64,000 bases of DNA. Source: Acidimicrobiales bacterium (GTDB taxonomy: Bacteria > Actinomycetota > Acidimicrobiia > Acidimicrobiales > Aldehydirespiratoraceae). Positions within the stretch are counted from its first letter, which is position 1. Every line of letters begins with the position of its first letter. Shown piece by piece: positions 1 through 64,000 of the stretch. The notes under the pieces are model-generated. The model ran no database searches. It was not told where the DNA came from and saw only the letters and a program-made list of their open reading frames with translations. The position numbers were made by a program, and so were the translations under genes. The stretch lies in assembly GCA_040219515.1 (NCBI GenBank), contig JAVJSI010000012.1, forward strand, positions 186,001-250,000. Reading direction: 5' to 3'.

Positions 1-619
1 CCTGGGCCCGCCGCCGCATCGCCGCGACGACCCGGTCGCCGACCACCAGGGCGCGGATGTCGGTGCCCTTGCTCTCGGCGATGAAGCGTTGGAGCAGCAC
101 GTTGTGGGCGGTGCTCTGGAGGGTCTCGATCACGGCGGCGGCAACCCGATTGTCGGGGGCGAGGATGACGCCGATGCCCTGTGTGCCCTCGAGAAGCTTG
201 ATGACCACGGGGGCCCCGCCGACCCGCTCGATGGCGGCCTCGACATCACCGCGGTTGCGCACGAACGACGTGGCGGGGATGCCGATGTCGTGGCGCGACA
301 GGATCTGGGTGGCCCGCAGCTTGTCGCGCGAGTTCGAGATGCCGTTGGCCGTGTTCGGCGTGTAGACGTCCATCTGTTCGAACTGGCGGACGAGCGCGGT
401 GCCGAAGAAGGTGACCGACGCACCGATGCGCGGCAGGATCGCGTCATAGTCGGAGAGCGGCTTGCCCCGGTACTGGAGTTCGGGTTCGGCCCTCGACAGG
501 TCGATGGCGAACCGCAGGGTGTCGAGCACCCGTACGGTGTGGCCCCGTTCCTCGGCGGCGGTCCGCAGCCGTTGCGTGCTGTAGGCCTTGGGGGAACGGG
601 ACAGAATTGCGAGCTTCAT
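1..619 (-). CDS. rimK: RimK-like ATP-grasp amino-acid ligase (3' end beyond window)
   Basis: About 206 residues are visible; the carboxyl end lies outside the window. The protein starts MKLAILSRSP and contains the ATP-grasp segment VVIKLLEGTQGIGVILA near residues 138-154, followed by ESKGTDIRALVVGDRVVAAM. These match the RimK family, which ligates glutamate or another amino acid to the C terminus of ribosomal protein S6 or to small acceptors in an ATP-dependent reaction. The ATG overlaps the stop of the upstream deacylase gene as ATGA, so translation is probably coupled. Last visible gene of a TetR-RimB-AstE-RimK operon. The substrate is not deducible from sequence; S6 is the known E. coli target, while the AstE-like neighbour suggests a small-molecule or peptide amide instead. 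Confidence 0.88.
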   Translation of the reverse strand, partial: MKLAILSRSPKAYSTQRLRTAAEERGHTVRVLDTLRFAIDLSRAEPELQYRGKPLSDYDAILPRIGASVTFFGTALVRQFEQMDVYTPNTANGISNSRDKLRATQILSRHDIGIPATSFVRNRGDVEAAIERVGGAPVVIKLLEGTQGIGVILAPDNRVAAAVIETLQSTAHNVLLQRFIAESKGTDIRALVVGDRVVAAMRRRAQ

Positions 620-1608
620 GCGGACTCTCCTGCGGAGTGTTCGGCGGCGTTGTGTTCAGCAATGTGGACGAGGGCGTCGCCTCGGTGCACGACGGGGGAC
701 TCGTTGCGGCCGATCACGACCCCGGCTCTCGGGGCTCGAATCGGGCGCTGGGTGGTGCCGATGGCGTCGGCGACGACACCGATGGTCTGGCGTTCGGTGA
801 CCGTGTCGCCGAGTTCGACGTCGAGGCGGGCAAGCCCGGATTGTGGACTGCGAACCCACGACGACGACCCGAGGATAGTGGTTGGCACGACATCCGCACT
901 CGCGGCGTCGGGTGAGGTGACACCCAGGTGGGACAGCACGCGGCGCACGCCCCGCACCCCGACTTCGATCGCGTCGCGTTCGAACCGCCACGCCTCGCCG
1001 GCCTCGTAGAGCAGCGCGGTGGCGCCCCTGCTGCACGCGGCCTCGCGAAGTGAACCGTCGCGCAGCCTCGAGTGCAGGGCGTAGGGCGCGGCGAACACGC
1101 GGGTGAGTTCGGCCGTCCGGGCGTCGGTCAGGTCGGCCCGGATCTGGGGCACGTTGCGGCGATGGTCCGAACCGGTGTGGAGGTCGATGCCGACATCGCA
1201 GAGTTGCACGATCTCGCTCATGAACGCGTGGGCGAAGCGGGAGGCGAGCGAGCCGCGCTTGGATCCGGGGAACGACCGGTTGAGGTCGCGACGGTCGGGC
1301 ATGTACCGGTCGCCGTTGGCGAACCCGGGCACGTTGACCACGGGGACGGCGAGCAGCGTGCCGGCCATCTCCCGAGGCCGTAGTGGCGCCAGGACCTGAC
1401 GGATGATCTCGACGCCACAGATCTCGTCACCGTGGATGGCCGCGCTCAACCACACGGTGGGACCGGGTCGGGTGCCGTGGAGCGCGACCACGGGAATGGA
1501 CATCCAGCCGCCGGAGGGGAGTTTCGCCGGCCGCAGCTCCATCTCGGTGCGGGTGCCGGGCGTCAAGGTGTGGCCGGCGACGGTGCGGGCCTCTTGCGTC
1601 GTGTCCAT
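616..1608 (-). CDS. succinylglutamate desuccinylase/aspartoacylase-family zinc hydrolase
   Basis: 330 residues from the ATG. The AstE/AspA zinc-carboxypeptidase fold shows in the HGDE ligand motif (H59, E62) and a third ligand H143 in IDLHTGSDH; the C-terminal third ends with a beta-rich lipoyl-like region common to this subfamily. Known members remove N-acyl groups from amino acids (aspartoacylase, succinylglutamate desuccinylase), but members next to RimK and RimB homologues have no firmly assigned substrate known to me. A GTG one codon upstream (1611) could also start it. The ATG touches the stop of the RimB-like gene as TGATG, and its own stop overlaps the rimK start, so the three genes look co-translated. 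Confidence 0.85.
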   Translation of the reverse strand: MDTTQEARTVAGHTLTPGTRTEMELRPAKLPSGGWMSIPVVALHGTRPGPTVWLSAAIHGDEICGVEIIRQVLAPLRPREMAGTLLAVPVVNVPGFANGDRYMPDRRDLNRSFPGSKRGSLASRFAHAFMSEIVQLCDVGIDLHTGSDHRRNVPQIRADLTDARTAELTRVFAAPYALHSRLRDGSLREAACSRGATALLYEAGEAWRFERDAIEVGVRGVRRVLSHLGVTSPDAASADVVPTTILGSSSWVRSPQSGLARLDVELGDTVTERQTIGVVADAIGTTQRPIRAPRAGVVIGRNESPVVHRGDALVHIAEHNAAEHSAGESA

Positions 1609-2054
1609 CACTTGCCGCCGCAGTAGCTACGGGTGGGGTCGACGAGGAAGCGCTTCCGCAGGGCGGCGCGGCCGATCAGCATGCGAAAGCCCATCTCGTC
1701 GCGATTGGTGAGGGTGACATCGATGGGAATCCTGTGGTTGACCGCCTCGAGGGTGGTACGGATCACCGGTCGGTTCTGGACCGTGCCGTTGGAACTGCGG
1801 ATCCTGCGATGCTCGACGATCGGGGCGGTGACGATGACGGCTCCCTCGGAGGACCGCTGGTCGGGGTGGACCTCGAAGCGGACCCAGAGCGTGTCGCCCT
1901 CGACGAACTCCTCGAGCGAGAAGGCGTGCAGCGCCGATGTGCGGGCACCGGTGTCGACCTTCGCCTTGATGCGCGGCACACCGCAGTCGGGCAGACCGAC
2001 CCACTCGCGCCACCCGATCACCGTCTTCGGTCGAGACGGTTCCGAACGCTTCAC
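1608..2054 (-). CDS. RimB-like retropepsin-type protease (Zn_protease/PF05618 family)
   Basis: 148 residues. The segment KAKVDTGARTSALHA around D34 is the DTGA motif of the small retropepsin-like family once called ATP-dependent zinc proteases; LIGRAALRKRFLVDP near the end corresponds to the conserved second half. In Pseudomonas a homologue (RimB) is encoded with RimK and opposes or tunes RimK modification; this is from the literature as I recall it, not shown here. The gene overlaps TetR upstream by ATGA and the deacylase downstream. Cytosolic, with no signal peptide. Length is typical for the family. Confidence 0.82.
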   Translation of the reverse strand: MKRSEPSRPKTVIGWREWVGLPDCGVPRIKAKVDTGARTSALHAFSLEEFVEGDTLWVRFEVHPDQRSSEGAVIVTAPIVEHRRIRSSNGTVQNRPVIRTTLEAVNHRIPIDVTLTNRDEMGFRMLIGRAALRKRFLVDPTRSYCGGK

Positions 2055-2683
2055 AATTCCTCCGACCAGCCGAGATCTTGCTCGGCGACGATGATGTCAT
2101 GTCGTTGTGCGAGCAGGCCGGCGTCGAGACCGGCGATCAGGAACGCGACCAGCATGCGAAAGCTCTCGTCGTGGTCCTGCGGGTTCACGAAGGACTCGGT
2201 GGCCTCGAGGGCGACGAATCCGTGGATGGCACTGCGCACGACCCGGGCGGCATGGATGGCCTGGTCACCCTCGAGCGAGAACGCCCCGAGAATCCGAGCG
2301 ATGACCCGCACGATCTCGGCCTGCGGTTCGGGGGTCTCGGCGACGGGTGCCGGCGTGGACGGGGCGAGCAACGTGCTCGCGTACTGGCCCGGGTGGTCGT
2401 GGGCGAAGCGCCGATAGGTGTGGGCGAGCTCTTCGAGCGCGTCGGCCCCGGCCCGTCCGACCGCCGCGTCGCGAAGGAGGTTGGCCAGCTTCTCGCCGGA
2501 CTGCGCAGCGAGCGCGCGCCGCAGGCCGTCGACACCGTCGACGTGGTTGTAGAGGGCAGAGGTGCGCACACCGAGGTCCTCGGCGATCTTTCCCAACGCC
2601 AGATCGGCGAGGTTGCCGCGGCGGTCGACGACACGGGTGGCGGACGCGATGACGTCGTGCCGGTCGATCCGCTGCTTGGCCAT
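2051..2683 (-). CDS. TetR-family transcriptional regulator
   Basis: 210 residues. N-terminal helix-turn-helix around residues 7-55 (RHDVIASATRVVDRRG, then KIAEDLGVRTSALYNHV), followed by an all-helical ligand domain resembling the WHG/TetR_C_33 type. It is the first gene of the apparent four-gene operon, and its stop overlaps the next start as ATGA. Two overlapping palindromes lie 31-60 bp upstream of its ATG (2714-2743), which suggests autorepression and therefore control of the whole rimK-like operon. The inducer is unknown. Confidence 0.85.
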   Translation of the reverse strand: MAKQRIDRHDVIASATRVVDRRGNLADLALGKIAEDLGVRTSALYNHVDGVDGLRRALAAQSGEKLANLLRDAAVGRAGADALEELAHTYRRFAHDHPGQYASTLLAPSTPAPVAETPEPQAEIVRVIARILGAFSLEGDQAIHAARVVRSAIHGFVALEATESFVNPQDHDESFRMLVAFLIAGLDAGLLAQRHDIIVAEQDLGWSEEL

Positions 2684-2713
2684 GCGGGCATCCTAGCCGA
2701 TCGTATGTCATCT

Positions 2714-2743
2714 GTTCACATGGGTGTGAACTGCATTCACACC
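2714..2743. promoter_or_regulatory. two overlapping inverted repeats, probable TetR operator
   Basis: GTTCACA-tggg-TGTGAAC occupies 2714-2731 and GGTGTGAA-ctgca-TTCACACC occupies 2723-2743. They share the central GTGTGAA half, so a dimer could occupy either register or two dimers could bind together. The position, just upstream of the TetR start at 2683, fits an autoregulatory operator. Assignment to that regulator is inferred from location. Confidence 0.55.
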
Positions 2744-2777
2744 ATCATGTGCGGGGCCCCCAGGGGCGGGTGACGGC

Positions 2778-3482
2778 TCAGATCGTGGCGGAGTAGATCA
2801 CCGGCGAGGTCGGCTGGTCCGACCCCGAGGCCGGTTCGATGGTGACGCCGAAACCGTTGCCGGCCAGGTCGTCGACATCGATCAGGGAGCGGACCGTTCC
2901 CGACTCGTCGGGGGAGAAGAGGCCGGCGGGAGCGACGCCATCGTCGAGCAGGAACCAGAGGGCGTAGGCCTGATCGGCACCGACCGCGGGCACGTCGGAG
3001 CCGACGAGCACCACCTGGTCCCGTTCGGCCGACCAGACGACCTGGATGAGCCCGTCGTCGCCCTGCATGGACGCGACGACCGCATCGGGGGCCTCGAACA
3101 CGGCCTCGAGATCGTTGCCCCCGTCGGTGCGCAGCACCGAGGCGAAGCCGACGATGGCCACGATGGCGGCGGCCACCGCCGCGAGCATGCCGGCCCGCCG
3201 TGTACGGTCGCGCCGCCGTTCGGCCAGATCGACGACCCGGTCGGGGAGGACCGGCGAGATCTGGCGGGTGGCGGAGATCTCGGCCATGACCCGGCCCCGG
3301 ACGCCGGCCGGAACGGCGGCGGCGGTCGCGGACGCCAGCAGGCTGGCGGTCTCCCGATAGTCGACGACGTCGTCGCGGCAGATGTCACAGCCCGGATAGT
3401 GGGCTTCGAAGGCGGCCCGCTCGTCGGGCTCGAGGGCGTCCAGCGCGTAGGCGCCGGCGAGATGGTGCAGATCAGATGTCAT
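2778..3482 (-). CDS. rskA: anti-sigma factor RskA family
   Basis: 234 residues. An N-terminal zinc-binding anti-sigma motif HxxxCxxC (H28, C32, C35) precedes one transmembrane helix at about residues 97-117 and an extracytoplasmic RskA domain that contains ALWFLLDD and ends SPVIYSATI. In the family the cytosolic part holds an ECF sigma factor at the membrane until regulated proteolysis releases it. The gene overlaps sigK by 11 bp, the usual sigma/anti-sigma coupling. Its neighbours (molybdoenzyme and FAS1 lipoprotein) match the known mycobacterial SigK context. Confidence 0.9.
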   Translation of the reverse strand: MTSDLHHLAGAYALDALEPDERAAFEAHYPGCDICRDDVVDYRETASLLASATAAAVPAGVRGRVMAEISATRQISPVLPDRVVDLAERRRDRTRRAGMLAAVAAAIVAIVGFASVLRTDGGNDLEAVFEAPDAVVASMQGDDGLIQVVWSAERDQVVLVGSDVPAVGADQAYALWFLLDDGVAPAGLFSPDESGTVRSLIDVDDLAGNGFGVTIEPASGSDQPTSPVIYSATI

Positions 3483-4086
3483 TGGTCACTCCCAGCGTGT
3501 CGCGCAGTCGGATGAGGCCGTCGCGTATTCGTGTCTTGACGGTGCCTTCGGGTACCTCGAGCAGGGCGGCGACCTCGCGATAGGTGTGGCCTCCGTAGTA
3601 GGCGAGGCTGACAGCCTCGCGTTGGGTCTCGCTCAGCGAGGCCAGGGCCTTCACGACCCGCTCGCGTTCGAACTCGTCGTCGACGATCTCGCTGACCGAG
3701 TCGAACGCCGCCGTGTCCTTGCGTCCGTCGGCTTCCTCCCGGCGTCGACGGGACTGTTCGGAACGCACCCGGTCGACCGCTCGGCGGTGAGCGATGGTCG
3801 CGGCCCAGCTCTTGGCCGAGCCTCGCGAGGGTTCGTAGCGCGGAGCGAGGCGCCAGATCTCGAGGAACACTTCCTGCGTGATCTCCTCGGCCATGCCCGG
3901 GTCGCGCACCACGCGGAGCACGATGCCGTGGACCATGGCCGCGGTGAGGTCGTAGAAGCGGCCGAACGCCTTCTCGTCGCCCCGGCCGGCCTGATGGAGC
4001 GCGCTCCCGACCGCGTCCGCGGCCGAGGAGGCGCTCGACTCCGGATTTGACGACCGGATCAGACGAAAAGGGTTCACGTCACTCAT
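3472..4086 (-). CDS. sigK: ECF RNA polymerase sigma factor SigK
   Basis: 204 residues from ATG 4086 (MSDVNPFRL). Region 2 lies around residues 38-105 (AFGRFYDLTAAMVHG, ITQEVFLEIW) and region 4 around 145-195 (LSETQREAVSLAYYGGHTY, VPEGTVKTRIRDGL). A longer reading frame to 4197 exists but is rejected: it would overlap the divergent gene, its extra residues look non-coding, and a promoter motif ends only 9 bp before 4086. The protein contains no cysteine, so a disulfide switch within sigma, as described for M. tuberculosis SigK, cannot operate here. Co-transcribed with rskA and probably self-activated through the motif at 4096-4122. Confidence 0.9.
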   Translation of the reverse strand: MSDVNPFRLIRSSNPESSASSAADAVGSALHQAGRGDEKAFGRFYDLTAAMVHGIVLRVVRDPGMAEEITQEVFLEIWRLAPRYEPSRGSAKSWAATIAHRRAVDRVRSEQSRRRREEADGRKDTAAFDSVSEIVDDEFERERVVKALASLSETQREAVSLAYYGGHTYREVAALLEVPEGTVKTRIRDGLIRLRDTLGVTNDI

Positions 4087-4095
4087 TGTTGCGCT

Positions 4096-4122
4096 GTTCG
4101 GAGCCGACCCCCCGTTGGATTG
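4096..4122 (-). promoter_or_regulatory. SigK-type promoter of sigK-rskA
   Basis: Read on the minus strand, CAATCC is followed by exactly 15 bases and CCGAAC, ending 9 bases before the sigK ATG. The same hexamers and spacing recur at 4151-4177 (one mismatch) and 5692-5718. The mycobacterial SigK promoter as I recall it is CCATCC with 16-17 bases to CCGAAT, closely similar. The short gap to the ATG suggests a leaderless or nearly leaderless transcript. Confidence 0.65.
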
Positions 4123-4150
4123 GCGATTTCGTCCGATTGAGCCGAAGGAC

Positions 4151-4177
4151 CAATCCGCAGGGGCACCGGTGTCGAAC
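4151..4177 (+). promoter_or_regulatory. SigK-type promoter of the molybdenum oxidoreductase
   Basis: CAATCC at 4151-4156, 15 bases, then TCGAAC at 4172-4177, with the ATG at 4185. This is the plus-strand partner of the divergent motif at 4096-4122. Only 7 bases separate the -10 element and the ATG, which fits a leaderless mRNA. Confidence 0.62.
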
Positions 4178-4184
4178 CAGTCCC

Positions 4185-5777
4185 ATGAACGCTCCACCCT
4201 CTCCTGCCGACGATGTTTCCCCCGCCGCGTTCCGGCGGCCCGGCATCCGTGGCGTCGCCGCGGCGGCGCTCGGCGGTCTCGTCAGCGCGGCAGCCGGACT
4301 CGGCGTGGCCGAGGTCGTGGCCGGACTGAGCTCCTCGCTGCGATCGCCCGTGCTCGATGTGGGCGACCGTGTCGTGGATCGGGTGCCGGTCTGGGCGAAG
4401 GAGCTGGCCATCGACTGGTTCGGGACCAACGACAAGATCGCCCTGCTGGTCGGTATCGCCGCGATTCTCGCGATCTACGCGGCCGTGGTCGGCATCCTGG
4501 CCCTGCGCCGCGATCCTCGCTTCGGCTACGCCGGCATCGCGCTGTTCGGCCTGCTCGGTTCACTCGCCTCGTTGGGAGACCGCACCGGCGCCTCGCTGAC
4601 GGCCGTGCTGCCCAGCGTGGTCGGATCGGTCGTCGCCGCCGCCGCTCTGTGGTGGCTGGGTCGCACTCGGCCGGTGCTGGGCGATATCGCCCCTCGGCTC
4701 GGCCTTCGCCATCCCAGTGAGCGCCGCCGGTTCCTGGCCCAGACGGGCGTGCTGGCCGGCGTGGCTGCCGTCTTCGCCGCCACCGGCCGCAGGCTCGAGG
4801 CTCGCTTCAGCGCCGCCGACTCCCGCGCCGCCACCCGCTTGCCGGTGCCGGACGTGCCCGAGGCCGCAGTGCCGGCCGGTGCCCAGGCCGAGGGTGCGGC
4901 GCCCCTGTTCACGGGAAACGACGTCTTCTATCGCATCGACACCGCCCTCACCGTGCCCCAGGTGCCGGTCGAGGGCTGGGAGCTGCGCGTGACCGGCATG
5001 GTGGACCAGCCACTTCGCCTCACGTTCGACGACCTCCTCGAGCGCCAGGTGGAGGAGCACGACATCACGCTGGCCTGCGTGAGCAACACCATCGGCGGCG
5101 AACTGATCGGTACGGCCCGCTGGATGGGCGTTCGCCTCGACGATCTGCTGGCCGAAGCCGGCATCGATGCCGCCGCCGACCAGATCGTCGGCCGGTCGGT
5201 CGACGGCTACACCTGCGGATTCCCGGTGGCCGCACTCGACGGGCGCGACGCCATGGTCGCCTTCGGGATGAACGGCGAGCCCTTGCCCCTCGAGCACGGG
5301 TTCCCGGCCCGACTCATCGTTCCCGGCATCTACGGCTACGCATCGGCCACGAAGTGGCTGACCGAGATCGAGCTCACGACGTTCGACGACTTCGACCACT
5401 ACTGGGTGCCGCGCGGCTACAGCGTTCGGGCCCCGATCAAGTTGCAGAGCCGGATCGACCGCCCCCGCGGTCTCGACCGGATCCCGCCGGGACCGTTCGT
5501 CATCGGCGGCGTGGCCTGGGCCCAGACGATCGGCATCGACGGCGTCGAGCTGCGCATCGATGAGGGCGATTGGCAGCCGGCCGAGCTCGCCACGGAGGTC
5601 AACGACACGACCTGGCGCCAGTGGTCGTTCGAGTGGGACGCCGTGCCCGGTCGCCATTCCGTGGAAGTTCGCGCAATTGATCGAAACGGAGCAATCCAGA
5701 CCGAGGAGCGCTCCGAACCTCTACCAAACGGAGCCACTGGCCATCACACCGTCGTCGTTCTCGTCGACGAGGCCTGA
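4185..5777 (+). CDS. membrane-anchored molybdopterin oxidoreductase (sulfite oxidase/MsrP-like)
   Basis: 530 residues. The N-terminal half carries several hydrophobic helices (about 22-44, 85-107, 115-133, 140-160 and a final one near 185-200). The outer part is an Oxidored_molyb domain with the molybdenum-ligand cysteine C298 in ITLACVSNTIGG, followed by RLIVPGIYGYASATKWL and a C-terminal Mo-co dimerisation/Ig-like domain. Members oxidise sulfite or reduce protein methionine sulfoxide on the outer face. The ATG at 4185 is chosen because a SigK-type promoter ends at 4177; an earlier frame start lies inside sigK. It lies 44 bp before the FAS1 lipoprotein gene and is probably in the same regulon. 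The electron partner is unknown; the membrane helices may hold it. Confidence 0.85.
   Translation: MNAPPSPADDVSPAAFRRPGIRGVAAAALGGLVSAAAGLGVAEVVAGLSSSLRSPVLDVGDRVVDRVPVWAKELAIDWFGTNDKIALLVGIAAILAIYAAVVGILALRRDPRFGYAGIALFGLLGSLASLGDRTGASLTAVLPSVVGSVVAAAALWWLGRTRPVLGDIAPRLGLRHPSERRRFLAQTGVLAGVAAVFAATGRRLEARFSAADSRAATRLPVPDVPEAAVPAGAQAEGAAPLFTGNDVFYRIDTALTVPQVPVEGWELRVTGMVDQPLRLTFDDLLERQVEEHDITLACVSNTIGGELIGTARWMGVRLDDLLAEAGIDAAADQIVGRSVDGYTCGFPVAALDGRDAMVAFGMNGEPLPLEHGFPARLIVPGIYGYASATKWLTEIELTTFDDFDHYWVPRGYSVRAPIKLQSRIDRPRGLDRIPPGPFVIGGVAWAQTIGIDGVELRIDEGDWQPAELATEVNDTTWRQWSFEWDAVPGRHSVEVRAIDRNGAIQTEERSEPLPNGATGHHTVVVLVDEA
5692..5718 (+). promoter_or_regulatory. SigK-type promoter of the FAS1 lipoprotein, inside the preceding gene
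   Basis: CAATCC (5692-5697), 15 bases, CCGAAC (5713-5718), within the last 90 bases of the molybdoenzyme gene and about 100 bases before the FAS1 start. The elements and spacing are identical to the sigK promoter at 4096-4122, so the lipoprotein can be transcribed on its own as well as by read-through. Confidence 0.62.
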
Positions 5778-5821
5778 TCTCCTCCCCCAACCAGCAATCT
5801 CACACAGAAAAGAGCAAGCAA

Positions 5822-7027
5822 ATGAGTACCCCCAAGACTCCTCTACGAACCAGGAACCGACTTCGTGTCGGTGCGGTCATCGCAGCCGGCGGACTCCTGT
5901 TCGCCGCCTGTGGCGACGACGACACCGACACCGCGGCCGACCCGGTCGACACCGTGGCGCCGGCCGACGACATGGCCGACGACATGTCGGTCGACATGCT
6001 CGGTGCCTTCGGGCCCGGCTGTGAAGCCGTTCCCACCGAAGGTGATGGTTCGTTCGCCGGCATGGCCGACGACACCGCCGCCACCGCGGCATCGGCGAAC
6101 CCGCTGCTCTCCACCCTGGTGACGGCGGTCGGCGAGGCCGACCTGGTCGACACGCTGAACAGCGACGGTCCGTTCACGATCTTCGCCCCGACCAATGATG
6201 CCTTCGACGCAATTCCCGAAGACATCCTCAGTGCCGTGCTGGCCGACAAGGACCTGCTCACCAGCGTCCTGACCTACCACGTCATCGGTGGCGAGTCCGC
6301 CACTGCGGCTGACCTCGGTTCGCTCGGTTCGTCCGGGACGGTCGAGGGTGACGAACTCACCTTCGGCGCCGACGGCACCATGGTCAACGACGCCAACGTC
6401 ATCTGCTCTGACGTCCCCGTGGCCAACGGCACCGTCCACATCGTCGACTCGGTGCTGCTGCCCCAGGTCGCCCTCGATGCCATCGCAACCCTCACCGGTG
6501 ACGACGACATGAGCGACGACATGTCCGACGACATGAGCGGCGACGCGATGCTCGGTGCCAACGGTCCGGCGTGCTCGGCGGTCCCCGCTGATGGTGCTGG
6601 CTCGTTCGCCGGCATGTCCGAAGAGACCGCGGCCACCGCGGCATCGGCGAACCCGCTGCTCTCGACGCTGGTCACCGCTGTCATGGAGGCCGACCTGGTC
6701 GACACGCTGAACAGCGACGGTCCGTTCACCATCTTCGCCCCGACCAACGATGCGTTCGGTGCGATCCCCCCGGCTGATCTCGATGCGGTGCTCGCGGACG
6801 AGGACCTGCTCTTCAGCATCCTCACGTTCCACGTGATCTCCGGTGAGATGCTCAGCTCCGACGACCTCGTGGCCGCCGGCTCGGCGACCACGGTCAATGG
6901 TGCGGAACTGACCTTCGCCGCTGAAGGCGATGTCGTCAGCGTCAACGGTGCCGCCACCACCATCTGCCAGGACGTGCCCACGGCCAACGCCACGGTGCAC
7001 ATCATCGACTCGGTGCTGATGCCCTGA
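5822..7027 (+). CDS. lipoprotein with two fasciclin (FAS1) domains, MPT70/MPT83-like
   Basis: 401 residues. Type II signal peptide with lipobox LFAAC (lipid-bearing C30), then a Met/Asp-rich linker (DDMADDMSVDM) and FAS1 domain 1 (about 75-215), a second linker (DDDMSDDMSDDMSGD) and FAS1 domain 2 (about 265-401). Both FAS1 units contain NSDGPFTIFAPTNDAF and end with VHI(V/I)DSVL. The domains arose by tandem duplication; a 44-bp stretch is identical at DNA level (6134-6177 and 6686-6729). FAS1 domains mediate adhesion in many systems, and MPT70/MPT83 are the SigK-controlled homologues in tubercle bacilli. An internal SigK-type promoter and the 3' terminator at 7085 bound the unit. The Met-rich linkers could bind metal or be oxidised; that is inference. 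Confidence 0.88.
   Translation: MSTPKTPLRTRNRLRVGAVIAAGGLLFAACGDDDTDTAADPVDTVAPADDMADDMSVDMLGAFGPGCEAVPTEGDGSFAGMADDTAATAASANPLLSTLVTAVGEADLVDTLNSDGPFTIFAPTNDAFDAIPEDILSAVLADKDLLTSVLTYHVIGGESATAADLGSLGSSGTVEGDELTFGADGTMVNDANVICSDVPVANGTVHIVDSVLLPQVALDAIATLTGDDDMSDDMSDDMSGDAMLGANGPACSAVPADGAGSFAGMSEETAATAASANPLLSTLVTAVMEADLVDTLNSDGPFTIFAPTNDAFGAIPPADLDAVLADEDLLFSILTFHVISGEMLSSDDLVAAGSATTVNGAELTFAAEGDVVSVNGAATTICQDVPTANATVHIIDSVLMP
6134..6177 (+). repeat. intragenic direct repeat, copy 1 (44 bp identical)
   Basis: Identical to 6686-6729 and encodes the EADLVDTLNSDGPFT segment of the first FAS1 domain. Identity at synonymous positions implies recent duplication or gene conversion between the two domains of the same gene. 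Confidence 0.8.
6686..6729 (+). repeat. intragenic direct repeat, copy 2 (44 bp identical)
   Basis: Second copy of the repeat at 6134-6177, in the second FAS1 domain. Flanking sequence is also similar (for example GCGGCATCGGCGAACCCGCT upstream in both), but with scattered differences. Confidence 0.8.
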
Positions 7028-7084
7028 GTCGGCAGCCCGGCACCGCCGGGCAACTGATCCCCACCCCTCCAAGTTGGGGGACAG

Positions 7085-7135
7085 GCGGGCGGGTCTCTTC
7101 CTTCCAGGGAGTGGGACCCGCCCGCTGGGCGTTTT
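7085..7135 (+). terminator. intrinsic-type terminator after the FAS1 gene
   Basis: A perfect 11-bp stem (7085-7095 GCGGGCGGGTC with 7115-7125) with a 19-base loop, followed by TGGGCGTTTT. It lies 58 bp after the FAS1 stop and before the doxX-like gene, separating the SigK block from what follows. Confidence 0.75.
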
Positions 7136-7186
7136 GTGGTCGGACCGCAGGATGGGTCCTACACTCGCCCCGATGAGGGGGAGCCC

Positions 7187-7741
7187 ATGTTGATCGCAGA
7201 TTTCGCACCGGAGTATCCGTTCTGGGCCGAGCGGGTGAGCCTGGGTGTCGGCCTGATCCGGTTCATCCTCGGCGTCACCCTGGCCGCCCACGGCTACGGC
7301 AAGTTCTTCAGGGGCGGCCGTATTCCGGGCACCGCCGGCTGGTTCGACTCGATGGGCATGCGGCCGGGCAAGCTCCATGCCTATCTCGCGGCCTCCACCG
7401 AGGTCGGCGCCGGTCTCCTGTTCGCCGTCGGTCTCTTCACGCCGCTCGCGGCGGCCGGCATGGTCGCGGTCATGACGGTCGCGGCCTGGACGGTCCACCG
7501 CCCGAACGGCTTCTTCATCGTGGGTGACGGCTGGGAATACAACTTCATTCTCGCCGTCGTCGCCGTCGGCATCGCCACGACCGGACCGGGCCAGTACTCG
7601 CTCGACTACGAGTTCGGACTCCTCGACACCGACTTCGACGGCATCAACGGCCTCCTGATCGCTGGCGTGGGTGGCGTGCTGGCCGCCGTGGCGCAGATGG
7701 CGATCTTCTATCGACCGCCGAAGCCCGACCCCGAATCCTGA
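7187..7741 (+). CDS. DoxX-family membrane protein
   Basis: 184 residues from ATG 7187, which follows GAGGGGGAGCCC. Four hydrophobic segments: about 15-35 (FILGVTLAAHGYGKFF), 64-85 (YLAASTEVGAGLLFAVGLF), 90-110 (MVAVMTVAAWTV) and a C-terminal helix (LLIAGVGGVLAAVAQMAIF). The spacing and AAHGYGKFF match DoxX/SURF4-like proteins; related actinobacterial proteins act with superoxide dismutase or thiosulfate handling, but a specific role cannot be read here. A GTG at 7136 is in frame but lies in the terminator tail, so it was not chosen. Separated from the FAS1 gene by a terminator. Confidence 0.8.
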   Translation: MLIADFAPEYPFWAERVSLGVGLIRFILGVTLAAHGYGKFFRGGRIPGTAGWFDSMGMRPGKLHAYLAASTEVGAGLLFAVGLFTPLAAAGMVAVMTVAAWTVHRPNGFFIVGDGWEYNFILAVVAVGIATTGPGQYSLDYEFGLLDTDFDGINGLLIAGVGGVLAAVAQMAIFYRPPKPDPES

Positions 7742-7766
7742 CCGTCCGGGCGCCTAATGTGACCGC

Positions 7767-8396
7767 ATGAGTGTGGTCGTCTCCACCCGAGAGAAGCTTC
7801 TCGATGTCGCCGCGCGGCTCTACTCCGAACGGGGCGTGTTCGCAGTGTCGTTGTCCGAGATCGTCCGCGCCTCCGGACAACGGAATGCGTCGGCGATGCA
7901 GTACCACGTCGGCGATCGCGACGCCGTACTCGTCGCGTTGCTGGAGCCGAACGTGCGGTTCATCGGTGAGCGTCGCCGAGAGTTGCTCGACCATGCACTC
8001 GCTGCCCCTCCGGTGGATCGCCGTGTCGTCGTCGAGGCGTTGGTCCGGCCCGTGACCGAACTCGCCGAGCGAGGCTGGCGAGAACGGGCCTTCCTGCGCA
8101 TCGGGCTCGACGTCGCCGATCACCCCGGCGAGGTGGGCCGCGAGGTCACCGCGCTCGTGCGCCGGACCGCCGGACATGAGGCCTACGAGCTCCTGGCGAA
8201 ACGCAGCCCGGAGCTCGGCGCCGACATCGTTCGGGCTCGCGTCGCCATCTGTGTCGAACTGCTCGGTCGCGCGGCCTCGCAACGGGCCCGGTCATCTCAC
8301 GACGGCGGCGCCGGAACGCTCTCCGGGGCGCAGTTCGTGGAAAACCTGATCGACATGGTCCTCGGCGCGTTCACCGCGCCCGTGACCGAAACCTGA
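7767..8396 (+). CDS. TetR-family transcriptional regulator
   Basis: 209 residues. N-terminal TetR helix-turn-helix (residues 7-55: TREKLLDVAARLYSERGV, SLSEIVRASGQRNASAMQYH), then a helical effector domain of no recognised subtype. It immediately precedes a cyclase gene (28 bp gap) and the SnoaL-like gene in the same direction, so it probably regulates those genes, perhaps in one transcript. Confidence 0.85.
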   Translation: MSVVVSTREKLLDVAARLYSERGVFAVSLSEIVRASGQRNASAMQYHVGDRDAVLVALLEPNVRFIGERRRELLDHALAAPPVDRRVVVEALVRPVTELAERGWRERAFLRIGLDVADHPGEVGREVTALVRRTAGHEAYELLAKRSPELGADIVRARVAICVELLGRAASQRARSSHDGGAGTLSGAQFVENLIDMVLGAFTAPVTET

Positions 8397-8424
8397 GACG
8401 CAAACAATGGAAGCAAGGACCACG

Positions 8425-9363
8425 ATGTCAACCAATCCGCCGGACCACCCCGCATCGCTCTTCGAGTCGTTGAAGAACTGGGGACGCTGGGGCCCCGACG
8501 ACGAACTCGGCACCCTCAACCATCTCGGCCCCGAGCAGCGTCGCCACGCCGCGACGCTCGTGCGGTCGGGCACAACCGTGAGTCTCGCCAACGACCTCGC
8601 CGTCGTCCCGACGGCGGAGAATCCGTTCCCGGCCCACCATCACATGCTGGCCGCCGGCGACGACGGTCGGCACGGCAACGGGATTCCCGGCTACGAGGCG
8701 AGTCGCGACTATGTGGGCTGCCAGGTGCACGGCCTCGGCATCACGCATGTCGACGCGTTGTGCCACATGTTCGTCGAGGGCGAGATGTACAACGGGGTGC
8801 CGGCATCCGCCGTGCAGTCCGACGGCGCCACCCGCAACACGGTGATGGCATTGGCCGACGGGGTCGTCGGCCGCGGTGTCCTGCTCGATGTGGCCGCCGC
8901 GACCGGCGTCGAGTCGCTCGAGCCCGGATCGGTCGTGACGCTCGACGAGCTCCGGCGCACCGAGGAGTTCGCCGGTACCGAGATCGCTCGCGGCGACATC
9001 GTCCTCGTGGGGACGGGCCGGGATGCACTTCGGGCCGAGAAGGGCGGCGCCCTCAACCCGGCGAAGGGGATGTCGGGCCTCCACCACGAATGCCTGCCGT
9101 GGTTGCACGAGCGCGAGATCGCGGTGCTCGGCAGCGACGGCATCTCCGACCCGATGCCCGGGCTCGGCACCGACCGGTGGATCTTCCCGATCCATCAGGT
9201 GGGCATCGTGGCGATGGGGCTCCTGCTCATCGACAACGTGGCGCTCGGCGGGCTGCGAGCGGAATGTGCCGCACAGAATCGCTGGGAGTTCCTGTTCGCC
9301 ATGAACCCCCTACGGATCCCGGGTGGCACGGGATGTCCGGTCAACCCGGTCGCCGTGCTGTGA
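8425..9363 (+). CDS. cyclase-family metal hydrolase (kynurenine formamidase-like)
   Basis: 312 residues from ATG 8425, which has AAGGA seven bases upstream; an in-frame ATG at 8407 lacks this. The metal motif of the Cyclase family (PF04199, HxxTHxDxxxH) appears as HGLGITHVDALCHMF, with further conserved RGVLLDVA and HQVGIVAMGLLLIDN. Family members hydrolyse amide or lactam rings (kynurenine formamide, isatin and similar). The stop overlaps the start of the SnoaL-like gene (GTGA), so the two are co-translated. Substrate unassigned. Confidence 0.8.
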   Translation: MSTNPPDHPASLFESLKNWGRWGPDDELGTLNHLGPEQRRHAATLVRSGTTVSLANDLAVVPTAENPFPAHHHMLAAGDDGRHGNGIPGYEASRDYVGCQVHGLGITHVDALCHMFVEGEMYNGVPASAVQSDGATRNTVMALADGVVGRGVLLDVAAATGVESLEPGSVVTLDELRRTEEFAGTEIARGDIVLVGTGRDALRAEKGGALNPAKGMSGLHHECLPWLHEREIAVLGSDGISDPMPGLGTDRWIFPIHQVGIVAMGLLLIDNVALGGLRAECAAQNRWEFLFAMNPLRIPGGTGCPVNPVAVL

Positions 9364-9782
9364 GCGCCGTCGAGGCGCGGCTGGACCGGCTCGAATCGAT
9401 CGAGGACATCCGGCGGATCCCGCAGCGCTACGCCCGCGCCATCGACGAGCGTGACATCGACGCGCTGGCGACGCTGTTCCACCCCAACGGCGAGATCGTG
9501 GCCGGTGGTCGCCGCCAGACGGTGGTCGACCATCTCGCAGAACTGCGGGACAAACCACGGACGTTCGCCAAGAGCATGCACGTTCTCGCCGACCCGCTGA
9601 TCGACGTCGATGTCGGCAACGATGCCGCGACGATGGACGTCTACGCGGTGGTGATCCAGCTCGAGCGGGTCGACGGCGGCGCCGACATGGCGCTGGGGGT
9701 GCAGTACCGACACCGCCTCGGTCGTGACGCCGGCGGCTGGCTCATCGTCCACCGAACCTCGGAGATCCTGTGGATCAAGTAG
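9360..9782 (+). CDS. SnoaL-like/NTF2-fold protein
   Basis: 140 residues from GTG 9360 overlapping the cyclase stop. RLDRLESIEDIRRIPQRYAR, IDALATLFHPNGEIVAGG and GGWLIVHRTSEILWIK are typical of SnoaL-like NTF2-fold proteins: a small cone-shaped pocket used for isomerase, dehydratase or binding roles in polyketide, steroid and xenobiotic pathways. Translational coupling to the cyclase suggests the two act on the same compound. Confidence 0.75.
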   Translation: MSAVEARLDRLESIEDIRRIPQRYARAIDERDIDALATLFHPNGEIVAGGRRQTVVDHLAELRDKPRTFAKSMHVLADPLIDVDVGNDAATMDVYAVVIQLERVDGGADMALGVQYRHRLGRDAGGWLIVHRTSEILWIK

Positions 9783-9791
9783 TTCTGTGGA

Positions 9792-11507
9792 TCAGGTGGC
9801 GGTCGCGGCGAGACGGTTGCGCAGGAGACGGCCGGGAGTCGTGCCCTGGTGTTCGCCGTTTCGTATGGTGATCTGACCGTTGACCAATACGGCGGCGAAC
9901 CCGACGGCTCGTTGTGAGAGCCGCGGGGCGCCGGCGGGGAGATCATGGACGATCTCGGGTACGGCCGGACCGACGGTGGTCGGGTCGAACACGCAGATGT
10001 CGGCGGCCAGGCCCTCACGGAGCAGTCCCCGGTCGGCGAACCCCCACGCCTGGGCCGGCGCGAGGGTGAGCATGCGCACGGCCTGCTCGAGCGAGAACTC
10101 CTCGCGCTCGCGGACCCAATGCCCGAGCAGATGGGTGTGGATCGACGAGTCGGCGATCTGGCTCATGTGGGCGCCCGAGTCGGAGAACGTCATCACCGTG
10201 CGGGGATGACGCATTGCGTCGAGGAGGACTTCCTCGTCCTGCGGGTAGAGGCTCGGCTGGATGAAGAGTTGGGCGAGGTCGGTTTCCACCGCGAGGTCGA
10301 GCATGGCCCTCGCCGGCGACACCGCTCGCACCGCGGCGACGTCGGCGATCGTCGGGTTCGGCGGCAGACCCTGCTGGTACACGCGGATGCCGTCGAAGTC
10401 GGGCTTGCGGGGCATGGCCCCGACGCCGCGCCATTGCGTGTAGTCGCCTTCCATGGCGATCGCGGCGAGCCTCTCGCGTTGTGTCGGGTCCTGGATCCGG
10501 CGGAGCTGTTCGTCGTGGGGAAGCGCCCGCAACTCGGTCCACTCGGGCAGCACGTCGAACGGCAGGCGGGTGAGGAACGACAGCAGGACGTTGATGCCGC
10601 GGCAGTGGGTCTGACCGAACATGCGACCGCCGGCGGCACCGATCTCGTCCATCATCTCGAGCAGATTCCAGCCGAGCGGCCGCAGGGCCAGCAGGCCCAT
10701 GGTGATCGGCACGCCGGTCTCGACCGCCATCGACTTCACCCGTTGCAGCGCCAGGGCGCGGGCGTCGTCATCGGCATCGAGCATGCCCTCGGCACCGCCC
10801 TCGAGGATGCCGACCCCCAGGCGACCCATGACGTCGACGAGGGCCCGGACCTCGTCCCACTCGGCGACGCGGGACGCGACCGGTCGGTCGTCGGAGGTCT
10901 CGTGGTGCGAACTCCGCGAGGTCGTGAGGCCGATGGCGCCGGCGCGAAGGGCGGCTTCGAGTTGTCCGGTCATCGCCACGAGGTCGTCGGGCGATGCGGC
11001 CTCCTCGAATGCGCGTTCCCCCATGGCCCAGGTGCGCAGCGCCGAGTGGCCGAGGTTGGCCGCGTAGTTGATGCCCTTGGGGAGACCGTCGATCGCATCG
11101 AGGTACTCGGGGAAGGTTTGCCAAGTCCACGGGATGCCTGCCGCGAGGGCCGCCGGATTCATGTCCTCGGCTCGCTCGAGGTTGCGCACGACCAGCGCCC
11201 GCTCGCCGTCGCGCACCGGCGCGAGGGTGAAGCCGCAGTTTCCCATCACCACTGTGGTGACACCGTGCCAGCACGAGTTGGCCCCTTGGTGGTCCCAGAA
11301 GATCTGGGCGTCCATGTGGGTGTGGCCGTCGATGAAGCCGGGGGTGACCGCCATCCCCTCGGCGTTGATCTCGGTGTCACCGCGGTCGGGCACCCGACCG
11401 ATGGCGGCGATGCGCCCGTCCTTCACGGCGACGTCGCCGCGATAGGAACCGAAGCCCGATCCGTCGACGACGGTGCCGTTGCGGATCACGATGTCGTAGG
11501 TGCTCAC
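9792..11507 (-). CDS. N-acyl-D-amino-acid deacylase-like amidohydrolase
   Basis: 571 residues. An amidohydrolase-superfamily beta sandwich flanks a TIM barrel: NGTVVDGSGF at the start, PGFIDGHTHMDAQ with metal ligands H62 and H64, and the D-aminoacylase signature VVMGNCGFTLAPV. DSGAHMSQIADSS near residue 440 supplies the barrel aspartate, and the C-terminal part restores the sandwich. It shares the whole architecture with the gene at 13052, and the amidohydrolase-2 gene at 11607 is divergent. Likely hydrolyses an amide or ring in a carbon/nitrogen source; substrate unknown. Confidence 0.8.
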   Translation of the reverse strand: MSTYDIVIRNGTVVDGSGFGSYRGDVAVKDGRIAAIGRVPDRGDTEINAEGMAVTPGFIDGHTHMDAQIFWDHQGANSCWHGVTTVVMGNCGFTLAPVRDGERALVVRNLERAEDMNPAALAAGIPWTWQTFPEYLDAIDGLPKGINYAANLGHSALRTWAMGERAFEEAASPDDLVAMTGQLEAALRAGAIGLTTSRSSHHETSDDRPVASRVAEWDEVRALVDVMGRLGVGILEGGAEGMLDADDDARALALQRVKSMAVETGVPITMGLLALRPLGWNLLEMMDEIGAAGGRMFGQTHCRGINVLLSFLTRLPFDVLPEWTELRALPHDEQLRRIQDPTQRERLAAIAMEGDYTQWRGVGAMPRKPDFDGIRVYQQGLPPNPTIADVAAVRAVSPARAMLDLAVETDLAQLFIQPSLYPQDEEVLLDAMRHPRTVMTFSDSGAHMSQIADSSIHTHLLGHWVREREEFSLEQAVRMLTLAPAQAWGFADRGLLREGLAADICVFDPTTVGPAVPEIVHDLPAGAPRLSQRAVGFAAVLVNGQITIRNGEHQGTTPGRLLRNRLAATAT

Positions 11508-11538
11508 GGTCGTCCCCCTCGGTTCGAGCCTGTATCTC

Positions 11539-11578
11539 GGTGCAGGCTTGCACCATCGAATCTAATGCGCTTACATTA
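11539..11578. promoter_or_regulatory. two inverted repeats in the divergent promoter region
   Basis: GGTGCA-ggct-TGCACC at 11539-11554 and TAATG-cgctta-CATTA at 11563-11578, between the divergent starts 11507 (minus) and 11607 (plus). They look like operators for a regulator controlling both amidohydrolases. No -35/-10 pair is clear. Confidence 0.4.
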
Positions 11579-11606
11579 CGGCAGTCAATCGAGTGGGGGG
11601 CGAGCC

Positions 11607-13025
11607 ATGGCCGATGCCGCGCAGGTACGAGAAGAGATCGGCCATCCGATCGTCGACGGCGACGGGCACACCGTCGAGTTCATGCCGGAGCTGGCGCCGC
11701 TGATGGCGCGCGAGGGCGTCGATCTCCAGGGCCCGTCGATGCAGCGGACGATGTCGGGCTCGTTCGGTCCACCGACGAACTGGCACGCGGCCGATCCAGC
11801 CGAGCGAGCCGCCCGGCGCATCGCCCGCGGACCGTGGGCGGGCAGCCCGTCGTCGGCGATCGACATGGCGACGAGCCTTCTGCCGTCGCTGCTCTACGAA
11901 CGTCTCGACGAGTTCGGCATCGACGTCAGCGTGGTCTATCCGAGCTTCGGGCTCCTGTTCCCCCACTTCGAGAGTGAGACCGATCGCCGGGGTGCCTGCC
12001 GGGCGCTCAATCGGTTCAACGCCGACCTCTACGCCCCCTACGCCGACCGCCTCGTCACGGTGGCATCCATCCCTATGCACACACCGGAGGAGGCCATCGA
12101 CGAGCTCGAGCACGTCGCCTCACTCGGCACGAAGGCCATCGTGATGGCCGGCTTCGTGCAGCGCCCCGTCGACGTCCTCGCCGATGACGCCGAGGCGGCG
12201 CCCTATGGCGTCTGGACCGACACGTTCGGGCTCGACAGCCTGTACGACTACGACCCCGTGTGGGCGAAGTGTGCCGAGCTCGGACTCTGCCCGTCGTTTC
12301 ACAGCGGCGCGCTGGGCTGGCAGAACCGGGCCAGCATCTCGAGTTACGTCTACAACCACGTGGGAATGCTGGGCGAGAGCAATCACGCGATCGCCAAGTC
12401 GTTGTTCCTGGGTGGGGTCACCCGGCGATTCCCGGAACTCAACTTCGGTTTCATGGAGGGCGGGGTGGCTTGGGCCGCGTCGCTGTTCTCGGACCTCCTC
12501 GGGCACTGGGAGAAGCGCAACGTGGCCGAGATGGAACGCCTCGACCCCGGTGCCGCGGACTGGGACACCGTGGCCGAATTGTTCGCCAAGTACGGCGGAC
12601 CGTGGGCCGCCAAGGCACCGAAGCGTCGCAAGGGCTACCGGCCGACCGACGCCGAGATGCTCGACGAGTTCGTGGCGTGCGGCATCGAGACCGCCGCCGA
12701 CATCCACGAGCTCTTCGTGCCCCGGTTCTACGCCGGGTGTGAAGCCGACGACCCGATGACCGCCATCGCGTTCGCCTCGCACATGCACCCTCAGGAAGCC
12801 CGTTTCAACGCCATTCTCGGCTCCGACATCTCGCACTGGGACGTGCCCGACATGGCCGACGTCATCCCGGAGGCGTGGGAGATGGTCGAGGACGGGCCGC
12901 TCGACGCCGACGACTTCCGCGACTTCGCGTTCGCAAACCCGGTTCGCTTCTACGGTCAGGTGAACCCCCGATTCTTCGAGGGGACTATCGTCGCCGAGGC
13001 CACGGCCGAGCTGCTCGCAACCTGA
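11607..13025 (+). CDS. amidohydrolase-2 (TIM-barrel metal-dependent hydrolase)
   Basis: 472 residues from ATG 11607, preceded by GAGTGGGGGGCGAG. PIVDGDGHTVEF gives the DxH form of the first metal motif; CPSFHSGALGW and ILGSDISHWDVPD supply further barrel residues. ACMSD/LigY-type family enzymes decarboxylate or hydrolyse aromatic-ring or steroid-derived acids. The open frame runs much further upstream, but that part is antisense to the deacylase gene and was discarded. It is followed 26 bp later by a D-aminoacylase-like gene; paralogues are at 18415 and 31970. Confidence 0.8.
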   Translation: MADAAQVREEIGHPIVDGDGHTVEFMPELAPLMAREGVDLQGPSMQRTMSGSFGPPTNWHAADPAERAARRIARGPWAGSPSSAIDMATSLLPSLLYERLDEFGIDVSVVYPSFGLLFPHFESETDRRGACRALNRFNADLYAPYADRLVTVASIPMHTPEEAIDELEHVASLGTKAIVMAGFVQRPVDVLADDAEAAPYGVWTDTFGLDSLYDYDPVWAKCAELGLCPSFHSGALGWQNRASISSYVYNHVGMLGESNHAIAKSLFLGGVTRRFPELNFGFMEGGVAWAASLFSDLLGHWEKRNVAEMERLDPGAADWDTVAELFAKYGGPWAAKAPKRRKGYRPTDAEMLDEFVACGIETAADIHELFVPRFYAGCEADDPMTAIAFASHMHPQEARFNAILGSDISHWDVPDMADVIPEAWEMVEDGPLDADDFRDFAFANPVRFYGQVNPRFFEGTIVAEATAELLAT

Positions 13026-13051
13026 GGCACACGAGAAAGGGAGGACCTGAC

Positions 13052-14773
13052 ATGCTCGATCTCGTACTTCGCGGTGGCACGCTCATCGACGGCACCGGTG
13101 CGCCTCGTGTCGTCGCCGACGTGGGCGTTCGCGACGGCCGGATCGCGGCGATCGGCGTCGTCGACGAGGAGGCCCGCCGAGAGATCGATGCCACCGGCCT
13201 CGTGGTCTGTCCCGGCTTCATCGACATCCACACGCACTACGACGTGCAGCTCATGTGGGATCCCGCCGCCACGCCCTCGCCGTTGCACGGTGTCACGACC
13301 GTCATCGGCGGCAACTGCGGCTTCTCGATCGCGCCGCTCCGACCGGGCCACGCCGACTACGTCATGCGGCTCATGGCCCGAGTGGAGGGAATGCCGCTCG
13401 ACACTCTCGTCGCCGGCGCCTCGTGGGACTGGGAGCACTTCGGTGAGTGGCTCGACCGGCTGGCCGCCACTGCCCCGACCGTCAATGCCGGTTTCCTCGT
13501 CGGGCACTCCACCGTGCGCCGGCTCGTCATGGGTGATGCGGCCGTCTCCGAACCCGCCACCGAGGAACAGATCGCCGAGATGGTGGCCCTCGTCGAACGA
13601 TCGATCGAGGGCGGCGCCCTCGGGTTCTCGTCGTCGCTGGGCGAAGCCCACACCGACGGCGACGGCCAACCGGTCCCGTCCCGCGCCGCGAGCCACGACG
13701 AGATCCTGGCCCTGTGCCGGGTGCTCCGCGACCACGAGGGCACGGTCCTCGAGTTCATCTCGGCGATGGGCGAGATCCCTGACGACCGCATCGAGCTGAT
13801 GGCCGACATGTCGCTCGCCGCGAATCGGCCCCTGAACTGGAACCTGCTCGGCAGCCTCTCTCCCACGCAGATCTGGCAGCAGCAGCTGTCGGCGTCGGAC
13901 CGGGCTGCGGAACGGGGGGCGACGGTCATTGCGCTGGCCCTTCCCGACGTCATGAAGCTGCGGGCGACGACGATGCTGCACCAGCTCGACGGTTGGAAGC
14001 GGGTACTGGATCTGCCGGCCGACGAACGACGGGCGGCCGTCGCCGACCCGGCCACGCGGTCGGCGCTGCGAGATGCCGTCGATGCCGCGGCCGCCCGCGG
14101 GCTCGGCATCGTGCAGCAGTGGGACCTCATCGAGCTGGCCGAGAGCTCGGGCCCGGACACCGACGGATGTGTCGGCCACACGATCGCCCGGATCGCCACC
14201 GACCGTGCCCTCGATCCGGTCGACGTACTCCTCGATCTCGTCGTGCCCGACGCGCTGCCGCTCACGATGGTGTTCCCCTCGCTGGCCCCCGAGCTGGGTG
14301 ACACCGACGAGGGATGGGCCGTCCGCCGCGAGGTGTGGCATGACGACCGCGTCGTGCTCGGCGGGTCCGACGCCGGTGCCCACCTCGACCTCATGTGCCA
14401 TGCCAACTACCCGACCGTGGTACTCGGGTCCTACGTGCGCGACCGGGCCGTCTTCACTCTCGAGCAGGCGGTCAACCAGATGACCGACGTGCCGGCCCGC
14501 CTCCTCGGTCTGCGTGACCGCGGTCGCGTCGAGGTCGGCGCCCATGCCGATCTGGTCGTCTTCGACCCCGAGACCGTCGCCAGCCACCCGGCCACCGCCC
14601 GCACCGATCTGCCCGCCGACGGTCTGCGGCTCTACGCCGAGTCGATCGGTGTGAACCACGTGTTCGTGGGCGGCAACGAGATCGTGACCGACGGCGAACT
14701 CACCGGCGAACGGGGCGGCCGGATCCTGCGCTCCGGCGTCGACACCGAGACCGTGACGGTTCCGGGTGGCTGA
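13052..14773 (+). CDS. N-acyl-D-amino-acid deacylase-like amidohydrolase
   Basis: 573 residues from ATG 13052, with GAAAGGGAGG eleven bases upstream. Motifs: GTLIDGTGAPRV, PGFIDIHTHYDVQ (H60, H62), VIGGNCGFSIAPL and LGGSDAGAHLDLMCHANYP. Same domain order as the 9792-11507 product, so the two are paralogues that probably act on related substrates. The stop overlaps the following SDR start (GTGGCTGA), which links it to the SDR run. Confidence 0.8.
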   Translation: MLDLVLRGGTLIDGTGAPRVVADVGVRDGRIAAIGVVDEEARREIDATGLVVCPGFIDIHTHYDVQLMWDPAATPSPLHGVTTVIGGNCGFSIAPLRPGHADYVMRLMARVEGMPLDTLVAGASWDWEHFGEWLDRLAATAPTVNAGFLVGHSTVRRLVMGDAAVSEPATEEQIAEMVALVERSIEGGALGFSSSLGEAHTDGDGQPVPSRAASHDEILALCRVLRDHEGTVLEFISAMGEIPDDRIELMADMSLAANRPLNWNLLGSLSPTQIWQQQLSASDRAAERGATVIALALPDVMKLRATTMLHQLDGWKRVLDLPADERRAAVADPATRSALRDAVDAAAARGLGIVQQWDLIELAESSGPDTDGCVGHTIARIATDRALDPVDVLLDLVVPDALPLTMVFPSLAPELGDTDEGWAVRREVWHDDRVVLGGSDAGAHLDLMCHANYPTVVLGSYVRDRAVFTLEQAVNQMTDVPARLLGLRDRGRVEVGAHADLVVFDPETVASHPATARTDLPADGLRLYAESIGVNHVFVGGNEIVTDGELTGERGGRILRSGVDTETVTVPGG

Positions 14774-15527
14774 CGAGCCGCGGTTCGCCGGCCGCTCCGT
14801 GGTCATCACCGGTGCCGGCGGCGGCATCGGGAGGGCCTGCGCCGAACGCTTCTCGTCGGAGGGTGCCGCGATCCTCTGTGCCGACATCGACGGCGCGGCG
14901 GCCGAGGTGACCGCGTCGGCGATACGCGAGGGCGGCGGCGCCGCCATCGGTCGTGCGCTCGATGTCACCGACCCCGAGGCGTGTTGCGCGACGATCGCCG
15001 ACGCCGTGGCGGCCCATGGCGGCATCGACGTGCTGGTCAACGTCGCCGGCGTCGGCGGCCTCACGCCCACGCCCGACGTGTCGCCCGACGAGTGGAACCA
15101 CGTGATCGGCGTGAACCTCACCGGCACCTTCCTGATGTGTCAGGCCGCGATCCGCCACCTCGAGGCGTCGAAGGGGTCGATCGTCAACATGGCCTCGGTG
15201 GCCGGTGTGCGGGCGGTGCCCTACAACGCGGCCTATTGCGCCTCGAAGGGCGGCGTGATCATGCTCACCAAGGTGCTCGCCATCGAGTTCGGGACGGCCG
15301 GGGTGCGGGCCAACTGCCTGTGTCCGAGTGCGGTCGACACCGACTTCCTCTCGACCTTCACGATGCCCGACGACGCCAACCTCGATCTCTTCGTGCGGGG
15401 CTCCGGTGTCATCAAGGAGATCCTCACTCCCGAGAAGATCGCGGCCTCCGTCGCGTACCTCGCCTCCGACGATGCCTCGATGGTCACCGGCACCACCCTG
15501 ATGATGGAAGGCGGCGCGACCGCATGA
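14766..15527 (+). CDS. short-chain dehydrogenase/reductase
   Basis: 253 residues from GTG 14766. Classical SDR: TGAGGGIG cofactor motif near residue 15, NVAGV, the serine in NMASVAG and the catalytic YCASK, with LASDDASMVTGTTLMMEGG at the end. Probably an NAD(P)-dependent alcohol/ketone oxidoreductase. Overlaps both neighbours by a few bases, in a tightly coupled run of four SDR-type genes. Confidence 0.85.
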   Translation: MADEPRFAGRSVVITGAGGGIGRACAERFSSEGAAILCADIDGAAAEVTASAIREGGGAAIGRALDVTDPEACCATIADAVAAHGGIDVLVNVAGVGGLTPTPDVSPDEWNHVIGVNLTGTFLMCQAAIRHLEASKGSIVNMASVAGVRAVPYNAAYCASKGGVIMLTKVLAIEFGTAGVRANCLCPSAVDTDFLSTFTMPDDANLDLFVRGSGVIKEILTPEKIAASVAYLASDDASMVTGTTLMMEGGATA

Positions 15528-16309
15528 GCGCACTCGGCGCCCTGGATCTGAGTGGCCGCGTGGCGCTGATCTCCGGCGGTGCGCGCGGCCAGGGAGAGGC
15601 CGAGGCCCGTTTGCTCGTCGCCCGCGGCGCCCGCGTCGTGGTGGGTGACGTGCTGGCCGAGGAGTGTGACGCGGTCGCCGCTTCGCTCGGTGATGCCGCG
15701 GTCGCCGTCGAACTCGATGTGGCCGTCGCGTCGCAGTGGCACGCAGCCGTCGATGCCGCGTCGACGACCTTCGGACGCCTGGACATCCTGGTGAACAACG
15801 CGGGCATCATTCGCACGGGGCCGATCGAGACGATGACGGAAGACGACTACATGCAGGTCGTGCGCGTGAACCAGCTCGGGTGTTTCCTCGGGATGCAGGC
15901 CGCGATCCCTGCGCTGCGTGAGAGCGGCAACGGCTCGATCGTCAACGTGTCGTCGCTGGCGGGGATGACGGGCGTCGCCGGGGTGGCTGCGTACGCCTCG
16001 ACGAAATGGGCGATCCGGGGAATGACCAAGGTGGCCGCGCTCGAGCTCGGCCACGACGGGATCCGGGTCAACTCGGTCCACCCGGGTTCGATCGACACGC
16101 CCATGACCCGCACGCCGTTGTTCGACGCTGTCGACAAGCAGGCGGTGCACGCGGCGCTGCCGGTGGGCCGCCAGGGTCACGTGGACGACGTCGCCGAGAT
16201 GGTGGCGTTCCTGGCCTCCGATGCGTCGGCCTTCTCGACCGGATCCGAATTCGTGCTCGACGGCGGCTCGCTCGCGGGCCGCGCACCCTCGACCGGCGAC
16301 GGTCGATGA
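15524..16309 (+). CDS. short-chain dehydrogenase (hydroxysteroid dehydrogenase-like)
   Basis: 261 residues from ATG 15524. SGGARGQGEAEARLL is the cofactor loop, NNAGI the structural motif, NVSSLAG holds the serine and YASTKWAIRGMTK the Tyr/Lys pair. The ARGQGEA loop form resembles 3-alpha/20-beta hydroxysteroid dehydrogenases of actinobacteria, suggesting a bulky alcohol substrate. ATGA overlap with the previous SDR. Confidence 0.83.
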   Translation: MSALGALDLSGRVALISGGARGQGEAEARLLVARGARVVVGDVLAEECDAVAASLGDAAVAVELDVAVASQWHAAVDAASTTFGRLDILVNNAGIIRTGPIETMTEDDYMQVVRVNQLGCFLGMQAAIPALRESGNGSIVNVSSLAGMTGVAGVAAYASTKWAIRGMTKVAALELGHDGIRVNSVHPGSIDTPMTRTPLFDAVDKQAVHAALPVGRQGHVDDVAEMVAFLASDASAFSTGSEFVLDGGSLAGRAPSTGDGR

Positions 16310-16941
16310 TGCCTCCAGTACTGGTCGCCGGGCCGACCGACGACGCCCGCCGGCTGGCGGAAGCGATCGACGCCGACACGATCTGGTTGCCGGACTCGGC
16401 CGCGACGACCGACTGGGCGCAGGCCGGGGGGTTGGAGGAGTGGCGCGAGACCCACGGTGATGGTCCCCGCCACCACGCCGTGGTCGTCATGGCCGAGTCG
16501 GCCGACATCGAACCTCTCGCTGCCGTCGAACTCGACGGTGACGCGTGGATCCGGCGAACCGAGATGCCGCTCGCCCGATGGGCCGTCGCCCTCGCCGTGG
16601 CCACCCGACGCGTAGCCGACGGCGGCTCGATCGTCGTGGTCGTCGACCAGGCCGCCTCGCTCGACGTCACCGGGTGGGCACCGGAGACGGCGGTCGCCGA
16701 TGCCGTCGAGGCCTTGGTGCGATCGCTGGCCAAGTCGGAGGGCGCCCGGGGAGTGCGGGTCAATCTGGTGACTTCGCCTCGCCGTCTCGTGTCGGCGCCG
16801 GTGTCACCGCCTCCACCCCTCTCGACGTTTCCGGGCACGCTCGACGATGTGATCTCGGCGGTGGCGGCGATCCTCGCCGGCGATGTCGCGATCGTGACCG
16901 GCGCGGTGGTCCACGTCGACGCAGGACGGGCCTACCGATGA
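16306..16941 (+). CDS. SDR-like protein lacking catalytic and cofactor motifs
   Basis: 211 residues from the double ATG at 16306. The second half still reads as an SDR: GGSIVVVVDQAASL where the serine strand should be, then VADAVEALVRSLAKSEGARGVRVNLV and GDVAIVTGAVVHVDAG. It has no TGxxxGxG loop (MPPVLVAGPTDDARRLAEAI instead) and the YxxxK site reads TAVADAVEA. The frame is intact and overlaps both neighbours, so it is probably a maintained non-catalytic subunit or scaffold rather than a decayed gene; that is inference. Confidence 0.65.
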   Translation: MMPPVLVAGPTDDARRLAEAIDADTIWLPDSAATTDWAQAGGLEEWRETHGDGPRHHAVVVMAESADIEPLAAVELDGDAWIRRTEMPLARWAVALAVATRRVADGGSIVVVVDQAASLDVTGWAPETAVADAVEALVRSLAKSEGARGVRVNLVTSPRRLVSAPVSPPPPLSTFPGTLDDVISAVAAILAGDVAIVTGAVVHVDAGRAYR

Positions 16942-17690
16942 GTCACGTCGTGGTGGTCACCGGCGCATCGGGTGGAGTCGGACGGGGTATCGCGCTCGCC
17001 TGCGGCGAAGCGGGATGGACGGTGTGGGTCGCGGCCCGGCGCGAAGAGGCCGGCAGCGCGGTCGCTCGCGAGATCGACGCGGTCGGTGGTGTCGGCCGCT
17101 TTGTGGAGTGCGACGCCGGTAGCGAAGCGTCGGTCACCGCGGCGATCGCCGCCGTCATCGAAACCGACGGACGGCTCGACGGGCTGGTACACAACGCCAC
17201 GAGCGGCTTGTCACCGAGACCGGTGCGCCTCGACGAGCTGACCATGGCGGACTGGCAGGACCACATCGCGGTGTCCCTTCGGGGTTCGTGGCTGTTGGCC
17301 CGCTCCGCGCATCCGTACCTCGCCGAATCGGAAGGGGCCTATCTGCTTCTCACCAGCGAAGCGGGATTCGAGGGTAAAGCCAGGCTCGCGCCGTATGCCG
17401 CAGTGAAAGCTGCGCAGCGCGGCTTCGCTCGTTCACTCGTGCGCGAGTGGGGCCCCGACGGAATCCGCGTCAACTGTCTGGCCCCGCTCGCGATGACCCC
17501 GGCCATGGAGAAGGCGTTCGATCTCGATCCGGCCATGGAGGCTCGCGTCACCGAACGCATCCCGCTCGGCCGCGTGGGCGACCCCACCGGTGACATCGGC
17601 CCGGTCGCCCGTTTCCTGCTGTCACCGGACTCGCGCTACCTGACCGGCAACACGCTGATGGTCGACGGCGGGAGCTGCCCGATCAGCTGA
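16938..17690 (+). CDS. short-chain dehydrogenase/reductase
   Basis: 250 residues from ATG 16938. TGASGGVGRGIAL cofactor loop, HNATSG in place of NNAG, TSEAGFEGKARLAPYAAVKAA with the serine and the YxxxK pair, and YLTGNTLMVDGG at the end. Last of the four coupled SDR genes; it ends 8 bp inside the convergent aldolase gene. Probably an NADP-dependent reductase of the catabolic island. Confidence 0.83.
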   Translation: MSHVVVVTGASGGVGRGIALACGEAGWTVWVAARREEAGSAVAREIDAVGGVGRFVECDAGSEASVTAAIAAVIETDGRLDGLVHNATSGLSPRPVRLDELTMADWQDHIAVSLRGSWLLARSAHPYLAESEGAYLLLTSEAGFEGKARLAPYAAVKAAQRGFARSLVREWGPDGIRVNCLAPLAMTPAMEKAFDLDPAMEARVTERIPLGRVGDPTGDIGPVARFLLSPDSRYLTGNTLMVDGGSCPIS

Positions 17691-18411
17691 GCTGTCGCGC
17701 GGCTCGGTCGTCGAGCCAGTCGAAGAGATCGGGATCGGAGCGCCGGATGCGTTCCATGTTGGCCGCCCACATCTGGGGCAGGAAGTGGCGGCGGTACATC
17801 TCTTTGCCTGCGACGACCTCGGCTTCCAGGATCTCGGTCCCGCCGGCGGCCTCGCATTCGAGGTGGTAGCGCGCCGCGGCTTCGAGGGCGATCGCCTCGA
17901 TCGTTGCGTTCTCGAGCGAGTCCGACGCGATGATCGCACCGTGGTTCTTCATCAGGACCACCCGCTTGTCGCCCAGGGCATCGACGACCGAGAGATGCGA
18001 CTTCACGCCGTCGTCGAAATAGGTGGCTTGCTCGTCGTGGAAGAGCACGGACATGACGTTGTACATCCCCACGGTCCTCGAGGTCGACGACAACACCGAG
18101 AGATAGTGCGAGTGGAGGTGGATGATCGCGTTGACGTCGGGCCGTTCCTCGTAGATCCGCGCGTGGAAGTTGACCGCAGGCGACATCGCGAGTTCGCCTT
18201 CCACCGGCGCGAGATCGAAGCCGAGCAGGGCCACTCGGTCGGGCAGCGTGGTGTCGAAGTACTCGAACCCGGTCACCCAGAACGTCTCGTCCCGCTCGGT
18301 GTTGCGGGCGCTGACATGGCCGCCCACGTTGGACTCGCATCCTTCGCGGGCGAGCATCCGGCGCGCCGCGGCGATCCGGAATCGGATGTCGGACTCGTCG
18401 GTGATCTCCAC
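17683..18411 (-). CDS. class II aldolase/adducin-family protein
   Basis: 242 residues. Conserved elements are the zinc ligands in AIIHLHSHY, the third histidine in LMKNHGAIIA, and NVGGHVSARN near the N terminus. Members are zinc-dependent aldolases or epimerases (fuculose-1-phosphate aldolase type); those in degradation clusters often decarboxylate or cleave aromatic or steroid intermediates. The start lies 3 bp after the amidohydrolase stop, so the two form an operon. Confidence 0.82.
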   Translation of the reverse strand: MEITDESDIRFRIAAARRMLAREGCESNVGGHVSARNTERDETFWVTGFEYFDTTLPDRVALLGFDLAPVEGELAMSPAVNFHARIYEERPDVNAIIHLHSHYLSVLSSTSRTVGMYNVMSVLFHDEQATYFDDGVKSHLSVVDALGDKRVVLMKNHGAIIASDSLENATIEAIALEAAARYHLECEAAGGTEILEAEVVAGKEMYRRHFLPQMWAANMERIRRSDPDLFDWLDDRAARQLS

Positions 18412-18414
18412 GGC

Positions 18415-19719
18415 TCAGAACGCCTCGGGATCGGCGACGATCTCGGCCGGCACGGGATGATCGAAGAGCTTCGACGCGTTCTCCCAGGTGAGCTTGCGGA
18501 TGTCGTCGGCGGGGAAGTGGCCCACCTGTTGCCGCAGGATCTCCTGTGTGTCGGGCCAGGTGCCGTCCTGATGCGGATAGTCGGACTCGAGGAGAATGTG
18601 GTCGATCCCGATGCGATGGCGGTGATCGAGTCCGCTGGGGTCATCGATGCCGCAGAACCAGAAGTTGCGGGCGAGCACCTCCCGTGGGGTCAGGTCGATG
18701 CCCTCCCAGGTCCCGTACATCTGTTGGTACTTGCCGACGTGGTCGAGGCGGTCCATCAGCCCGGCCACCCACCCGAGGCCGCCCTCGGAGAGGCAGATCT
18801 TGAGATCGGGAAACCGAACCGGGAGGCGCGAGTAGAGCCAGTCGACGGCGGCGAACATCGCCCAGCCGAAGAACAGCACGCCGATCGTGTCGGAGGGTGC
18901 ATCCGAAGAGGTGGTCGGGGCCGTCGATGAGGAGCCGACATGCAGACACACGACCGTGCCGGTGTCGGCGCACGCCTCGAGGAACGGATCCCAGTGGCCG
19001 GTGTGCAGCGACGGCAGCCCGAGTCGCTCGGGCAGCTCCGGGAACGTCACCGCGCGGAACCCGCGAGCCGCGTTGACTCGGATCTCGGCCGCGCCGGCCA
19101 CGGGATCGAGGAGCCAGGGAACCTGGCAGGCGATGATGCGGCCGGGATGCGTCCCCGCCCACTCCTCGAGGTGCCAGTCGTTCGCCGCTCGGACCACGGC
19201 GAGGGCGAGGTCCGGGTCGCTGACGCCGAGCTGGTAGCGCTGACCGGCGAACCCCGCGAGCGACGAAGGGAAGTTGAGCGACGCATAGACACCGTTGAGA
19301 TCCATGTCGTGCACCCGAGCGTCGATGTCCCACGCGCCGCGCCGCATCTCGTCGAAGCGGGCGGGCTCGAACGACAGCTCCTCGATCGGACGTCCGACGA
19401 CCGCGTTCAGGCCCACCTTGTAGTGGCGGTTGTCGTCGTAGAGCCAGTACTCCATGCCGTCGTCATCGACGGCGAGTCGAGGCGCCCGCTCGACATGTGC
19501 GGCCGGAATGCGGCCCTCGAACATGTGAGGTGGTTCCACCAGGTGGTCGTCGACCGAGATGAGGGTGCACCAGCGAGGCCGACGGGGCGGATCGGGCAGG
19601 AACGTGGCCGTCGTCGGACGCCCTTCTCGGGCGGCCTTGGTGGCAAAGAACCCTGGCTTCGACTCGAGGTCGTCGAACGTGATTCCCGCGCCGCTGGTCG
19701 GATCGTGATCGGGGTCCAT
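18415..19719 (-). CDS. amidohydrolase-2 (TIM-barrel metal-dependent hydrolase)
   Basis: 434 residues from ATG 19719 (MDPDHDPTSGAG); a further ATG 12 codons upstream is possible. ISVDDHLVEPPHMFEGRIP has the DxH form of the first metal motif, TVVCLHVGSS and HILLESDYPHQDGTWP supply the later histidines and the barrel aspartate. Related to 2-amino-3-carboxymuconate semialdehyde decarboxylase-type enzymes. Followed immediately by the class II aldolase. Confidence 0.8.
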   Translation of the reverse strand: MDPDHDPTSGAGITFDDLESKPGFFATKAAREGRPTTATFLPDPPRRPRWCTLISVDDHLVEPPHMFEGRIPAAHVERAPRLAVDDDGMEYWLYDDNRHYKVGLNAVVGRPIEELSFEPARFDEMRRGAWDIDARVHDMDLNGVYASLNFPSSLAGFAGQRYQLGVSDPDLALAVVRAANDWHLEEWAGTHPGRIIACQVPWLLDPVAGAAEIRVNAARGFRAVTFPELPERLGLPSLHTGHWDPFLEACADTGTVVCLHVGSSSTAPTTSSDAPSDTIGVLFFGWAMFAAVDWLYSRLPVRFPDLKICLSEGGLGWVAGLMDRLDHVGKYQQMYGTWEGIDLTPREVLARNFWFCGIDDPSGLDHRHRIGIDHILLESDYPHQDGTWPDTQEILRQQVGHFPADDIRKLTWENASKLFDHPVPAEIVADPEAF

Positions 19720-19777
19720 GGTGCATTCTCGCGCCGTCGAGAAGACGCCAACCAATCACGGCGACGACAGCAATGCG

Positions 19778-20167
19778 TCAGCTCGCGGCGGCCATCAGCT
19801 GCTGCAGGGCCTGTTCGCACTCGCGGCACGCAGCGGCGCAGGAGGTACAGCACTCGTGGTCGTGTCCTTCGCACTCGACGGCGCATTCGCGACAGGCGTG
19901 GATGCAGGCGTTCACCAGCGCGGCCCAGGCGTCGCCCGACGGGGCCGGGCGCGCCAGAACGCTTGCCGTCGCCTGACAGATGACGGCACAGTCCAGGCAG
20001 GTCCGGATGCAGTCGCGCATGGCGTTGGCGTCGCGGGCCAGGTCGCTGTCGGCGCACACGTTGCAGAGCGTGGCGCAGGCCTGGCATGCCTCGATGGCAC
20101 GCAGCAACTCGGCGAAGTCGAACGTGTCGCGGGCGGGGTGATCGGCAAGCGCGTCTGCGAGGGCCAT
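19778..20167 (-). CDS. four-helix-bundle copper-storage protein (Csp/DUF326)
   Basis: 129 residues with 17 cysteines in four amphipathic helices: ACQACATLCNVC, CIRTCLDCAVIC, CIHACRECAVEC and CCTSCAAACREC. This Cys-lined bundle is the Csp family, which binds many Cu(I) ions. No signal peptide is present, so it is the cytosolic Csp3-like form. Start ATG 20167 has GGAAGGATTCC upstream. No copper pump or sensor gene is adjacent in this window. The 95-bp gap upstream (to 20263) shows nothing else I recognise. Confidence 0.85.
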   Translation of the reverse strand: MALADALADHPARDTFDFAELLRAIEACQACATLCNVCADSDLARDANAMRDCIRTCLDCAVICQATASVLARPAPSGDAWAALVNACIHACRECAVECEGHDHECCTSCAAACRECEQALQQLMAAAS

Positions 20168-20262
20168 GGTGGAATCCTTCCGAAGGGGGCTCCAGGGGCC
20201 TTCCCGGGCCGAGGCTCGCCGAAACACGGCTTCGGCCGGCGGGCGCGGCGGCCCGGCATCAC

Positions 20263-21072
20263 TCAGCGGTTGAAGAAGGCCGCGAGCATGCCGAGTTCGG
20301 TGGGTGCGCCGGGCAGGGCATCGGCCACGTCGCCTCTTCCTGCGAGGGCGTCGATCGTCTCGGTCAGGACGCCGCAGATCGCCGGCGCGTCGTCGGAGAT
20401 CTCCGCGCTGACCAGGGAACCGGCCTCGTTCGTCGCCTCGATGGTGTGTCGTCCGAGACCCCGGAGCTGCACGGTGGCGACGACCGACCGACCGGTCGAC
20501 CTCGATGGCACGAGCGCCATCAGCAGGCCGTAGAGCCCGACGACGCGTTCCTCCGCTTCCGAGGAAACCGCCGGCAGACCGAGTGGCAGCAACACGTCGC
20601 GCTCGTGGATCCACGAATCCCACAACAGATGTGCGACGTTCACGGTCCAGTGGGCGGTGCCGTACACCGTGGACTCGTGGGCCGTGTCACCGGCCGCCCA
20701 TCGCTCGCCGACCCGGTCCCGATACGTCGACGCGGCGGAGGAGAAGCGCTCGATCGTGCGCTCCGGTGAGTCGTGGTCCGATGCGGCCAACCATTCGTCG
20801 GGGGTCGACCGTGGATCGAAACGCGGCTCGCCCTGCGAGCGGTCGACCGTCACGATCCCGGCCCCGCGGTCGAGCGCGTCCGCGAGGTGGCGAACGGTCT
20901 GGTGCACCGTCCACTCGGGGTTGCGCGATGGATGATCCCACTGCTCCCGGGTGAACGTGCGCCAGGTTTCGACGAGCCGCTGATGGTGATCCGTCAGAAC
21001 TGCGGTCAGCCGGTCGTGACCGAGCACCACGCCGTCCGTCGTCGAGATTCGCCAATGCCACCCGTCGCTCAT
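20263..21072 (-). CDS. maleylpyruvate-isomerase N-terminal (DinB-like) family protein
   Basis: 269 residues from ATG 21072. HHQRLVETWRTFTREQWDHPS and WTVHQTVRHLADALDR (a helix with H, as in DinB/MDMPI metal sites), then HWTVNVAHLLWDSWIHERDVLLPLG, are typical of actinobacterial mycothiol-dependent maleylpyruvate-isomerase N-terminal domains. These proteins are thiol-dependent metalloenzymes of mostly unknown substrate. A start 51 codons upstream is possible, but those residues are Arg/Pro-rich and look non-coding. Confidence 0.72.
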   Translation of the reverse strand: MSDGWHWRISTTDGVVLGHDRLTAVLTDHHQRLVETWRTFTREQWDHPSRNPEWTVHQTVRHLADALDRGAGIVTVDRSQGEPRFDPRSTPDEWLAASDHDSPERTIERFSSAASTYRDRVGERWAAGDTAHESTVYGTAHWTVNVAHLLWDSWIHERDVLLPLGLPAVSSEAEERVVGLYGLLMALVPSRSTGRSVVATVQLRGLGRHTIEATNEAGSLVSAEISDDAPAICGVLTETIDALAGRGDVADALPGAPTELGMLAAFFNR

Positions 21073-21244
21073 GGCAATGGCTGCGCCTTCCCCGGGCTCT
21101 GGTGGACGGCGATGGCGAGGGCCGTGAAGACCTCGTCGATCCGGTTTCCACGCATAGGCATGTAGCCAAGTATGCGCCATCTCGTTACTTGGGTAGCACC
21201 TGATCATCGGCTGGAACTCCGCCACCGAACCGTCGTAGTGGTCG

Positions 21245-21270
21245 CCTCACGCGTCCGCGGACGCGTGAGG
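21245..21270. repeat. 26-bp perfect palindrome
   Basis: A self-complementary 26-mer centred on GCGTCCGCGGACGC, in the 327-bp gap between the MDMPI-like gene and the DUF222 remnant. Its 16-bp core recurs at 21498-21513 inside the remnant. It could be a protein-binding site or a cruciform. The rest of the gap holds no gene, only a TTGACA at 21378 that may belong to the former promoter of the remnant. Confidence 0.7.
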
Positions 21271-21410
21271 GTGTGGTTCGGCGTTGGGTGTCACACCCCT
21301 GCTCATGCTGAGTCGAGCGGAGCTCGACCGACCCTCTCCGCCTCCCGGTTCCGAGCAAGCTCCTGGGTGGTCCCGTTGACAACGACTCTTCGTTTCAAGG
21401 AGACCCGCCC

Positions 21411-21969
21411 ATGTCCGCACCAGTGTCCGTCCTCGACGCAGGCCGACTCATGCCAGTGGGTCCTTGCCGGGTCTCCCAGCGCCGCGCACCATCTCCCCGC
21501 GTCCGCGGACGCGTTCAACGGAGGCGACCTGTCCTCGTCGAAGGTGCGCACCCTGACCCGTGTCGCGACACCCGACAACGAACACGAACTCCTGGCCATC
21601 GCCGCCGACCTACCCGCCCCAGACCTACCCGCCGCAGACCTGGGTCGGGCCCTCGCCGCATGGATCAACCGCACGGCCGAGCCCGAAGAACTCGACGCTC
21701 ATCAGCAGCGCCGCCGCTCGATCACCCAACGGGTCGAACCCGACGGCCGACGCGTGGCCCACCCTCGCCCAACAAAGAGTCGACGCCCTCCAACGGCTCA
21801 TGCGCAACGGCACCGGCGACACGCTGACCGAACTGGTCATCCACGTCCGCGGCGACGGCTGCACCCTCGACAACGGCACCCCCATCCCCGACACGATCGG
21901 CGAACGAACCGCGTCAAAGCACGCCGTCGGCGTCGTGCTCGACATCGCCACAACCGAACGCGTCGATGA
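21411..21969 (+). pseudogene. DUF222/HNH-endonuclease family remnant, frameshifted and truncated
   Basis: Frame 1 (about 21440-21720) reads QWVLAGSPSAAHHLPASADAF, then SSSKVRTLTRVATPDNEHEL, the SYSKVRALTRVATP signature of actinobacterial DUF222 proteins. After a frame change near 21720-21760, frame 2 reads LAQQRVDALQRLM and ELVIHVRGDGCTLDNGTPIP, which belong further along the same family. The central part between them is shortened and the C-terminal HNH domain (CxxP...HH) is missing; the next gene starts opposite at 21973. The likely original start is ATG 21411, preceded by AAGGAGA, but it is out of frame with the rest. These genes are multicopy and often decay. Confidence 0.7.
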
Positions 21970-21972
21970 GCC

Positions 21973-24276
21973 TCAGTCGTCCGTGAGGGCGTCGACCAGC
22001 TTCTGGAGCTGCTCGCCGATCCATCGCCCGATGTATTCGGTGGATCCGCAGGCGTCAGGGCAGTCCAAGTCGAACTCGAAGGGCTCGATCTCGGGTTCGT
22101 CGTCTCGCTCGTCGCAGTCGTCAGGGTCGTCCACGACGTCGTCGACCCGGATCGACGCGGTCGCAGACCCGGTCGCCGTCGCCACGACGAGTGACCGGTC
22201 GTTGATCCGGTCGGGGGGGTCGGTGGTCCAATCCCCGGGCTGTCCGCTCGTCCCCTCACGCCACGACAGGAGCGTGTCGCCGTCGAGGATCCACTCGACA
22301 CAGGCCCACATGCCGTCGTCGACGCGGAGATCGACGCGGGTGACGCCCATCGGTTCGAGGAACTCCTGTCGCTCGGCAGGTGAGGTGATGACGAAGTCGT
22401 GGTCGTCGAACGGACCGCCGCCGTAGGGACGGCCGAGCGAGTCGGGCAGCTGGTCATCCGACGCCTGGATCGCGAAGTCGTGCAGGAGGAGGTCCATCCC
22501 TGCGATCCCCGCGAGATGGGCGTCGACTCCGCCGGACCGGGGGGCGCTGCGGATGAGTTCGACGATCCCGGTGGGCAGGAGGACGTCGTGCATGGAGAGG
22601 AACAGCAGGGCGTTGTTGCGCTTTCGGTGCCCGGGGGTGGTCACGAGCTCCTCGGCCGTGAAGTCGGCCGAGAAGCCGTCCTCGAGGCCGCCGTCGGGCA
22701 CCGCGACCTCGCTGAGGTAGTAGAAGAGAGCCGGGGCCCACCACGGTTCCTGCCCCGAATCCTGCGGGAACTCGTTGACGGCGAAGCAGCGGGCCATCTC
22801 GAAGGCGATCCACTGTCGCAGCGCCGCATCCGAGGTCGTGGTCGGCTGCGCCCAGACGACGACGTTGCACCAGTCACGCTCTTCCTCGTCGTCGAATATG
22901 GAGAGGACCTCGACATTGCCCTTGAAGGGGCTGATCGCCACGCGGATCTCCGGAACCACCCCGACCGGCTCCAGCACGGCGGCGGCGTCGGCCACCGCAT
23001 CGACGACGAGGTCGACGAACGGCGCGGTGACGCCGAGGACGGGCACCTCGGTCGGGCTCGGCCCGGCCACCCAGTACTTGCCGGCCGGGATCTGGCCGGA
23101 TCCCTGCTCTGCGTCGTACCAGGCCAGGCAGGCGGCGTCGTGCCAGACGGCACCGTCACCACAGTCGATCTCGGGAACCTCGGGTGTCTCCTGAACCGGC
23201 GCGCTGATCCGGACCAGGCCCCCCGGGGTCGTCGCGGGAAGGGCGACCTCGTCCTCCGCGCCGTCGCCGTTCTCGTCGCCCTCTTCGTCATCGTCGGTGG
23301 GCGTCGGGAGCCGCGGGTCGGTGTCGAGGTAGGCCAGCTCATCGGGGCGGAGCAGCCGGTCGACGAGCTCGTCGACGGCGGCCCGATCGTCGGCCGAGAG
23401 GTCGACCGTGTCGATCCACGCCAGCAACTCGGACACCGAACGGTCGACGACCCCGTCCGGCGCACGCGCGAGGCTGCTCTGGTCGTCGAGGAGGTATTCG
23501 AGCGTGGAGATGATCCCGTCCGCGAGCTCCCAGTCACCGGCGTCCACGCCACCTTCGATGTTGTGCCGGTAGGACCAGGAGCGGCGATCCGGTTCGGTGA
23601 GCTCGTCCGGGGTGACGGTCTCGATCTCGGGCTCGGCGGGGTCGGGCTGACCGCCGGGGACGCGGGCCAGGATGTCGCGGCCCAGGTCGGCGGCGACCGC
23701 TCGGTGGTCGTCCTCGTCCAGATCGGGACGGCCGAGTTCGACGCGAAAGTAGAACCCGCCCTGGTCGATCTGCTTCGCCACGCTCAGCACACCGACCTCT
23801 CCACCACCGTCGGCATCGGCTCCGCCGAACCACAGAGCCACATCGCCGACGTCGGGAACGAGTTCACCCTCCACACCGAGGAGCAGCGCCCCTTCGAGGA
23901 AGTCGGAAGTGGGACCGGGAGAGAGCGTCACGTAGTAGTCCTCGTGGCCCTCGACCCGGTGGGTGCACGTCTCGCCCTGGCTGATCCCCGGCGCGCTGAA
24001 CGGGAAGCCGATCTCCTCCGACTCGAGCGCATCCAGCGCCCGGAGGGCGCCCATCATGAGCCGGCAGTCGATCGGCGGGATGCCGCTGTCGAACCCGGCC
24101 GTCGGGGGCTGCGTGTCGTCCGGCTCCGGGTCGAGAGCGACGGACGGGACCGGGTCGCTCGCGTCGCCGTCGCTGTCACCCAGGGACAGGCCGATCGCGA
24201 TCACGAGGACGAGCGCGACGACCCCGCCGATGATCCACAACGCGGTCTTCGCCGGGATGGCCTCGTTCGCCGCCAT
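21973..24276 (-). CDS. membrane-anchored protein of unknown function with peptidase-like region
   Basis: 767 residues. One N-terminal transmembrane helix (about 12-31, ALWIIGGVVALVLVIAIGLS), an acidic spacer, then a large extracytoplasmic part. Around residues 489-524, WIAFEMARCF and WWAPALFYYLSE are arranged like the HExxH helix and following W-EG-AEY-S segment of gluzincin peptidases, but His and Glu of HExxH are replaced (FEMAR). Cysteines are scattered, suggesting disulfides. I recognise no named family. It may be a pseudo-peptidase that binds peptides or cell-wall material. Monocistronic; tRNA-Gly lies upstream. Confidence 0.6.
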   Translation of the reverse strand: MAANEAIPAKTALWIIGGVVALVLVIAIGLSLGDSDGDASDPVPSVALDPEPDDTQPPTAGFDSGIPPIDCRLMMGALRALDALESEEIGFPFSAPGISQGETCTHRVEGHEDYYVTLSPGPTSDFLEGALLLGVEGELVPDVGDVALWFGGADADGGGEVGVLSVAKQIDQGGFYFRVELGRPDLDEDDHRAVAADLGRDILARVPGGQPDPAEPEIETVTPDELTEPDRRSWSYRHNIEGGVDAGDWELADGIISTLEYLLDDQSSLARAPDGVVDRSVSELLAWIDTVDLSADDRAAVDELVDRLLRPDELAYLDTDPRLPTPTDDDEEGDENGDGAEDEVALPATTPGGLVRISAPVQETPEVPEIDCGDGAVWHDAACLAWYDAEQGSGQIPAGKYWVAGPSPTEVPVLGVTAPFVDLVVDAVADAAAVLEPVGVVPEIRVAISPFKGNVEVLSIFDDEEERDWCNVVVWAQPTTTSDAALRQWIAFEMARCFAVNEFPQDSGQEPWWAPALFYYLSEVAVPDGGLEDGFSADFTAEELVTTPGHRKRNNALLFLSMHDVLLPTGIVELIRSAPRSGGVDAHLAGIAGMDLLLHDFAIQASDDQLPDSLGRPYGGGPFDDHDFVITSPAERQEFLEPMGVTRVDLRVDDGMWACVEWILDGDTLLSWREGTSGQPGDWTTDPPDRINDRSLVVATATGSATASIRVDDVVDDPDDCDERDDEPEIEPFEFDLDCPDACGSTEYIGRWIGEQLQKLVDALTDD

Positions 24277-24360
24277 GCGCCACGATAGCTACCATCCGCA
24301 GGTGTTCGCCCGGGCGGGTGGGAGATGTAACTCCCGTACACCGTTCACCTGGGTAGATGG

Positions 24361-24431
24361 AGCGGGTGACGAGAATCGAACTCGCGTATTCAGCTTGGGA
24401 AGCTGATGTTCTACCATTGAACTACACCCGC
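24361..24431 (-). tRNA. tRNA-Gly (anticodon CCC)
   Basis: A 71-base cloverleaf on the minus strand starting GCGGGTGTAGTTCAATGGTA. Anticodon stem TCAGC/GCTGA with loop TTCCCAA gives CCC. T arm GCGAGTTCGATTCTCGT; acceptor pair GCGGGTG/CACCCGC; discriminator T followed by an encoded CCA at 24358-24360. Reads GGG codons. Confidence 0.93.
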
Positions 24432-24477
24432 GGAGAGCGCTGATCGTAGCGGCTCGGGCGGGAATCGGACAGGCGGG

Positions 24478-25473
24478 TCAGTCCAGGGGACTTCGCCATT
24501 CGACCGTCGTTCCGCCGTCGGGATGGGCGGCCACGAGGAAGCTGCCGCGGGTGAGGCGGGCGCGTTCGGCCAGGTTGGTGTGGCCACTCTGTCGGGTCGG
24601 CGGCTCGGGCATGCCGATGCCGTCGTCGCTCACCAGCACCGTCACCATGTGGTCGCGCACGGTGACGTCGACGGCGGCGGCGGACGCCTCCGCGTGGCGG
24701 GCCACGTTGGTCAGGCTCTCACGGGCGACGGCGAGAATGTGTTCGTGCAGCGGTGCGGGCACCCGGTCGACGGGGCCATGGAACGACACCGATGGCTCGA
24801 AGCCGAGGGAGGGGATCAGGCTCGTGGCGATCTCGACCACCCGTACGCGCAGGTCGTCGGCCTGCTTCTCGCTGCGAATGTCGAAGATCACGGCGCGGAT
24901 CGAGCGGATCACGTCGTCGAGGGTGGACACGCCGGCCTCGACCCGAGCGGCCTGGTCGCAGTCGGGGATGGTCGCCACGGCGGCCTGGAGGCTCATGCCG
25001 AGGGCGAAGAGCTCCTGGATGACGGTGTCGTGCATGTCCTTGGCGATGCGTTCGTGGTCTTCCGCCAGGATGCGGCGACGAGCCGACGTGATCTGGTGCT
25101 CCTCGGCGATGACGAGATCGGTCACGTCACGAACGGCGGCGATCACGAGGCTGTCGCCCAGGGGCGCGAGCGAGATCTGCACCGGGAAGTCCGAACCGTC
25201 GGCTCGGCGCGCCTCGAGGCGCTGCCCCGCACCCATGGGTCGACGCCGGGGGTCGGCATGGAAGCCCTGCCGCAGGGATGCGTGGCCACTCGAGAACTGG
25301 GCCGGGAGCAGCGACTCGACGCCGAGGCCCGTCATCCCCGTGGCGTAGCCGAACATTCGCTCGGCTTCGAGGTTGGCCTGCTGGATCGTGCCGGTCGGGT
25401 CGACCAACAGCATCGCGTCCGGAACACTTTCCCAGACGCCACGAGCGTCGATGCCGGCGAAGAGTTCGTTCAC
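24478..25473 (-). CDS. PAS-domain sensor histidine kinase (DevS/NarX type)
   Basis: 331 residues if started at GTG 25473 (VNELFAGIDARGVWE); the open frame continues 57 residues upstream, but these look non-coding and overlap the promoter of the divergent gene. PAS domain about 12-120 (VPDAMLLVDPTGTIQQANLE), HisKA_3 dimerisation domain with the phospho-His in IAKDMHDTVIQELFALGMSL, and HATPase with DDGIGMPEP. No transmembrane helix, so cytosolic. Likely partner of the LuxR-type regulator at 26020, as in DosS/DosR; the GAF haem domains of DosS are absent. Confidence 0.82.
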   Translation of the reverse strand: MNELFAGIDARGVWESVPDAMLLVDPTGTIQQANLEAERMFGYATGMTGLGVESLLPAQFSSGHASLRQGFHADPRRRPMGAGQRLEARRADGSDFPVQISLAPLGDSLVIAAVRDVTDLVIAEEHQITSARRRILAEDHERIAKDMHDTVIQELFALGMSLQAAVATIPDCDQAARVEAGVSTLDDVIRSIRAVIFDIRSEKQADDLRVRVVEIATSLIPSLGFEPSVSFHGPVDRVPAPLHEHILAVARESLTNVARHAEASAAAVDVTVRDHMVTVLVSDDGIGMPEPPTRQSGHTNLAERARLTRGSFLVAAHPDGGTTVEWRSPLD

Positions 25474-25576
25474 GCGCCCAGAGTAGCGATCGTCGGCCGG
25501 GAGAGCGGAGGACGTTCGACCCTTTGCCCACGCCGGCGAGGCAGGGAAGGTGAAGGAAACGACGAGAGGCGAGACC

Positions 25577-26023
25577 ATGCGACGACACCACCCGGCGCTC
25601 CAACCCACTCCCTGGCGGGCCGCCGATCGGCCTCGCGTGCTCATCGAACATCACGATTGGGCCATCGCTACGGCTGTCGGCAACCTGTTGGTCGCCGAGG
25701 GCTATGAGGTGAGCAGCTGCGGCGGACCCAACGATCGACGCCACCACGAGTGTCCCCTCGCGCGCGGTGGTGACTGCGACCGCGCCGACGAGGCCGACAT
25801 CGTGTTCTTCGGGTTGAACATCGCCGACGAGGACGACCGGGCAGTGCTTCTCGCCTGGCGAGATCGACACCCCGAGGTCCCGGTGGTCGTCGAGCTGCCG
25901 GTCTCTCGTATCCCGCTCTACCAGGACGAGCTCGAGGGATGCCTCACGGTGCCGCAGCCGATGACCAGGGAGACGCTGCTCGATGCGGTGAATCGGGCGC
26001 GCACCGTCGGCGGGTACCGCTAG
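25577..26023 (+). CDS. receiver-like small protein
   Basis: 148 residues from ATG 25577 (GAGAGGCGAGACC just upstream); GTG 25550 is an alternative. RPRVLIEHHDWAIATAVGNLL, EADIVFFGLNIADEDD and VPVVVELPVSRIPLYQDELEG follow the beta/alpha order of a CheY-type receiver, but the phospho-acceptor strand reads IVFFGLN rather than hydrophobic-LD, so phosphorylation is doubtful. A Cys-containing insert (CGGPNDRRHHECPLARGGDC) might bind metal. It sits between kinase and response regulator and ends 4 bp inside the latter, convergently. Confidence 0.6.
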   Translation: MRRHHPALQPTPWRAADRPRVLIEHHDWAIATAVGNLLVAEGYEVSSCGGPNDRRHHECPLARGGDCDRADEADIVFFGLNIADEDDRAVLLAWRDRHPEVPVVVELPVSRIPLYQDELEGCLTVPQPMTRETLLDAVNRARTVGGYR

Positions 26024-26670
26024 AGGTACTTGCGTCGTTGGCGTTCCTCGAGGCGGGCGGCGAGCGCGGCTGCCTCGGTGCGGCGCACCATGCCCAGCTT
26101 GGCGAGCACGCTCGACACATAGTTCTTGACCGTTTTCTCCGCGATGTAGAGCTCCTCGCCGATCTGACGATTTGAGAAGCCGTCGCCGATCAGGTCGAAG
26201 ACCCGACGCTCCTTGTCGGTCAGGTCATCCAGCGCCCCGGCTTCGGTGGAGCGCAGGCGCTGCATGGCCATCCGGGTCTCCGCCGCGTCGAGTAGCTGGG
26301 CCCCGCCCGCGACCTTGCGGATCGAGTCGATGAGGTCGTGGCCGCGGATCTGCTTCAGCACATAGCCCGCCGCGCCGGCCAGCGACGCGTCGACGATGGC
26401 CGCGTCGTCCTCGAACGACGTGAGGATGAGGCACTGGGTGTCGGGATGAGCGCTGCGGATCTCGCGGCAGGTCGCGATGCCGTTGCCGTCGTCGTCACCG
26501 AGGCGGACGTCGAGCACGGCGACATCGGGCGAGGTGGCGGCGACAGTGCGCAACATCTCGCGGCCGGTGCCGGCCTCACCGACGACTTCCATGTCGTCCT
26601 GCGCGTTGACCAGCTCGGCCACCCCGGTGCGGACGATCTCGTGGTCGTCGAGCAGCGCGACGCGGATCAT
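26020..26670 (-). CDS. LuxR/NarL-type response regulator (DosR/DevR-like)
   Basis: 216 residues. Receiver 1-120 with the acidic pair DD in VALLDDHEIVR, phospho-Asp in VAVLDVRLG and Lys in YVLKQI; LuxR helix-turn-helix at about 150-205 (LTDKERRVFDLIGDGFSNRQ, ELYIAEKTVKNYVSSVL). DosR-like proteins of this length control hypoxia/dormancy genes, including universal stress proteins, one of which is 32 bp upstream on the same strand. The kinase partner is probably the gene at 24478. Confidence 0.88.
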   Translation of the reverse strand: MIRVALLDDHEIVRTGVAELVNAQDDMEVVGEAGTGREMLRTVAATSPDVAVLDVRLGDDDGNGIATCREIRSAHPDTQCLILTSFEDDAAIVDASLAGAAGYVLKQIRGHDLIDSIRKVAGGAQLLDAAETRMAMQRLRSTEAGALDDLTDKERRVFDLIGDGFSNRQIGEELYIAEKTVKNYVSSVLAKLGMVRRTEAAALAARLEERQRRKYL

Positions 26671-26702
26671 GGCTCCAGCCTCGCGTGTCCCATGTGACGG
26701 CG

Positions 26703-27572
26703 TCAGACCGGGATCACGGCGGTCGGGCAGCGGGGGCGATGGATGAGGGCGGTCGTGGTCGAACCGAGGAAGAAGTGTGAGAGTCCGGTGCGGCCGCGCT
26801 GGCCGAGCACCAGCAGGTCGGCTTCATCGGATTGATTGAGCAGGACCCAGCGCGGATCGCCTTCGGCGATCTGACGTGTCACGCGGGCGCGATCGACACC
26901 AAGTTCGTCGCACACCGCGTCGGTTGCCTCGTTGACGGTGGCTTCGGCCGCCGCCCTCAACGCGCGTAGGTCGAACCGGTTGACGCCGTAGAGGATCGGC
27001 CCGTCGACCGGCGTCTGCCAGACGCTGATCGCACTGATCGTGGCCTGCGGCGACGCGTTCTTGATCGCCCATCGCAGAGCGGCGCGTGCGTGGTCGGAGT
27101 CGTCGACACCGACAACGATTCGTTCGCTGGGCGCGATGGCCGAGCTCGCTTCGTCGTGCGGCACGATGACCAGAGGTATGGGGGTGTGATCGGCGCAGTG
27201 ACGGGCCACGGACCCGATGACATTGGCGCGGACCGGACCCCGTCCTCGGGTGCCGACCACCAGGAGCGCGGCGTCCTGCGCCGCGTTCACGAGTACCACG
27301 CCGGGGTCGCCGTGTTCGACCACGGGAGGCTCGTGGGCGACATCGTCGCCGAGTGCAGCCATGCACCGGTCGGCGGCCTCTCGGGCCGCCTCGGCCATCT
27401 CGGCCACAGGTGGAGCCACACCCACGCTGAGCGGGCTCGGTGCCCACGCCGAGATCGGGTAGTTCCACGAATGGACCGGCCGGATCGGTCCGAAGCACCC
27501 GGTGCGTTCCGCCGCCCAGACGAGGGCGGCCTGCGAGGCCTCCGAGCCGTCGATACCGACGATGATGGTCAT
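26703..27572 (-). CDS. tandem universal stress protein (two Usp domains)
   Basis: 289 residues, start ATG 27572. Domain 1 (1-140) has MTIIVGIDGSEASQAAL and the ATP-binding GTRGRGPVRANVIGSVA; domain 2 (150-289) has RIVVGVDDSDHARAALRWA and GQRGRTGLSHFFLGSTTTAL. The two G-x2-G-x9-G(S/T) sites suggest both domains bind nucleotide. Overlaps the stop of the PPOX-like gene as ATGA, and lies just upstream of the DosR-like gene, in keeping with a dormancy regulon. Confidence 0.88.
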   Translation of the reverse strand: MTIIVGIDGSEASQAALVWAAERTGCFGPIRPVHSWNYPISAWAPSPLSVGVAPPVAEMAEAAREAADRCMAALGDDVAHEPPVVEHGDPGVVLVNAAQDAALLVVGTRGRGPVRANVIGSVARHCADHTPIPLVIVPHDEASSAIAPSERIVVGVDDSDHARAALRWAIKNASPQATISAISVWQTPVDGPILYGVNRFDLRALRAAAEATVNEATDAVCDELGVDRARVTRQIAEGDPRWVLLNQSDEADLLVLGQRGRTGLSHFFLGSTTTALIHRPRCPTAVIPV

Positions 27573-28000
27573 GGCTTCTTCTCCTGGTCGTAGGCACCGA
27601 TCGTACGCCCGGTCACCTCTGTCGCCGTGATGCGGATCACCCGTTCCTTGGCGCCGTCGGCCCAGGGGTCGGTGTCGATCTCGTGGTCGTGCATGGTGTC
27701 GAGAAGCGTGGTGGATTCGCGGGCCGTGCCGTGCACGACGACCGACCAGCCGGTGTGCGTCTCGGGGTCGAGATCGTCGATCTCGAACGCCACACGACCA
27801 CCCATGATCGCGGCGGCGAGTTTCGTGCCCTCCGCGGTGCGCACGATGATCTCGTCGTCGTCGATCCGGTAGTTCACCGGGAAGATGTCGGGCTGGGAAC
27901 CAACGGCGACGCCGAGTCGACCGACCGAGTGCGCGACCAGGCGCTCCCAGCACTCGTCGGTGGAAAGGCTCTGCAGCGCTGCATCGGGGGATCCGCTCAT
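27569..28000 (-). CDS. pyridoxamine 5'-phosphate oxidase-fold protein
   Basis: 143 residues from ATG 28000. LSTDECWERLVAHSVGRLGV, DIFPVNYRIDDDEIIVRTA, GRVAFEIDDLDPETHTGWSV and VVHGTARE form the split beta-barrel of PNPOx-like flavin or F420 binding proteins; Rv2607-type and DosR-regulated homologues in mycobacteria are similar in size. Function may be flavin-dependent reduction or binding. Co-translated with the USP gene downstream. An upstream extension of 49 codons is rejected as it lacks family similarity. Confidence 0.78.
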   Translation of the reverse strand: MSGSPDAALQSLSTDECWERLVAHSVGRLGVAVGSQPDIFPVNYRIDDDEIIVRTAEGTKLAAAIMGGRVAFEIDDLDPETHTGWSVVVHGTARESTTLLDTMHDHEIDTDPWADGAKERVIRITATEVTGRTIGAYDQEKKP

Positions 28001-28097
28001 CGTCCCATTGTCGACCCCGGTGCCGACGAGCGACAGGGTCCAACGTCCCGATTCCGCCGGTGCCGGCTCGCCATCTCTTGTGTAGGGTCGCCGTCCG

Positions 28098-28823
28098 ATG
28101 GCCGAACTGCGATTCACCTTCGGGACGATGGGCTCGGGCAAGTCCACCCAGGCCCTCCAGATCCATCACAATCTGCGCGCCCGTGGGCTCCACACGATTC
28201 TCACCACCCAACTCGACCGCGCCGCGGGTCGTGTCTCGAGCCGTCTCGGCGTGTCGGCTGACGCCGAGATCGTCGAGCCCGGCACCGATCTGTTCGACCT
28301 CGTGCGCCGGCGCATGGCCCGCCAGGGCAGCGTCGACGCGGTGATCTGCGACGAGGTCCAGTTCTACCGTCCGACCCAGTGCGAGCACCTGGCCCGGGTG
28401 GTCGACGAACTCGCGGTCGACGTCTACGCGTTCGGCCTGCTCACCAGCTTCCAGGGAGAACTGTTCCCCGGCACCGTGCGCATGCTCGAGCTGGCCGATC
28501 AGCGCATCGAGATCCAGGTCGAGGCCCGGTGCTGGTGCGGCGCCCGCGCCACCCACAACGCCCGCTTCGTCGACGGCAATCAGGTGGTGTCGGGCCAGCT
28601 CAAGGTGGTCGGCGATACCGGTGGTCCCACGGCCGGCGAGGTCACCTACGACCTGCTGTGTCGGGCCCACTGGATGGACGGCGCCCGCAAGGCGCGCGGC
28701 TCCCAGCTCGAACTGCTCGACGCCGACGACGCCCGTTCCATGAGCGATGATGACGACCACAGCGGACCGGTCGAGGTCGACCTCGCCGCCGTCCCCACTC
28801 CCTTGAAAGCCAACCCACGTTGA
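28098..28823 (+). CDS. tdk: thymidine kinase
   Basis: 241 residues. P-loop GTMGSGKST (9-17), Walker B-like ICDEVQFY, the lasso region [17 protein letters not shown], and zinc ligands CWCG and C in LLCRAHW. Type II TK phosphorylates deoxythymidine for salvage. The C-terminal tail after about residue 205 is acidic and longer than usual (ca. 190-210 residues in the family). Its TGA overlaps the TTG start of dcd, pairing two pyrimidine deoxynucleotide enzymes. Confidence 0.9.
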
Positions 28824-29383
28824 TCCTCTCCGACCGCTCCATCCGTGAACACCTCGAGTCCGGCAGCATCGTCATCGACCCGCTCGACCCCAAGGGGTTG
28901 CAGCCCTCCTCGGTCGACCTCCGGCTCGACCGCTGGTTCCGGGTGTTTCGCAACCACACGATGAGCCACATCGACGTGAAGACGAACCTCGAGGAGCTCA
29001 CCCAGCTCGTCGAGGTGGATGAGGACGAGGCGTTCATCCTCCATCCCGGTGAGTTCGTGCTCGGCAGCACCCTCGAGCGGGTGGCGGTGCCCCACGATCT
29101 GGTGGCTCGACTGGAAGGCAAGTCGTCGCTCGGGCGGCTCGGCCTGCTCATCCATTCGACGGCCGGGTTCGTGGATGCCGGCTTCGACGGTCAGCTCACG
29201 CTCGAGCTCAGCAACGTGGCGAGCTTGCCGATCACCCTCTATCCGAACATGAAGATCGGTCAGATCTCGTTCCAACAGATGACCACGCCCGCCGAGGTTC
29301 CCTACGGGTCGGGCGCGCTCGGTTCGAAGTACAAGCATCAGCGCGGCCCGATGCCCAGCCGGTACTGGGAGAACTTCGAGTAG
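28820..29383 (+). CDS. dcd: dCTP deaminase (possibly bifunctional with dUTPase)
   Basis: 187 residues from TTG 28820, since MILSDRSI is the conserved start and no ATG is available. [47 protein letters not shown] (with the catalytic Glu) and IGQISFQQM are dCTP-deaminase signatures. It converts dCTP to dUTP, and in actinobacterial forms often directly to dUMP. Translationally coupled to tdk. Confidence 0.92.
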
Positions 29384-29386
29384 CAG

Positions 29387-29414
29387 CGACTTTTCCACAC
29401 CTGTGGAAAAGTCG
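29387..29414. promoter_or_regulatory. 13-bp-arm inverted repeat with paired TTTTCCACA boxes
   Basis: CGACTTTTCCACA at 29387-29399, two bases, then its exact complement at 29402-29414. It lies between the convergent dcd and crgA genes. Each arm contains TTTTCCACA, one mismatch from the DnaA-box consensus TTATCCACA. It could be a bidirectional terminator, though no T-run follows the stem, or a binding site for DnaA or a similar protein. Confidence 0.6.
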
Positions 29415-29429
29415 GGTTGGTATTCGGCG

Positions 29430-29714
29430 CTAGCGGTACTGCGTCGCGGTGATGATGCCGGCGAGGATCATGCCCAGCCCGAGGAGCAGGATTCCGTTGG
29501 ACGTCTCCCAGATCGAGCCGACGTAATTCAGCAGGATCGTGACCACGCCGAGGCCGAGAAGACCGAACATCAGCACCGGCACCCACATCGGACTGGGCGG
29601 CAATCCCTCATGTCCCGTATGGGAAACCGTCTCCGGGGTGTATCCCTCGGGGTGGGTGCCCTTGGGGGTGACCCGCCCGCCCGACACGCGGCGCTTGTTT
29701 GGCTTCTGCGACAT
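29430..29714 (-). CDS. crgA: cell-division protein CrgA
   Basis: 94 residues with a charged N terminus (MSQKPNKRRVSGGRVTPK) and two transmembrane helices (about 43-63 MWVPVLMFGLLGLGVVTILL and 73-91 ILLLGLGMILAGIITAT), ending TQYR. Size, two-helix topology and carboxyl end match CrgA, the actinobacterial divisome protein that recruits peptidoglycan synthases with FtsZ/FtsQ/PbpA. In mycobacteria crgA lies near oriC. It is flanked on both sides here by DnaA-box-like inverted repeats. Confidence 0.82.
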   Translation of the reverse strand: MSQKPNKRRVSGGRVTPKGTHPEGYTPETVSHTGHEGLPPSPMWVPVLMFGLLGLGVVTILLNYVGSIWETSNGILLLGLGMILAGIITATQYR

Positions 29715-29767
29715 GTCCCGACTCTAGAGGTTTCGGCCGGCGGCGGAGTGCTGCCGGCCGAGCGAGG

Positions 29768-29785
29768 AATCACACGGGTGTGATT
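29768..29785. promoter_or_regulatory. inverted repeat upstream of crgA, probable operator
   Basis: AATCACAC-gg-GTGTGATT, a perfect 8-bp-arm palindrome 54-71 bp upstream of the crgA start. The placement suits a regulator of crgA transcription; the regulator is unknown. Confidence 0.45.
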
Positions 29786-29795
29786 ATCCCCCGGT

Positions 29796-29816
29796 TTATC
29801 CACAGGTTGTGGATTG
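29796..29816. promoter_or_regulatory. perfect DnaA box with inverted partner
   Basis: TTATCCACA at 29796-29804 equals the classical DnaA-box consensus; three bases later TGTGGATTG (29808-29816) forms an inverted near-copy. With the pair at 29387-29414 it brackets crgA. No dnaA or dnaN gene is in the window, so an origin is not claimed. Confidence 0.5.
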
Positions 29817-29821
29817 TCGTG

Positions 29822-30073
29822 TCACTCGATCGGGGCGACCAAATCCATGTCCTCGAGGCAGTGCCGTGGGGGCTGCGGATCCTCGTCGGGGGAGATCGTC
29901 ATCCGCACTTCGGCGCCACAGATGCTGCACCGGAAGGCGATCTTCACCTTGCGGAGTTCGCCGGCCGGGGGAGGCTCGGGCACCGGTTGGGCCAGGCCCC
30001 GCAGCATCGCCAGTCCGATGCGCATGATCAGGACACCGACCACCACGGCGATGATGACGTTGACGACGTTCAC
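29822..30073 (-). CDS. small membrane protein with zinc-ribbon-like tail
   Basis: 83 residues. One N-terminal transmembrane helix (MNVVNVIIAVVVGVLIMRIG), a Pro-rich hinge (PVPEPPP), then a cytosolic segment with CSICGAEV and HCLEDMD: a CxxC plus HC pattern able to bind zinc. Short proteins like this occur in actinobacteria without an assigned function. The start is 10 bp from the thiolase-like stop, so it is probably the second gene of that transcript. Confidence 0.7.
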   Translation of the reverse strand: MNVVNVIIAVVVGVLIMRIGLAMLRGLAQPVPEPPPAGELRKVKIAFRCSICGAEVRMTISPDEDPQPPRHCLEDMDLVAPIE

Positions 30074-30082
30074 CCGGTCAGC

Positions 30083-31186
30083 CTATGGGCAGCGCACCAG
30101 CGTGGCGGCGGCGCCGCTCGGGCCGAAGGCGGCGGCGAGGACGAGTTCGCCCGGGTCGGCCCGGGCGATGGCATCCGTGAGCAGGCGCAGCTCCTCGGCC
30201 GCACCGGCATCGCCCACGGCCAGCGTGCCGCCGTCTCGATTGACCTGCGTCGGGTCGAGGTGCAGTCGGTCGATGGCCAACAGCGTGCTCGCGGCCGTCG
30301 GCTCGGTGATCTCCCAGCGGGTGATCGACGCCCGGTCGATGCCCTGGGTGGCCGCGGCCACCGCCCGCTGAAGTCCGCCGATCGGGTCGAGGGGATGGCC
30401 GGCCGAACGACCGCTGCCGAGGATCTCGGCGCCGGCCGCCGGCTCCCGGGCGAGGACCAGCACCGCGACCCCGTCGACCGGTGGCGCGAACGTGAAGCCG
30501 GTGACGGTGCCGTCGGGATCGAAGCTCGGGGCGAGGGCGCGTGCGTCGTCCGGGCGCGGGCGAAGGTCGTCGGCTCCGATCTGAGCGCCTCGCTGGATGG
30601 CAACGCCGTCGCCGGGCCGGGCGGCGATCGGGGTGATCGGTGCCGTCGTCATGGCGCGGCGTTCGAGGCCGGCGAGGGCCCAGTCGTCCTGGGCCGACCG
30701 ACCGACGCCGGCCTGGACTGCCGCACGATCGGCGGCCCCGGGGCCGGGTAGCAGGCCGCCGTCGTCCTCGACCCGAGCGGCGGGTCCGTCGCCCCACGGC
30801 CGACCGTAGGTACGGCCCAGGGCGCCGGCGCCGGGGGTGACGACCGAAGCGCTGCAGACCCCGACGACCATGGCCGTGTCGATCGCCCCGGTCGCGATCG
30901 CCGCAGCGGCGAGGTGCAGTGCCGCGGTGGCACTCGTCTCGGCCCGATCGATGACGAGACCGCCGATCAGGTCTGACCAGCCGGCCGCGAGCACCGCCGC
31001 ACGAGCCATGTCGGCTCCCTGCGCTCCGACCGGTTCGGCGCAGCCGACGAACACCTCGTCGATGCGGTGGTCACCTCGCGCCACCTTCATCACCTCGGCC
31101 GCCAGGTCGACCGGGTGCCATCCGGCCAGTGTGCCGTCGACGCGGGTGAAGGGACTGCGGATCGCGCGGGCGATGTGGACGGGCAC
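30083..31186 (-). CDS. thiolase-fold protein without the catalytic Cys and His
   Basis: 367 residues from GTG 31186 (VPVHIARAIRSPFTRVDGTL, a typical thiolase start). The fold is clear, but the nucleophile position, normally in NRxCxSG, reads DRAETSATAAL with Glu83 where Cys is expected, and the GHPxGxSG motif near the C terminus reads GDAGAAEE (about 325). Condensation or thiolysis of acyl-CoA therefore seems impossible by the usual mechanism. Such proteins may be structural partners (as in DUF35/thiolase complexes) or acyl binders. Followed by a zinc-ribbon membrane protein. Confidence 0.72.
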   Translation of the reverse strand: MPVHIARAIRSPFTRVDGTLAGWHPVDLAAEVMKVARGDHRIDEVFVGCAEPVGAQGADMARAAVLAAGWSDLIGGLVIDRAETSATAALHLAAAAIATGAIDTAMVVGVCSASVVTPGAGALGRTYGRPWGDGPAARVEDDGGLLPGPGAADRAAVQAGVGRSAQDDWALAGLERRAMTTAPITPIAARPGDGVAIQRGAQIGADDLRPRPDDARALAPSFDPDGTVTGFTFAPPVDGVAVLVLAREPAAGAEILGSGRSAGHPLDPIGGLQRAVAAATQGIDRASITRWEITEPTAASTLLAIDRLHLDPTQVNRDGGTLAVGDAGAAEELRLLTDAIARADPGELVLAAAFGPSGAAATLVRCP

Positions 31187-31202
31187 CAACCCAGTCTGAC
31201 CG

Positions 31203-31832
31203 CTAGCCGAGATCGGCGAAACAACGGAGCCCGACCGAGTCGGGCAGTCGGCCTCCGCAGGTGCGTGCGAACTCGAGGTAGCCGCTGTCGATCGGCGCCG
31301 AGTTGTAGAGCTCGTCGCACGCCTGGTTGTTGCCGTCATCGCACGCGTCCCACAGCAGATCGAGGGTGCGGTCGTCGCCGTAGGTGTCGACCGCGGCGGC
31401 GTTCGGGTCGGTGTCGCCGGCCTCATCTTCGAGGCAATCGGCGGCGGCCGCGACGGGGTCGTCGGCGGCCATCTGTTCGATCACGCAGATGGCCTCGGTC
31501 TCGGAGAAGGGTGTGCCCGTCTCGGCCGAGGCGTCGATCACGCTCTCGACGAAGGCAGGGACGCGGGACAGGTCATCGACACAGCTGACGGCGATCGACA
31601 GCAGTTCGGTGTCCTCGTCGCCGGTGATGGTGCCATCGAGCACCGCTTCGGGCTCGATGCCGGACGCGATGAGTTCCTCGAGGATGCAGCGTTGCTCGTC
31701 ACCGGTGAGATCGGTGTCGATGAGCGTGCCGATGACCTCGGTCTGCTCGGGCGTGGCGACGGGCCCGGCGTCGTCGCCGCAGGCGACCACGCCGGTGGCC
31801 AGGGCGGCGACGGTCAGCAGCGAACGGATCAT
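31203..31832 (-). CDS. hypothetical lipoprotein
   Basis: 209 residues. Signal MIRSLLTVAALATGVVAC with lipid-bearing C18, an Asp/Glu-rich mature region with seven further cysteines (CILEEL, VSCVDD, AICVIE, ADCLED, WDACDD, QACDEL, RTCGGRLP), probably disulfide-paired helices. No family recognised. It diverges from the amidohydrolase at 31970 across a 137-bp gap. Confidence 0.7.
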   Translation of the reverse strand: MIRSLLTVAALATGVVACGDDAGPVATPEQTEVIGTLIDTDLTGDEQRCILEELIASGIEPEAVLDGTITGDEDTELLSIAVSCVDDLSRVPAFVESVIDASAETGTPFSETEAICVIEQMAADDPVAAAADCLEDEAGDTDPNAAAVDTYGDDRTLDLLWDACDDGNNQACDELYNSAPIDSGYLEFARTCGGRLPDSVGLRCFADLG

Positions 31833-31892
31833 GGCGTGACGCTAGCGGCCGTGGTCGGCGAGGCTCGGTCGCCTCCTCGTTGCCGGTTGCCC

Positions 31893-31921
31893 TTGACAAG
31901 TCGCCCCGGGGCGAATAAATA
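31893..31921 (+). promoter_or_regulatory. sigma-70-type promoter with a palindromic operator in the spacer
   Basis: TTGACA (31893-31898), 17 bases, TAAATA (31916-31921). The spacer contains the perfect 14-bp palindrome TCGCCCCGGGGCGA at 31901-31914, where a repressor would block polymerase directly. It drives the amidohydrolase gene at 31970. Confidence 0.65.
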
Positions 31922-31969
31922 AATGATTAGAGATTTACTCACCTCCAGCCCCCAGAGGAAGAAAACGAC

Positions 31970-33103
31970 ATGACCACCGCCACCCGTGACTACAAACTCA
32001 TCTCGGCCGACGGTCATCTCAACGAGCCGGGCGATCTCTGGACATCGCGCGTGCCAGCGGAGTTCAAGGACCGCGTGCCCTACATCGAGCGCTTCGAAAA
32101 GGGCGATGCGTGGGTGATGAAGGGTGTCGACGGCGTTCGTCCCTTCGGCTGGGGCGCCTGTGCCGGCCGCGCGCCCGAGGAACTCGGCGAGTGGGCCTTC
32201 TTCGAGGAGATCAACAAGGGCAGCTACGACCCCGTCGCCCGGGTCGAGGAACTCGACCGAGACGGCGTCGACGCCGAGCTGCTGTTCGCGTCGGGCGTCA
32301 TCGGCTGGGTGAACGGCGAGCGCGACCCGGACCTCCACCACGCCATGGTGCGCGCCTACAACGACTTCCTCTCGGAGTTCTGCAGCCACGCGCCCGAGCG
32401 CCTCGGTGGTGCGGCCCTCCTGCCCAACCGTGGTCTCGACGAATGCCTCGCCGAGCTCGAACGCCTCGAGTCGATGCCCGGCTTCGTCGCCTACTACCTG
32501 AAGGCCATGCCCGACGGTGGTACCAGCGGCATCAAGCCCGAGTACGACCGCCTCTGGGAGGCGATCCTGCAGACCGGCAAGCCGCTCACCGTCCACATCG
32601 GTCTCACCGATTCGCCGGGTGTCGGCAAGCCTGTCGAGGAGGTCGGCGGGGCCAAGAAGCTCCCCGGCACCGGTCACTTCTACCAAGCGCCAAGGCTCAT
32701 GCTCGAGTTCATCTTCGAGGGCGTGCTCGACCGGTTCCCCGACCTCCAGATCATCCTGGCCGAGACCGACTGCGGCTGGATGCCGTACTTCCAGGAGCAG
32801 GCCGATGACAACTACCTGCGTCACGCCCAGGCCGACCTCAAGGACAGCAGACTCGCCATGCTGCCCAGCGAGTACATGATCAAGCACTTCCCGGCGTCCT
32901 TCATCACCGACCACTCCGCCATCGCCAACCGCGAGAAGGTCGGGGTCGACCGCATGCTGTGGTCCAACGACCATCCCCACATCACGTCCGACTGGCCGAA
33001 CTCGTGGAAGACGATCAACGCCAGCATGGCCAACGTGCCGGCCGACGAACGTCAGAAGATCCTGGCCGGCAACGCCCAGCGCCTGCTCAAGTTCGGTAGC
33101 TGA
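31970..33103 (+). CDS. amidohydrolase-2 (TIM-barrel metal-dependent hydrolase)
   Basis: 377 residues; GAGGAAGAAAACGAC precedes the ATG. LISADGHLNEPGDLW carries the DxH motif, KPLTVHIGLTDSP the barrel histidine, ILAETDCGWMPYF and MLWSNDHPHITSDWP the later acidic and histidine ligands. Closely similar in design to the genes at 11607 and 18415; actinobacterial relatives sit in aromatic and steroid degradation. Unlike those two it has its own strong promoter and a spacer palindrome, so it is probably induced separately. Confidence 0.82.
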   Translation: MTTATRDYKLISADGHLNEPGDLWTSRVPAEFKDRVPYIERFEKGDAWVMKGVDGVRPFGWGACAGRAPEELGEWAFFEEINKGSYDPVARVEELDRDGVDAELLFASGVIGWVNGERDPDLHHAMVRAYNDFLSEFCSHAPERLGGAALLPNRGLDECLAELERLESMPGFVAYYLKAMPDGGTSGIKPEYDRLWEAILQTGKPLTVHIGLTDSPGVGKPVEEVGGAKKLPGTGHFYQAPRLMLEFIFEGVLDRFPDLQIILAETDCGWMPYFQEQADDNYLRHAQADLKDSRLAMLPSEYMIKHFPASFITDHSAIANREKVGVDRMLWSNDHPHITSDWPNSWKTINASMANVPADERQKILAGNAQRLLKFGS

Positions 33104-33109
33104 GCGCCG

Positions 33110-33811
33110 CTACCCGACGACAACGGCGTCGCCGGGGCGGATCGTGCCCGGCGCGACGACGAGCGCGCCGATCGCCAGGAAGCCCTCGCGGTGGGCATTG
33201 ATGGTGCGAAGGACATCGAGGTCGCGGTCGACCCCGGGCTGCGGACGGGTGACGATCACACAACGACCGATCCTCTTCGTGATCGAGAGTCGCACATCGC
33301 CGACGCTGATCTCGAGGTCGACGAATGCGTCCTCGCCGCCCCCGTCGACAATCAGGTTGGGGCGAAAGCGCCGACCGTCCCAGTCGCCGATCGTGCCTCT
33401 GCTGACCAGCGAGACTCGGGTGCGGGCGCTGTCGTGCCACGCCTCGCCGGGTCCCTGCCAGCTGACCCACGACTCATCGTTCTCGAAGTCCAGCGGGTTC
33501 TCGTAGGTGCCGCCATCGGCGCCGGCGGCGGAACACAACGTGACCGGCCGGTCGAGCCATTCGGAGAAGTCGGCGCTGGTGCGCAGTTCGTCGCCCGACT
33601 CGATGGTGACGACCGGTTCGCCGTCGACCATCCGGGCCGACCCGAACAGCAGACGCGGCTCGCGCCGCGCGGTGAGGACGTTGCCGGTGTGGTCGTCGAC
33701 CAGACCCCAGCCCCGGTCGTGAACGATCCCGGTCGAACCGATGTCGGCGACCTCGAGACGTTCACCGCCCACGGACTTGATCGGATAGCGCCAGATCTCG
33801 ACGACGTGCAT
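33110..33811 (-). CDS. MOSC-domain protein
   Basis: 233 residues from ATG 33811. The MOSC_N part opens MHVVEIWRYPIKSVGGERL; the MOSC core has GRRFRPNLIVDGG, RCVIVTRPQ and GTIRPGDAVVVG. RCVIVTRPQ holds the cysteine expected to bind sulfur or the molybdenum cofactor. Members are cytosolic Mo-dependent reductases (mARC/YcbX-like, reducing N-hydroxylated compounds) or sulfur carriers. Convergent with the amidohydrolase at 31970. Confidence 0.82.
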   Translation of the reverse strand: MHVVEIWRYPIKSVGGERLEVADIGSTGIVHDRGWGLVDDHTGNVLTARREPRLLFGSARMVDGEPVVTIESGDELRTSADFSEWLDRPVTLCSAAGADGGTYENPLDFENDESWVSWQGPGEAWHDSARTRVSLVSRGTIGDWDGRRFRPNLIVDGGGEDAFVDLEISVGDVRLSITKRIGRCVIVTRPQPGVDRDLDVLRTINAHREGFLAIGALVVAPGTIRPGDAVVVG

Positions 33812-33838
33812 CCCGGCGACGCTAGCGCCCGGACGCGA

Positions 33839-33870
33839 CAGCGCCCGGCCGGATGACCGACCGGGCGCTG
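33839..33870 (-). terminator. stem-loop downstream of the SLH protein gene
   Basis: A 10-bp perfect stem (CAGCGCCCGG at 33839-33848 with 33861-33870) and 12-base loop, 20 bases past the stop of the SLH gene. No T-run follows, as is common in high-GC actinobacteria. Next to it, 33871-33884, is the perfect palindrome CCGAAACGTTTCGG. Confidence 0.55.
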
Positions 33871-33890
33871 CCGAAACGTTTCGGGTTCGG

Positions 33891-35225
33891 CTACTGCGCC
33901 ACGTAGAGACGGGCGAGGAATGCCGCCATCTGCTCACGGGTGACGTTGTCACCCGGGGAGTAGGTGGTGGGCGTGGTGCCGGTCGTGATCTCGAGGCCGT
34001 AGATCTTCGCCACGGCGTCCTTGGCGAACGAGGTCGCCGACACGTCGGTGAACGGTGTGTCCACGATCGCCGCCGTTGCGTCGTTGGCCGCCTCGTAGGT
34101 ACGGGCGATGAACGCAGCCATTTGTTCACGGGTCACCAGGTCGTTCGGCGAGTAGGTCGTCGCCGAGGTGCCGGTGGTGATGCCGAGGCCGTAGATCTGC
34201 GCGATGGAGTCCTTGGCGAACGACGTGGGGGAGATGTCGGTGAAGGGGTGCGTCACGATCGGCGCATCGTCACCTGTCATCGCCTTGTACATACGGGCCA
34301 GGAACGCCGCCATCTGCTCACGGGTGACGTCGTCGCTCGGGGAGTAGGTGGTGCCGGTGGTACCGGTGGTCACGCCCAGGTTGTACAGGCAGCGCACGCC
34401 GTCGGCCGCGAACGAGGTGTCGGGGACGTCGCTGAAGGGCGTCGCCGTGTCGTTGTCGCACATGCGACCGGCCATGGTGTCGTCGGTGTCGCAGGCGAAG
34501 CCGATGCCGTCGCCGTCACCGTCGAGCTGGTCGGGGTTGGCCACGATGCGGCAGTTGTCGTCGTCATCGAGAACGCCGTCGCCGTCGTCGTCGGTGTCGC
34601 AGACGTCGCCGTCGCCGTCGCCATCGGTGTCGATCTGGTCGATGTTGCTGTCCTCGGGGCAGTTGTCGGCATCGCCGATGATCCCGTCGCCGTCGCCGGC
34701 CGGGATCACTTCGATGGTCACCGGGGTACCCACTGGTGTGAGCTCACCTTCGATAACCGCGACCCCGGAGATGGCCAGGTTGCAACCGACGAGGCCGTCC
34801 TCGACGCACTCGTACTCGGCGGGAGCGCCGTCGGCGACGCCGGTGATCACGGGGATCCACTCGTAGCTGACGGGGTAGGTCGTACCGTCGACGGGGCCCG
34901 GAATGAGCTTGATCTGGCCTGGATTCGAACCGGCGCTGGCGGCGCCCCAGCAGATGTCCGCACCGCGCTCGAGGGCCTGCGCCTGGGTGAGCATGGCGCC
35001 GTCCTTGATGGCGTTGCCGCAGCTGGTGACCGCGACGATCGAAGCACCGTCGTAGGGCCCTGACACGACGATGTCGATTGTTTCGCCTTCGATGTCGACA
35101 GGGATGGGGGTGGCGGTCGCGTCGAGCGCGCCGGCGGTTGCGGTGCCGAGTGCCATGGTCGCGAGCGCGACAATCGTGGCGATCAGCATCCTTGGCCGGC
35201 TACGCCGGGCAGAAGAGTTTCTCAT
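33891..35225 (-). CDS. exported surface protein with thrombospondin-3-like repeats and three SLH domains
   Basis: 444 residues from ATG 35225, which has GGAGGG seven bases upstream. Signal peptide (MLIATIVALATMALGTATAGA), a beta-rich domain (about 35-165), a calcium-binding Asp-rich TSP3 segment (DGDGIIGDADNCPEDSN, DTDDDGDGVLDDDDNC) and three SLH repeats at the C terminus, each with SP.D.VTREQMAAF(L/I)AR. SLH domains anchor proteins to wall-bound polysaccharide in S-layers. TSP3 repeats usually give a calcium-stiffened linker. A surface or adhesion role is likely. Confidence 0.85.
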   Translation of the reverse strand: MRNSSARRSRPRMLIATIVALATMALGTATAGALDATATPIPVDIEGETIDIVVSGPYDGASIVAVTSCGNAIKDGAMLTQAQALERGADICWGAASAGSNPGQIKLIPGPVDGTTYPVSYEWIPVITGVADGAPAEYECVEDGLVGCNLAISGVAVIEGELTPVGTPVTIEVIPAGDGDGIIGDADNCPEDSNIDQIDTDGDGDGDVCDTDDDGDGVLDDDDNCRIVANPDQLDGDGDGIGFACDTDDTMAGRMCDNDTATPFSDVPDTSFAADGVRCLYNLGVTTGTTGTTYSPSDDVTREQMAAFLARMYKAMTGDDAPIVTHPFTDISPTSFAKDSIAQIYGLGITTGTSATTYSPNDLVTREQMAAFIARTYEAANDATAAIVDTPFTDVSATSFAKDAVAKIYGLEITTGTTPTTYSPGDNVTREQMAAFLARLYVAQ

Positions 35226-35307
35226 GTGGTGTCCCTCCAACGGACGTGACCTCAGTCTGAATGAGCGAGGCCATGGCGCGAAGCATGGCGGCCACGCTCT
35301 GTGGCGT

Positions 35308-35331
35308 CAAATGTGACGGGTGCCACATTTG
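35308..35331. promoter_or_regulatory. inverted repeat between the SLH gene and the cyclase gene
   Basis: CAAATGTG, 8 bases, CACATTTG, perfect arms, located in the divergent region (starts at 35225 minus and 35370 plus). Likely an operator serving one or both genes. Confidence 0.45.
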
Positions 35332-35369
35332 CCTGGGGCGACTCGTGGGCGCTCACCTACACTCCTGCG

Positions 35370-36143
35370 GTGATCGGTCGCTGGGTGACACACGCCCTCA
35401 TCTACCTCTCCGTGTGCTCCACGGTTTCGATGGTCTGGGTGCTGCTGACCGACGGAACCGTCGACGATCTCAAGGGCTACGCCCGCACGCCCGGCGACGC
35501 GTTGACGCTCAGCTTCTGGCCTGTGTGGCTGTGGCTGCTCTGGGGCACGGCCGTCACCATGCACCTGGCGGTGATGCTCGGTCGGCTCATCCCCGGTCGC
35601 CGACCGCGCCGGGGTCTGCGCCGCGGAGCGGTGGCGAAGACGGGACATCGCCACGTCGTCGCCATGTTCACCGACCTGTCGGGGAGCACCGAAACCAACG
35701 AACGGATGGGCGACGCCGCATGGGCGACGCTGGTGCGTGACCACCGACGAACCGTGCGCGAGCTCACCGAGATCCACGGTGGCAGAGAAGTGGGCACCCA
35801 GGGTGACGGGTTCTTCGTGCGGTTCCGCGAGCCCGGACCGGCGCTGGCCTGCGCGGTCGAGATCCAGCGGCGCAGCCGGGAACAGCGCGAGCTGGGGTCG
35901 GCCCTGCCGCCGGTGCGCATCGGCATCCACCGCGGCGAGGCCGTGCACGGCGACGACGACGTGCTCGGTCAGGTCGTCAACGTGGCCGCCCGCCTGCTCG
36001 ACGTGGCGGCACCCGACGAGATCGTCGTGACCGAGTCGGTGGCCGACGGCGCCGACGCGGCCGATTTCGTCGACCGTGGACTGGTGGAGCTGAAGGGCGT
36101 CGGCCGGCCGCGACACATCCTGTCGGCCAAGTGGCGCGAGTAG
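35370..36143 (+). CDS. membrane-bound class III adenylate/guanylate cyclase
   Basis: 257 residues from GTG 35370 (VIGRWVTHALIY). Two transmembrane helices (about 5-25 and 45-70) precede a cyclase domain: VVAMFTDLSGSTETNERMGD with a metal Asp, GREVGTQGDGFFVRF with the second Asp, and VRIGIHRGEAV, LGQVVNVAARLL with the NxxxR-type transition-state residues. A TACACT -10 at 35358-35363 ends 6 bases before GTG, supporting a leaderless mRNA and this start over GTG 35301, which would overlap the palindrome. Makes cAMP or cGMP in response to an unknown signal. Confidence 0.78.
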   Translation: MIGRWVTHALIYLSVCSTVSMVWVLLTDGTVDDLKGYARTPGDALTLSFWPVWLWLLWGTAVTMHLAVMLGRLIPGRRPRRGLRRGAVAKTGHRHVVAMFTDLSGSTETNERMGDAAWATLVRDHRRTVRELTEIHGGREVGTQGDGFFVRFREPGPALACAVEIQRRSREQRELGSALPPVRIGIHRGEAVHGDDDVLGQVVNVAARLLDVAAPDEIVVTESVADGADAADFVDRGLVELKGVGRPRHILSAKWRE

Positions 36144-36144
36144 G

Positions 36145-37035
36145 TCAGGACGTCCACTTCTGGCGAAAGGCGGACCGCTCCTGTGGCGTGTAGAAGTGAG
36201 CGGCGAGCCGACTCTCATAGGCATGGTCGAGGATCTCGTCGGGAACCGTGAGCGTGTCGAGGAATCGGCGGTAGATGCCGCCGTACTGCTTGTCATCGGA
36301 GCGGTTGCTGGCCGGCGGCGTGCGGTGCGGGGTTGCCAGGAACCGAGCGAGTGCCTCTGCCCCGACCCGGTCGATGTCCTCATTGCGGACGAGGAGGACT
36401 CGGAAGCGCTCGTTGGCGTAGGTCTCATGACCTGCCGCGTGGGGAAAGGGCGTCGCGAAGACGTCGATGCCGGTGGTCGACTCGAGCTCCTGGGAAAACC
36501 AGTCGAAGGAAGCGCCGCGCCAATAGGTGGCGACCCAGCGGGCGCGGAGTTCGTCGAGGTCGACCTCGTCCGGGGCGAGGGTCGGATCGACGTTGTCGGA
36601 ACGCTCGCCGGCGTGGAAGAACGCCGAGATCGACCGGGCGACCGGATCGCGTACACCCGTCACGATCTCCCATTTGGGATCCGTCGGGCTCGTCGACGCG
36701 AAGCGCCGGGCGAGATACTCGCTGCGCCAGAGACCGCCGTAGCCGGCTCGCCAGACCTTGGTCGAACGAAGCGTCGGCGGATGGATCTCCCGTTGGGTGG
36801 CCTCCGCCGCCCGGCCCCGTGGCGATAGCCGATGGGCGGGCAGCGCGGCGCGGCCACCGGCGCGGGCGGTGTGGAGCAATGTGGTCGACCCCACCTTCGG
36901 CAGGGAGTAGACGACGAGCGGGCGAGCGCCGTACGTGCGGCGCAGGTGGAGGGCGTAGACACGATGGTCCAGGCCCGTGCCGGTGAGCAGCCGCCGGATC
37001 GCGCCCGTGGCCCCGTGCACGATCGGCCGCCTCAT
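36145..37035 (-). CDS. sulfotransferase-like protein
   Basis: 296 residues. VVYSLPKVGSTTLLHTARA at about 40 is the PAPS 5'-phosphosulfate loop and EIVTGVRDPVARSISAFFH the 3'-phosphate-binding motif of sulfotransferases, closest to the putative capsular-polysaccharide sulfotransferase group. No signal peptide. It may sulfate a cell-surface glycan or glycolipid; the nearby glycan genes (39685-45681) are compatible but not adjacent. Convergent and 2 bp from the cyclase gene end. Confidence 0.72.
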   Translation of the reverse strand: MRRPIVHGATGAIRRLLTGTGLDHRVYALHLRRTYGARPLVVYSLPKVGSTTLLHTARAGGRAALPAHRLSPRGRAAEATQREIHPPTLRSTKVWRAGYGGLWRSEYLARRFASTSPTDPKWEIVTGVRDPVARSISAFFHAGERSDNVDPTLAPDEVDLDELRARWVATYWRGASFDWFSQELESTTGIDVFATPFPHAAGHETYANERFRVLLVRNEDIDRVGAEALARFLATPHRTPPASNRSDDKQYGGIYRRFLDTLTVPDEILDHAYESRLAAHFYTPQERSAFRQKWTS

Positions 37036-37077
37036 CACCCGGCGGACTCTACTGCGGCGCCCGGATAGGTTCAGCCC

Positions 37078-37464
37078 ATGGCCGAATCCCCGTGCTGCTG
37101 TGGCAGCGGAATCGTTGAGGCCCGGTGTTGCCGACCGATACTCGACGGGGAACGACCGGCTGCCACCGCCGAGCAGCTCATGCGGTCGCGGTTCACGGCG
37201 TTCGCGATCGGCAACGTCGACCACCTCCTCCGAACGTGGGCGCCGGAGACCCGGCCACGGCGGATCGACCTCGACGGCTCGCGGCGCTGGACTCGGCTGG
37301 AGGTGATCGACACGGTGAACGGTCGGGAACTCGCGACCACCGGCATCGTGGAGTTCCGGGCCCACTACGAGTCGGCCGGCCGGGCCGGGTCGCTGCACGA
37401 GCGGAGCAGCTTCCGGCGTCACGAGGGCCGCTGGGTCTACGTCGACGGGGTCGCCGACCCCTGA
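37078..37464 (+). CDS. YchJ/UPF0225-family SEC-C protein
   Basis: 128 residues. N-terminal SEC-C-like zinc motif CCCGSGIVEARCC, then an NTF2-like domain: AATAEQLMRSRFTAFAIGNV, DYLLRTW-type helix HLLRTWAPETRP, and HERSSFRRHEGRWVYVDGV at the end. These are the marks of YchJ/UPF0225 proteins, whose role is unknown. Its start is 43 bp from the divergent sulfotransferase. Confidence 0.85.
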   Translation: MAESPCCCGSGIVEARCCRPILDGERPAATAEQLMRSRFTAFAIGNVDHLLRTWAPETRPRRIDLDGSRRWTRLEVIDTVNGRELATTGIVEFRAHYESAGRAGSLHERSSFRRHEGRWVYVDGVADP

Positions 37465-37539
37465 TCGCTTGCGCGGAATGGCTTCGCGCGGACAGCGCGC
37501 GACGTGGCAGCCCCGAAAGATCGCGACGAGACTTCCGCG

Positions 37540-38247
37540 ATGTTGTTCAGTGCGCACGTGGTCGACTCCAGTCCGATCGCCGCACTACGACGCCGCACCC
37601 CGCAGGCCGGTGATGTCCCCGGTCTGCGCTCCGCTCGCAATGGCATCGCCGCGCCGTTCACGCGAGGAGTTCTGCCGCGGCCGCAGCTCCGTCGCGAGGT
37701 GCTGCTGGCCGGATGGGACGACGAGGCGGCCCTCGACCGTTTCCTCACCGACGACCCCAGCGGTCGGGTGTTCGCCGACGGCTGGGAACTGCGGATGGAG
37801 CTTCATCGCGCCGTCGGCGTGTGGCCCGGACTCGATGCGGCCTCGACGCAGGAAGCGGCGGCCGAGGGGCACGAGGGTGACGGACCGAGTGTGGCGATCA
37901 CGATCGGCACGGCCTACGCCCGCACCCTCGTGCCGTTCATGCGGGTCAACAGCGGTCTCGAGGACCAGTTTCTCGACACGCCGTCGGGACTCTGGGGCAC
38001 GGCGCTGTCGAACATCCCACAACGGCTGGTGGCCACGCTCACCGTCTGGGAGTCGGGCGACGCGGCGATCGACTACATGAGGTCGGGCGCCCACGGAGCA
38101 GCGGCGTCCGCGCACTACGACCCGAAGAAGGATCCCACCGGCCACACCTTCGTGACCGGCGGCGGGTTTCTCGGGTTCCGGCCGTTGTCGAGTCGAGGAT
38201 CGGTCGGCGGCAAGAACCCGATCTCACCGTCGATCATCGGCCTCTGA
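37540..38247 (+). CDS. spheroidene monooxygenase (CrtA)-like protein
   Basis: 235 residues from ATG 37540; GTG 37504 would add 12 residues not shared by relatives. MLFSAHVVDSSPIAALRRRT, GVLPRPQLRREVLLAGWDD, GRVFADGWELRMELHRAVGVWPG and HTFVTGGGFLGFRPL follow the CrtA-like family. CrtA adds keto groups to carotenoids; no other carotenoid gene is in the window except the polyprenyl synthase at 62502, so this substrate is uncertain. Confidence 0.65.
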   Translation: MLFSAHVVDSSPIAALRRRTPQAGDVPGLRSARNGIAAPFTRGVLPRPQLRREVLLAGWDDEAALDRFLTDDPSGRVFADGWELRMELHRAVGVWPGLDAASTQEAAAEGHEGDGPSVAITIGTAYARTLVPFMRVNSGLEDQFLDTPSGLWGTALSNIPQRLVATLTVWESGDAAIDYMRSGAHGAAASAHYDPKKDPTGHTFVTGGGFLGFRPLSSRGSVGGKNPISPSIIGL

Positions 38248-38250
38248 CAC

Positions 38251-39177
38251 TCAGCGATAGAGGTCGCCGCTCAGGTACTTGAGTCCCGAGTCGGGCTGCA
38301 CGGTCACCACTCGATGGTTCGGCCCGAGCTCGCGGGCGAGACGGGTGGCGGCCAGGATGCTGGCGCCGCCGCTGGGCCCGGTCCACACACCCTCGGTGCG
38401 AGCCAATTCACGAGCCGTTGCGAACGCGTCGGCGGTGCTCACCGCATCGGTCCGGTCGTAGCTGTCGGGAGTGATGAGTGCGGGGACGAAGCCGACGCCG
38501 CCGCCCTCGATCATGTGGGTTCCCGCCGGTCCGCCGGCGATCACGGCGGACTCCGCTGGTTCGACCACGGTGCGGATCACGTCGGGCCAGCGCTCCCGGA
38601 GGGGTCGAGCCGTACCCGTGAAGGCGCCGCCCACCCCCACGTAGAGGGCGAGGCCGTGGACCTCGCCGTCGATCTGATCGACCAGTTCCCGGCCGATCTC
38701 GAGGTAGCCGTCGAGTGTGTCGAGATTGTTGAACTGGTCGGTGGGAAACGCCCCTTCGTCGCGCACGATCTCGGCGGCTCGGGCCTGCATCTGCGGGATG
38801 AGCTCGGGGTGGATGCCCGTGTCGCTGTGAATGAGCTCGAGGTCGGCGCCGAAGGCGCGCATCGTTGTCAGCTTCTCCTCGGCGAACACGTTCGATGAGA
38901 CGATGCGGATCGGGTAGCCCTTGATGCTGCACACGAAGGCCAGCGAGCTACCCGTTGAGCCGCCCGTGTACTCGACGACGGGTTGTCCGGGCTGGAGTTC
39001 GCCGCGCCGTTCGGCTCCCTCGATCATGGCCAGTGCCATGCGGTCCTTGTAGGAGCCCGTTGGGTTGGCGGCCTCGAGCTTCACCCACACCTCTGCGGCA
39101 TCAGGACCGGGGAAGGTCGAGAGCTGCACGACCGGGGTATTGCCGATGCCGGCGAGGGCACCGGGGCGAGAGGTCAT
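38251..39177 (-). CDS. cysteine synthase-like PLP enzyme
   Basis: 308 residues. GNTPVVQL start, PLP lysine in NPTGSYKDRMA, VEYTGGSTGSSLAFVC for phosphate/substrate binding, LYVGVGGAFTGTARPL, and WTGPSGGASILAATRLAREL near the C terminus. Fold type II O-acetylserine sulfhydrylase/cystathionine beta-synthase group; the exact donor cannot be assigned (TGGSTGSS differs from the STSGNTG of CysK/CysM). Convergent with the CrtA-like gene. Confidence 0.82.
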   Translation of the reverse strand: MTSRPGALAGIGNTPVVQLSTFPGPDAAEVWVKLEAANPTGSYKDRMALAMIEGAERRGELQPGQPVVEYTGGSTGSSLAFVCSIKGYPIRIVSSNVFAEEKLTTMRAFGADLELIHSDTGIHPELIPQMQARAAEIVRDEGAFPTDQFNNLDTLDGYLEIGRELVDQIDGEVHGLALYVGVGGAFTGTARPLRERWPDVIRTVVEPAESAVIAGGPAGTHMIEGGGVGFVPALITPDSYDRTDAVSTADAFATARELARTEGVWTGPSGGASILAATRLARELGPNHRVVTVQPDSGLKYLSGDLYR

Positions 39178-39257
39178 GCGCGAACCGTAGTCAGGTCGCG
39201 TCGACCCCGCTCGGGGACGCCAGCGCGCGTCGGGTCCGAAATCGGGCAGGCTCAGGT

Positions 39258-39569
39258 GTGGATCAACGCTACGAACTCGTCGACCTCGACGTCGACCGCG
39301 AGGTGGGGATCACCGCTCGCTACGCCGACGGCCATGTCGCTAGCTTCACCGTGCGCGAACTCCGTACCGCTTGTCCCTGTGCCACCTGCCGAGCGCTGCG
39401 AGAGCGAGGTGAGGCCGTCGGCCCTGCAACGGGAGAGCCGTTGACGATTTCCGACGCCGGGTTCCACGGTGGTTGGGGCCTCAACATCACCTGGAACGAC
39501 GGTCATTCGACGGGGATCTACCCCTTCGAGTCCCTCCGGCGGTGGTCCGAGCGAGACCAGAGCCGCTGA
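39258..39569 (+). CDS. DUF971 (GBBH-like N-terminal) protein
   Basis: 103 residues from GTG 39258. VGITARYADGHVASFTVRELRTACPCATCRAL, with C and CxxC pattern, and GWGLNITWNDGHSTGIYPFESLRRW are the DUF971 signature. The domain occurs alone or fused to gamma-butyrobetaine hydroxylase and binds metal or assists Fe-S or Mo enzymes. Cytosolic. Confidence 0.82.
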   Translation: MDQRYELVDLDVDREVGITARYADGHVASFTVRELRTACPCATCRALRERGEAVGPATGEPLTISDAGFHGGWGLNITWNDGHSTGIYPFESLRRWSERDQSR

Positions 39570-39684
39570 AGCACTGATCCTCTCTGCGGCGTCCGTGACA
39601 CGTCATCGGTCGGGTGACCGGTACGGTTGTCATCTGCCACCGACGCGGTGGGTCACAGCACAACCGATCGAGGGATATCCGCTG

Positions 39685-41157
39685 ATGAGTGCGCTCCCGG
39701 TTCATCGCTGTGCAGACATCCTCTTGGCTCCCGACGCCCGCCGCGTGATCGCGAAGCCCTTCCTTCCCGGCGACGAGGTCCTCTCGGACGGGAGATCACG
39801 CTTCGAGGTCGTCGTGGAGCGCATCCTTGCGATGGACGAGCCGACGGTTCTGTCCACGCTCGGCTCGGTCCTCGCGGAGTTCGCTGGTCGTCACCGCGAC
39901 CTCGACGCTGTTCTCCGCTCCAATTTCGACCTCGCCGCCGAACGGGTCGGGCTCTCCGACGTTCTGTCCGCCGAACGTGAGCTGTTGCTCGGCGCGTACT
40001 TCTCGCACGAGTACTCCATCGAGGCTGCCGCGCTCGGCAATCCGTCGATGGTCGCGGCCCCCGACCAAGCGGGATTGGGGCCGGGTGAGACGCGATTCAT
40101 CATGAGCCTCCGAGCGGTCGGCGAAGGTCACATCTCTTCGATCGAGTTCCGGTCGGGTGTGATCGCCGCCGATTCCCACATCCGTGTCGACGCCGCCCGG
40201 CCGTTCGCCGAGACCGGGGCTCGATTGGAAACGAAGTACAACAAAGACTTCTTCGAAACGAAGCTGTACGAACTCGGTGCGATGAACCCATTCGCGCGGG
40301 GGGTCCTCGATGCCGTGGGCTCGCGTTTCGCCATGCCCGAATTGGCGGCCGCACTTCGGCGCCTCGAGAAGGGTGTCGACCATGCGACGGTGGTGGAAAC
40401 GAGTCATGTCCTGCACTGGCTCGCATCGTCGAACTATCGAATCGCGTTTCCGCCGACGAGCGACATCTCCGAGCGGGTGATCTTTCCGCGGGGTCCGACC
40501 GAGAGCCACGGCATGGAAGACGTGCGCCTGGTCAGGTTCGTACACGACGACGGACGGGTCGTGTACTACGGGACCTACACCGCGTTCGATGGTCACCAGA
40601 TCCTGCCCCAGCTCATCGAAACCGACGACTTCTCGACCTTTCGGATCGCCACCCTTCGAGGCCGATGCGCTCAGAACAAGGGCATTGCGCTGTTCCCCCG
40701 GAAGCTGGACGGCGAGTTCGTGGCGCTCGGCCGGCAGGACAACGTCAACAACTTCCTGATGCGGTCGCCCGACATCCGCGTTTGGCACGAGACCGACAAG
40801 ATCCAGGAACCCAAGCAGCCGTGGGAGCTCATCCAGTTGGGCAACTGCGGATCACCGCTGGAGACCGACGCGGGATGGCTCGTCGTCACCCATGGGGTCG
40901 GTCCGTTCCGTCGCTACAGTCTCGGCGCGTTGCTCCTCGATCTGGATGATCCCAGTCGGGTGATCGGGCACCTGAAGGAACCGCTTCTCACACCTGCGGA
41001 CGATGAACGCGAGGGCTACGTGCCCAACGTCGTCTACTCCTGCGGCAGCATGATCGTCGGCGATCGCCTGATCCTGCCCTACGGCTTCGCCGACGTGGGT
41101 GCCCGGATCGCGACGGTCCGGGTTGACGATCTCCTCAGCCGGTTGACCCAGCCGTAG
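39685..41157 (+). CDS. glycoside hydrolase/phosphorylase family GH130-like
   Basis: 490 residues from ATG 39685 (AGGGATATCCGCTG upstream). The five-bladed propeller shows in ESHGMEDVRLVRF (GH130 EDPR-like site), YYGTYTAFDGHQILPQLIET, RGRCAQNKGIALFPRKLDG, and LGNCGSPLETDAGWLVVTHG. GH130 enzymes phosphorolyse or hydrolyse beta-mannosides. The extra N-terminal ~150 residues are typical of one unassigned GH130 group. Its 3' end overlaps the GH5-like gene by 23 bp, convergently. Confidence 0.82.
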   Translation: MSALPVHRCADILLAPDARRVIAKPFLPGDEVLSDGRSRFEVVVERILAMDEPTVLSTLGSVLAEFAGRHRDLDAVLRSNFDLAAERVGLSDVLSAERELLLGAYFSHEYSIEAAALGNPSMVAAPDQAGLGPGETRFIMSLRAVGEGHISSIEFRSGVIAADSHIRVDAARPFAETGARLETKYNKDFFETKLYELGAMNPFARGVLDAVGSRFAMPELAAALRRLEKGVDHATVVETSHVLHWLASSNYRIAFPPTSDISERVIFPRGPTESHGMEDVRLVRFVHDDGRVVYYGTYTAFDGHQILPQLIETDDFSTFRIATLRGRCAQNKGIALFPRKLDGEFVALGRQDNVNNFLMRSPDIRVWHETDKIQEPKQPWELIQLGNCGSPLETDAGWLVVTHGVGPFRRYSLGALLLDLDDPSRVIGHLKEPLLTPADDEREGYVPNVVYSCGSMIVGDRLILPYGFADVGARIATVRVDDLLSRLTQP

Positions 41158-42292
41158 CGCCGTCACGGCGGTAGCGCTGGTAGAGCCGAGCCAGGTGCGA
41201 TCCGTCGTTCGTGTAGAACTCATCAGGCTCGATGTCCAACCAGCCAGTGTCTTCCGCCGGTGGTAGGTCGAGCGGACAGTTCGTCACCGCGGCCACCGAG
41301 GGCTTTGGCGTTCCGTCGGCTCGCCACATTCCGAATGACCGTTCGTGGGCAGCGTCGTCGAGCGGGGGACTGTCCCAGATGGACGGGTCGTAGTCGTTCG
41401 CGCACCAGAGCATCGCCCCTTTCGCACCGGCGATCTGAAGGTCGCGCAGGGCTCGATCGGTGAAGGCCGCCGCGGCCGCCTCGTCCACGAGAGACGTCGT
41501 CATCCCGAACTCGGTGAACACGACGTCGGCGCCGCCGCCGAGCCAACGGGTCACCCTGGTCAGGAAACCCAGGAGGTGTGCGTCGGTGGGCCCGTCCGCC
41601 CATGGTGCGTAGATCGGATAGCCGTGCATGGTGAGGAAGTCGCAGTACGCCGCCGCCTCGGCTGGACCGATCCTGCGGTCCTCCTCCAGGTCCTCCATGT
41701 GCAGCCCGATGGTCACCGCTGCGGTTCCGTCGGCCCCGCGAATCGCGTCGGTCATCTGTTCGAGCCAGGCGCGACCGGAAGCCCGATCGGGAGGGACGAC
41801 GCAGTTCGAGTTCTCGTTGCCGAGATCCCAGGCCCACAGGGCGGGGTGTCCGGCGAGCGCGCGTGCGCTTTCGCGGGCGAGCAGCGCCTGGGCGGCCACG
41901 ATCTCCGGGTCGGTGAACCAGCTCCGCAGCGTGCGTGCCGACGTCGACCCCTCGGTGACGACCCGGAAGCGTTGCGGCGTCTCGCGGGGTTCGAGCGCCC
42001 AGCCGGGGATCCAGTTCGCCCCGCTCATGTGGCCGGTGAACAGCGTCGGCATCAGGGCCAGGCCGGTGTCCGTCGCGAGGTTTGCAACGTCCACCAGGTT
42101 CTGGAGTTGCGCCGAGTTCACCATCGTCGGGCTGGGCTGGAAGTCCTCCCAGGTCAGGAAGATCCTGACCGAATCGAGCCCTGCGGCGCCGATACGGGCG
42201 AAGTCTCGGCGCACTTCCGTGGCATCGAAATGGCGCCACCAGCCCATCGCCGTGCGGGCCGGCCAGTAGTTGACGCCGACGGGAAAGGTCAC
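41135..42292 (-). CDS. GH5-like glycoside hydrolase
   Basis: 385 residues from GTG 42292, which overlaps the upstream stop (GTGA). A (beta/alpha)8 start FPVGVNYWPARTAMGWWRHFD, the acid/base Glu in WDLGNENSN and the nucleophile Glu in VVFTEFGMTTS fit clan GH-A, family GH5 or similar. TMHGYPIYAPWADGP lines the site. No signal peptide, so it acts in the cytosol, probably on the product of the neighbouring glycosyltransferase or an imported oligosaccharide such as a mannoside. Confidence 0.75.
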   Translation of the reverse strand: MTFPVGVNYWPARTAMGWWRHFDATEVRRDFARIGAAGLDSVRIFLTWEDFQPSPTMVNSAQLQNLVDVANLATDTGLALMPTLFTGHMSGANWIPGWALEPRETPQRFRVVTEGSTSARTLRSWFTDPEIVAAQALLARESARALAGHPALWAWDLGNENSNCVVPPDRASGRAWLEQMTDAIRGADGTAAVTIGLHMEDLEEDRRIGPAEAAAYCDFLTMHGYPIYAPWADGPTDAHLLGFLTRVTRWLGGGADVVFTEFGMTTSLVDEAAAAAFTDRALRDLQIAGAKGAMLWCANDYDPSIWDSPPLDDAAHERSFGMWRADGTPKPSVAAVTNCPLDLPPAEDTGWLDIEPDEFYTNDGSHLARLYQRYRRDGATAGSTG

Positions 42293-43299
42293 ACGGTCTC
42301 GGCGACCAGGCGGTCCGCATGCTGGAGAGTGGAAACCAACGCGAGGGTCGACTCGGCCCCCTGGTTCAGGTTGGCTCCCGTTGCCTGGAGGCCGTCGTAC
42401 CCACCGCCGGTCAGCGGATCCCACATCGGTGTCGCGGCATCGTTGTCGCCGGCGAACCATCGGGCCGCCAGGTCGATGCCGTGCAACCACTCCTCCGCGC
42501 CGGTCACCGCGTGAGCCCGACGACAGGCGTCGGCCATGGCTGCGACCTCGATGGGTTGTTGGTCGAATGCGGGCGCCGAGTCCGTGGGCCCGGCGCCGCC
42601 GACCGGCGTGGGGGAGAGGTGTCCATCCACCGTTTCCCGGCGAAGTAGCCATCGCAGCATCGTGACCCCGTCCTCGAGGACGCGAGGTCGGCCGAGGAGA
42701 TGGCCGGCGGCGAGCAACGCCTCGGCCAGCACCGCGTTCGCATAGTGGAGTCGTGGTTCGGGCCACGGCCAGAGGGGGTCCTCGGCGGGGGAACCGATCA
42801 CGTCGACGACGTCGTGCAACAGGTGTCGGGCTTCGTCGTGGGAGGGGTCGATGGCCAGCACCTCGGCCGCGCCCAGCGCGGCGAAGGCCATCGACCGTGG
42901 CGACGGCGAACGTTGTTGGATGCCGTGGTCGAAGTAGGCCTGGGCGCTCTGCCGTAGCCACCCCTCGGACGTGTACCGGGCCGCAGATCCGAAGGCCCAG
43001 AGGCTTCGGCCCCAGCAGTCCTCGACCGAGTACGGACCGAACCAGCCGCCGTCGGCGTCACGTCGGTTGCGGACCTTGCCGTCGGTTCCCTGGGCGTCGG
43101 AGAGAAATCGCAGGGCGGTGCGGCCGAGCTCGAGGACCGGTCCGTCGGGTTCCGGCTCTCGGGCGACGACGACGAGGAGGCGGGCGACGTCGTCGGTGCA
43201 GTAGCCGTGCTCTCGCCTCGGCACGTGGAACTCGGCATGTTCGAACAGACCGATCCGGTCGCTCATCGCCAGGAGGTGGTCGAACCGCGACGCCGTCAC
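42289..43299 (-). CDS. alpha/alpha-toroid protein of glycan operon
   Basis: 336 residues from GTG 43299, overlapping the GT stop. Starts TASRFDHLLAMSDRIGLFEH, with repeated helical hairpins: HGYCTDDVARLLVV, DCWGRSLWAFGSA, HYANAVLAEALLAAG, QQPIEVAAMADACRRAH and GYDGLQATGANLNQGAEST. Similar domains are often fused to, or encoded next to, GT4 enzymes. Looks like a six-hairpin glycosidase-like fold; catalytic residues are not obvious. Works with the GT4 and GH5-like products of the same operon. Confidence 0.7.
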   Translation of the reverse strand: MTASRFDHLLAMSDRIGLFEHAEFHVPRREHGYCTDDVARLLVVVAREPEPDGPVLELGRTALRFLSDAQGTDGKVRNRRDADGGWFGPYSVEDCWGRSLWAFGSAARYTSEGWLRQSAQAYFDHGIQQRSPSPRSMAFAALGAAEVLAIDPSHDEARHLLHDVVDVIGSPAEDPLWPWPEPRLHYANAVLAEALLAAGHLLGRPRVLEDGVTMLRWLLRRETVDGHLSPTPVGGAGPTDSAPAFDQQPIEVAAMADACRRAHAVTGAEEWLHGIDLAARWFAGDNDAATPMWDPLTGGGYDGLQATGANLNQGAESTLALVSTLQHADRLVAETV

Positions 43300-44450
43300 G
43301 GTTCGACCGTCTGGCTCTCGGCCAGCAGCCGCGTGGCCAGAGCGTCGTAGCGGCCGGCGACCGCGGTCCAGCTCAGCTCGGGTGCCAGACGCCGGGCCTC
43401 GGCCGCCATCGAGGCTGCACGGTCCGGATCGGTCAGCACGGATCGGATCGCGGCCGACATCGCGCCGGCGTCGCCCTGGGGCACCACGATGCCGGCGCCA
43501 CTGGCGAGCAGCTCGACGGCGTGGGGGAATGCCGTCGACACGACCGGCCGGCCGGCGGCGACCGCGTCGACCAGGACACCGGACGTGACCTGATCTCTCG
43601 AGTCGTAGGGCAGCACGACCACATCGGCGGAGCGGATGAGTTCGGTGAGCGACGCCAGGTCGCGATAGGTGTCGTCGAAGGAGATGTAGGGCGCGGCGGC
43701 GGAGGCGTCGGCACGGTCGATCAGCATCTGCCGATAGGACTGGCCCGACTGGGCGAGCACCTTCGGGTGGGTCGCCCCGGCGATGACATAGCGGGGAGGG
43801 GGTGTGAGGTCGACGAGGTCGGCGACCGCGTCGATGGCCCACTCGATGCCCTTGCCGGGACCGAGGAGACCCCAGGTCAGCAGACGTGGTGCTCGGGTCG
43901 CCGACGCCGAACGTGCTGTCGGCGCGTCGGCCGGCGGGGTGGCGGCGCCGTGGGGGATCACCGTTACCTTCGACGCGTCGACGTCGAAGCACGCGTCCAG
44001 GCGGATCCGAGCAGTCTCGGTCATCACCACGACGGCATCGGCTCGCTCGCAGGCTTGTTCGAGGACGAACTTCTGGTTGGCGGTGGGCGTGCTCAGCACC
44101 GTGTGGGCCACGACGATCATCGGCACGACCACCCCGGCCAAGGTGTCGAGGAGGTCGCTGCCGTCCGGTCCGCCGTACAGGCCGTATTCGTGCTGGATGA
44201 TCGCCACGTCGGTGGCGTTGAGCACCTCGACCGGCGCCGCGAAGCCGCTCGATCCGTCCACGTCGAGGGTGCCGATCACCGATGCATCCTCCAGCTTCGG
44301 GGTGGCACCGCAGCGAACGACATCGACGGTGCCGCCGTTGGCGATGACGCCGGCGGCCAGCGCCGCGGAGAAGGTGGCGATGCCGCACTCGGTCGGGGGA
44401 AACGTCGAGAGAATCCCGAAACTGCGGGGGCCCGGGGGGGAGCTGGGCAT
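43296..44450 (-). CDS. GT4-family glycosyltransferase
   Basis: 384 residues. GT-B fold: FGILSTFPPTECGIATFSAAL at the N terminus, IIQHEYGLYGG, then the nucleotide-sugar half with LTWGLLGPGKGIEWAI, and SADVVVLPYDSRDQVTSGVLVDAVAAG with the donor-binding region. The family retains configuration with GDP- or UDP-sugars. It begins the operon that continues with the toroid protein and the GH5-like enzyme, with GTGA overlaps at each junction. Confidence 0.85.
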   Translation of the reverse strand: MPSSPPGPRSFGILSTFPPTECGIATFSAALAAGVIANGGTVDVVRCGATPKLEDASVIGTLDVDGSSGFAAPVEVLNATDVAIIQHEYGLYGGPDGSDLLDTLAGVVVPMIVVAHTVLSTPTANQKFVLEQACERADAVVVMTETARIRLDACFDVDASKVTVIPHGAATPPADAPTARSASATRAPRLLTWGLLGPGKGIEWAIDAVADLVDLTPPPRYVIAGATHPKVLAQSGQSYRQMLIDRADASAAAPYISFDDTYRDLASLTELIRSADVVVLPYDSRDQVTSGVLVDAVAAGRPVVSTAFPHAVELLASGAGIVVPQGDAGAMSAAIRSVLTDPDRAASMAAEARRLAPELSWTAVAGRYDALATRLLAESQTVEP

Positions 44451-44652
44451 GGTTGACCTCCGATGTCGGCTCGGTCAAGAAGCCGGGCCTGCGGAGGGCG
44501 ACAAGCCGAGATGGCCGTCCAGCCCAAGCGGGGCACACTCTTCCAAGAGGTGACGTCACTCTACCCCGACACGTTCCGCGATCGCAGTCGGTACCGTCGG
44601 CCTTGTCACCGATTCCGATACCTCCGCCGCTCTGCCGGCTCTTCGTCTCGCG

Positions 44653-45681
44653 GTGCTCTCGCCGATTGCCTGGCGCACCCCGCCACGTCACTACGGTCCG
44701 TGGGAGCTCTTCGCCTCGATCCTCACCGAGGGCCTGGTCGCGCTCGGCCATGACGTGACGCTGTTCGCCACTGCAGATTCACTCACGCGTGGTCGGCTCC
44801 GAGCCACGGCCCGCACCGGGTGGTCCGAAGCTGACGACATCGATCCCAAGGTCGCCGAGTGTGTCCACATCGCCGACGTCTTCGAGCGCGCCGACGATTT
44901 CGACATCATCCACAACGGGTTCGACTTCCTGCCGCTCACCTACAGCGGCCTCGTCGACACCCCCGTCGTCACGACGATCCACGGCTTCTCCTCGGAACGG
45001 ATCGTGGACGTGTACGAGCGCTACGACTCGACCACCACCTATGTCGCGATCAGCGACGCCGACCGTCAACCGCGGCTGCACTACGCGGCGACGATTCACC
45101 ACGGCATCGATACCGAGGCGTTCGCCGTCGATCCCGATCCGCGAGACCACCTGCTCTTCTTCGGGCGGATCCACCCCGACAAGGGCACGGCCGAGGCGAT
45201 CGCCGTGGCCCGACGAGCGAATCGTCCACTCGTCATCGCAGGGATCATCCAGGACCAGCGCTACTTCGACGAAGAGGTCGCCCCCCACATCGACGGCGAG
45301 TCCGTCCGGTTCCTCGGTCCCGTCGGCGCCGACAACCGCGCTCGTGTCCTCGGTGGCGCGCATGCCCTGCTCCATCTCATCGACTTCGACGAACCGTTCG
45401 GCTTCAGCGTCGTCGAAGCCATGGCGTGCGGCACGCCGGTCATTGCCTACGACCGGGGATCGATGCCCGAGCTGATCGACGATGCCCAGACCGGGTTCAT
45501 CGTGCCCGACGCCGAAGGGGCTCTGGCGGCCATCGAGCGGGTCGGCGCCCTCGACCGGGCCGCCATCCGTGCGTCGACGGTCCGCCGATTCAGTTCGGCA
45601 TCGATGGTCGACGCCTATGTCGCCGTCTACCGATCGGTACTCGCCGCACCCGGACCCGCAGGCCATGCTGGTACAGCGTGA
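44653..45681 (+). CDS. GT4-family glycosyltransferase
   Basis: 342 residues from GTG 44653 (VLSPIAWRTPPRHYGPWE); no better start exists after the preceding in-frame stop, although relatives usually have a few more residues before this point. Donor-half motifs: LLFFGRIHPDKGTAEAI and the E-x7-E pair in FDEPFGFSVVEAMACGTPV. Divergent from the glycan operon across a 202-bp gap in which I see no further gene. Confidence 0.85.
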   Translation: MLSPIAWRTPPRHYGPWELFASILTEGLVALGHDVTLFATADSLTRGRLRATARTGWSEADDIDPKVAECVHIADVFERADDFDIIHNGFDFLPLTYSGLVDTPVVTTIHGFSSERIVDVYERYDSTTTYVAISDADRQPRLHYAATIHHGIDTEAFAVDPDPRDHLLFFGRIHPDKGTAEAIAVARRANRPLVIAGIIQDQRYFDEEVAPHIDGESVRFLGPVGADNRARVLGGAHALLHLIDFDEPFGFSVVEAMACGTPVIAYDRGSMPELIDDAQTGFIVPDAEGALAAIERVGALDRAAIRASTVRRFSSASMVDAYVAVYRSVLAAPGPAGHAGTA

Positions 45682-45744
45682 CGACGAACCGGATGATTCG
45701 GTCCGACCGCCACCCCTCGGACGACGTGGCGGCCGGGGTTTCAG

Positions 45745-45818
45745 TGGAGCTGATGGGAATCGAACCCACGACCCCCTGCTTGCAAAGCAGGTGCTCTAGC
45801 CAACTGAGCTACAGCCCC
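45745..45818 (-). tRNA. tRNA-Ala (anticodon TGC)
   Basis: A 74-base cloverleaf on the minus strand starting GGGGCTGTAGCTCAGTTGGC. Anticodon loop TTTGCAA within CTGCTTTGCAAGCAG gives TGC; T arm GTGGGTTCGATTCCCAT; acceptor GGGGCTG/CAGCTCC with one G-T pair. The CCA end is not encoded (CTG follows). Confidence 0.93.
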
Positions 45819-45956
45819 GAACGAGCCGATGCTAGCGCCACGATCAGTGGGCACGGTCGAGGTATCCATCAAAACCCGACGACGGTGACCGACCGTGGGG
45901 GGCAGTTCGTCGTACCTGATCGCACGCACCAGCGGAGTTCCTCATGAAGCGCACCA

Positions 45957-46373
45957 ATGCTCGCCCTCGTCGGCCTCGTCCTCACACTCTTCGCGTCGGG
46001 CTGTGCCGATGAGGGCAACGTCTTCTCGCTCGAGGTCGGCGACTGCTTCGGTGCGATCACGGACACCCAGTTCTCCGACGTCTCGATCGTCGAGTGTTCC
46101 GAGCCGCACGAGCATGAGGTCTTCGCAGTGTGGAACGTCGCCGGCGACACCCTGCCGTCACAGCAGGACATGACCCAGGGCTGCATCGGGGAACGGTTCG
46201 AGGACGCGATCGGCATTCCCTACGACGACTCGGAGCTCTTCGCCGCGGCGATCACCCCGAGCGCCGAAGGGTTCGACAACGGCGACCGCGAGGTCATCTG
46301 TTACTCGGCGGAGTTCGACGAGTCGAACGAGCTCCTCCAGGTCGCCGGCTCGGTGCTCGGCTCCAACCGATAG
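45957..46373 (+). CDS. septum-formation-family lipoprotein, start possibly frameshifted
   Basis: 138 residues from ATG 45957: MLALVGLVLTLFASGC with lipidated C16, then VFSLEVGDCFGAITDTQF, CSEPHEHEVFAVWN and CIGERFEDAIGIPY, the pattern of the actinobacterial Septum_form domain. As it stands the signal peptide lacks positive charges. An out-of-frame ATG at 45943 encodes MKRT and is separated from this frame by a single base, so one A too many at 45955-45956 may have broken the start. The rest of the gene is intact. Confidence 0.72.
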   Translation: MLALVGLVLTLFASGCADEGNVFSLEVGDCFGAITDTQFSDVSIVECSEPHEHEVFAVWNVAGDTLPSQQDMTQGCIGERFEDAIGIPYDDSELFAAAITPSAEGFDNGDREVICYSAEFDESNELLQVAGSVLGSNR

Positions 46374-46484
46374 TCCCGACGGTCAGCTGATCCCGACCGC
46401 CCGCGGGCGCTGCCCGGCATCCGGTCGTCCTTCCACGTGCCGTCCGATGGTCGCCGTGGTCAGGAAGGTGGCAGTATCGCCGCC

Positions 46485-47831
46485 ATGGATTCACGTGCGC
46501 TCAAGACCAACTCGATGGACGACTTCGATCTGCGGATGTCCGAGGAGAGTCGACCCTTCTTCGAGCAGGTCGTCGAGTTCTTGGAGACCGTCGTCGAGCC
46601 GATGCAGCGTGAGTTCGCCAAGGCCGGCGAGGGCCGTGCCGATCGCTGGTCCTACACCGACCGCCAACTGGAGTTGCTCGAGGGAGCGAAGGACGAAGCG
46701 AAGTCACGCGGGCTGTGGAACTTCTTCCTGCCCGACACCGGCCAGGGGCTGTCCAACCTCGACTACGCCTACCTCGCCGTGGAACTCGGCAAGTACCCGC
46801 TCGGGTCCGAGTCGCTCAACTGCTCGGCCCCCGACACCGGCAACATGGAGGTGATCGAGCGCGTCGGCACTCCCGAGCAGAAGGAACAGTGGCTCGAACC
46901 GCTGCTCAACGGTGAGATCCGCAGCTGCTTCGCGATGACCGAGCCCGGCGTGGCTTCGTCCGACGCGAAGAACGTGCGATGCCAAGCGGAGCGCGACGGC
47001 GACGAGTACCTCATCAACGGCGAGAAGTACTACATCTCCGGCGCCGGCGACCCCCGCTGCAAGATCATGATCCTGATGTGTCAGACGAGCCCGGACGGCC
47101 CGCCGCACCGCCGCCAGTCGCAGATCCTCGTGCCCATGGACACGCCCGGTCTCGAGATCCTCGGGCCGATGCACGTCTTCGGTCAAGACGATGCCCCTCA
47201 CGGCCACATGCACATCCGGCTGACCGACGTGCGGGTGCCGGCCAGCAACATCCTGTGGGACGAGGGTGAGGGGTTCGCCATCTCCCAGCTGCGGCTCGGC
47301 CCCGGTCGGATCCATCACTGCATGCGCGGCATCGGCGCGGCCGAGAAGGCGCTCGACCTCATGTGTCGTCGCGGCCTCACCCGAGAGGCGTTCGGAAAGC
47401 CGATCGCGAAGCTCGGAGGCAACACCGAGATCATCGGGCGGGCCCGAGCCGAGATCGAAGCGATGCGGATGATGGTGCTGCGCGCCGCGAAGACGATGGA
47501 CACGCTGGGGAACCAGGAGGCCCGGATCTGGATCTCGGCGATCAAGGCGATGGTCCCCGAGCGGGTCTGCAAGATCATCGACCAGGCGATCCAGATGCAC
47601 GGTGCCACCGGGGTGTCGCAGTGGACGCCGCTGGCCGGGATGTACGCCAGCCAGCGCACCATCCGCCTCGCCGACGGTCCCGACGAGGTCCACTGGATGG
47701 TCGTCGGCCGCGCCGAGCTGTCGTCCTACGACGGCCTCGAGATCCCCTTGAACCCCACCTCACACGCCGACCCCGCCCTCACCGAAGCCTGGGACGACGA
47801 CAACTCCTTCAACTTCTCCGGCCCCTCCTGA
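46485..47831 (+). CDS. acyl-CoA dehydrogenase
   Basis: 448 residues from ATG 46485, with AGGAAGGTGG upstream. FAD and substrate motifs: CFAMTEPGVASSDAKN, YLINGEKYYISGAGD, LGPGRIHHCMRGIGAAEKALD, REAFGKPIAKLGGN and IQMHGATGVSQWTPLAGMYA. ACAD10/11-like length and motifs. Oxidises an acyl-CoA to the enoyl-CoA; chain length is not deducible. Downstream is a convergent PhyH gene, also linked with lipid or terpenoid chain metabolism. Confidence 0.88.
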   Translation: MDSRALKTNSMDDFDLRMSEESRPFFEQVVEFLETVVEPMQREFAKAGEGRADRWSYTDRQLELLEGAKDEAKSRGLWNFFLPDTGQGLSNLDYAYLAVELGKYPLGSESLNCSAPDTGNMEVIERVGTPEQKEQWLEPLLNGEIRSCFAMTEPGVASSDAKNVRCQAERDGDEYLINGEKYYISGAGDPRCKIMILMCQTSPDGPPHRRQSQILVPMDTPGLEILGPMHVFGQDDAPHGHMHIRLTDVRVPASNILWDEGEGFAISQLRLGPGRIHHCMRGIGAAEKALDLMCRRGLTREAFGKPIAKLGGNTEIIGRARAEIEAMRMMVLRAAKTMDTLGNQEARIWISAIKAMVPERVCKIIDQAIQMHGATGVSQWTPLAGMYASQRTIRLADGPDEVHWMVVGRAELSSYDGLEIPLNPTSHADPALTEAWDDDNSFNFSGPS

Positions 47832-47902
47832 CCAGGCCTTTTGGGGTCAGACCCCCGTTGCGGTTCGCCCGTTGCGGTTCGTCTGTCGAGCATCCGGCGA
47901 GG

Positions 47903-48715
47903 TCAGGTCGGCCAGAGGCGAGGGTTGCCCTCGCTCGTGGCCAGGAAGCCGGGGGACAGGCCGCCCAGCCAGGTGCGCAGATCGAACTCCTGCTCGGGGC
48001 TGTCGGGTGCGGTGACGCGAGCGCCGTCGGCGAACCAAATGACGGTCATCACCGGTCGCATCCGGTCGGTGGGGTTGGGCCCGGCCGAGTGGATCGTCCA
48101 GCCGCGATGGAATGTCGCGTCGCCGGCCCTGAGCGCGCCGTGGGTCGTGGTCGATCGGCCACCGGCGTCGATCGACCGTTGGACCGCCTCGTCGCTGGCG
48201 TCGGAGATCTCGCCGGCACCCACATTGCCATCGAGATGGGAGCCATCGACGAAGATCATCGACCCGACGGCCGGGTCGAGATCGACGAGCGGCATCCACA
48301 TGGTGACGATGTCATCGGTGTCGAGCGGCCAGTAGTTCTGGTCCTGGTGCCACGGTGTGCGACCGCCACCGGGCTCCTTGAAGAGCGCTTGGTCGTGGTA
48401 GAGACGGACACCGTCGACGCCCATCAGCTCGGCGGCGACGCGGGCGAACCGCGGCGATTCGACGAAACCGCGAACGGGTTCGTGGACCGACCGGAGCGCC
48501 ACCGCCTGCAAGAACGCCTTGCCGTAGGTGTCGCGCTCCTCGATCGGCGTGGGCGCCGGGTGCCAACGGTCGACGCCCGCCTGGATCTCCGGCAGGTACG
48601 CGGCACACTCCTGCTCGTCTGCCAGAGCCCGCACACAGCAGTGCCCGCGTTCGGTGAACTCCGCGACGACCGACGGATCGAGTTCGTGAGGCTGGTCCAG
48701 CGCCGGGAGAGGCAT
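47903..48715 (-). CDS. phytanoyl-CoA dioxygenase (PhyH)-family protein
   Basis: 270 residues from ATG 48715. Fe(II)/2-oxoglutarate site: HxD in TPWHQDQNYW and the distal His in FHRGWTIHSAGPN, with R in DRMRPVMTVIWFADG for 2-oxoglutarate. VRLYHDQALFKEPGG is a PhyH signature. Hydroxylates an acyl or small substrate, possibly a branched one. It starts 16 bp after the GDH-like stop. Confidence 0.83.
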   Translation of the reverse strand: MPLPALDQPHELDPSVVAEFTERGHCCVRALADEQECAAYLPEIQAGVDRWHPAPTPIEERDTYGKAFLQAVALRSVHEPVRGFVESPRFARVAAELMGVDGVRLYHDQALFKEPGGGRTPWHQDQNYWPLDTDDIVTMWMPLVDLDPAVGSMIFVDGSHLDGNVGAGEISDASDEAVQRSIDAGGRSTTTHGALRAGDATFHRGWTIHSAGPNPTDRMRPVMTVIWFADGARVTAPDSPEQEFDLRTWLGGLSPGFLATSEGNPRLWPT

Positions 48716-48731
48716 CGACCCGGGGCAGGGG

Positions 48732-49769
48732 TCAGGGGGCCAGCGGGCGGCCGAAGGGGAGCGATTCCTGCCACGTCGACAGGAATGTCTCGGCCTCATA
48801 GCACGCGGCGAGGAACGGACCGTCGTCGTGGGTCTTGAACTCGGCGGTGAGGTCGCCGATGTCCTCGACGATGCCGGCGAGGATCTCGGCCTCGCTGCGG
48901 TTGGCGTCGCCCCACAGTGCCAGCGTCGACCCGGCCAGCGACACGAAGTCGGCAGGCACGGCGACACCCGATCGGCCCAGTACGGCCAGCGCCCGGGCGG
49001 TGAGTGCCACTCGACCCGAGGCCACGACAGCGCTGGCTTCGCCGATCTGGGCCGCGACCTCATGGTCGACCACCCCCATCTTGGAGCCGACGAACCACAC
49101 CTGTGCGCCGCTGCCGAAGATGGACATCGGGTGGCCGACCTCCCCCAGGTCCTCGACCATGTCGGCGCCCTTGGCGCGCCATCCGTCGATCAGGTCGTCG
49201 GCGGCGAACCCGCCGGATTTCGTCACGGTGCCCGTGGCGGTGGCGATGGCCGAGACCACCCCGCCGCGTTCGATGACCGCAGCGGCGAGCGCGCCGCCGT
49301 TCTCGGCGAACCCCTCGATCGCCACGGACTTTCCGCTGAGACCGGATGCCGCATGGTGCGCCGTCACCGCGGCGCTCAATCCCTCGCAGCGGTCGGCGAA
49401 GTTCGGGCTGTCGCCGGCGAGGCGACCGGTGTCGCGTTCGTCGGCCTCACGCAGCGCTGCGAGATCGCTCTCCTCGACACCCTTGGCCGCGTCGGGGAGA
49501 TACGTGCCGGCGGCCACGAGCTCGGCACACTCGGTGGCGAAGGCGCTGACCGCGTCGGCGCGATCGGGCCATTCGGCGCTGATGCCGGCTGACGCGCCGC
49601 CTCGCTTCATGCCGAGGATCGCGTAGGTGTAGGTCTGCGAGCGAGCGAGGTCCTGCGCGCCACCCTGGAGCACCTTGCGGGCCCAGCGGACCGGACCCGA
49701 CGACGCCTCGGCGGTCTCGAGGTCGATGGCGACGAACGCGTCGGTGGAGCTGAACTTGTGGATGCGCAC
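48732..49769 (-). CDS. glutamate dehydrogenase-like (ELFV) protein, shortened
   Basis: 345 residues, shorter than most amino-acid dehydrogenases (about 350-450). ILGMKRGGASAGI aligns with the glycine-rich substrate loop, TYLPDAAKGVEESDL with the catalytic-Asp segment, and GLSGKSVAIEGFAENGGALAAA with the NAD-binding loop (GFxxxG), followed by ERGGVVSAIATATG. The hexamer-forming N terminus is reduced and the glycine-rich loop atypical. It may oxidise another amino acid or be regulatory. Upstream of PhyH on the same strand. Confidence 0.62.
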   Translation of the reverse strand: MRIHKFSSTDAFVAIDLETAEASSGPVRWARKVLQGGAQDLARSQTYTYAILGMKRGGASAGISAEWPDRADAVSAFATECAELVAAGTYLPDAAKGVEESDLAALREADERDTGRLAGDSPNFADRCEGLSAAVTAHHAASGLSGKSVAIEGFAENGGALAAAVIERGGVVSAIATATGTVTKSGGFAADDLIDGWRAKGADMVEDLGEVGHPMSIFGSGAQVWFVGSKMGVVDHEVAAQIGEASAVVASGRVALTARALAVLGRSGVAVPADFVSLAGSTLALWGDANRSEAEILAGIVEDIGDLTAEFKTHDDGPFLAACYEAETFLSTWQESLPFGRPLAP

Positions 49770-49813
49770 GACGCCGAGCGTAGGTGACGCGCCGCAGCCG
49801 CGACGGATTCGCG

Positions 49814-50467
49814 CTAGTCGCCGTCGGCCCGGCCGCCGATCCGCTTGATGACCTTGGCCGGCACCCCACCGGCGACGCAGTGCGCGGGCACGTCCTGGTT
49901 GACGACCGCGCCCGCTGCGATCACCGCATTGCGCCCGATCGTGACCCCGGGCAGCACGACCGCGCCATGACCGATCCAGCTGCCGTCGCCGATGCGTACG
50001 GGACGGTGGTCACCCAGCTGTCGACCGATCGGCGTGTCCGGATCGTCCATCCCGTGGTTGGCATCGGTCACGAACACGTCCTGACCGAACCACACGTCGT
50101 CGCCGATCTCGATCGACTCGTGGGCGGTGATGCCGCAGCGGATGCCGATCACGCAGCGGTCACCGATGACCAACGCCCGTGCCGGGGTCAGATGCTCCGA
50201 GCCCGGGTAGCCGGCGCTGAGTGTGGCGTAGGGGGCGATCATGGTGCCGGCTCCGATGTGGATCTGGCCGGGTCCGACCAGGGCGGACATCGGAAAGGCG
50301 ATCACACTGCCCTCGCCGATCGCGCCGAAGCGATCGCTGCGGGCCGACCCGGGATGGATCCCACCCGTCGACTGCACGACTCGCCAGCCGCGGTGCACGG
50401 CCTCGCCGGCGATCCGGCGCATCCGTCGGCGAAGCAGGACGACCGGCGCAGCGGACATGAGCGACAT
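49814..50467 (-). CDS. left-handed beta-helix (hexapeptide) acyltransferase
   Basis: 217 residues. Hexapeptide repeats run from about residue 50 to 205: IGAGTMIAPYATLSAG, IGDRCVIGIRCGITAH, IGDDVWFGQDVFVTDANH and IGDGSWIGHGAVVLPGVTIG, ending GAVVNQDVPAHCVAGGVPAK. The His in TDANHG is the usual catalytic position of maltose/galactoside O-acetyltransferase-like enzymes. Probably acetylates a sugar of a surface polysaccharide. Two Met codons (50467, 50458) could start it. Confidence 0.78.
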   Translation of the reverse strand: MSLMSAAPVVLLRRRMRRIAGEAVHRGWRVVQSTGGIHPGSARSDRFGAIGEGSVIAFPMSALVGPGQIHIGAGTMIAPYATLSAGYPGSEHLTPARALVIGDRCVIGIRCGITAHESIEIGDDVWFGQDVFVTDANHGMDDPDTPIGRQLGDHRPVRIGDGSWIGHGAVVLPGVTIGRNAVIAAGAVVNQDVPAHCVAGGVPAKVIKRIGGRADGD

Positions 50468-50523
50468 CGTCGGACACTAGGCCAGCGCCGGCTCCGGGCC
50501 CCGGCTGCAGCTACCGTCAGCCC

Positions 50524-50853
50524 ATGGCCGAGGAACTGGTGCCCGTGTTCCGTGTCGCCGATGCCGCGGCGGCAGCCGAGTGGTATCAGCGGTTGGGATT
50601 CACCGTGATCGGTGAACACCGCTTCGCGCCCGACCTCCCGTGCTACATGTTCCTGGCCCGCAACGGGGTACATCTGCACCTGTCGGAACACACCGGCGAC
50701 GCGAGACCCGACACGCTCGTCTACTTCTATGTCGACGATGTCGATGTCATCGCCGACGAATTCGGTGTCACCGTCGAGACGCAGCCCTGGGCCCGTGAGA
50801 TCGAGCTCCGTGACCCGGACGGCAACCGTCTGCGGATCGGCACGCCGGTCTGA
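50524..50853 (+). CDS. VOC-superfamily (glyoxalase/bleomycin-resistance-like) protein
   Basis: 109 residues of beta-alpha-beta-beta-beta modules: VPVFRVADAAAAAEWYQRLGFTVI, YMFLARNGVHLHLSEH, VYFYVDDVDVIADEF, EIELRDPDGNRLRIG. Metal-ligand type residues (H in HLHLSEH, E in EIELRDPD) are present. Such single-VOC proteins give bleomycin-type drug binding or a small lyase activity; the gene stands alone. Confidence 0.78.
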   Translation: MAEELVPVFRVADAAAAAEWYQRLGFTVIGEHRFAPDLPCYMFLARNGVHLHLSEHTGDARPDTLVYFYVDDVDVIADEFGVTVETQPWAREIELRDPDGNRLRIGTPV

Positions 50854-50892
50854 CCACTATCGGTGAGGGGCGACAGGAACTACCGTTGCACG

Positions 50893-53800
50893 ATGGGGGT
50901 TCGGTCACGGAGCGGCGCAGTCGGACTGGTGCTCGCGCTCGGCGGGTCACTGATCTCGATCGGTAGCGTCGCTGCGGAGGACACCCCGCCGGCTGCGCCC
51001 ACACCGGCGGAGGCGGAGGAGGAGCTTCTCTACGCCACCGAGGGCAACCGTCTGCGACGGTTCGACATCGACACGATCGGCACGGCCGATGTCGCCCAGG
51101 ACGTGCTCGTGGACACCGCGGCCGATGAACCCACCGGCGGGCGCGACGTCAACGGAGAGATCTGCTTCCTGCCCGACGGGTCGGGCCGATTCGTGCTCGG
51201 CGAGGACACGGGCCAGCCGAACCCGCCGGCCGGATGGGGCATCTTCTCTCCCGATGGTGCGCAGCTGGCGAAGCTGACGGCGACCTACTTCGAGTCCGGC
51301 GCCGAGCCCCACGGCTGCGAGTTCGCGCCGGATGGCGCCCTCTTCACCAGCGAAGTCGGCTTCCAGGGGTTCGGCACCGCCAACGGCCAGCTGCTGATGT
51401 GGTTCGACATCGACAGCCCCACGCCCACCTTCTGCAAGATCGCCACCGATCTCGGCACGGCCGGATCGGTGACGATCGACCACGACGGCCGGGTCTACGT
51501 CTCGCAGTCGTCGGGCCTCTCCATCGAACGGTTCAGTCCGCCCTTCCCGACCGCGGCGACGCCGGCGGGCGGGTGCGGTGGGGCTGACTCGACCGGGGCT
51601 CCGGTGGCCGACACCGTTCAACGGGAGACCTTCGCGTCCCCGGGCGACGGCATGCTGACGTTCTCGGGCCTGGCCGTCGCCCCGAATGGCAACATCTACG
51701 CCGGGAGCGTGCTGACCGGCAACATCGCCGAGTACGCGCCCGACGGTTCGCTCGTTCGAATGATCCTCCTCACCGACGAGACCGCGTTGCCGATTTCGAC
51801 CGGACACCCCCAGGGACTCGCCGTGGGCTCCGATGGCACGCTCTACTACGCCGATCTCGATCTGCGCGGTTCGCTTCCCGACGTCGGGCCGGGCCCCGAC
51901 GGCAAGGTGCGTCGGATTCGTTTCGATCTCGACGGCGAACCCCTCGATCCGGAGATCGTGCGCGACGGACTGGCCTTTCCCGACGGGCTCGGCATCGGCC
52001 CCGGTGACCTCGAGACACCAGAGGTCGAGATCGGTCCGTGGCCGACGCACGCCGGCGGGCCCGACCGTCAGTTCTTCAACGCTGACGAGCAGTGGCTCAC
52101 CGCGGAATCGGTCGGGCGGCTCGTGGAACGCTGGCGATTCCCGGCCGATGCCGTCGTCACCGCGTCGCCGTCGGTGGCCGACGTCGCGATGACCGACGGT
52201 TCGAGCCGGCGCATCGTGTTCGTGTCGTCGTGGGACGGGTTCATCTACGCGATCGACTGGGCCACCGGCGCCGAAGTCTGGCGCTTCGCATGGGACGAGC
52301 AGCCGGGCGCGTCGTTCCCGGCCGCGGGTTCGACCACGCTGGCGACGGTCGGCCAAACCACGCTCGTCATCGTCGGGGCCGGTGAGAATCTCTACGGGAT
52401 CGATGCGGCCACCGGTGCAGAGGAGTGGCGGTTCACCGCCGGCACCGGTTGCGTCGATCCCGCGACGGGACTGCCGCCGGGACTCTGTGGCTTCTCGGGT
52501 GAACGCAACCAGATCGAGTCGACGCCGATCGTGGCCCACAACACCGCCTACTTCGGCATGGACGTGAACGATGTGGCGACCGGAAAGGGCGGCTTCTACG
52601 CCGTCGACGTTCGGGACGGTTCGCTCGTCTGGTACTTCGACGTCGAGACGGGCATGACCTGTCGGGCCGATCCGAGCGACGACATCCGCCGTTTCGACGG
52701 CTACCACTCCGAAGCCGAACTCGGTCTGCCGACCGGGTTCTTGTCGTCACGCCCCGGGTGCGACTTCGATCGAGGCCCCACCGGCTGCGGCAACGTGTGG
52801 TCGTCGCCCGCCTACGACCCGATCCGCGAGGCGCTCTACTTCGGAACGAGCAATTGCGACACGGATCTCGACCCCGCCACGCCGGCGCCCACGCCGATCA
52901 TGCCCGCCTACGACGAAGCCCTCGTCGCCATCGGGGTCGACGGGTCGCCGCTCTGGCGCTGGCGACCACGTGAAGTCGACAACGACGACCTCGCCTTCGG
53001 TGCCGCCCCGAACCTCTTCTCGATCGAGGTCGGCGGCGCGTTGGTGGATGTCGTCGGCATCGGCGGCAAGGACGGCACGTACTACGTCCTCGATCGCGAC
53101 GGCGTCAACGAGACGACCGGGCGGAGTTGGAACGACGACAGCCCCCGTGATCTGCCGTACTGGGAGACCAACGTCGTGCCCGGCGGCGCGATCGGCGGGA
53201 TCATCGCCACCGCCGCGGTCGACGAGGACCGCCGACGCGTGGTCTTCTCCACGGCCCCGGGCTTCGACGTGTTCTCCCCACAGCGTCCGACCGTTCACGC
53301 GCTGGACCTCGACACCGGCGCGGTGGTCTGGCAGCACGCCGAGGAGGTCTTCCCCGCCGGTGATGCCAGCTACGCGCCCACGAGTGCGGTGCCCGGGGTC
53401 GTGATCGTGGGAAGCGTCGTCAGCCCTCACCTGCGGATGTTCGATGCCGACGACGGCAGCCTGCTGTTCGACGAGGTCGTCGGCAACTCTGCGACTTTCT
53501 CGGGTATCTCTTCGGGCGCCGCCGTCGTCGACGGCACGATCGTGGTGGGCTCGGGGATCGGGTCCCGGTCGAGCGGAGGGTCGAGCCCGGGCGATTTCGC
53601 GGCGGACACCCCCGCCGACATCGTCGCTCTCTGCGTGCAGGGCGCGCCCGGGTGCCCGGGGCCGCTTCCGAAGGTGGTGCCCGGATTCGTCGAGGTCGCC
53701 GAAGGCGAAGGTCCGACCACGGCACGCATTCCGGTGTCGCTGTCCTTCCCATCGGCACTCGAGGTGACGGCGTCGTGGTCGGTGATCGACGTCGGCGATC

Positions 53801-54330
53801 TCTCGCCCGGCGAGATCGTCAGCGCGTCGGGCACCGTCGTGTTCTCCCCGGGTGAGACCGAGACCTTCATCGATGTGGAGCTCGACGGCGATGAACTCGA
53901 TGAGGTCGACGAGATCGGAGTGGTCGCGGTGGGAAAGCCCGTCAACGCGTCGATGGGTGGGTACTGGGGCCTCGGGTTCGTTCGGGTCATCGACGATGAT
54001 CCGCCGCCTGCGGGCCGCATCGGCAACGGGCTCGCGAGGGAAGGCGACGGCACGCTGCGGATCCCCGTCCGGCTCTCCGGCATCAGCGGGAGCGACGTCG
54101 AGATGACCTGGGAGTACCGCAAGGGCAGCGCGGAGGTCGGATCCGACCTCGTCAGTGCGGCCGGGTCGGTACGGATTCCGTCTGGGGCCAGGGTCGGCTG
54201 GATCGAGGTCGAGTTGGTCGACGACGCGACACGCGAACGCCTCGAGTACGCGGTGTTCGAGTTGTCCGCCGCTGACGGCGTCGAGATCGGTCGTCGCTAC
54301 GGGATCGGGCTGATCATCGACGACGACTGA
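50893..54330 (+). CDS. exported quinoprotein-like beta-propeller protein with Calx-beta repeats
   Basis: 1145 residues from ATG 50893. Signal peptide MGVRSRSGAVGLVLALGGSL to about residue 30; an SMP-30/NHL-type propeller (about 40-370: GRFVLGEDTGQPNPP, FSGLAVAPNGNIYAGS); a PQQ-type second propeller (about 400-900: VSSWDGFIYAIDWATGAEVW, GENLYGIDAATGAEEWRF, IGGKDGTYYVLDRDG) with a Cys-rich insert; and two Calx-beta domains at the end (GPTTARIPVSLSFP, DGTLRIPVRLSG). The PQQ blades resemble alcohol-dehydrogenase/PqqE-type quinoproteins, but no PQQ ligand set was confirmed. Secreted or wall-attached; no membrane anchor at the C terminus. Confidence 0.8.
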   Translation: MGVRSRSGAVGLVLALGGSLISIGSVAAEDTPPAAPTPAEAEEELLYATEGNRLRRFDIDTIGTADVAQDVLVDTAADEPTGGRDVNGEICFLPDGSGRFVLGEDTGQPNPPAGWGIFSPDGAQLAKLTATYFESGAEPHGCEFAPDGALFTSEVGFQGFGTANGQLLMWFDIDSPTPTFCKIATDLGTAGSVTIDHDGRVYVSQSSGLSIERFSPPFPTAATPAGGCGGADSTGAPVADTVQRETFASPGDGMLTFSGLAVAPNGNIYAGSVLTGNIAEYAPDGSLVRMILLTDETALPISTGHPQGLAVGSDGTLYYADLDLRGSLPDVGPGPDGKVRRIRFDLDGEPLDPEIVRDGLAFPDGLGIGPGDLETPEVEIGPWPTHAGGPDRQFFNADEQWLTAESVGRLVERWRFPADAVVTASPSVADVAMTDGSSRRIVFVSSWDGFIYAIDWATGAEVWRFAWDEQPGASFPAAGSTTLATVGQTTLVIVGAGENLYGIDAATGAEEWRFTAGTGCVDPATGLPPGLCGFSGERNQIESTPIVAHNTAYFGMDVNDVATGKGGFYAVDVRDGSLVWYFDVETGMTCRADPSDDIRRFDGYHSEAELGLPTGFLSSRPGCDFDRGPTGCGNVWSSPAYDPIREALYFGTSNCDTDLDPATPAPTPIMPAYDEALVAIGVDGSPLWRWRPREVDNDDLAFGAAPNLFSIEVGGALVDVVGIGGKDGTYYVLDRDGVNETTGRSWNDDSPRDLPYWETNVVPGGAIGGIIATAAVDEDRRRVVFSTAPGFDVFSPQRPTVHALDLDTGAVVWQHAEEVFPAGDASYAPTSAVPGVVIVGSVVSPHLRMFDADDGSLLFDEVVGNSATFSGISSGAAVVDGTIVVGSGIGSRSSGGSSPGDFAADTPADIVALCVQGAPGCPGPLPKVVPGFVEVAEGEGPTTARIPVSLSFPSALEVTASWSVIDVGDLSPGEIVSASGTVVFSPGETETFIDVELDGDELDEVDEIGVVAVGKPVNASMGGYWGLGFVRVIDDDPPPAGRIGNGLAREGDGTLRIPVRLSGISGSDVEMTWEYRKGSAEVGSDLVSAAGSVRIPSGARVGWIEVELVDDATRERLEYAVFELSAADGVEIGRRYGIGLIIDDD

Positions 54331-54345
54331 TCGTCGAGCCGATGC

Positions 54346-54543
54346 TCAGTCGTCGACGATCTCGATCGCGAACTCGGGGCAGTTGTCCGCCGCGAGCTGC
54401 GCCTTCTCCTCGAGTTCGGACGGGACGACGCCGTCGACCAGCAGGATCGCGTAGCCCTCGTCGTCGGTGTCGAACAGCTCGGGGGCGAGCATGTAGCAGC
54501 GGTTGTGGCCCTGGCAGGCGTCGCGGTCGTACTTGATCTTCAC
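54346..54543 (-). CDS. [3Fe-4S] ferredoxin
   Basis: 65 residues from GTG 54543. Cluster cysteines C10, C16 (CQGHNRC) and C55 (NCPEF), the three-cysteine pattern of the ferredoxins serving actinobacterial P450s. It lies 11 bp downstream of a P450 gene and is probably its electron donor. Adjacent to the convergent quinoprotein gene end. Confidence 0.88.
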   Translation of the reverse strand: MKIKYDRDACQGHNRCYMLAPELFDTDDEGYAILLVDGVVPSELEEKAQLAADNCPEFAIEIVDD

Positions 54544-54553
54544 AGCTGTGACC

Positions 54554-55783
54554 CTAGTTCTCGTCGGTCGACGCGGCGGCCGGGCCGAGACGGACGGGCA
54601 ACGAGCGGGGTCCGCGGACCTGGCCGGTCGACCAGGTGACGGCACCGGCGTCGGCGAGCTCGAAATCGGGGAAGGCGTCCATCCACTCTTCGAGGGCGAC
54701 GCGCATCTCCATACGGGCCAGGTTGGAGCCCACGCAACGATGGATCCCGAGCCCGAACGCGGTATGGCGATTGCGCTGGCGGTCGATGATGAATTCCCCG
54801 GCATGCTCGAATGCCTCGGGGTCGCGATTGGCGGCCGGGAACGGCAGCAGGGTCCAGTCGCCTTCCTTCATCGGGCAGCCGCCGACCTCGACGTCTTCGG
54901 CGACGAGCCGGGCCATCGTGACCGGCGCGTAGAACCGCAGGAACTCCTCGAGCGCGAACGGTCGCACGTCGGGGTCGGTGATCCACCGCTTTCGGTCGAC
55001 CGGGTGCTGGGCCATGTGCCAGAGGCTCGAGCCGATGCCCGACCAGGTGGTGTCGATGCCGGCGATGATCAACAGCGCGATGGTGCCGCGAACGTGTTCG
55101 TCCTGGAGGGCCATGCCATCGATGTCGGCAGTGCACAGGTAGCTGATCAGATCGTCGCCCAGGTTCTCTCGACGCTCCTTGACCCGGGTGTCGAGGTAGT
55201 AGTCGAGGGTGTCCTCCCACGATGCGACGGTGTTCTGGCCGGGCTCCTCCATGATGCGGTGGATGAACACGCGGAACTTGTCGCCGTCCTCGCGGGGCAG
55301 GCCGAGCATGTCGGCGATGACCTTCACGGGAATGTGCTGGGCGTACTCGGTGGCGGCGTCGACGGTGTCGAGGCCCCGGGTCTTGATGTCGTCGATCAGC
55401 TCACGGCAGGTGTCGCGAGCCGTGGATTCCCAGCCTTCGATGGCCTTGGGCGAGAAGAACTCGAGCAGGAACTTGCGGGCGATCGCGTGGAACGGAGGAT
55501 CCGAGGTGATGGGCGGGGCGTAGCCCATGGGGCGGGGGGCCTCGGGACGCCAGTCGGTGACGATGATGCCCTGCGACGTGAAGTGGTGGGTGTCCTTCGC
55601 GATGGCCGCGACGTCCTCGTGGCGGGTCGGCAGCCAGGCGCCACCGAATCGTTCGGTGTGCGCAACCGGGCAGGTCTCGCGCAGCTCGTCCCAGATCTCG
55701 GGCGCCGCGGCAGCGTAGTCGGGGTGCGTGTGGTCGAAATCGGTCGCCCAATCGGCGATCGGTGGGCGTGGGACATCAGGCAT
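54554..55783 (-). CDS. cytochrome P450
   Basis: 409 residues. I-helix IAGIDTTWSG, K-helix EEFLRF (ExxR), and the haem loop AFGLGIHRCVGSNLARME with the thiolate C350. Soluble bacterial type, no membrane helix. Monooxygenates an unknown substrate, using the ferredoxin encoded 11 bp downstream. A TTACG-C-CGTAA palindrome at 55802-55812 precedes it. Confidence 0.9.
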   Translation of the reverse strand: MPDVPRPPIADWATDFDHTHPDYAAAAPEIWDELRETCPVAHTERFGGAWLPTRHEDVAAIAKDTHHFTSQGIIVTDWRPEAPRPMGYAPPITSDPPFHAIARKFLLEFFSPKAIEGWESTARDTCRELIDDIKTRGLDTVDAATEYAQHIPVKVIADMLGLPREDGDKFRVFIHRIMEEPGQNTVASWEDTLDYYLDTRVKERRENLGDDLISYLCTADIDGMALQDEHVRGTIALLIIAGIDTTWSGIGSSLWHMAQHPVDRKRWITDPDVRPFALEEFLRFYAPVTMARLVAEDVEVGGCPMKEGDWTLLPFPAANRDPEAFEHAGEFIIDRQRNRHTAFGLGIHRCVGSNLARMEMRVALEEWMDAFPDFELADAGAVTWSTGQVRGPRSLPVRLGPAAASTDEN

Positions 55784-55801
55784 CGGGACTCCCCAGAGGA
55801 T

Positions 55802-55812
55802 TTACGCCGTAA
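55802..55812. promoter_or_regulatory. TTACGCCGTAA palindrome before the P450 gene
   Basis: TTACG-C-CGTAA, 19-29 bp upstream of the P450 ATG (minus strand). Short but perfect, in AT-richer sequence than the surroundings; a likely operator or promoter element. Confidence 0.4.
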
Positions 55813-55858
55813 GTCTACCCAGCCCTCATCGGCAGAAGTCCACCACATCTGACGGTTT

Positions 55859-56689
55859 TCAGAGGAGCCCGGTGTAGGGGTCGCTCGGGTGGCTGCCCGC
55901 TTCGAGGTCGGCGAAGCGGCGGCCGGCTGCGGGAAGGGTGAGTTCGTGGGTGAGCACCCAGAATTCGTCGTTCACGACGGCGTCGTGGACCCGGTCGGCG
56001 ACGGTCGCCGTGGCGATGCCGGCCACGCTGATCACCTCCCGCAGCGGCGCCATGGTCGCGGCGGACGCAGCCGTCATCTCGACACCGTCGGTGCGGTTGC
56101 GTTCACTCTCGAAGATCTTCGTGTCGACCAGGTTCGGGCAGAGCACGCTGACCCCCACCCCCTGAGGATGGGTCTCGCGCCACAGCGCTTCGCTCATGCC
56201 GACCACTGCGTGTTTTGTGGCGCAGTAGAGACCGAGTGCGGCGTTGGTGACCAGGCCGGCCTCGCTGGCGGTGTTGACGATGTGCCCGACGCCCTGTTCG
56301 AGCATCAGAGGAACGAAGGCGGTGACGCCGTAGGCCACGCCGAGCACGTTGACGTCGACGGCCCAGCGCCAGTCGGCCGGCGTGGTCTCGGCCATCGGAC
56401 CGCCGGGCGCCACGCCGGCGTTGTTGCACACGAGGTGTACGGCACCGAAGACCGACAGGGCCTGGTCGCGCAGCGATTCCACGGCATCGCTGTCGCGAAC
56501 ATCGGTCAGCACGCCGAGCACGCGGGCGCCGTCGGACTCGAGCCGGGTGGCCTCCCGGGCCAGGGTCTCCTCCTCGATGTCGGCCATGACCACCGACATC
56601 CCTGCGGCGACGAAGCGCTCGGTGAGCGCGAGGCCGATGCCGCCGGCGGCTCCGGTGATGACCGCGGTGCGGTCGGCGAGATCCTGCAT
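55859..56689 (-). CDS. short-chain dehydrogenase/reductase
   Basis: 276 residues. TGAAGGIGLAL cofactor loop, NNAGVA, NTASEAGLV with the serine, and YCATKHAVVGMSE with Tyr/Lys. The 30-residue C-terminal extension (FWVLTHELTLPAAGRRFADL) is usual for this SDR subgroup. Lies upstream of the P450/ferredoxin pair on the same strand with a 75-bp gap and may act on the hydroxylated product. Confidence 0.85.
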   Translation of the reverse strand: MQDLADRTAVITGAAGGIGLALTERFVAAGMSVVMADIEEETLAREATRLESDGARVLGVLTDVRDSDAVESLRDQALSVFGAVHLVCNNAGVAPGGPMAETTPADWRWAVDVNVLGVAYGVTAFVPLMLEQGVGHIVNTASEAGLVTNAALGLYCATKHAVVGMSEALWRETHPQGVGVSVLCPNLVDTKIFESERNRTDGVEMTAASAATMAPLREVISVAGIATATVADRVHDAVVNDEFWVLTHELTLPAAGRRFADLEAGSHPSDPYTGLL

Positions 56690-56732
56690 GTCTGCCTCCT
56701 GAGATCGAGACCCGAGGTTAGGTGAAGCCGCG

Positions 56733-57548
56733 TCACCCCTCGCCGGCGAGGTGGCGAAGGCGCTGGAGTTCGGTGGCGCGCTCGCTGACCGCAGAGAGCG
56801 CGCCGAGGGCTTCGCGGAGGAGATCCGACGATTGGCTCTGGCGTGGTCGTTCGGCGATGACGATGAGGTCCGGGCCGTCGCGGCGGCTGAGCTTGCCCAG
56901 CGTGGTCGCGCCCCGGTCGGTGCGGGTGGTGACGACCGCAGCGTCGTTTGCCGGAAGCACGTCGAGCGCCCACGTGGCCATCGTTCCCGGCTCCGCGAGA
57001 GCGGAGTAAGGCGTGCTGCTCCAACGAGGCAGGGCGAACCGGTCGCCGTCCACGGCGACGATGGCCACGTTGTCGGCCTTCAGCAGCTCGCTGACCTCGC
57101 CCACCGCTCGGGACATCAACTCGTCGAAGCCGAGTGGCCCGCTGAGCGCGACCAGAAGGTGGCGAAGCGCGTGGGCGAGCTTCGTCGCCTCCACGGCGTC
57201 CTCCAGCGTCTTCACGTCGGCGGATCGGCGCTCGAACAGGAGCGTCATCGCGCCCACCAGGATGAGGGACGAGGCAACGAGGCATCGGTTGAGCACCGTC
57301 GCGGTGTCGATGTCGTTCGACGCGATCGCGTTGATGTAACCGGCGGCGACCGTCGCCCCGAGCGACGCGGCGAGTGTGAGCGACGTGAGCCGGCGAGACA
57401 GGAACGCAGCCGACAGCACGATCGGGATGTTGTAGATGATCGCGACCACGACCTGCTGAGGCGTGCTGAGATCGATCACCAGACCGCCGAAGACCAACGC
57501 CAGGCACGCGACCGTCGCCGGTGCGCGCCGTTGCAGCCGAGTTCTCAC
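56733..57548 (-). CDS. membrane GAF-domain sensor without kinase domain
   Basis: 271 residues from GTG 57548, overlapping the ktrA stop (GTGA). Three to four transmembrane helices in residues 10-105, a short coiled segment (DVKTLEDAVEATKLAHALRH), then a GAF-like domain (about 125-245: FDELMSRAVGEVSELLKADNVAIVAV, PDLIVIAERPR). No HisKA or HATPase follows. Coupled to the KtrAB potassium system, so it may sense membrane or ionic state. Confidence 0.68.
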   Translation of the reverse strand: MRTRLQRRAPATVACLALVFGGLVIDLSTPQQVVVAIIYNIPIVLSAAFLSRRLTSLTLAASLGATVAAGYINAIASNDIDTATVLNRCLVASSLILVGAMTLLFERRSADVKTLEDAVEATKLAHALRHLLVALSGPLGFDELMSRAVGEVSELLKADNVAIVAVDGDRFALPRWSSTPYSALAEPGTMATWALDVLPANDAAVVTTRTDRGATTLGKLSRRDGPDLIVIAERPRQSQSSDLLREALGALSAVSERATELQRLRHLAGEG

Positions 57549-58201
57549 TGGCCCAAGTGTCGCCGGAGGGCCGCCAGGTCCTCGGTGCGGCCGATGACAA
57601 CGATGCGGTCGCCCGGCTCCACCTCGTCCTCGGGTTCGGGGTGCACGACCACCTCACGGTCGTGGTGCACGGCGAGCACCTCGACGTGGAATCGTTCGGT
57701 GAGTGCGATCTTGGCCAGAGATCCCCGCAGGCGGTCGCGTACCTCGAGCTCGACGATGGCGTGGTCGGGGCCGACGTCGAGCGTGCCGATCTCGTTCGGC
57801 GAGGCCAGTTGTTGCGCGAGTCGTCGGCCCATGTCGTGCTCCGGGCGCACGATCTCATCGGCACCGACGCTCGCGAGCACGCGCGCGGCCGTGGCGTCGT
57901 TTGCCTTGCTGATCACATACTTCGCCCCCGCGGCCTTTGCGTTGACCGTCGCCAGGATGCTGGCCTCGAGGTTGTCGCCGATGGCGACGATGACGGTGTC
58001 GACCTCGTCGACCCCGATCTGGGCCAGGGCGACCTCGTCGGTGGCGTCGAGCACAGCGGCGTGGGTGACATCGTCCATGACCTGCTGGATCTCGCCCTCG
58101 TCGATGTCGACCGCGATGACATCGTGTCCGAGGTCGTGCAGCGTCCGGGCGACCGCCGCCCCGAAGCGGCCGATGCCGATGACCATGAACTGCCCGCTCA
58201 T
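57545..58201 (-). CDS. ktrA: potassium-uptake regulatory subunit KtrA/TrkA
   Basis: 218 residues from ATG 58201. RCK-N domain with the nucleotide loop VIGIGRFGAAVARTLHDLGHDV, then VSLDAT-like AVLDATDE and IVAIGDNLEASILAT; RCK-C (TrkA_C) about 140-218 (VLAVHHDREVVVHPEPED, GDRIVVIGRTEDL). Binds NAD(H)/ATP and gates the KtrB channel. Overlaps ktrB upstream and the GAF gene downstream. Confidence 0.88.
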   Translation of the reverse strand: MSGQFMVIGIGRFGAAVARTLHDLGHDVIAVDIDEGEIQQVMDDVTHAAVLDATDEVALAQIGVDEVDTVIVAIGDNLEASILATVNAKAAGAKYVISKANDATAARVLASVGADEIVRPEHDMGRRLAQQLASPNEIGTLDVGPDHAIVELEVRDRLRGSLAKIALTERFHVEVLAVHHDREVVVHPEPEDEVEPGDRIVVIGRTEDLAALRRHLGQ

Positions 58202-59541
58202 CAGCCGACCACCACATCTTCGGCCGGTCGCCGAACGCGCTGGGAGGGACCCGGGTCGATCAGGGCGATGGCGAAGGAGAGAAGGCCGACCCGGCCGAGG
58301 TACATGACAGCGATGAGGACCAGTCTGGCAGGCGTTCCCAGCTCTGGTGTTATCCCGGTCGAGAGGCCCACCGTGCCGAGCGCGGAGATCGTCTCGAACA
58401 GCAGCGCGCCGAGCTCGATGTCGGGTTCGAACACTGCGAGCAGGGTGACGGCGGCGCCTCCGGTCAGTGCGGCCACCACCACGATGGAGGCAGCCCTGAT
58501 CTGGGTTGTCGAACTGATGGTGCGGCCGAATGCGGTGGCCTCGCGGCGCCCACGGATGACCGACCAGACCGACGCGACGAGAACGAAGACCGTGACCGTC
58601 CTGACGCCGCCCGCCGTCGACCCGGGGTTGCCGCCGATGAACATCAGCAACATGGTCACCAGGAGTCCGGCCGTGGTCATCTCGCCGTAGTCCAGGGTGT
58701 TGAACCCCGCCGTGCGGGGGGTGACCGACTGAAAGAGCGACGCGAGAAGTCTGCCGCCCGTGTCGAGGGGACCGAGCGTCGCCGGGTTCGCCCATTCGAC
58801 CATCAGGATCAGCGTCGTGCCGGCAGCCGTGAGAAAGAAGGTGCTCACGAGTGCGATCTTCGTGTGCAGTGCGAGTGATCGGCGGCGACTCCCGCGGTTG
58901 AGGAGCCACTTGAGCACGTCGGACGTGACGACGAACCCCAGGCCACCAACCACGATCAGTCCCGCGATCGTGAGGTTCACGACCGGATCACTGACGTAGG
59001 CCACGAGGCTGTCGGTGTTGAGCGAGAAGCCCGCGTTGTTGAAGGCGCTGACGCTGTGGAACACGGCCGACCAGAGGCCGGCATCCGTCGTCTCTGTCGT
59101 CGAGAAGCGCAACCACAGGACCAGGGCGCCGATCGATTCGGCCACGACCACGAGCACGGCTACCGCGCGGAGATGGGTCAGCACACCCCCGAGATCGGTG
59201 ACGCTGAGTTGCTCCTTCACCACGTGGCGGGTGCCGACGCCGAGGCGGCGACCGGTCGCGAGGGCGAGCAGGGTGCCGATGGTCAGCAACCCGAGCCCGC
59301 CCAGCTGGAACAACGTCAGGATCACCGCTTGACCGAAGGCGGTGAAATCCGACCCGGTGTCGACGACCGCGAGACCGGTGACGCACACGGCGCTGGTCGA
59401 GGTGAAGAAGGCCTCGACGAAACCCACCGATCCGTCGTGTGATGCGAACGGCAGCATGAGCAGGACCGTGCCGACGGTGATCAGGACGATGAACGAGGCG
59501 GCGACGACCTGCGGCGGTCGTGCGGCGACGGGGCGGGGCAC
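58201..59541 (-). CDS. ktrB: potassium transporter KtrB/TrkH family
   Basis: 446 residues from GTG 59541. About eight transmembrane helices and four MPM repeats whose filter regions read STSAVCVTGL, SAFNNAGFS, QSVTPRTAGFNT and ISALGTVGLSTG. The last helix (LIAVMYLGRVGLLSFAIALI) matches KtrB. Forms the K+ channel with KtrA encoded downstream (1-bp overlap). Takes up potassium, with sodium or membrane-potential coupling in relatives. Confidence 0.9.
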   Translation of the reverse strand: MPRPVAARPPQVVAASFIVLITVGTVLLMLPFASHDGSVGFVEAFFTSTSAVCVTGLAVVDTGSDFTAFGQAVILTLFQLGGLGLLTIGTLLALATGRRLGVGTRHVVKEQLSVTDLGGVLTHLRAVAVLVVVAESIGALVLWLRFSTTETTDAGLWSAVFHSVSAFNNAGFSLNTDSLVAYVSDPVVNLTIAGLIVVGGLGFVVTSDVLKWLLNRGSRRRSLALHTKIALVSTFFLTAAGTTLILMVEWANPATLGPLDTGGRLLASLFQSVTPRTAGFNTLDYGEMTTAGLLVTMLLMFIGGNPGSTAGGVRTVTVFVLVASVWSVIRGRREATAFGRTISSTTQIRAASIVVVAALTGGAAVTLLAVFEPDIELGALLFETISALGTVGLSTGITPELGTPARLVLIAVMYLGRVGLLSFAIALIDPGPSQRVRRPAEDVVVG

Positions 59542-59560
59542 GGAGGGATCCTACGGTCGG

Positions 59561-60160
59561 TCAGATGGCCGGTCGGCCCTTGCGCGAAAACCACGCAGCC
59601 AATCCGAGGATGAACCCGAGCACGCCCACGAAGATCAGTGCCTCGGGGAACAACGACGAACGCGGATCGCCGAGCTGGTCCTGGATCTGCGCGGCCGTGG
59701 GTGGGCCGGCGTCGGCCGGAGCGACGGCACTCGGAAGGGCGACGTCGTCGATCTCGGCCAAGGGCTTGGCGCTGGAACACGGCCCCGCCAGGAGGAACCC
59801 GTCTTCGAGCGCGGGGCCATCGCCGACATCGAGGCTCGCATAGACGAGGTAGGCCTCGCCGGCGACGAAACCGCCGTTGCCGCACTCGTCCGCGAGGTAG
59901 GTGGCGATGCCCTGCTCGCGGACGACGTCGCCCTTGAACACGTCGCTCACCTCGAACAGCGCCACCTCGTAGCCGGACCCGCCGTCGCGGGCCTCGTGCA
60001 ATCGCTCGACCTGGCCGATGAACACGGCGTCGGCGACCTCGAAAGCGGTGTCGTCGTCGAAGGGATCGCACTGACATGCGCCGGCCGGGGAGGCCGAGGC
60101 CAGCACCGTCGTCGACAGGACGATGGCGAACACGAACGACAGGGGCAGCAATCGGTGCAT
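59561..60160 (-). CDS. exported NTR/TIMP-like membrane protein
   Basis: 199 residues. Signal peptide to about 27 (MHRLLPLSFVFAIVLSTTVL) ending ASPAGA, followed directly by the CQC of an NTR/TIMP-like domain with VADAVFIGQVERL and FEVSDVFKGDV, three more Cys, and a C-terminal transmembrane helix (about 170-190, EALIFVGVLGFILGLAAWF) with RKGRPAI. Tandem paralogue of 60161-60769, which it follows with no intervening base. Confidence 0.75.
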   Translation of the reverse strand: MHRLLPLSFVFAIVLSTTVLASASPAGACQCDPFDDDTAFEVADAVFIGQVERLHEARDGGSGYEVALFEVSDVFKGDVVREQGIATYLADECGNGGFVAGEAYLVYASLDVGDGPALEDGFLLAGPCSSAKPLAEIDDVALPSAVAPADAGPPTAAQIQDQLGDPRSSLFPEALIFVGVLGFILGLAAWFSRKGRPAI

Positions 60161-60769
60161 CTAGGTCTCCCGGCTTCGTTTGGCGACACGCGACGCAATG
60201 AAGGCGCCGACGATGCCGACGACGATGAAGCCGATCACGAACACGCCGCCGCCGGTGAACGGCTCGGCGAGTTCCTCGGTCGCGTTGGTGGGCGCGACGA
60301 GCGTGGTGGTGGTCGTCGGCGCGTCGGCGATCGGGGCCACGGCGTCGACCGGCGGGTCGAGATCGAGGGCTGTGTTTCCGGCGGGACGCGTGCCGCCGCA
60401 CAGGCCTGCCCGGAGATCACCGATCGGGTAGCCGGGGGTGTCCTCGGTGCCGTCGATGACGTCGGCGAACACGAAATAGGTACCGCCGATGTTCGTGGTC
60501 GGGGTGCAATCGCTCGCCTGACCGTCGGTGTAGATCGACTGAGTCTGGCGGGCGTCGCCCTTGAAGACGCCGGAGACGTCGAAGTCGATGACCGCAAGAT
60601 CGAGGTCGACCTGCTCCGCGGCGACCGTGCCTTCGAAAACGACATCGGCCTGCTCGAATGCCTGCTGGTCGGTGCTCTCGGCGCAGCTGCAGGCACCGGC
60701 CCCGGGCGTCGACCACACGAAGACGGTGCTGAACACCATGGCTGCCAGCAGCAGACGGGCGAACCGCAA
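60161..60769 (-). CDS. exported NTR/TIMP-like membrane protein (paralogue)
   Basis: 202 residues from TTG 60769, because this start gives a positively charged signal peptide (RFARLLLAAMVFSTVFVW, then GAGA); an ATG ten codons later would remove the arginines. The mature protein begins CSCAEST and has QADVVFEGTV, DFDVSGVFKGDA, further cysteines, a Thr-rich stretch (TTTTTLV) and a C-terminal transmembrane helix (about 175-195). Lies one base after prfC and abuts the paralogue at 59561. Confidence 0.72.
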   Translation of the reverse strand: MRFARLLLAAMVFSTVFVWSTPGAGACSCAESTDQQAFEQADVVFEGTVAAEQVDLDLAVIDFDVSGVFKGDARQTQSIYTDGQASDCTPTTNIGGTYFVFADVIDGTEDTPGYPIGDLRAGLCGGTRPAGNTALDLDPPVDAVAPIADAPTTTTTLVAPTNATEELAEPFTGGGVFVIGFIVVGIVGAFIASRVAKRSRET

Positions 60770-60770
60770 C

Positions 60771-62351
60771 TCAGGTGCCTTCGGCGATGAGCTTGTCGAG
60801 GCGGAGTTCGGGCTGGTCGCCTTCGAGGCGCTGGAGCCAGTAGGGGCTCTCGAACAGGGCGAGCAGTTCGCCGTCGGAGCGATGGGTGACGGTCACGCCG
60901 GGCATGCCGCGGAGCTTCTCGGCCGACTCCTCGTCGGTCACCCGGGCGACGGTCCACGAGCACGGGATCATCTCCACTGGGGCGCCGAACTCGTTCTCGA
61001 GCCGATGCAGGGCGACTTCGAACTGGAGCGGGCCGACCGCGGCGAGAATCGGCGCCTGGTCGCCCACGTCGGGCTCGCGCAGGACCTGGATCACGCCCTC
61101 TTCGTCGAGCTGGTTGATGCCGCTGCGGAACTGCTTGGAACGCGAGGTGTCGAGGGTGCGGGCCACCCGGAAGTGGGCCGGCGCGAACGCGGGCATGGTC
61201 GGCCACACCACTTCGTGGTTGACCCATACCGAGTCGCCGACGCGGAAGTCGTTGGCGTTGACGAGGCCGACCACGTCGCCGGGCCACGCCTCGTCGACGG
61301 TCTCGCGATCCTGACCGCTGACCGACTGGGCGTACTTCGTCGCGAACGGCTTGCCCGTCGGACCGTGGGTGACGACCATGCCCCGCTCGAACCGGCCCGA
61401 GCAGACTCGCATGAACGCGACGCGGTCGCGATGGTTCTTGTCGGTGTTGGCCTGGACCTTGAACACGATGCCGGAGAAGTCGTCGTCGAGCGCACGGGGG
61501 TTGTGGTCGCGATCGAAGCGGGGCGTGGGCGACGGCACGAGGTCGACCATGGCGTCGAGGATGAGGCGCACGCCGAAGTTGGTGAGGGCCGAGCCGAAGA
61601 ACACCGGTGAGAGCTCGCCCGACTCGAACCGCTTCTGGTCGAACTCGCGGCCGATGGTGTCGAGCAGCTCGACCCCCTCCTGCGCTTCGACCCAGAGAGC
61701 GCCCTCCTCGGCGGCGGCCTGCTCGGCCGACACGACCTCTTCGGGTGCCTCGGTGGCGCCGCGGGCGGTGCGGGTGTAGCGCACGAATTCGTCGCGCTGA
61801 CGGTCGATGACACCGCGGAACTTCTCGCCGTCGCCCACCGGCCAGCTCATGGGCACGGGTTCGAGCACCAGCTGTTCTTCGATCTCGTCGAGCAGGGCGA
61901 GCGGGTCGAGGCTGGGGCGATCCCACTTGTTGATGAAGGTGACGATCGGGATCTCGCGGTTGCGGCAGACCTCGAAGAGCTTCCGGGTCTGGGCCTCGAT
62001 GCCCTTCGAGCCGTCGAGCACCATGATCGCGGCGTCGGTGGCGGCCAGTACCCGGTAGGTGTCCTCGGAGAAGTCGCGGTGACCGGGCGTGTCGAGCAGG
62101 TTCAACACGTGGCCTCGGTACGGGAACTGGAGCACCGTCGAGGTGATCGAGATGCCGCGCTGCTGCTCGAGTTCCATCCAGTCGGAGGTGGCGGAGCGAC
62201 GATCGCCCTTGGCCTTGACCGAGCCGGCCCCGGCAGTGAGGGCGCCGCCGTAGAGGAGGAACTTCTCGGTGAGCGTGGTCTTGCCCGCGTCGGGGTGCGA
62301 GATGATCGCGAACGTGCGTCGTCGCGCGGCTTCGGTGCGGGGGTCGGCCAT
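60771..62351 (-). CDS. prfC: peptide chain release factor 3
   Basis: 526 residues. GTPase: SHPDAGKTTLTEKFLLYGGA (G1), RGISITST (G2), DTPGHRDFSEDTYRVL (G3), NKWDRP (G4); later domains follow the RF3 order. RF3 uses GTP to release RF1/RF2 from ribosomes after termination. It precedes two NTR-like membrane protein genes by only 1 bp, an unusual pairing. Confidence 0.93.
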   Translation of the reverse strand: MADPRTEAARRRTFAIISHPDAGKTTLTEKFLLYGGALTAGAGSVKAKGDRRSATSDWMELEQQRGISITSTVLQFPYRGHVLNLLDTPGHRDFSEDTYRVLAATDAAIMVLDGSKGIEAQTRKLFEVCRNREIPIVTFINKWDRPSLDPLALLDEIEEQLVLEPVPMSWPVGDGEKFRGVIDRQRDEFVRYTRTARGATEAPEEVVSAEQAAAEEGALWVEAQEGVELLDTIGREFDQKRFESGELSPVFFGSALTNFGVRLILDAMVDLVPSPTPRFDRDHNPRALDDDFSGIVFKVQANTDKNHRDRVAFMRVCSGRFERGMVVTHGPTGKPFATKYAQSVSGQDRETVDEAWPGDVVGLVNANDFRVGDSVWVNHEVVWPTMPAFAPAHFRVARTLDTSRSKQFRSGINQLDEEGVIQVLREPDVGDQAPILAAVGPLQFEVALHRLENEFGAPVEMIPCSWTVARVTDEESAEKLRGMPGVTVTHRSDGELLALFESPYWLQRLEGDQPELRLDKLIAEGT

Positions 62352-62390
62352 TGGTTCAGGCTAGAGGAAGGCTCGCTCAGCTGATCGCGC

Positions 62391-62486
62391 TCAGCCGATC
62401 GCGCGGAGGACCACGACGACGAGCAGGATCACGGCGATCGACCCGAAGAGGATCAGGGTCTGGGAGTGCGAGCGCATGTCGAGCAT
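62391..62486 (-). CDS. 31-residue single-helix membrane protein (small ORF)
   Basis: ATG 62486 encodes MLDMRSHSQT followed by one strongly hydrophobic helix (LILFGSIAVILLVVVVL, residues 11-27) and RAIG. It sits in the 150-bp gap between the polyprenyl synthase stop and prfC start, same strand. The Shine-Dalgarno is weak (GAGGCGG). Hydrophobic composition with flanking Arg suggests a genuine small membrane protein, but no homologue is recognised. Confidence 0.45.
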   Translation of the reverse strand: MLDMRSHSQTLILFGSIAVILLVVVVLRAIG

Positions 62487-62501
62487 CGTGCGTCGGCCGC
62501 C

Positions 62502-63548
62502 TCAGGTGTCGCGTTCGACGACATAGTCGGCCAGCACCCGTAGCGCCTCTCGACTGCCGTGGCGGTCGGGCAGCGCGTCAATCGCCGCGATCGCGGTCTC
62601 GAGCAGCTGCTCGGTCTCCGCTTCGGATGCCGCGACGGCACCGGTGTCGATCATCACTTGCTGGATCGCCGCGATCTCGTCGGAGCCGATCGCGGCGCCG
62701 ACCTTGTCGAGCACGGCGAGCTGGGCCGGGTCGGCGGCCTGGCGAGCGAGAGCCAGCAGCACGGTCGGCTTGCCCTCGGTGAGATCGTCGCCCACCGGCT
62801 TGCCGGTGCGCTTGCTGTCGCCGAACGCCCCGAGCATGTCGTCTCGCAGCTGGAAGGCGATGCCGAGCGGCATGCCGTGCGCGGCGAGGTCATCGGCCAG
62901 GTCGGCTCGGCCGGCCAGGGCGGCACCGAGCTGGAGCGGACGGACGATCGTGTAGCCGGCCGTCTTGTTGCGCATGATCGTGTGGGCCACTTCGAGGGTG
63001 ACGTCGCCCCGGGCGGTGCCGACCACGTCGAGGTACTGCCCCATGTTGAGCTCGGTGCGCAGCGAGTCCCAGATGTTGCGTACGTCCTCGGTGGCCCGGC
63101 CGACACAGCGGTCGGCCATGACCATCGCGATGTCGCCCACGAGGATGGCCGCAGCCTCACCGAAGCGACGGTCCTCGCCCTGCCAACCGCCGGCGCGATG
63201 CCGCTCGATGAAGCGGGCCCACACGGTCGCGGATCCTCGGCGGGTGGGGGAACCGTCCATCACGTCGTCGTGGACGAGCGCGAACGCGTGGAGGAGCTCG
63301 AGGGCACAGCCGAGCCCGGTGGCATCGTCGGACGCGGGGTCGCCGCCACCGATCACCCAACCCCAGTGGCAGTACGCGGGCCGTATGCGCTTGCCGCCGC
63401 CGGCGACGAAGTCCTCGAGATCGGCGAGGGGGACGTCGACGGCGGGGTCGAGTTCACGCCAGGTGGCGCGCTCGCGCAGGAAGACGTCGCGCAGCGCGGC
63501 GTCGATGCGGGTGGCGACGTCGAGCAGTTGCGCAGGGGCGTCGGTCAC
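62502..63548 (-). CDS. polyprenyl diphosphate synthase
   Basis: 348 residues from GTG 63548, overlapping the xseB stop. First aspartate-rich motif in HAFALVHDDVMDGS and second in LRDDMLGAFGD; GGKRIRP near residue 53 and HRAGGWQGEDRRFGEAAAILVGD are further conserved parts. Condenses isopentenyl diphosphate with allylic diphosphates to a longer isoprenoid (geranylgeranyl or longer). The product chain length is not fixed by sequence here. Neighbour of xseAB, as in many bacteria. Confidence 0.87.
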   Translation of the reverse strand: MTDAPAQLLDVATRIDAALRDVFLRERATWRELDPAVDVPLADLEDFVAGGGKRIRPAYCHWGWVIGGGDPASDDATGLGCALELLHAFALVHDDVMDGSPTRRGSATVWARFIERHRAGGWQGEDRRFGEAAAILVGDIAMVMADRCVGRATEDVRNIWDSLRTELNMGQYLDVVGTARGDVTLEVAHTIMRNKTAGYTIVRPLQLGAALAGRADLADDLAAHGMPLGIAFQLRDDMLGAFGDSKRTGKPVGDDLTEGKPTVLLALARQAADPAQLAVLDKVGAAIGSDEIAAIQQVMIDTGAVAASEAETEQLLETAIAAIDALPDRHGSREALRVLADYVVERDT

Positions 63549-63802
63549 TCGCCGTCCAGGTCGAGGGTGATGTCGTCGTCGCCCGGCGGCGGGATCGATG
63601 CATCGGCGTCGAGCGAGGCCACGACCTTCTCGACCTGCACGCGGGCCGCGCCGATGCGATCCCTGCACAGGGTGATGAGAGTGGAGGCCCGTTCGACCCG
63701 GGACGCCAGCACGTCGACGTCGAGATCGTCGTCTTCGAGGTCGTCGAGGATCGTCTCGAGCTCGGTCATGGCGTCGGCGTAGCCGATCTCTTCGTCGCTC
63801 AT
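63545..63802 (-). CDS. xseB: exodeoxyribonuclease VII small subunit
   Basis: 85 residues. EIGYADAMTELETILDDLED and DVDVLASRVERASTLITLCR form the two helices of XseB, with an acidic C-terminal tail. Several small subunits bind one large subunit to make the exonuclease. Overlaps xseA upstream by ATGA and the polyprenyl synthase downstream. Confidence 0.9.
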   Translation of the reverse strand: MSDEEIGYADAMTELETILDDLEDDDLDVDVLASRVERASTLITLCRDRIGAARVQVEKVVASLDADASIPPPGDDDITLDLDGE

Positions 63803-64000
63803 TCTGGGTGCTCCGGATCGTGTGGTGACGGATCGAGATCGACGTCGGTGATGGTACTCGTGGTGGTTCCGTCGGCGACCCGGGTGGTGAGGGTGGCGCC
63901 GGGCTGGAGGTCGGCGACGGACCGCAGCACCCGGCCATCGTCGGTGCGAGTGATCGACCAGCCCCGAGCCAGCGCGATCGCGGGGTCGAGGGCCGTCACC
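63799..64000 (-). CDS. xseA: exodeoxyribonuclease VII large subunit, C-terminal part (5' part beyond window)
   Basis: The last 66 or so residues are visible; DPAIALARGWSITRTDDGRVL and LQPGATLTTRVADG correspond to the conserved XseA C-terminal segment (PxxxLxRGYxxVxxxxG). The start lies beyond the window edge. Identity is supported by the overlapping xseB. The ExoVII complex degrades single-stranded DNA to oligonucleotides. Confidence 0.85.
   Translation of the reverse strand, partial: VTALDPAIALARGWSITRTDDGRVLRSVADLQPGATLTTRVADGTTTSTITDVDLDPSPHDPEHPE

Follow-up and report, generated by a model that had tools for sequence, protein, structure and literature searches.

Among the closest described systems is the gene cluster Teth514_1785-1796 of Thermoanaerobacter sp. 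X-514, in which GH130 β-1,2-mannoside phosphorylases accompany GH5 and GT4 enzymes and GDP-mannose synthesis, according to the consulted parts of the report (PMC4264767). That cluster differs from the locus studied here in having two short GH130 enzymes and an ABC transporter, and a long GH130 is not described in the same parts; it also includes two hypothetical proteins, Teth514_1785 and Teth514_1791. In Leishmania, a β-1,2-mannan reserve, mannogen, is recycled by GH130-fold enzymes of family GT108; these are, however, dual transferase-phosphorylases of a single eukaryotic family, and GT4 or toroid partners are not mentioned in the portion of the source used (PMC8950772), whereas the glycan of the present module is a predicted one. 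The glucosylsucrose synthase TeGSS of Thermosynechococcus, whose product is a soluble oligosaccharide (PMC9909042, in extract), has the same catalytic residues as one glycosyltransferase of the locus, hereafter GT4b; yet no sucrose-phosphate synthase gene was seen beside GT4b, and the likeness is one of sequence. Lastly, YPO2471 (7tem), a solved protein without assigned function, shares its fold and its DD.AR and GAEST motifs with the toroid protein of the locus, but is named a putative exported protein, whereas the toroid described here has a GT4 partner and no signal-like N-terminus. Among open-licence PMC papers, we found none on YPO2471 and recognized no description of a GH130-GT4-toroid module.

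Here, we analysed a window of 64,000 nucleotides (the whole stretch of DNA under study) from an Acidimicrobiales bacterium, containing a gene cluster whose most probable task is the synthesis and breakdown of an intracellular, mannose-containing sugar. The initial annotation had recognized a GH130-like gene facing an operon of GT4, toroid and GH5-like genes with overlapping starts, followed by a divergent second GT4 gene. All five genes are present and their coordinates and order hold, as follows:

39685..41157, plus strand: GH130 enzyme, long variant, 490 aa (PF04041, structural model and residues)
41135..42292, minus strand: GH5 hydrolase, 385 aa (PF00150)
42289..43299, minus strand: toroid protein, 336 aa (without Pfam match; structural model)
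43296..44450, minus strand: glycosyltransferase GT4a, 384 aa (PF13692 and PF00534)
44451..44652, no strand: spacer separating the divergent genes for GT4a and GT4b, in which no sigma-70-like promoter was found
44653..45681, plus strand: glycosyltransferase GT4b, about 342 aa (PF00534)

The minus-strand run from GT4a through the toroid gene to GH5 (44450-41135) shows 4-nt overlaps between the GT4a stop and the toroid start and between the toroid stop and the GH5 start, in agreement with the operon first described. The GH130 and GH5 genes converge with a 23-nt overlap, and GT4b, divergent from GT4a, begins at GTG 44653, the first common in-frame start codon, although its true start may lie upstream. 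Searches returned no sigma-70-like promoter (0.4 expected), two terminator-like sites (2.4 expected) and, for RNA elements, two tRNAs and nothing else. No export signal is evident, as had been claimed, all five N-termini being devoid of a signal-peptide-like stretch. In a simple hydropathy scan, GT4a reached 1.92 in an internal segment starting at residue 101, against a usual membrane-helix mark of 1.6, while the four other proteins stayed at or below 1.32; we take the GT4a segment as a putative buried strand of the GT-B fold.

The GH130 protein scores 90.8 bits against PF04041 (cut-off 26), placing it by sequence in CAZy family GH130. Its model (pLDDT 79.4) is a five-bladed propeller matching GH130 phosphorylase structures with Z scores of up to 32.8 over 282 aligned residues, to which helices are added at about 39-105 and 187-248. 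Residues N119, R143, E278, D279, K332, R350, H403 and D470 are found in 81/81 GH130 sequences, D279 being the predicted catalytic Asp. The signs of β-1,2-mannoside-specific GH130 enzymes are, in the part of the source consulted (PMC4599007), a Glu preceding the acid and an equivalent of Lys199; E278 and K332 align with the corresponding E and K of three reference phosphorylases. Against this, the protein falls far short of the cut-offs of both NCBIfam mannobiose phosphorylase equivalogs (NF050092 and NF052550; 133.2 bits against 550 and 127 against 450). β-1,2 and β-1,4 phosphorylases fit the fold almost equally well (Z of 32.8 vs 31.4), so that the bond type depends on the two residues. The long GH130 is a predicted β-mannoside phosphorylase, probably β-1,2. 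Position 384, which with R350 and H403 is read as phosphate-binding from the three references, holds Gln in 64 of the 81 sequences and Lys in 17, where the references have R or K, and phosphorolysis may therefore be weak or the donor different. A hydrolase-type GH130 was rejected: β-mannosidases of the family have been reported, in a source seen in part, with Glu replacing the basic phosphate-site residues, and the R350 and Q384 columns are never acidic among the 81 sequences, their match to the hydrolase Glu pair being drawn from an alignment that holds no hydrolase. The frequent Gln and the extra helices would also fit a nucleotide-sugar-dependent β-mannosyltransferase resembling the fold-sharing Leishmania GT108 enzymes, whose structures match the model at a Z of about 22 (fold similarity only), and GDP-mannose genes do occur in some operons; with phosphorylase structures fitting far better (Z of 28-33) and most phosphorylase residues kept, we consider such a transferase quite unlikely.

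The GH5 protein exceeds the PF00150 cut-off (28.6 vs 23.5 bits). Its closest solved chains by sequence include a mannanase (7bob, E 4.3e-21, residues 3-124 only), GH5_18 proteins (E 4.7e-17 for one solved chain) and an exo-β-1,4-mannosidase, with 6gvb at E 9.8e-16. E160 and E261, presumably the catalytic Glu pair of the family, are both kept in a 60% identical homologue at another locus, and we predict a β-mannosidase-like enzyme.

The toroid model (pLDDT 93.9) is of the (α/α)6 type and resembles YPO2471 most closely (profile E 3.6e-23; Z of 35.9 over 328 residues, next best 29.6), which marks the protein as YPO2471-like. AGE-type sugar epimerases, which use a catalytic His pair, have a similar fold (Z of 24-27); across 57 toroid sequences, His is kept in at least 90% at H8 and H21 only. 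Assignments as AGE epimerase or as GH9/GH76 hydrolase were set aside as fold likeness only. When matches with E up to 1 were admitted for 15 toroids, weak Pfam hits appeared to GH88 (three members, best E 2.5e-4) and C5-epim_C (four members), with none for the toroid of the window. The invariant acidic residues among the conserved D36, D37, D302 and E316 hint that the toroid is an enzyme with the product of GT4a as its substrate.

GT4 enzymes are retaining and give α bonds. The GH130 family acts on β-mannosides, in the part of the report consulted (PMC4264767), so that one and the same bond cannot simply be made and broken by both; the suggestion that the GT4 enzymes make the bond that GH130 breaks thus finds no support. 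GT4a and GT4b both exceed the PF00534 and PF13692 cut-offs and belong to family GT4, and T227-H228-P229 and P281-Y282/Q287/S290-G291 of GT4a are kept in 55-56 of 56 sequences. Since the Pfam family 'GT4-conflict' matches GT4a, anti-phage defence was considered, and dropped on finding no PADLOC match for the four proteins submitted (GH130, toroid, GT4a and GT4b). GT4b aligns with 7fg9 at E 7.1e-73 and keeps Tyr18, Arg179 and Lys184 of TeGSS, with chain numbering apparently shifted by 3, which identifies it by alignment as a relative of this enzyme. According to the sections used, this best solved relative uses UDP-glucose (PMC9909042), a point against a mannose module.

To what extent the genes travel together was assessed on 80 loci, the best 80 of at least 589 stretches encoding a GH130 relative found by two peptide patterns; these are mostly metagenome bins, some ending at contig edges, and ORFs in unannotated loci were called mechanically. 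The best 80 spread over 12 phyla. Within 8 kb of GH130, the toroid gene is found in 35 and GT4a in 37 of the 41 loci that extend at least 4 kb to either side; five of the six toroid-less loci have the toroid elsewhere in the same genome. Fisher and hypergeometric values computed for such counts take no account of relatedness. GT4a and toroid form a single fused protein in 46 of the 55 loci that have both, and GT4a shares one ORF with a short GH130 in two genomes. Within the phylum, 22 of 149 genomes have a toroid match and five, our own included, a full-length GH130 of the long kind; in all five, long GH130, toroid and GT4a form one cluster. By contrast, GT4b is nearby in 26 and GH5 in only two of the best 80 loci. 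The cluster is not a product of chance; its conserved core consists of GT4a, toroid and GH130, with GH5 a local accessory. Co-occurrence in related as well as unrelated genomes, which the initial annotation had named as the test of its proposal, is borne out, but the conserved set does not extend to all five genes. Counting against the module are a 51% identical toroid without adjoining GT4a, in a genome that gave no GH130 match, and a long GH130 without toroid match in two others. In five genomes where the long GH130 was not found, a GT4a-toroid fusion adjoins GH94, which we count for the module as a phosphorylase swap.

Clustering of 309 flanking ORFs gave no neighbour family in more than three of the 80 loci, and an ABC-type ATPase in two. 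With no transporter family beyond this number and no signal-like N-termini, a mannan-utilization locus was rejected. The same scarcity weighs on a salvage route, in which imported β-mannosides would be phosphorolysed and mannose 1-phosphate converted to GDP-mannose for mannosylation, as proposed for Thermoanaerobacter: that cluster likewise combines two GH130 enzymes, GH5, GT4 and a mannose-1-phosphate guanylyltransferase, but the account consulted gives it five genes for an ABC transporter (PMC4264767). Salvage would also leave the frequent GT4a-toroid fusion unexplained, and we regard it as improbable, although manC is present on five plasmid loci.

These plasmid loci (12 read, of 27 records matching the toroid, with incomplete PLSDB gene tables) supply the link to mannose. 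GDP-mannose genes adjoin the module in 7 of the 12 (manC in five, manA in three, manB in one), one locus reading manC-manA-GT4/toroid-GH130-manB; elsewhere, ManA adjoins GT4a-toroid in one locus and lies near it in another. Together with the GH130 residues, this points to mannose, as the initial annotation had proposed. Against it, mannose genes adjoin in only three of the best 80 loci, one by a 27% match, and our search of the genome itself for a GMP_PMI-type ManC gave none above cut-off. Several of the manC genes on plasmids are annotated with a GO term for biosynthesis of lipopolysaccharide or polysaccharide which, with the two GT4 enzymes, could indicate a precursor pathway, an oligosaccharide assembled or recycled in the cytosol for a glycoconjugate or cell-wall glycan exported by genes elsewhere. 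The gene set is nonetheless compact and plasmid-borne, and no flippase, polymerase or lipid-carrier transferase recurs as neighbour in the 80 loci; the odds for this pathway appear poor.

Co-occurrence, the lack of an evident export signal and the signs of mannose thus favour the core idea of the initial annotation, a cytosolic mannose-glycan module, to which we give a probability of roughly 60%. GT4a and toroid, one polypeptide in most loci, would use GDP-mannose to mannosylate a soluble acceptor, and GT4b may add a further α-linked sugar. The long GH130 is predicted from its residues to swap a β-mannosidic bond, probably β-1,2, reversibly for phosphate, yielding mannose 1-phosphate that could return to GDP-mannose or enter glycolysis via phosphomannomutase and ManA; in reverse, it would add β-mannose to the glycan. 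In this lineage, GH5 might perform or supplement the trimming done elsewhere by a second, short GH130. A soluble oligosaccharide retained in the cell is a likelier product than an exported polymer, and may serve as reserve, stress solute or precursor.

A more speculative version, which we hold to be unlikely, would be a mannogen cycle like that of Leishmania, but in bacteria: a β-mannose-containing glycan of the cytosol, built from GDP-mannose by GT4-toroid and turned over by the dedicated long GH130, with 12 or more phyla and conjugative plasmids as carriers. The toroid would then be a novel kind of enzyme for glycan processing, and GH94, where it replaces GH130, would mark a glucose version.

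A compact module with recurrent fusion, borne by many phyla and plasmids, implies a common bacterial sugar, of which we found no description among the open-licence papers searched. The proposed module offers a testable function for a toroid family without Pfam match and for a GH130 subgroup, and would reveal if an internal mannose reserve or protectant is kept by bacteria as it is by Leishmania.

Compatible with the cytosolic mannose-glycan module is the tentative possibility, on the doubtful side, that its product protects against stress and is induced by heat, salt or cold. GT4b is related to an enzyme making salt-stress sugars in cyanobacteria (PMC9909042, in part), and chaperone genes (GroES/GroEL or DnaK/GrpE) lie within 9 kb in 5 of the 12 plasmid loci, with Hsp20 in three and Dps and universal stress protein in three; these plasmids are, however, mutually related. 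Stress or desaturase neighbours were rejected as a general rule, the best 80 loci having GroEL once, a desaturase four times, and DnaK, Hsp20, Dps and universal stress protein in none. In the plasmid records, the sole name given to the long GH130 subgroup is 'glycoside hydrolase family 130 protein'.

The five genes proposed in the initial annotation, a GH130 enzyme facing a GT4, toroid and GH5 operon with a second GT4 following, are all present in the window (G000:C12:186001-250000, from a genome of 4.02 Mb), and Pfam bears out the GH130, GH5 and both GT4 assignments:

39685-41157, plus strand: GH130 enzyme (Pfam)
41135-42292, minus strand: GH5 enzyme (Pfam)
42289-43299, minus strand: toroid protein, without Pfam match at E 0.001
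43296-44450, minus strand: glycosyltransferase GT4a (Pfam)
about 44653-45681, plus strand: glycosyltransferase GT4b (Pfam)

The toroid, named for its predicted (α/α)6-type fold, gave no match in Pfam (E 0.001), NCBIfam or PADLOC. The GH130 enzyme is the only one in its genome, and its nearest named relatives among the matches listed come from Acidimicrobiales and Ilumatobacter bins (69-61% identity), which places the window probably in that group. In the predicted model, helices 39-105 and 187-248 distinguish the group to which it belongs, termed long GH130; a second, short kind occurs near some loci. A tRNA-Ala (TGC) gene lies just beyond the GT4b gene (45744-45818, minus strand), and mobile DNA often inserts at tRNA genes.

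When named genomes were scanned with a GH130 alignment, at least 589 stretches were confirmed as encoding a relative, of which the best 80 were kept. These 80 loci span 12 phyla by record title, with an Ilyobacter (Fusobacteriota) plasmid adding one more; phyla are partly mixed on the tree, which fits transfer, and binning errors may contribute. Near the long GH130, the best 80 of at least 589 loci encode the toroid in 59 cases, GT4a in 57, GT4b in 26, a second, short GH130 in 23 and GH5 in 2; for the 41 loci among them with 4 kb on both sides, the counts are 35, 37, 16, 16 and 1, respectively. Five of the six toroid-less loci of this subset (L053, L061, L071, L112, L114 and L122) have a toroid elsewhere in the genome, located in four planctomycete genomes inside open frames (764-939 aa) with a GT4a match as well, and the toroid is thus present in 40 of the 41 genomes, L122 alone being without it. 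This distant search covered eight genomes and matched in six, namely those five and that of L100, a positive with the toroid at the locus; no toroid match was obtained in the genome of L046, a locus outside the 41 owing to its short flank.

GT4a and the toroid form a single open reading frame in 46 of the 55 loci having both (from the best 80 of at least 589). The nine split loci are all titled Actinomycetota, as is one fused locus (L107); the two genes are separated by 5 kb in L048 and lie on opposite strands in L070. In the sampled genomes G037 and G106 (loci L039 and L130), a single frame, 794 and 799 aa long respectively, encodes GT4a fused directly to a short GH130; at L039, the next gene shows a weak toroid match. 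Fusions of this kind are strong grounds for joint action of the parts.

Among 149 sampled genomes of the phylum, own genome included, 22 gave a toroid match and 21 a GH130 match, the latter being full-length and of the long kind in only five (G000, G045, G086, G092 and G123). A toroid of at least 45% identity occurs in six genomes, including all these five (hypergeometric p about 1e-8, ignoring kinship), in each of which toroid, GH130 and GT4a form one cluster. The sixth, G050, has no GT4a beside its toroid and no GH130 match; this toroid (L025), 51% identical to that of the window, lies in a 7.5 Mb genome near a gene reading like a desaturase. Only one of nine other sampled genomes of the own order has the set, and the distribution is therefore patchy. 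Close GH5 relatives were found in 3/149 genomes (G000, G092 and G106), plus two more at 32% identity.

According to PMC4599007, β-1,2 enzymes of GH130 are marked by a Glu beside the acid and by a Lys, and in GH130 hydrolases carboxylates replace the basic phosphate-binding residues. In 81 long GH130 sequences (the window and the best 80 of at least 589 loci), the catalytic D279, E278 beside it, K332, R350, H403, N119, R143 and D470 are invariant, and positions 350 and 384 are never acidic. At the Q384 column, 64 of the 81 sequences have Gln and 17 have Lys; three reference phosphorylases have R or K there, and 19 short GH130s K or R. The structural model (pLDDT 79.4, from five sequences) gave Z scores of 31.2-32.8 with β-1,2 enzymes, 28.3-31.4 with β-1,4 enzymes, 26.5-27.4 with hydrolases and putative hydrolases, and about 22 with GT108. 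The predicted fold fits GH130 phosphorylases; alone, it does not separate β-1,2 from β-1,4 enzymes.

GT4 is a retaining family forming α bonds from GDP-mannose or UDP-glucose. GH130 substrates are β-mannosides (PMC4264767), and it is therefore unlikely that one and the same bond is formed by GT4 and cleaved by GH130 in a cycle: either α and β bonds occur together in the glycan, or GH130 has a synthetic role too. The analysis shows which genes are present, that they co-occur and are fused, which residues they keep, their predicted folds and the neighbouring GDP-mannose genes; the donor and acceptor, the type of bond, the direction and the role of the module are inferences.

The toroid model (pLDDT 93.9) best matches YPO2471, a solved protein without assigned function (Z 35.9, 328 residues, 2.8 Å), followed by GH9-like proteins (29.6 and 29.2), AGE-type epimerases (at most 26.8) and GH76 (26.1). 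Residues D36, D37, D302 and E316 are kept in 57/57 toroid sequences, DD and GAEST motifs are common to the toroid and YPO2471, and we read the toroid as a putative enzyme acting on the GT4a product. Glucosylsucrose synthase and tetrahydrobiopterin glucosyltransferases glycosylate small soluble acceptors; the PimA acceptor is a lipid. GT4b matches the glucosylsucrose synthase TeGSS (E 7.1e-73), whose residues named in PMC9909042 it keeps, then tetrahydrobiopterin glucosyltransferases, with PimA among lower-ranking matches. As its two nearest kinds use small soluble acceptors, sequence similarity favours a soluble module product.

The nearest described cluster found, from Thermoanaerobacter, combines short GH130 enzymes, GH5, GT4 and GDP-mannose synthesis and was read as salvage by its authors (PMC4264767), and the nearest known biology is Leishmania mannogen (PMC8950772). 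No description of a GT4-toroid-GH130 module was found in the open-licence PMC papers searched; the module joins enzymes of known families to a toroid of one unclassified family, in a widely kept and apparently undescribed arrangement.

Plasmid records matched the toroid in 27 cases and GH130 in 77. In 11 of the 12 plasmid loci read in detail, a fused GT4-toroid gene adjoins an annotated GH130 gene (409-479 aa); a Deinococcus plasmid locus carries GT4-toroid together with GT4b and a short GH130 that lacks annotation. Of the 12 plasmids, eight are typed as conjugative. Sphingomonas bisphenolicum pBAR3 has the order manC, manA, GT4-toroid, GH130, phosphomannomutase, and the gene ends overlap from manA onwards. 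Mannose genes adjoin 7/12 loci (manC 5, manA 3, manB 1), and one of the five others, from Rhizobium, carries an AGE-family epimerase gene. With ManC, ManA and ManB and one further ManA as tblastn queries, the best 80 of at least 589 loci yielded ManA in two (L063 and L080) and a ManB-like 27% match in one (L049). The own genome encodes ManA over cut-off on another contig, and no ManC over cut-off with the GMP_PMI model. On sphingomonad conjugative plasmids (L143, L145, L147, L148 and L154), genes close to the module encode GroEL or DnaK, GrpE, Hsp20, Dps and universal stress protein, so that these neighbourhoods look like a transferable stress island.

GT4b pairs with the short GH130: 13 of the 41 loci have both, three GT4b only, three short GH130 only and 22 neither. 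Among the best 80 of at least 589 loci there are 16 such pairs, nine of them with match ends within 40 bp. GH5 adjoins GT4b in L045 (74 bp between matches), L026 and G106, the last with no GT4a, toroid or long GH130 within the 19 kb fetched; in the window, as in L043, about 2.4 kb separate them, and L043 carries a short GH130 as well as GH5. These arrangements and the rarity of close GH5 relatives suggest that GH5 and short GH130 may be alternatives, both acting on β-mannosides; the best solved relatives of GH5 by sequence include mannanases and mannosidases. Between two GH130 matches, L041 encodes a 727-aa protein (8510-10693) with a toroid-like part and, by reading, a possible signal peptide, preceding a gene reading like a solute-binding protein; it may be a relative of the toroid with a catabolic role.

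In five phylum genomes (G030, G056, G090, G101 and G133), where a search found no long GH130, the GT4a-toroid fusion adjoins a GH94 phosphorylase (loci L032, L033, L034, L035 and L037). Pfam assignment was made on the L034 protein, to which the other four, one cut by a contig end, are 72.8-77.8% identical. This pairing may represent the glucose equivalent of the mannose module.
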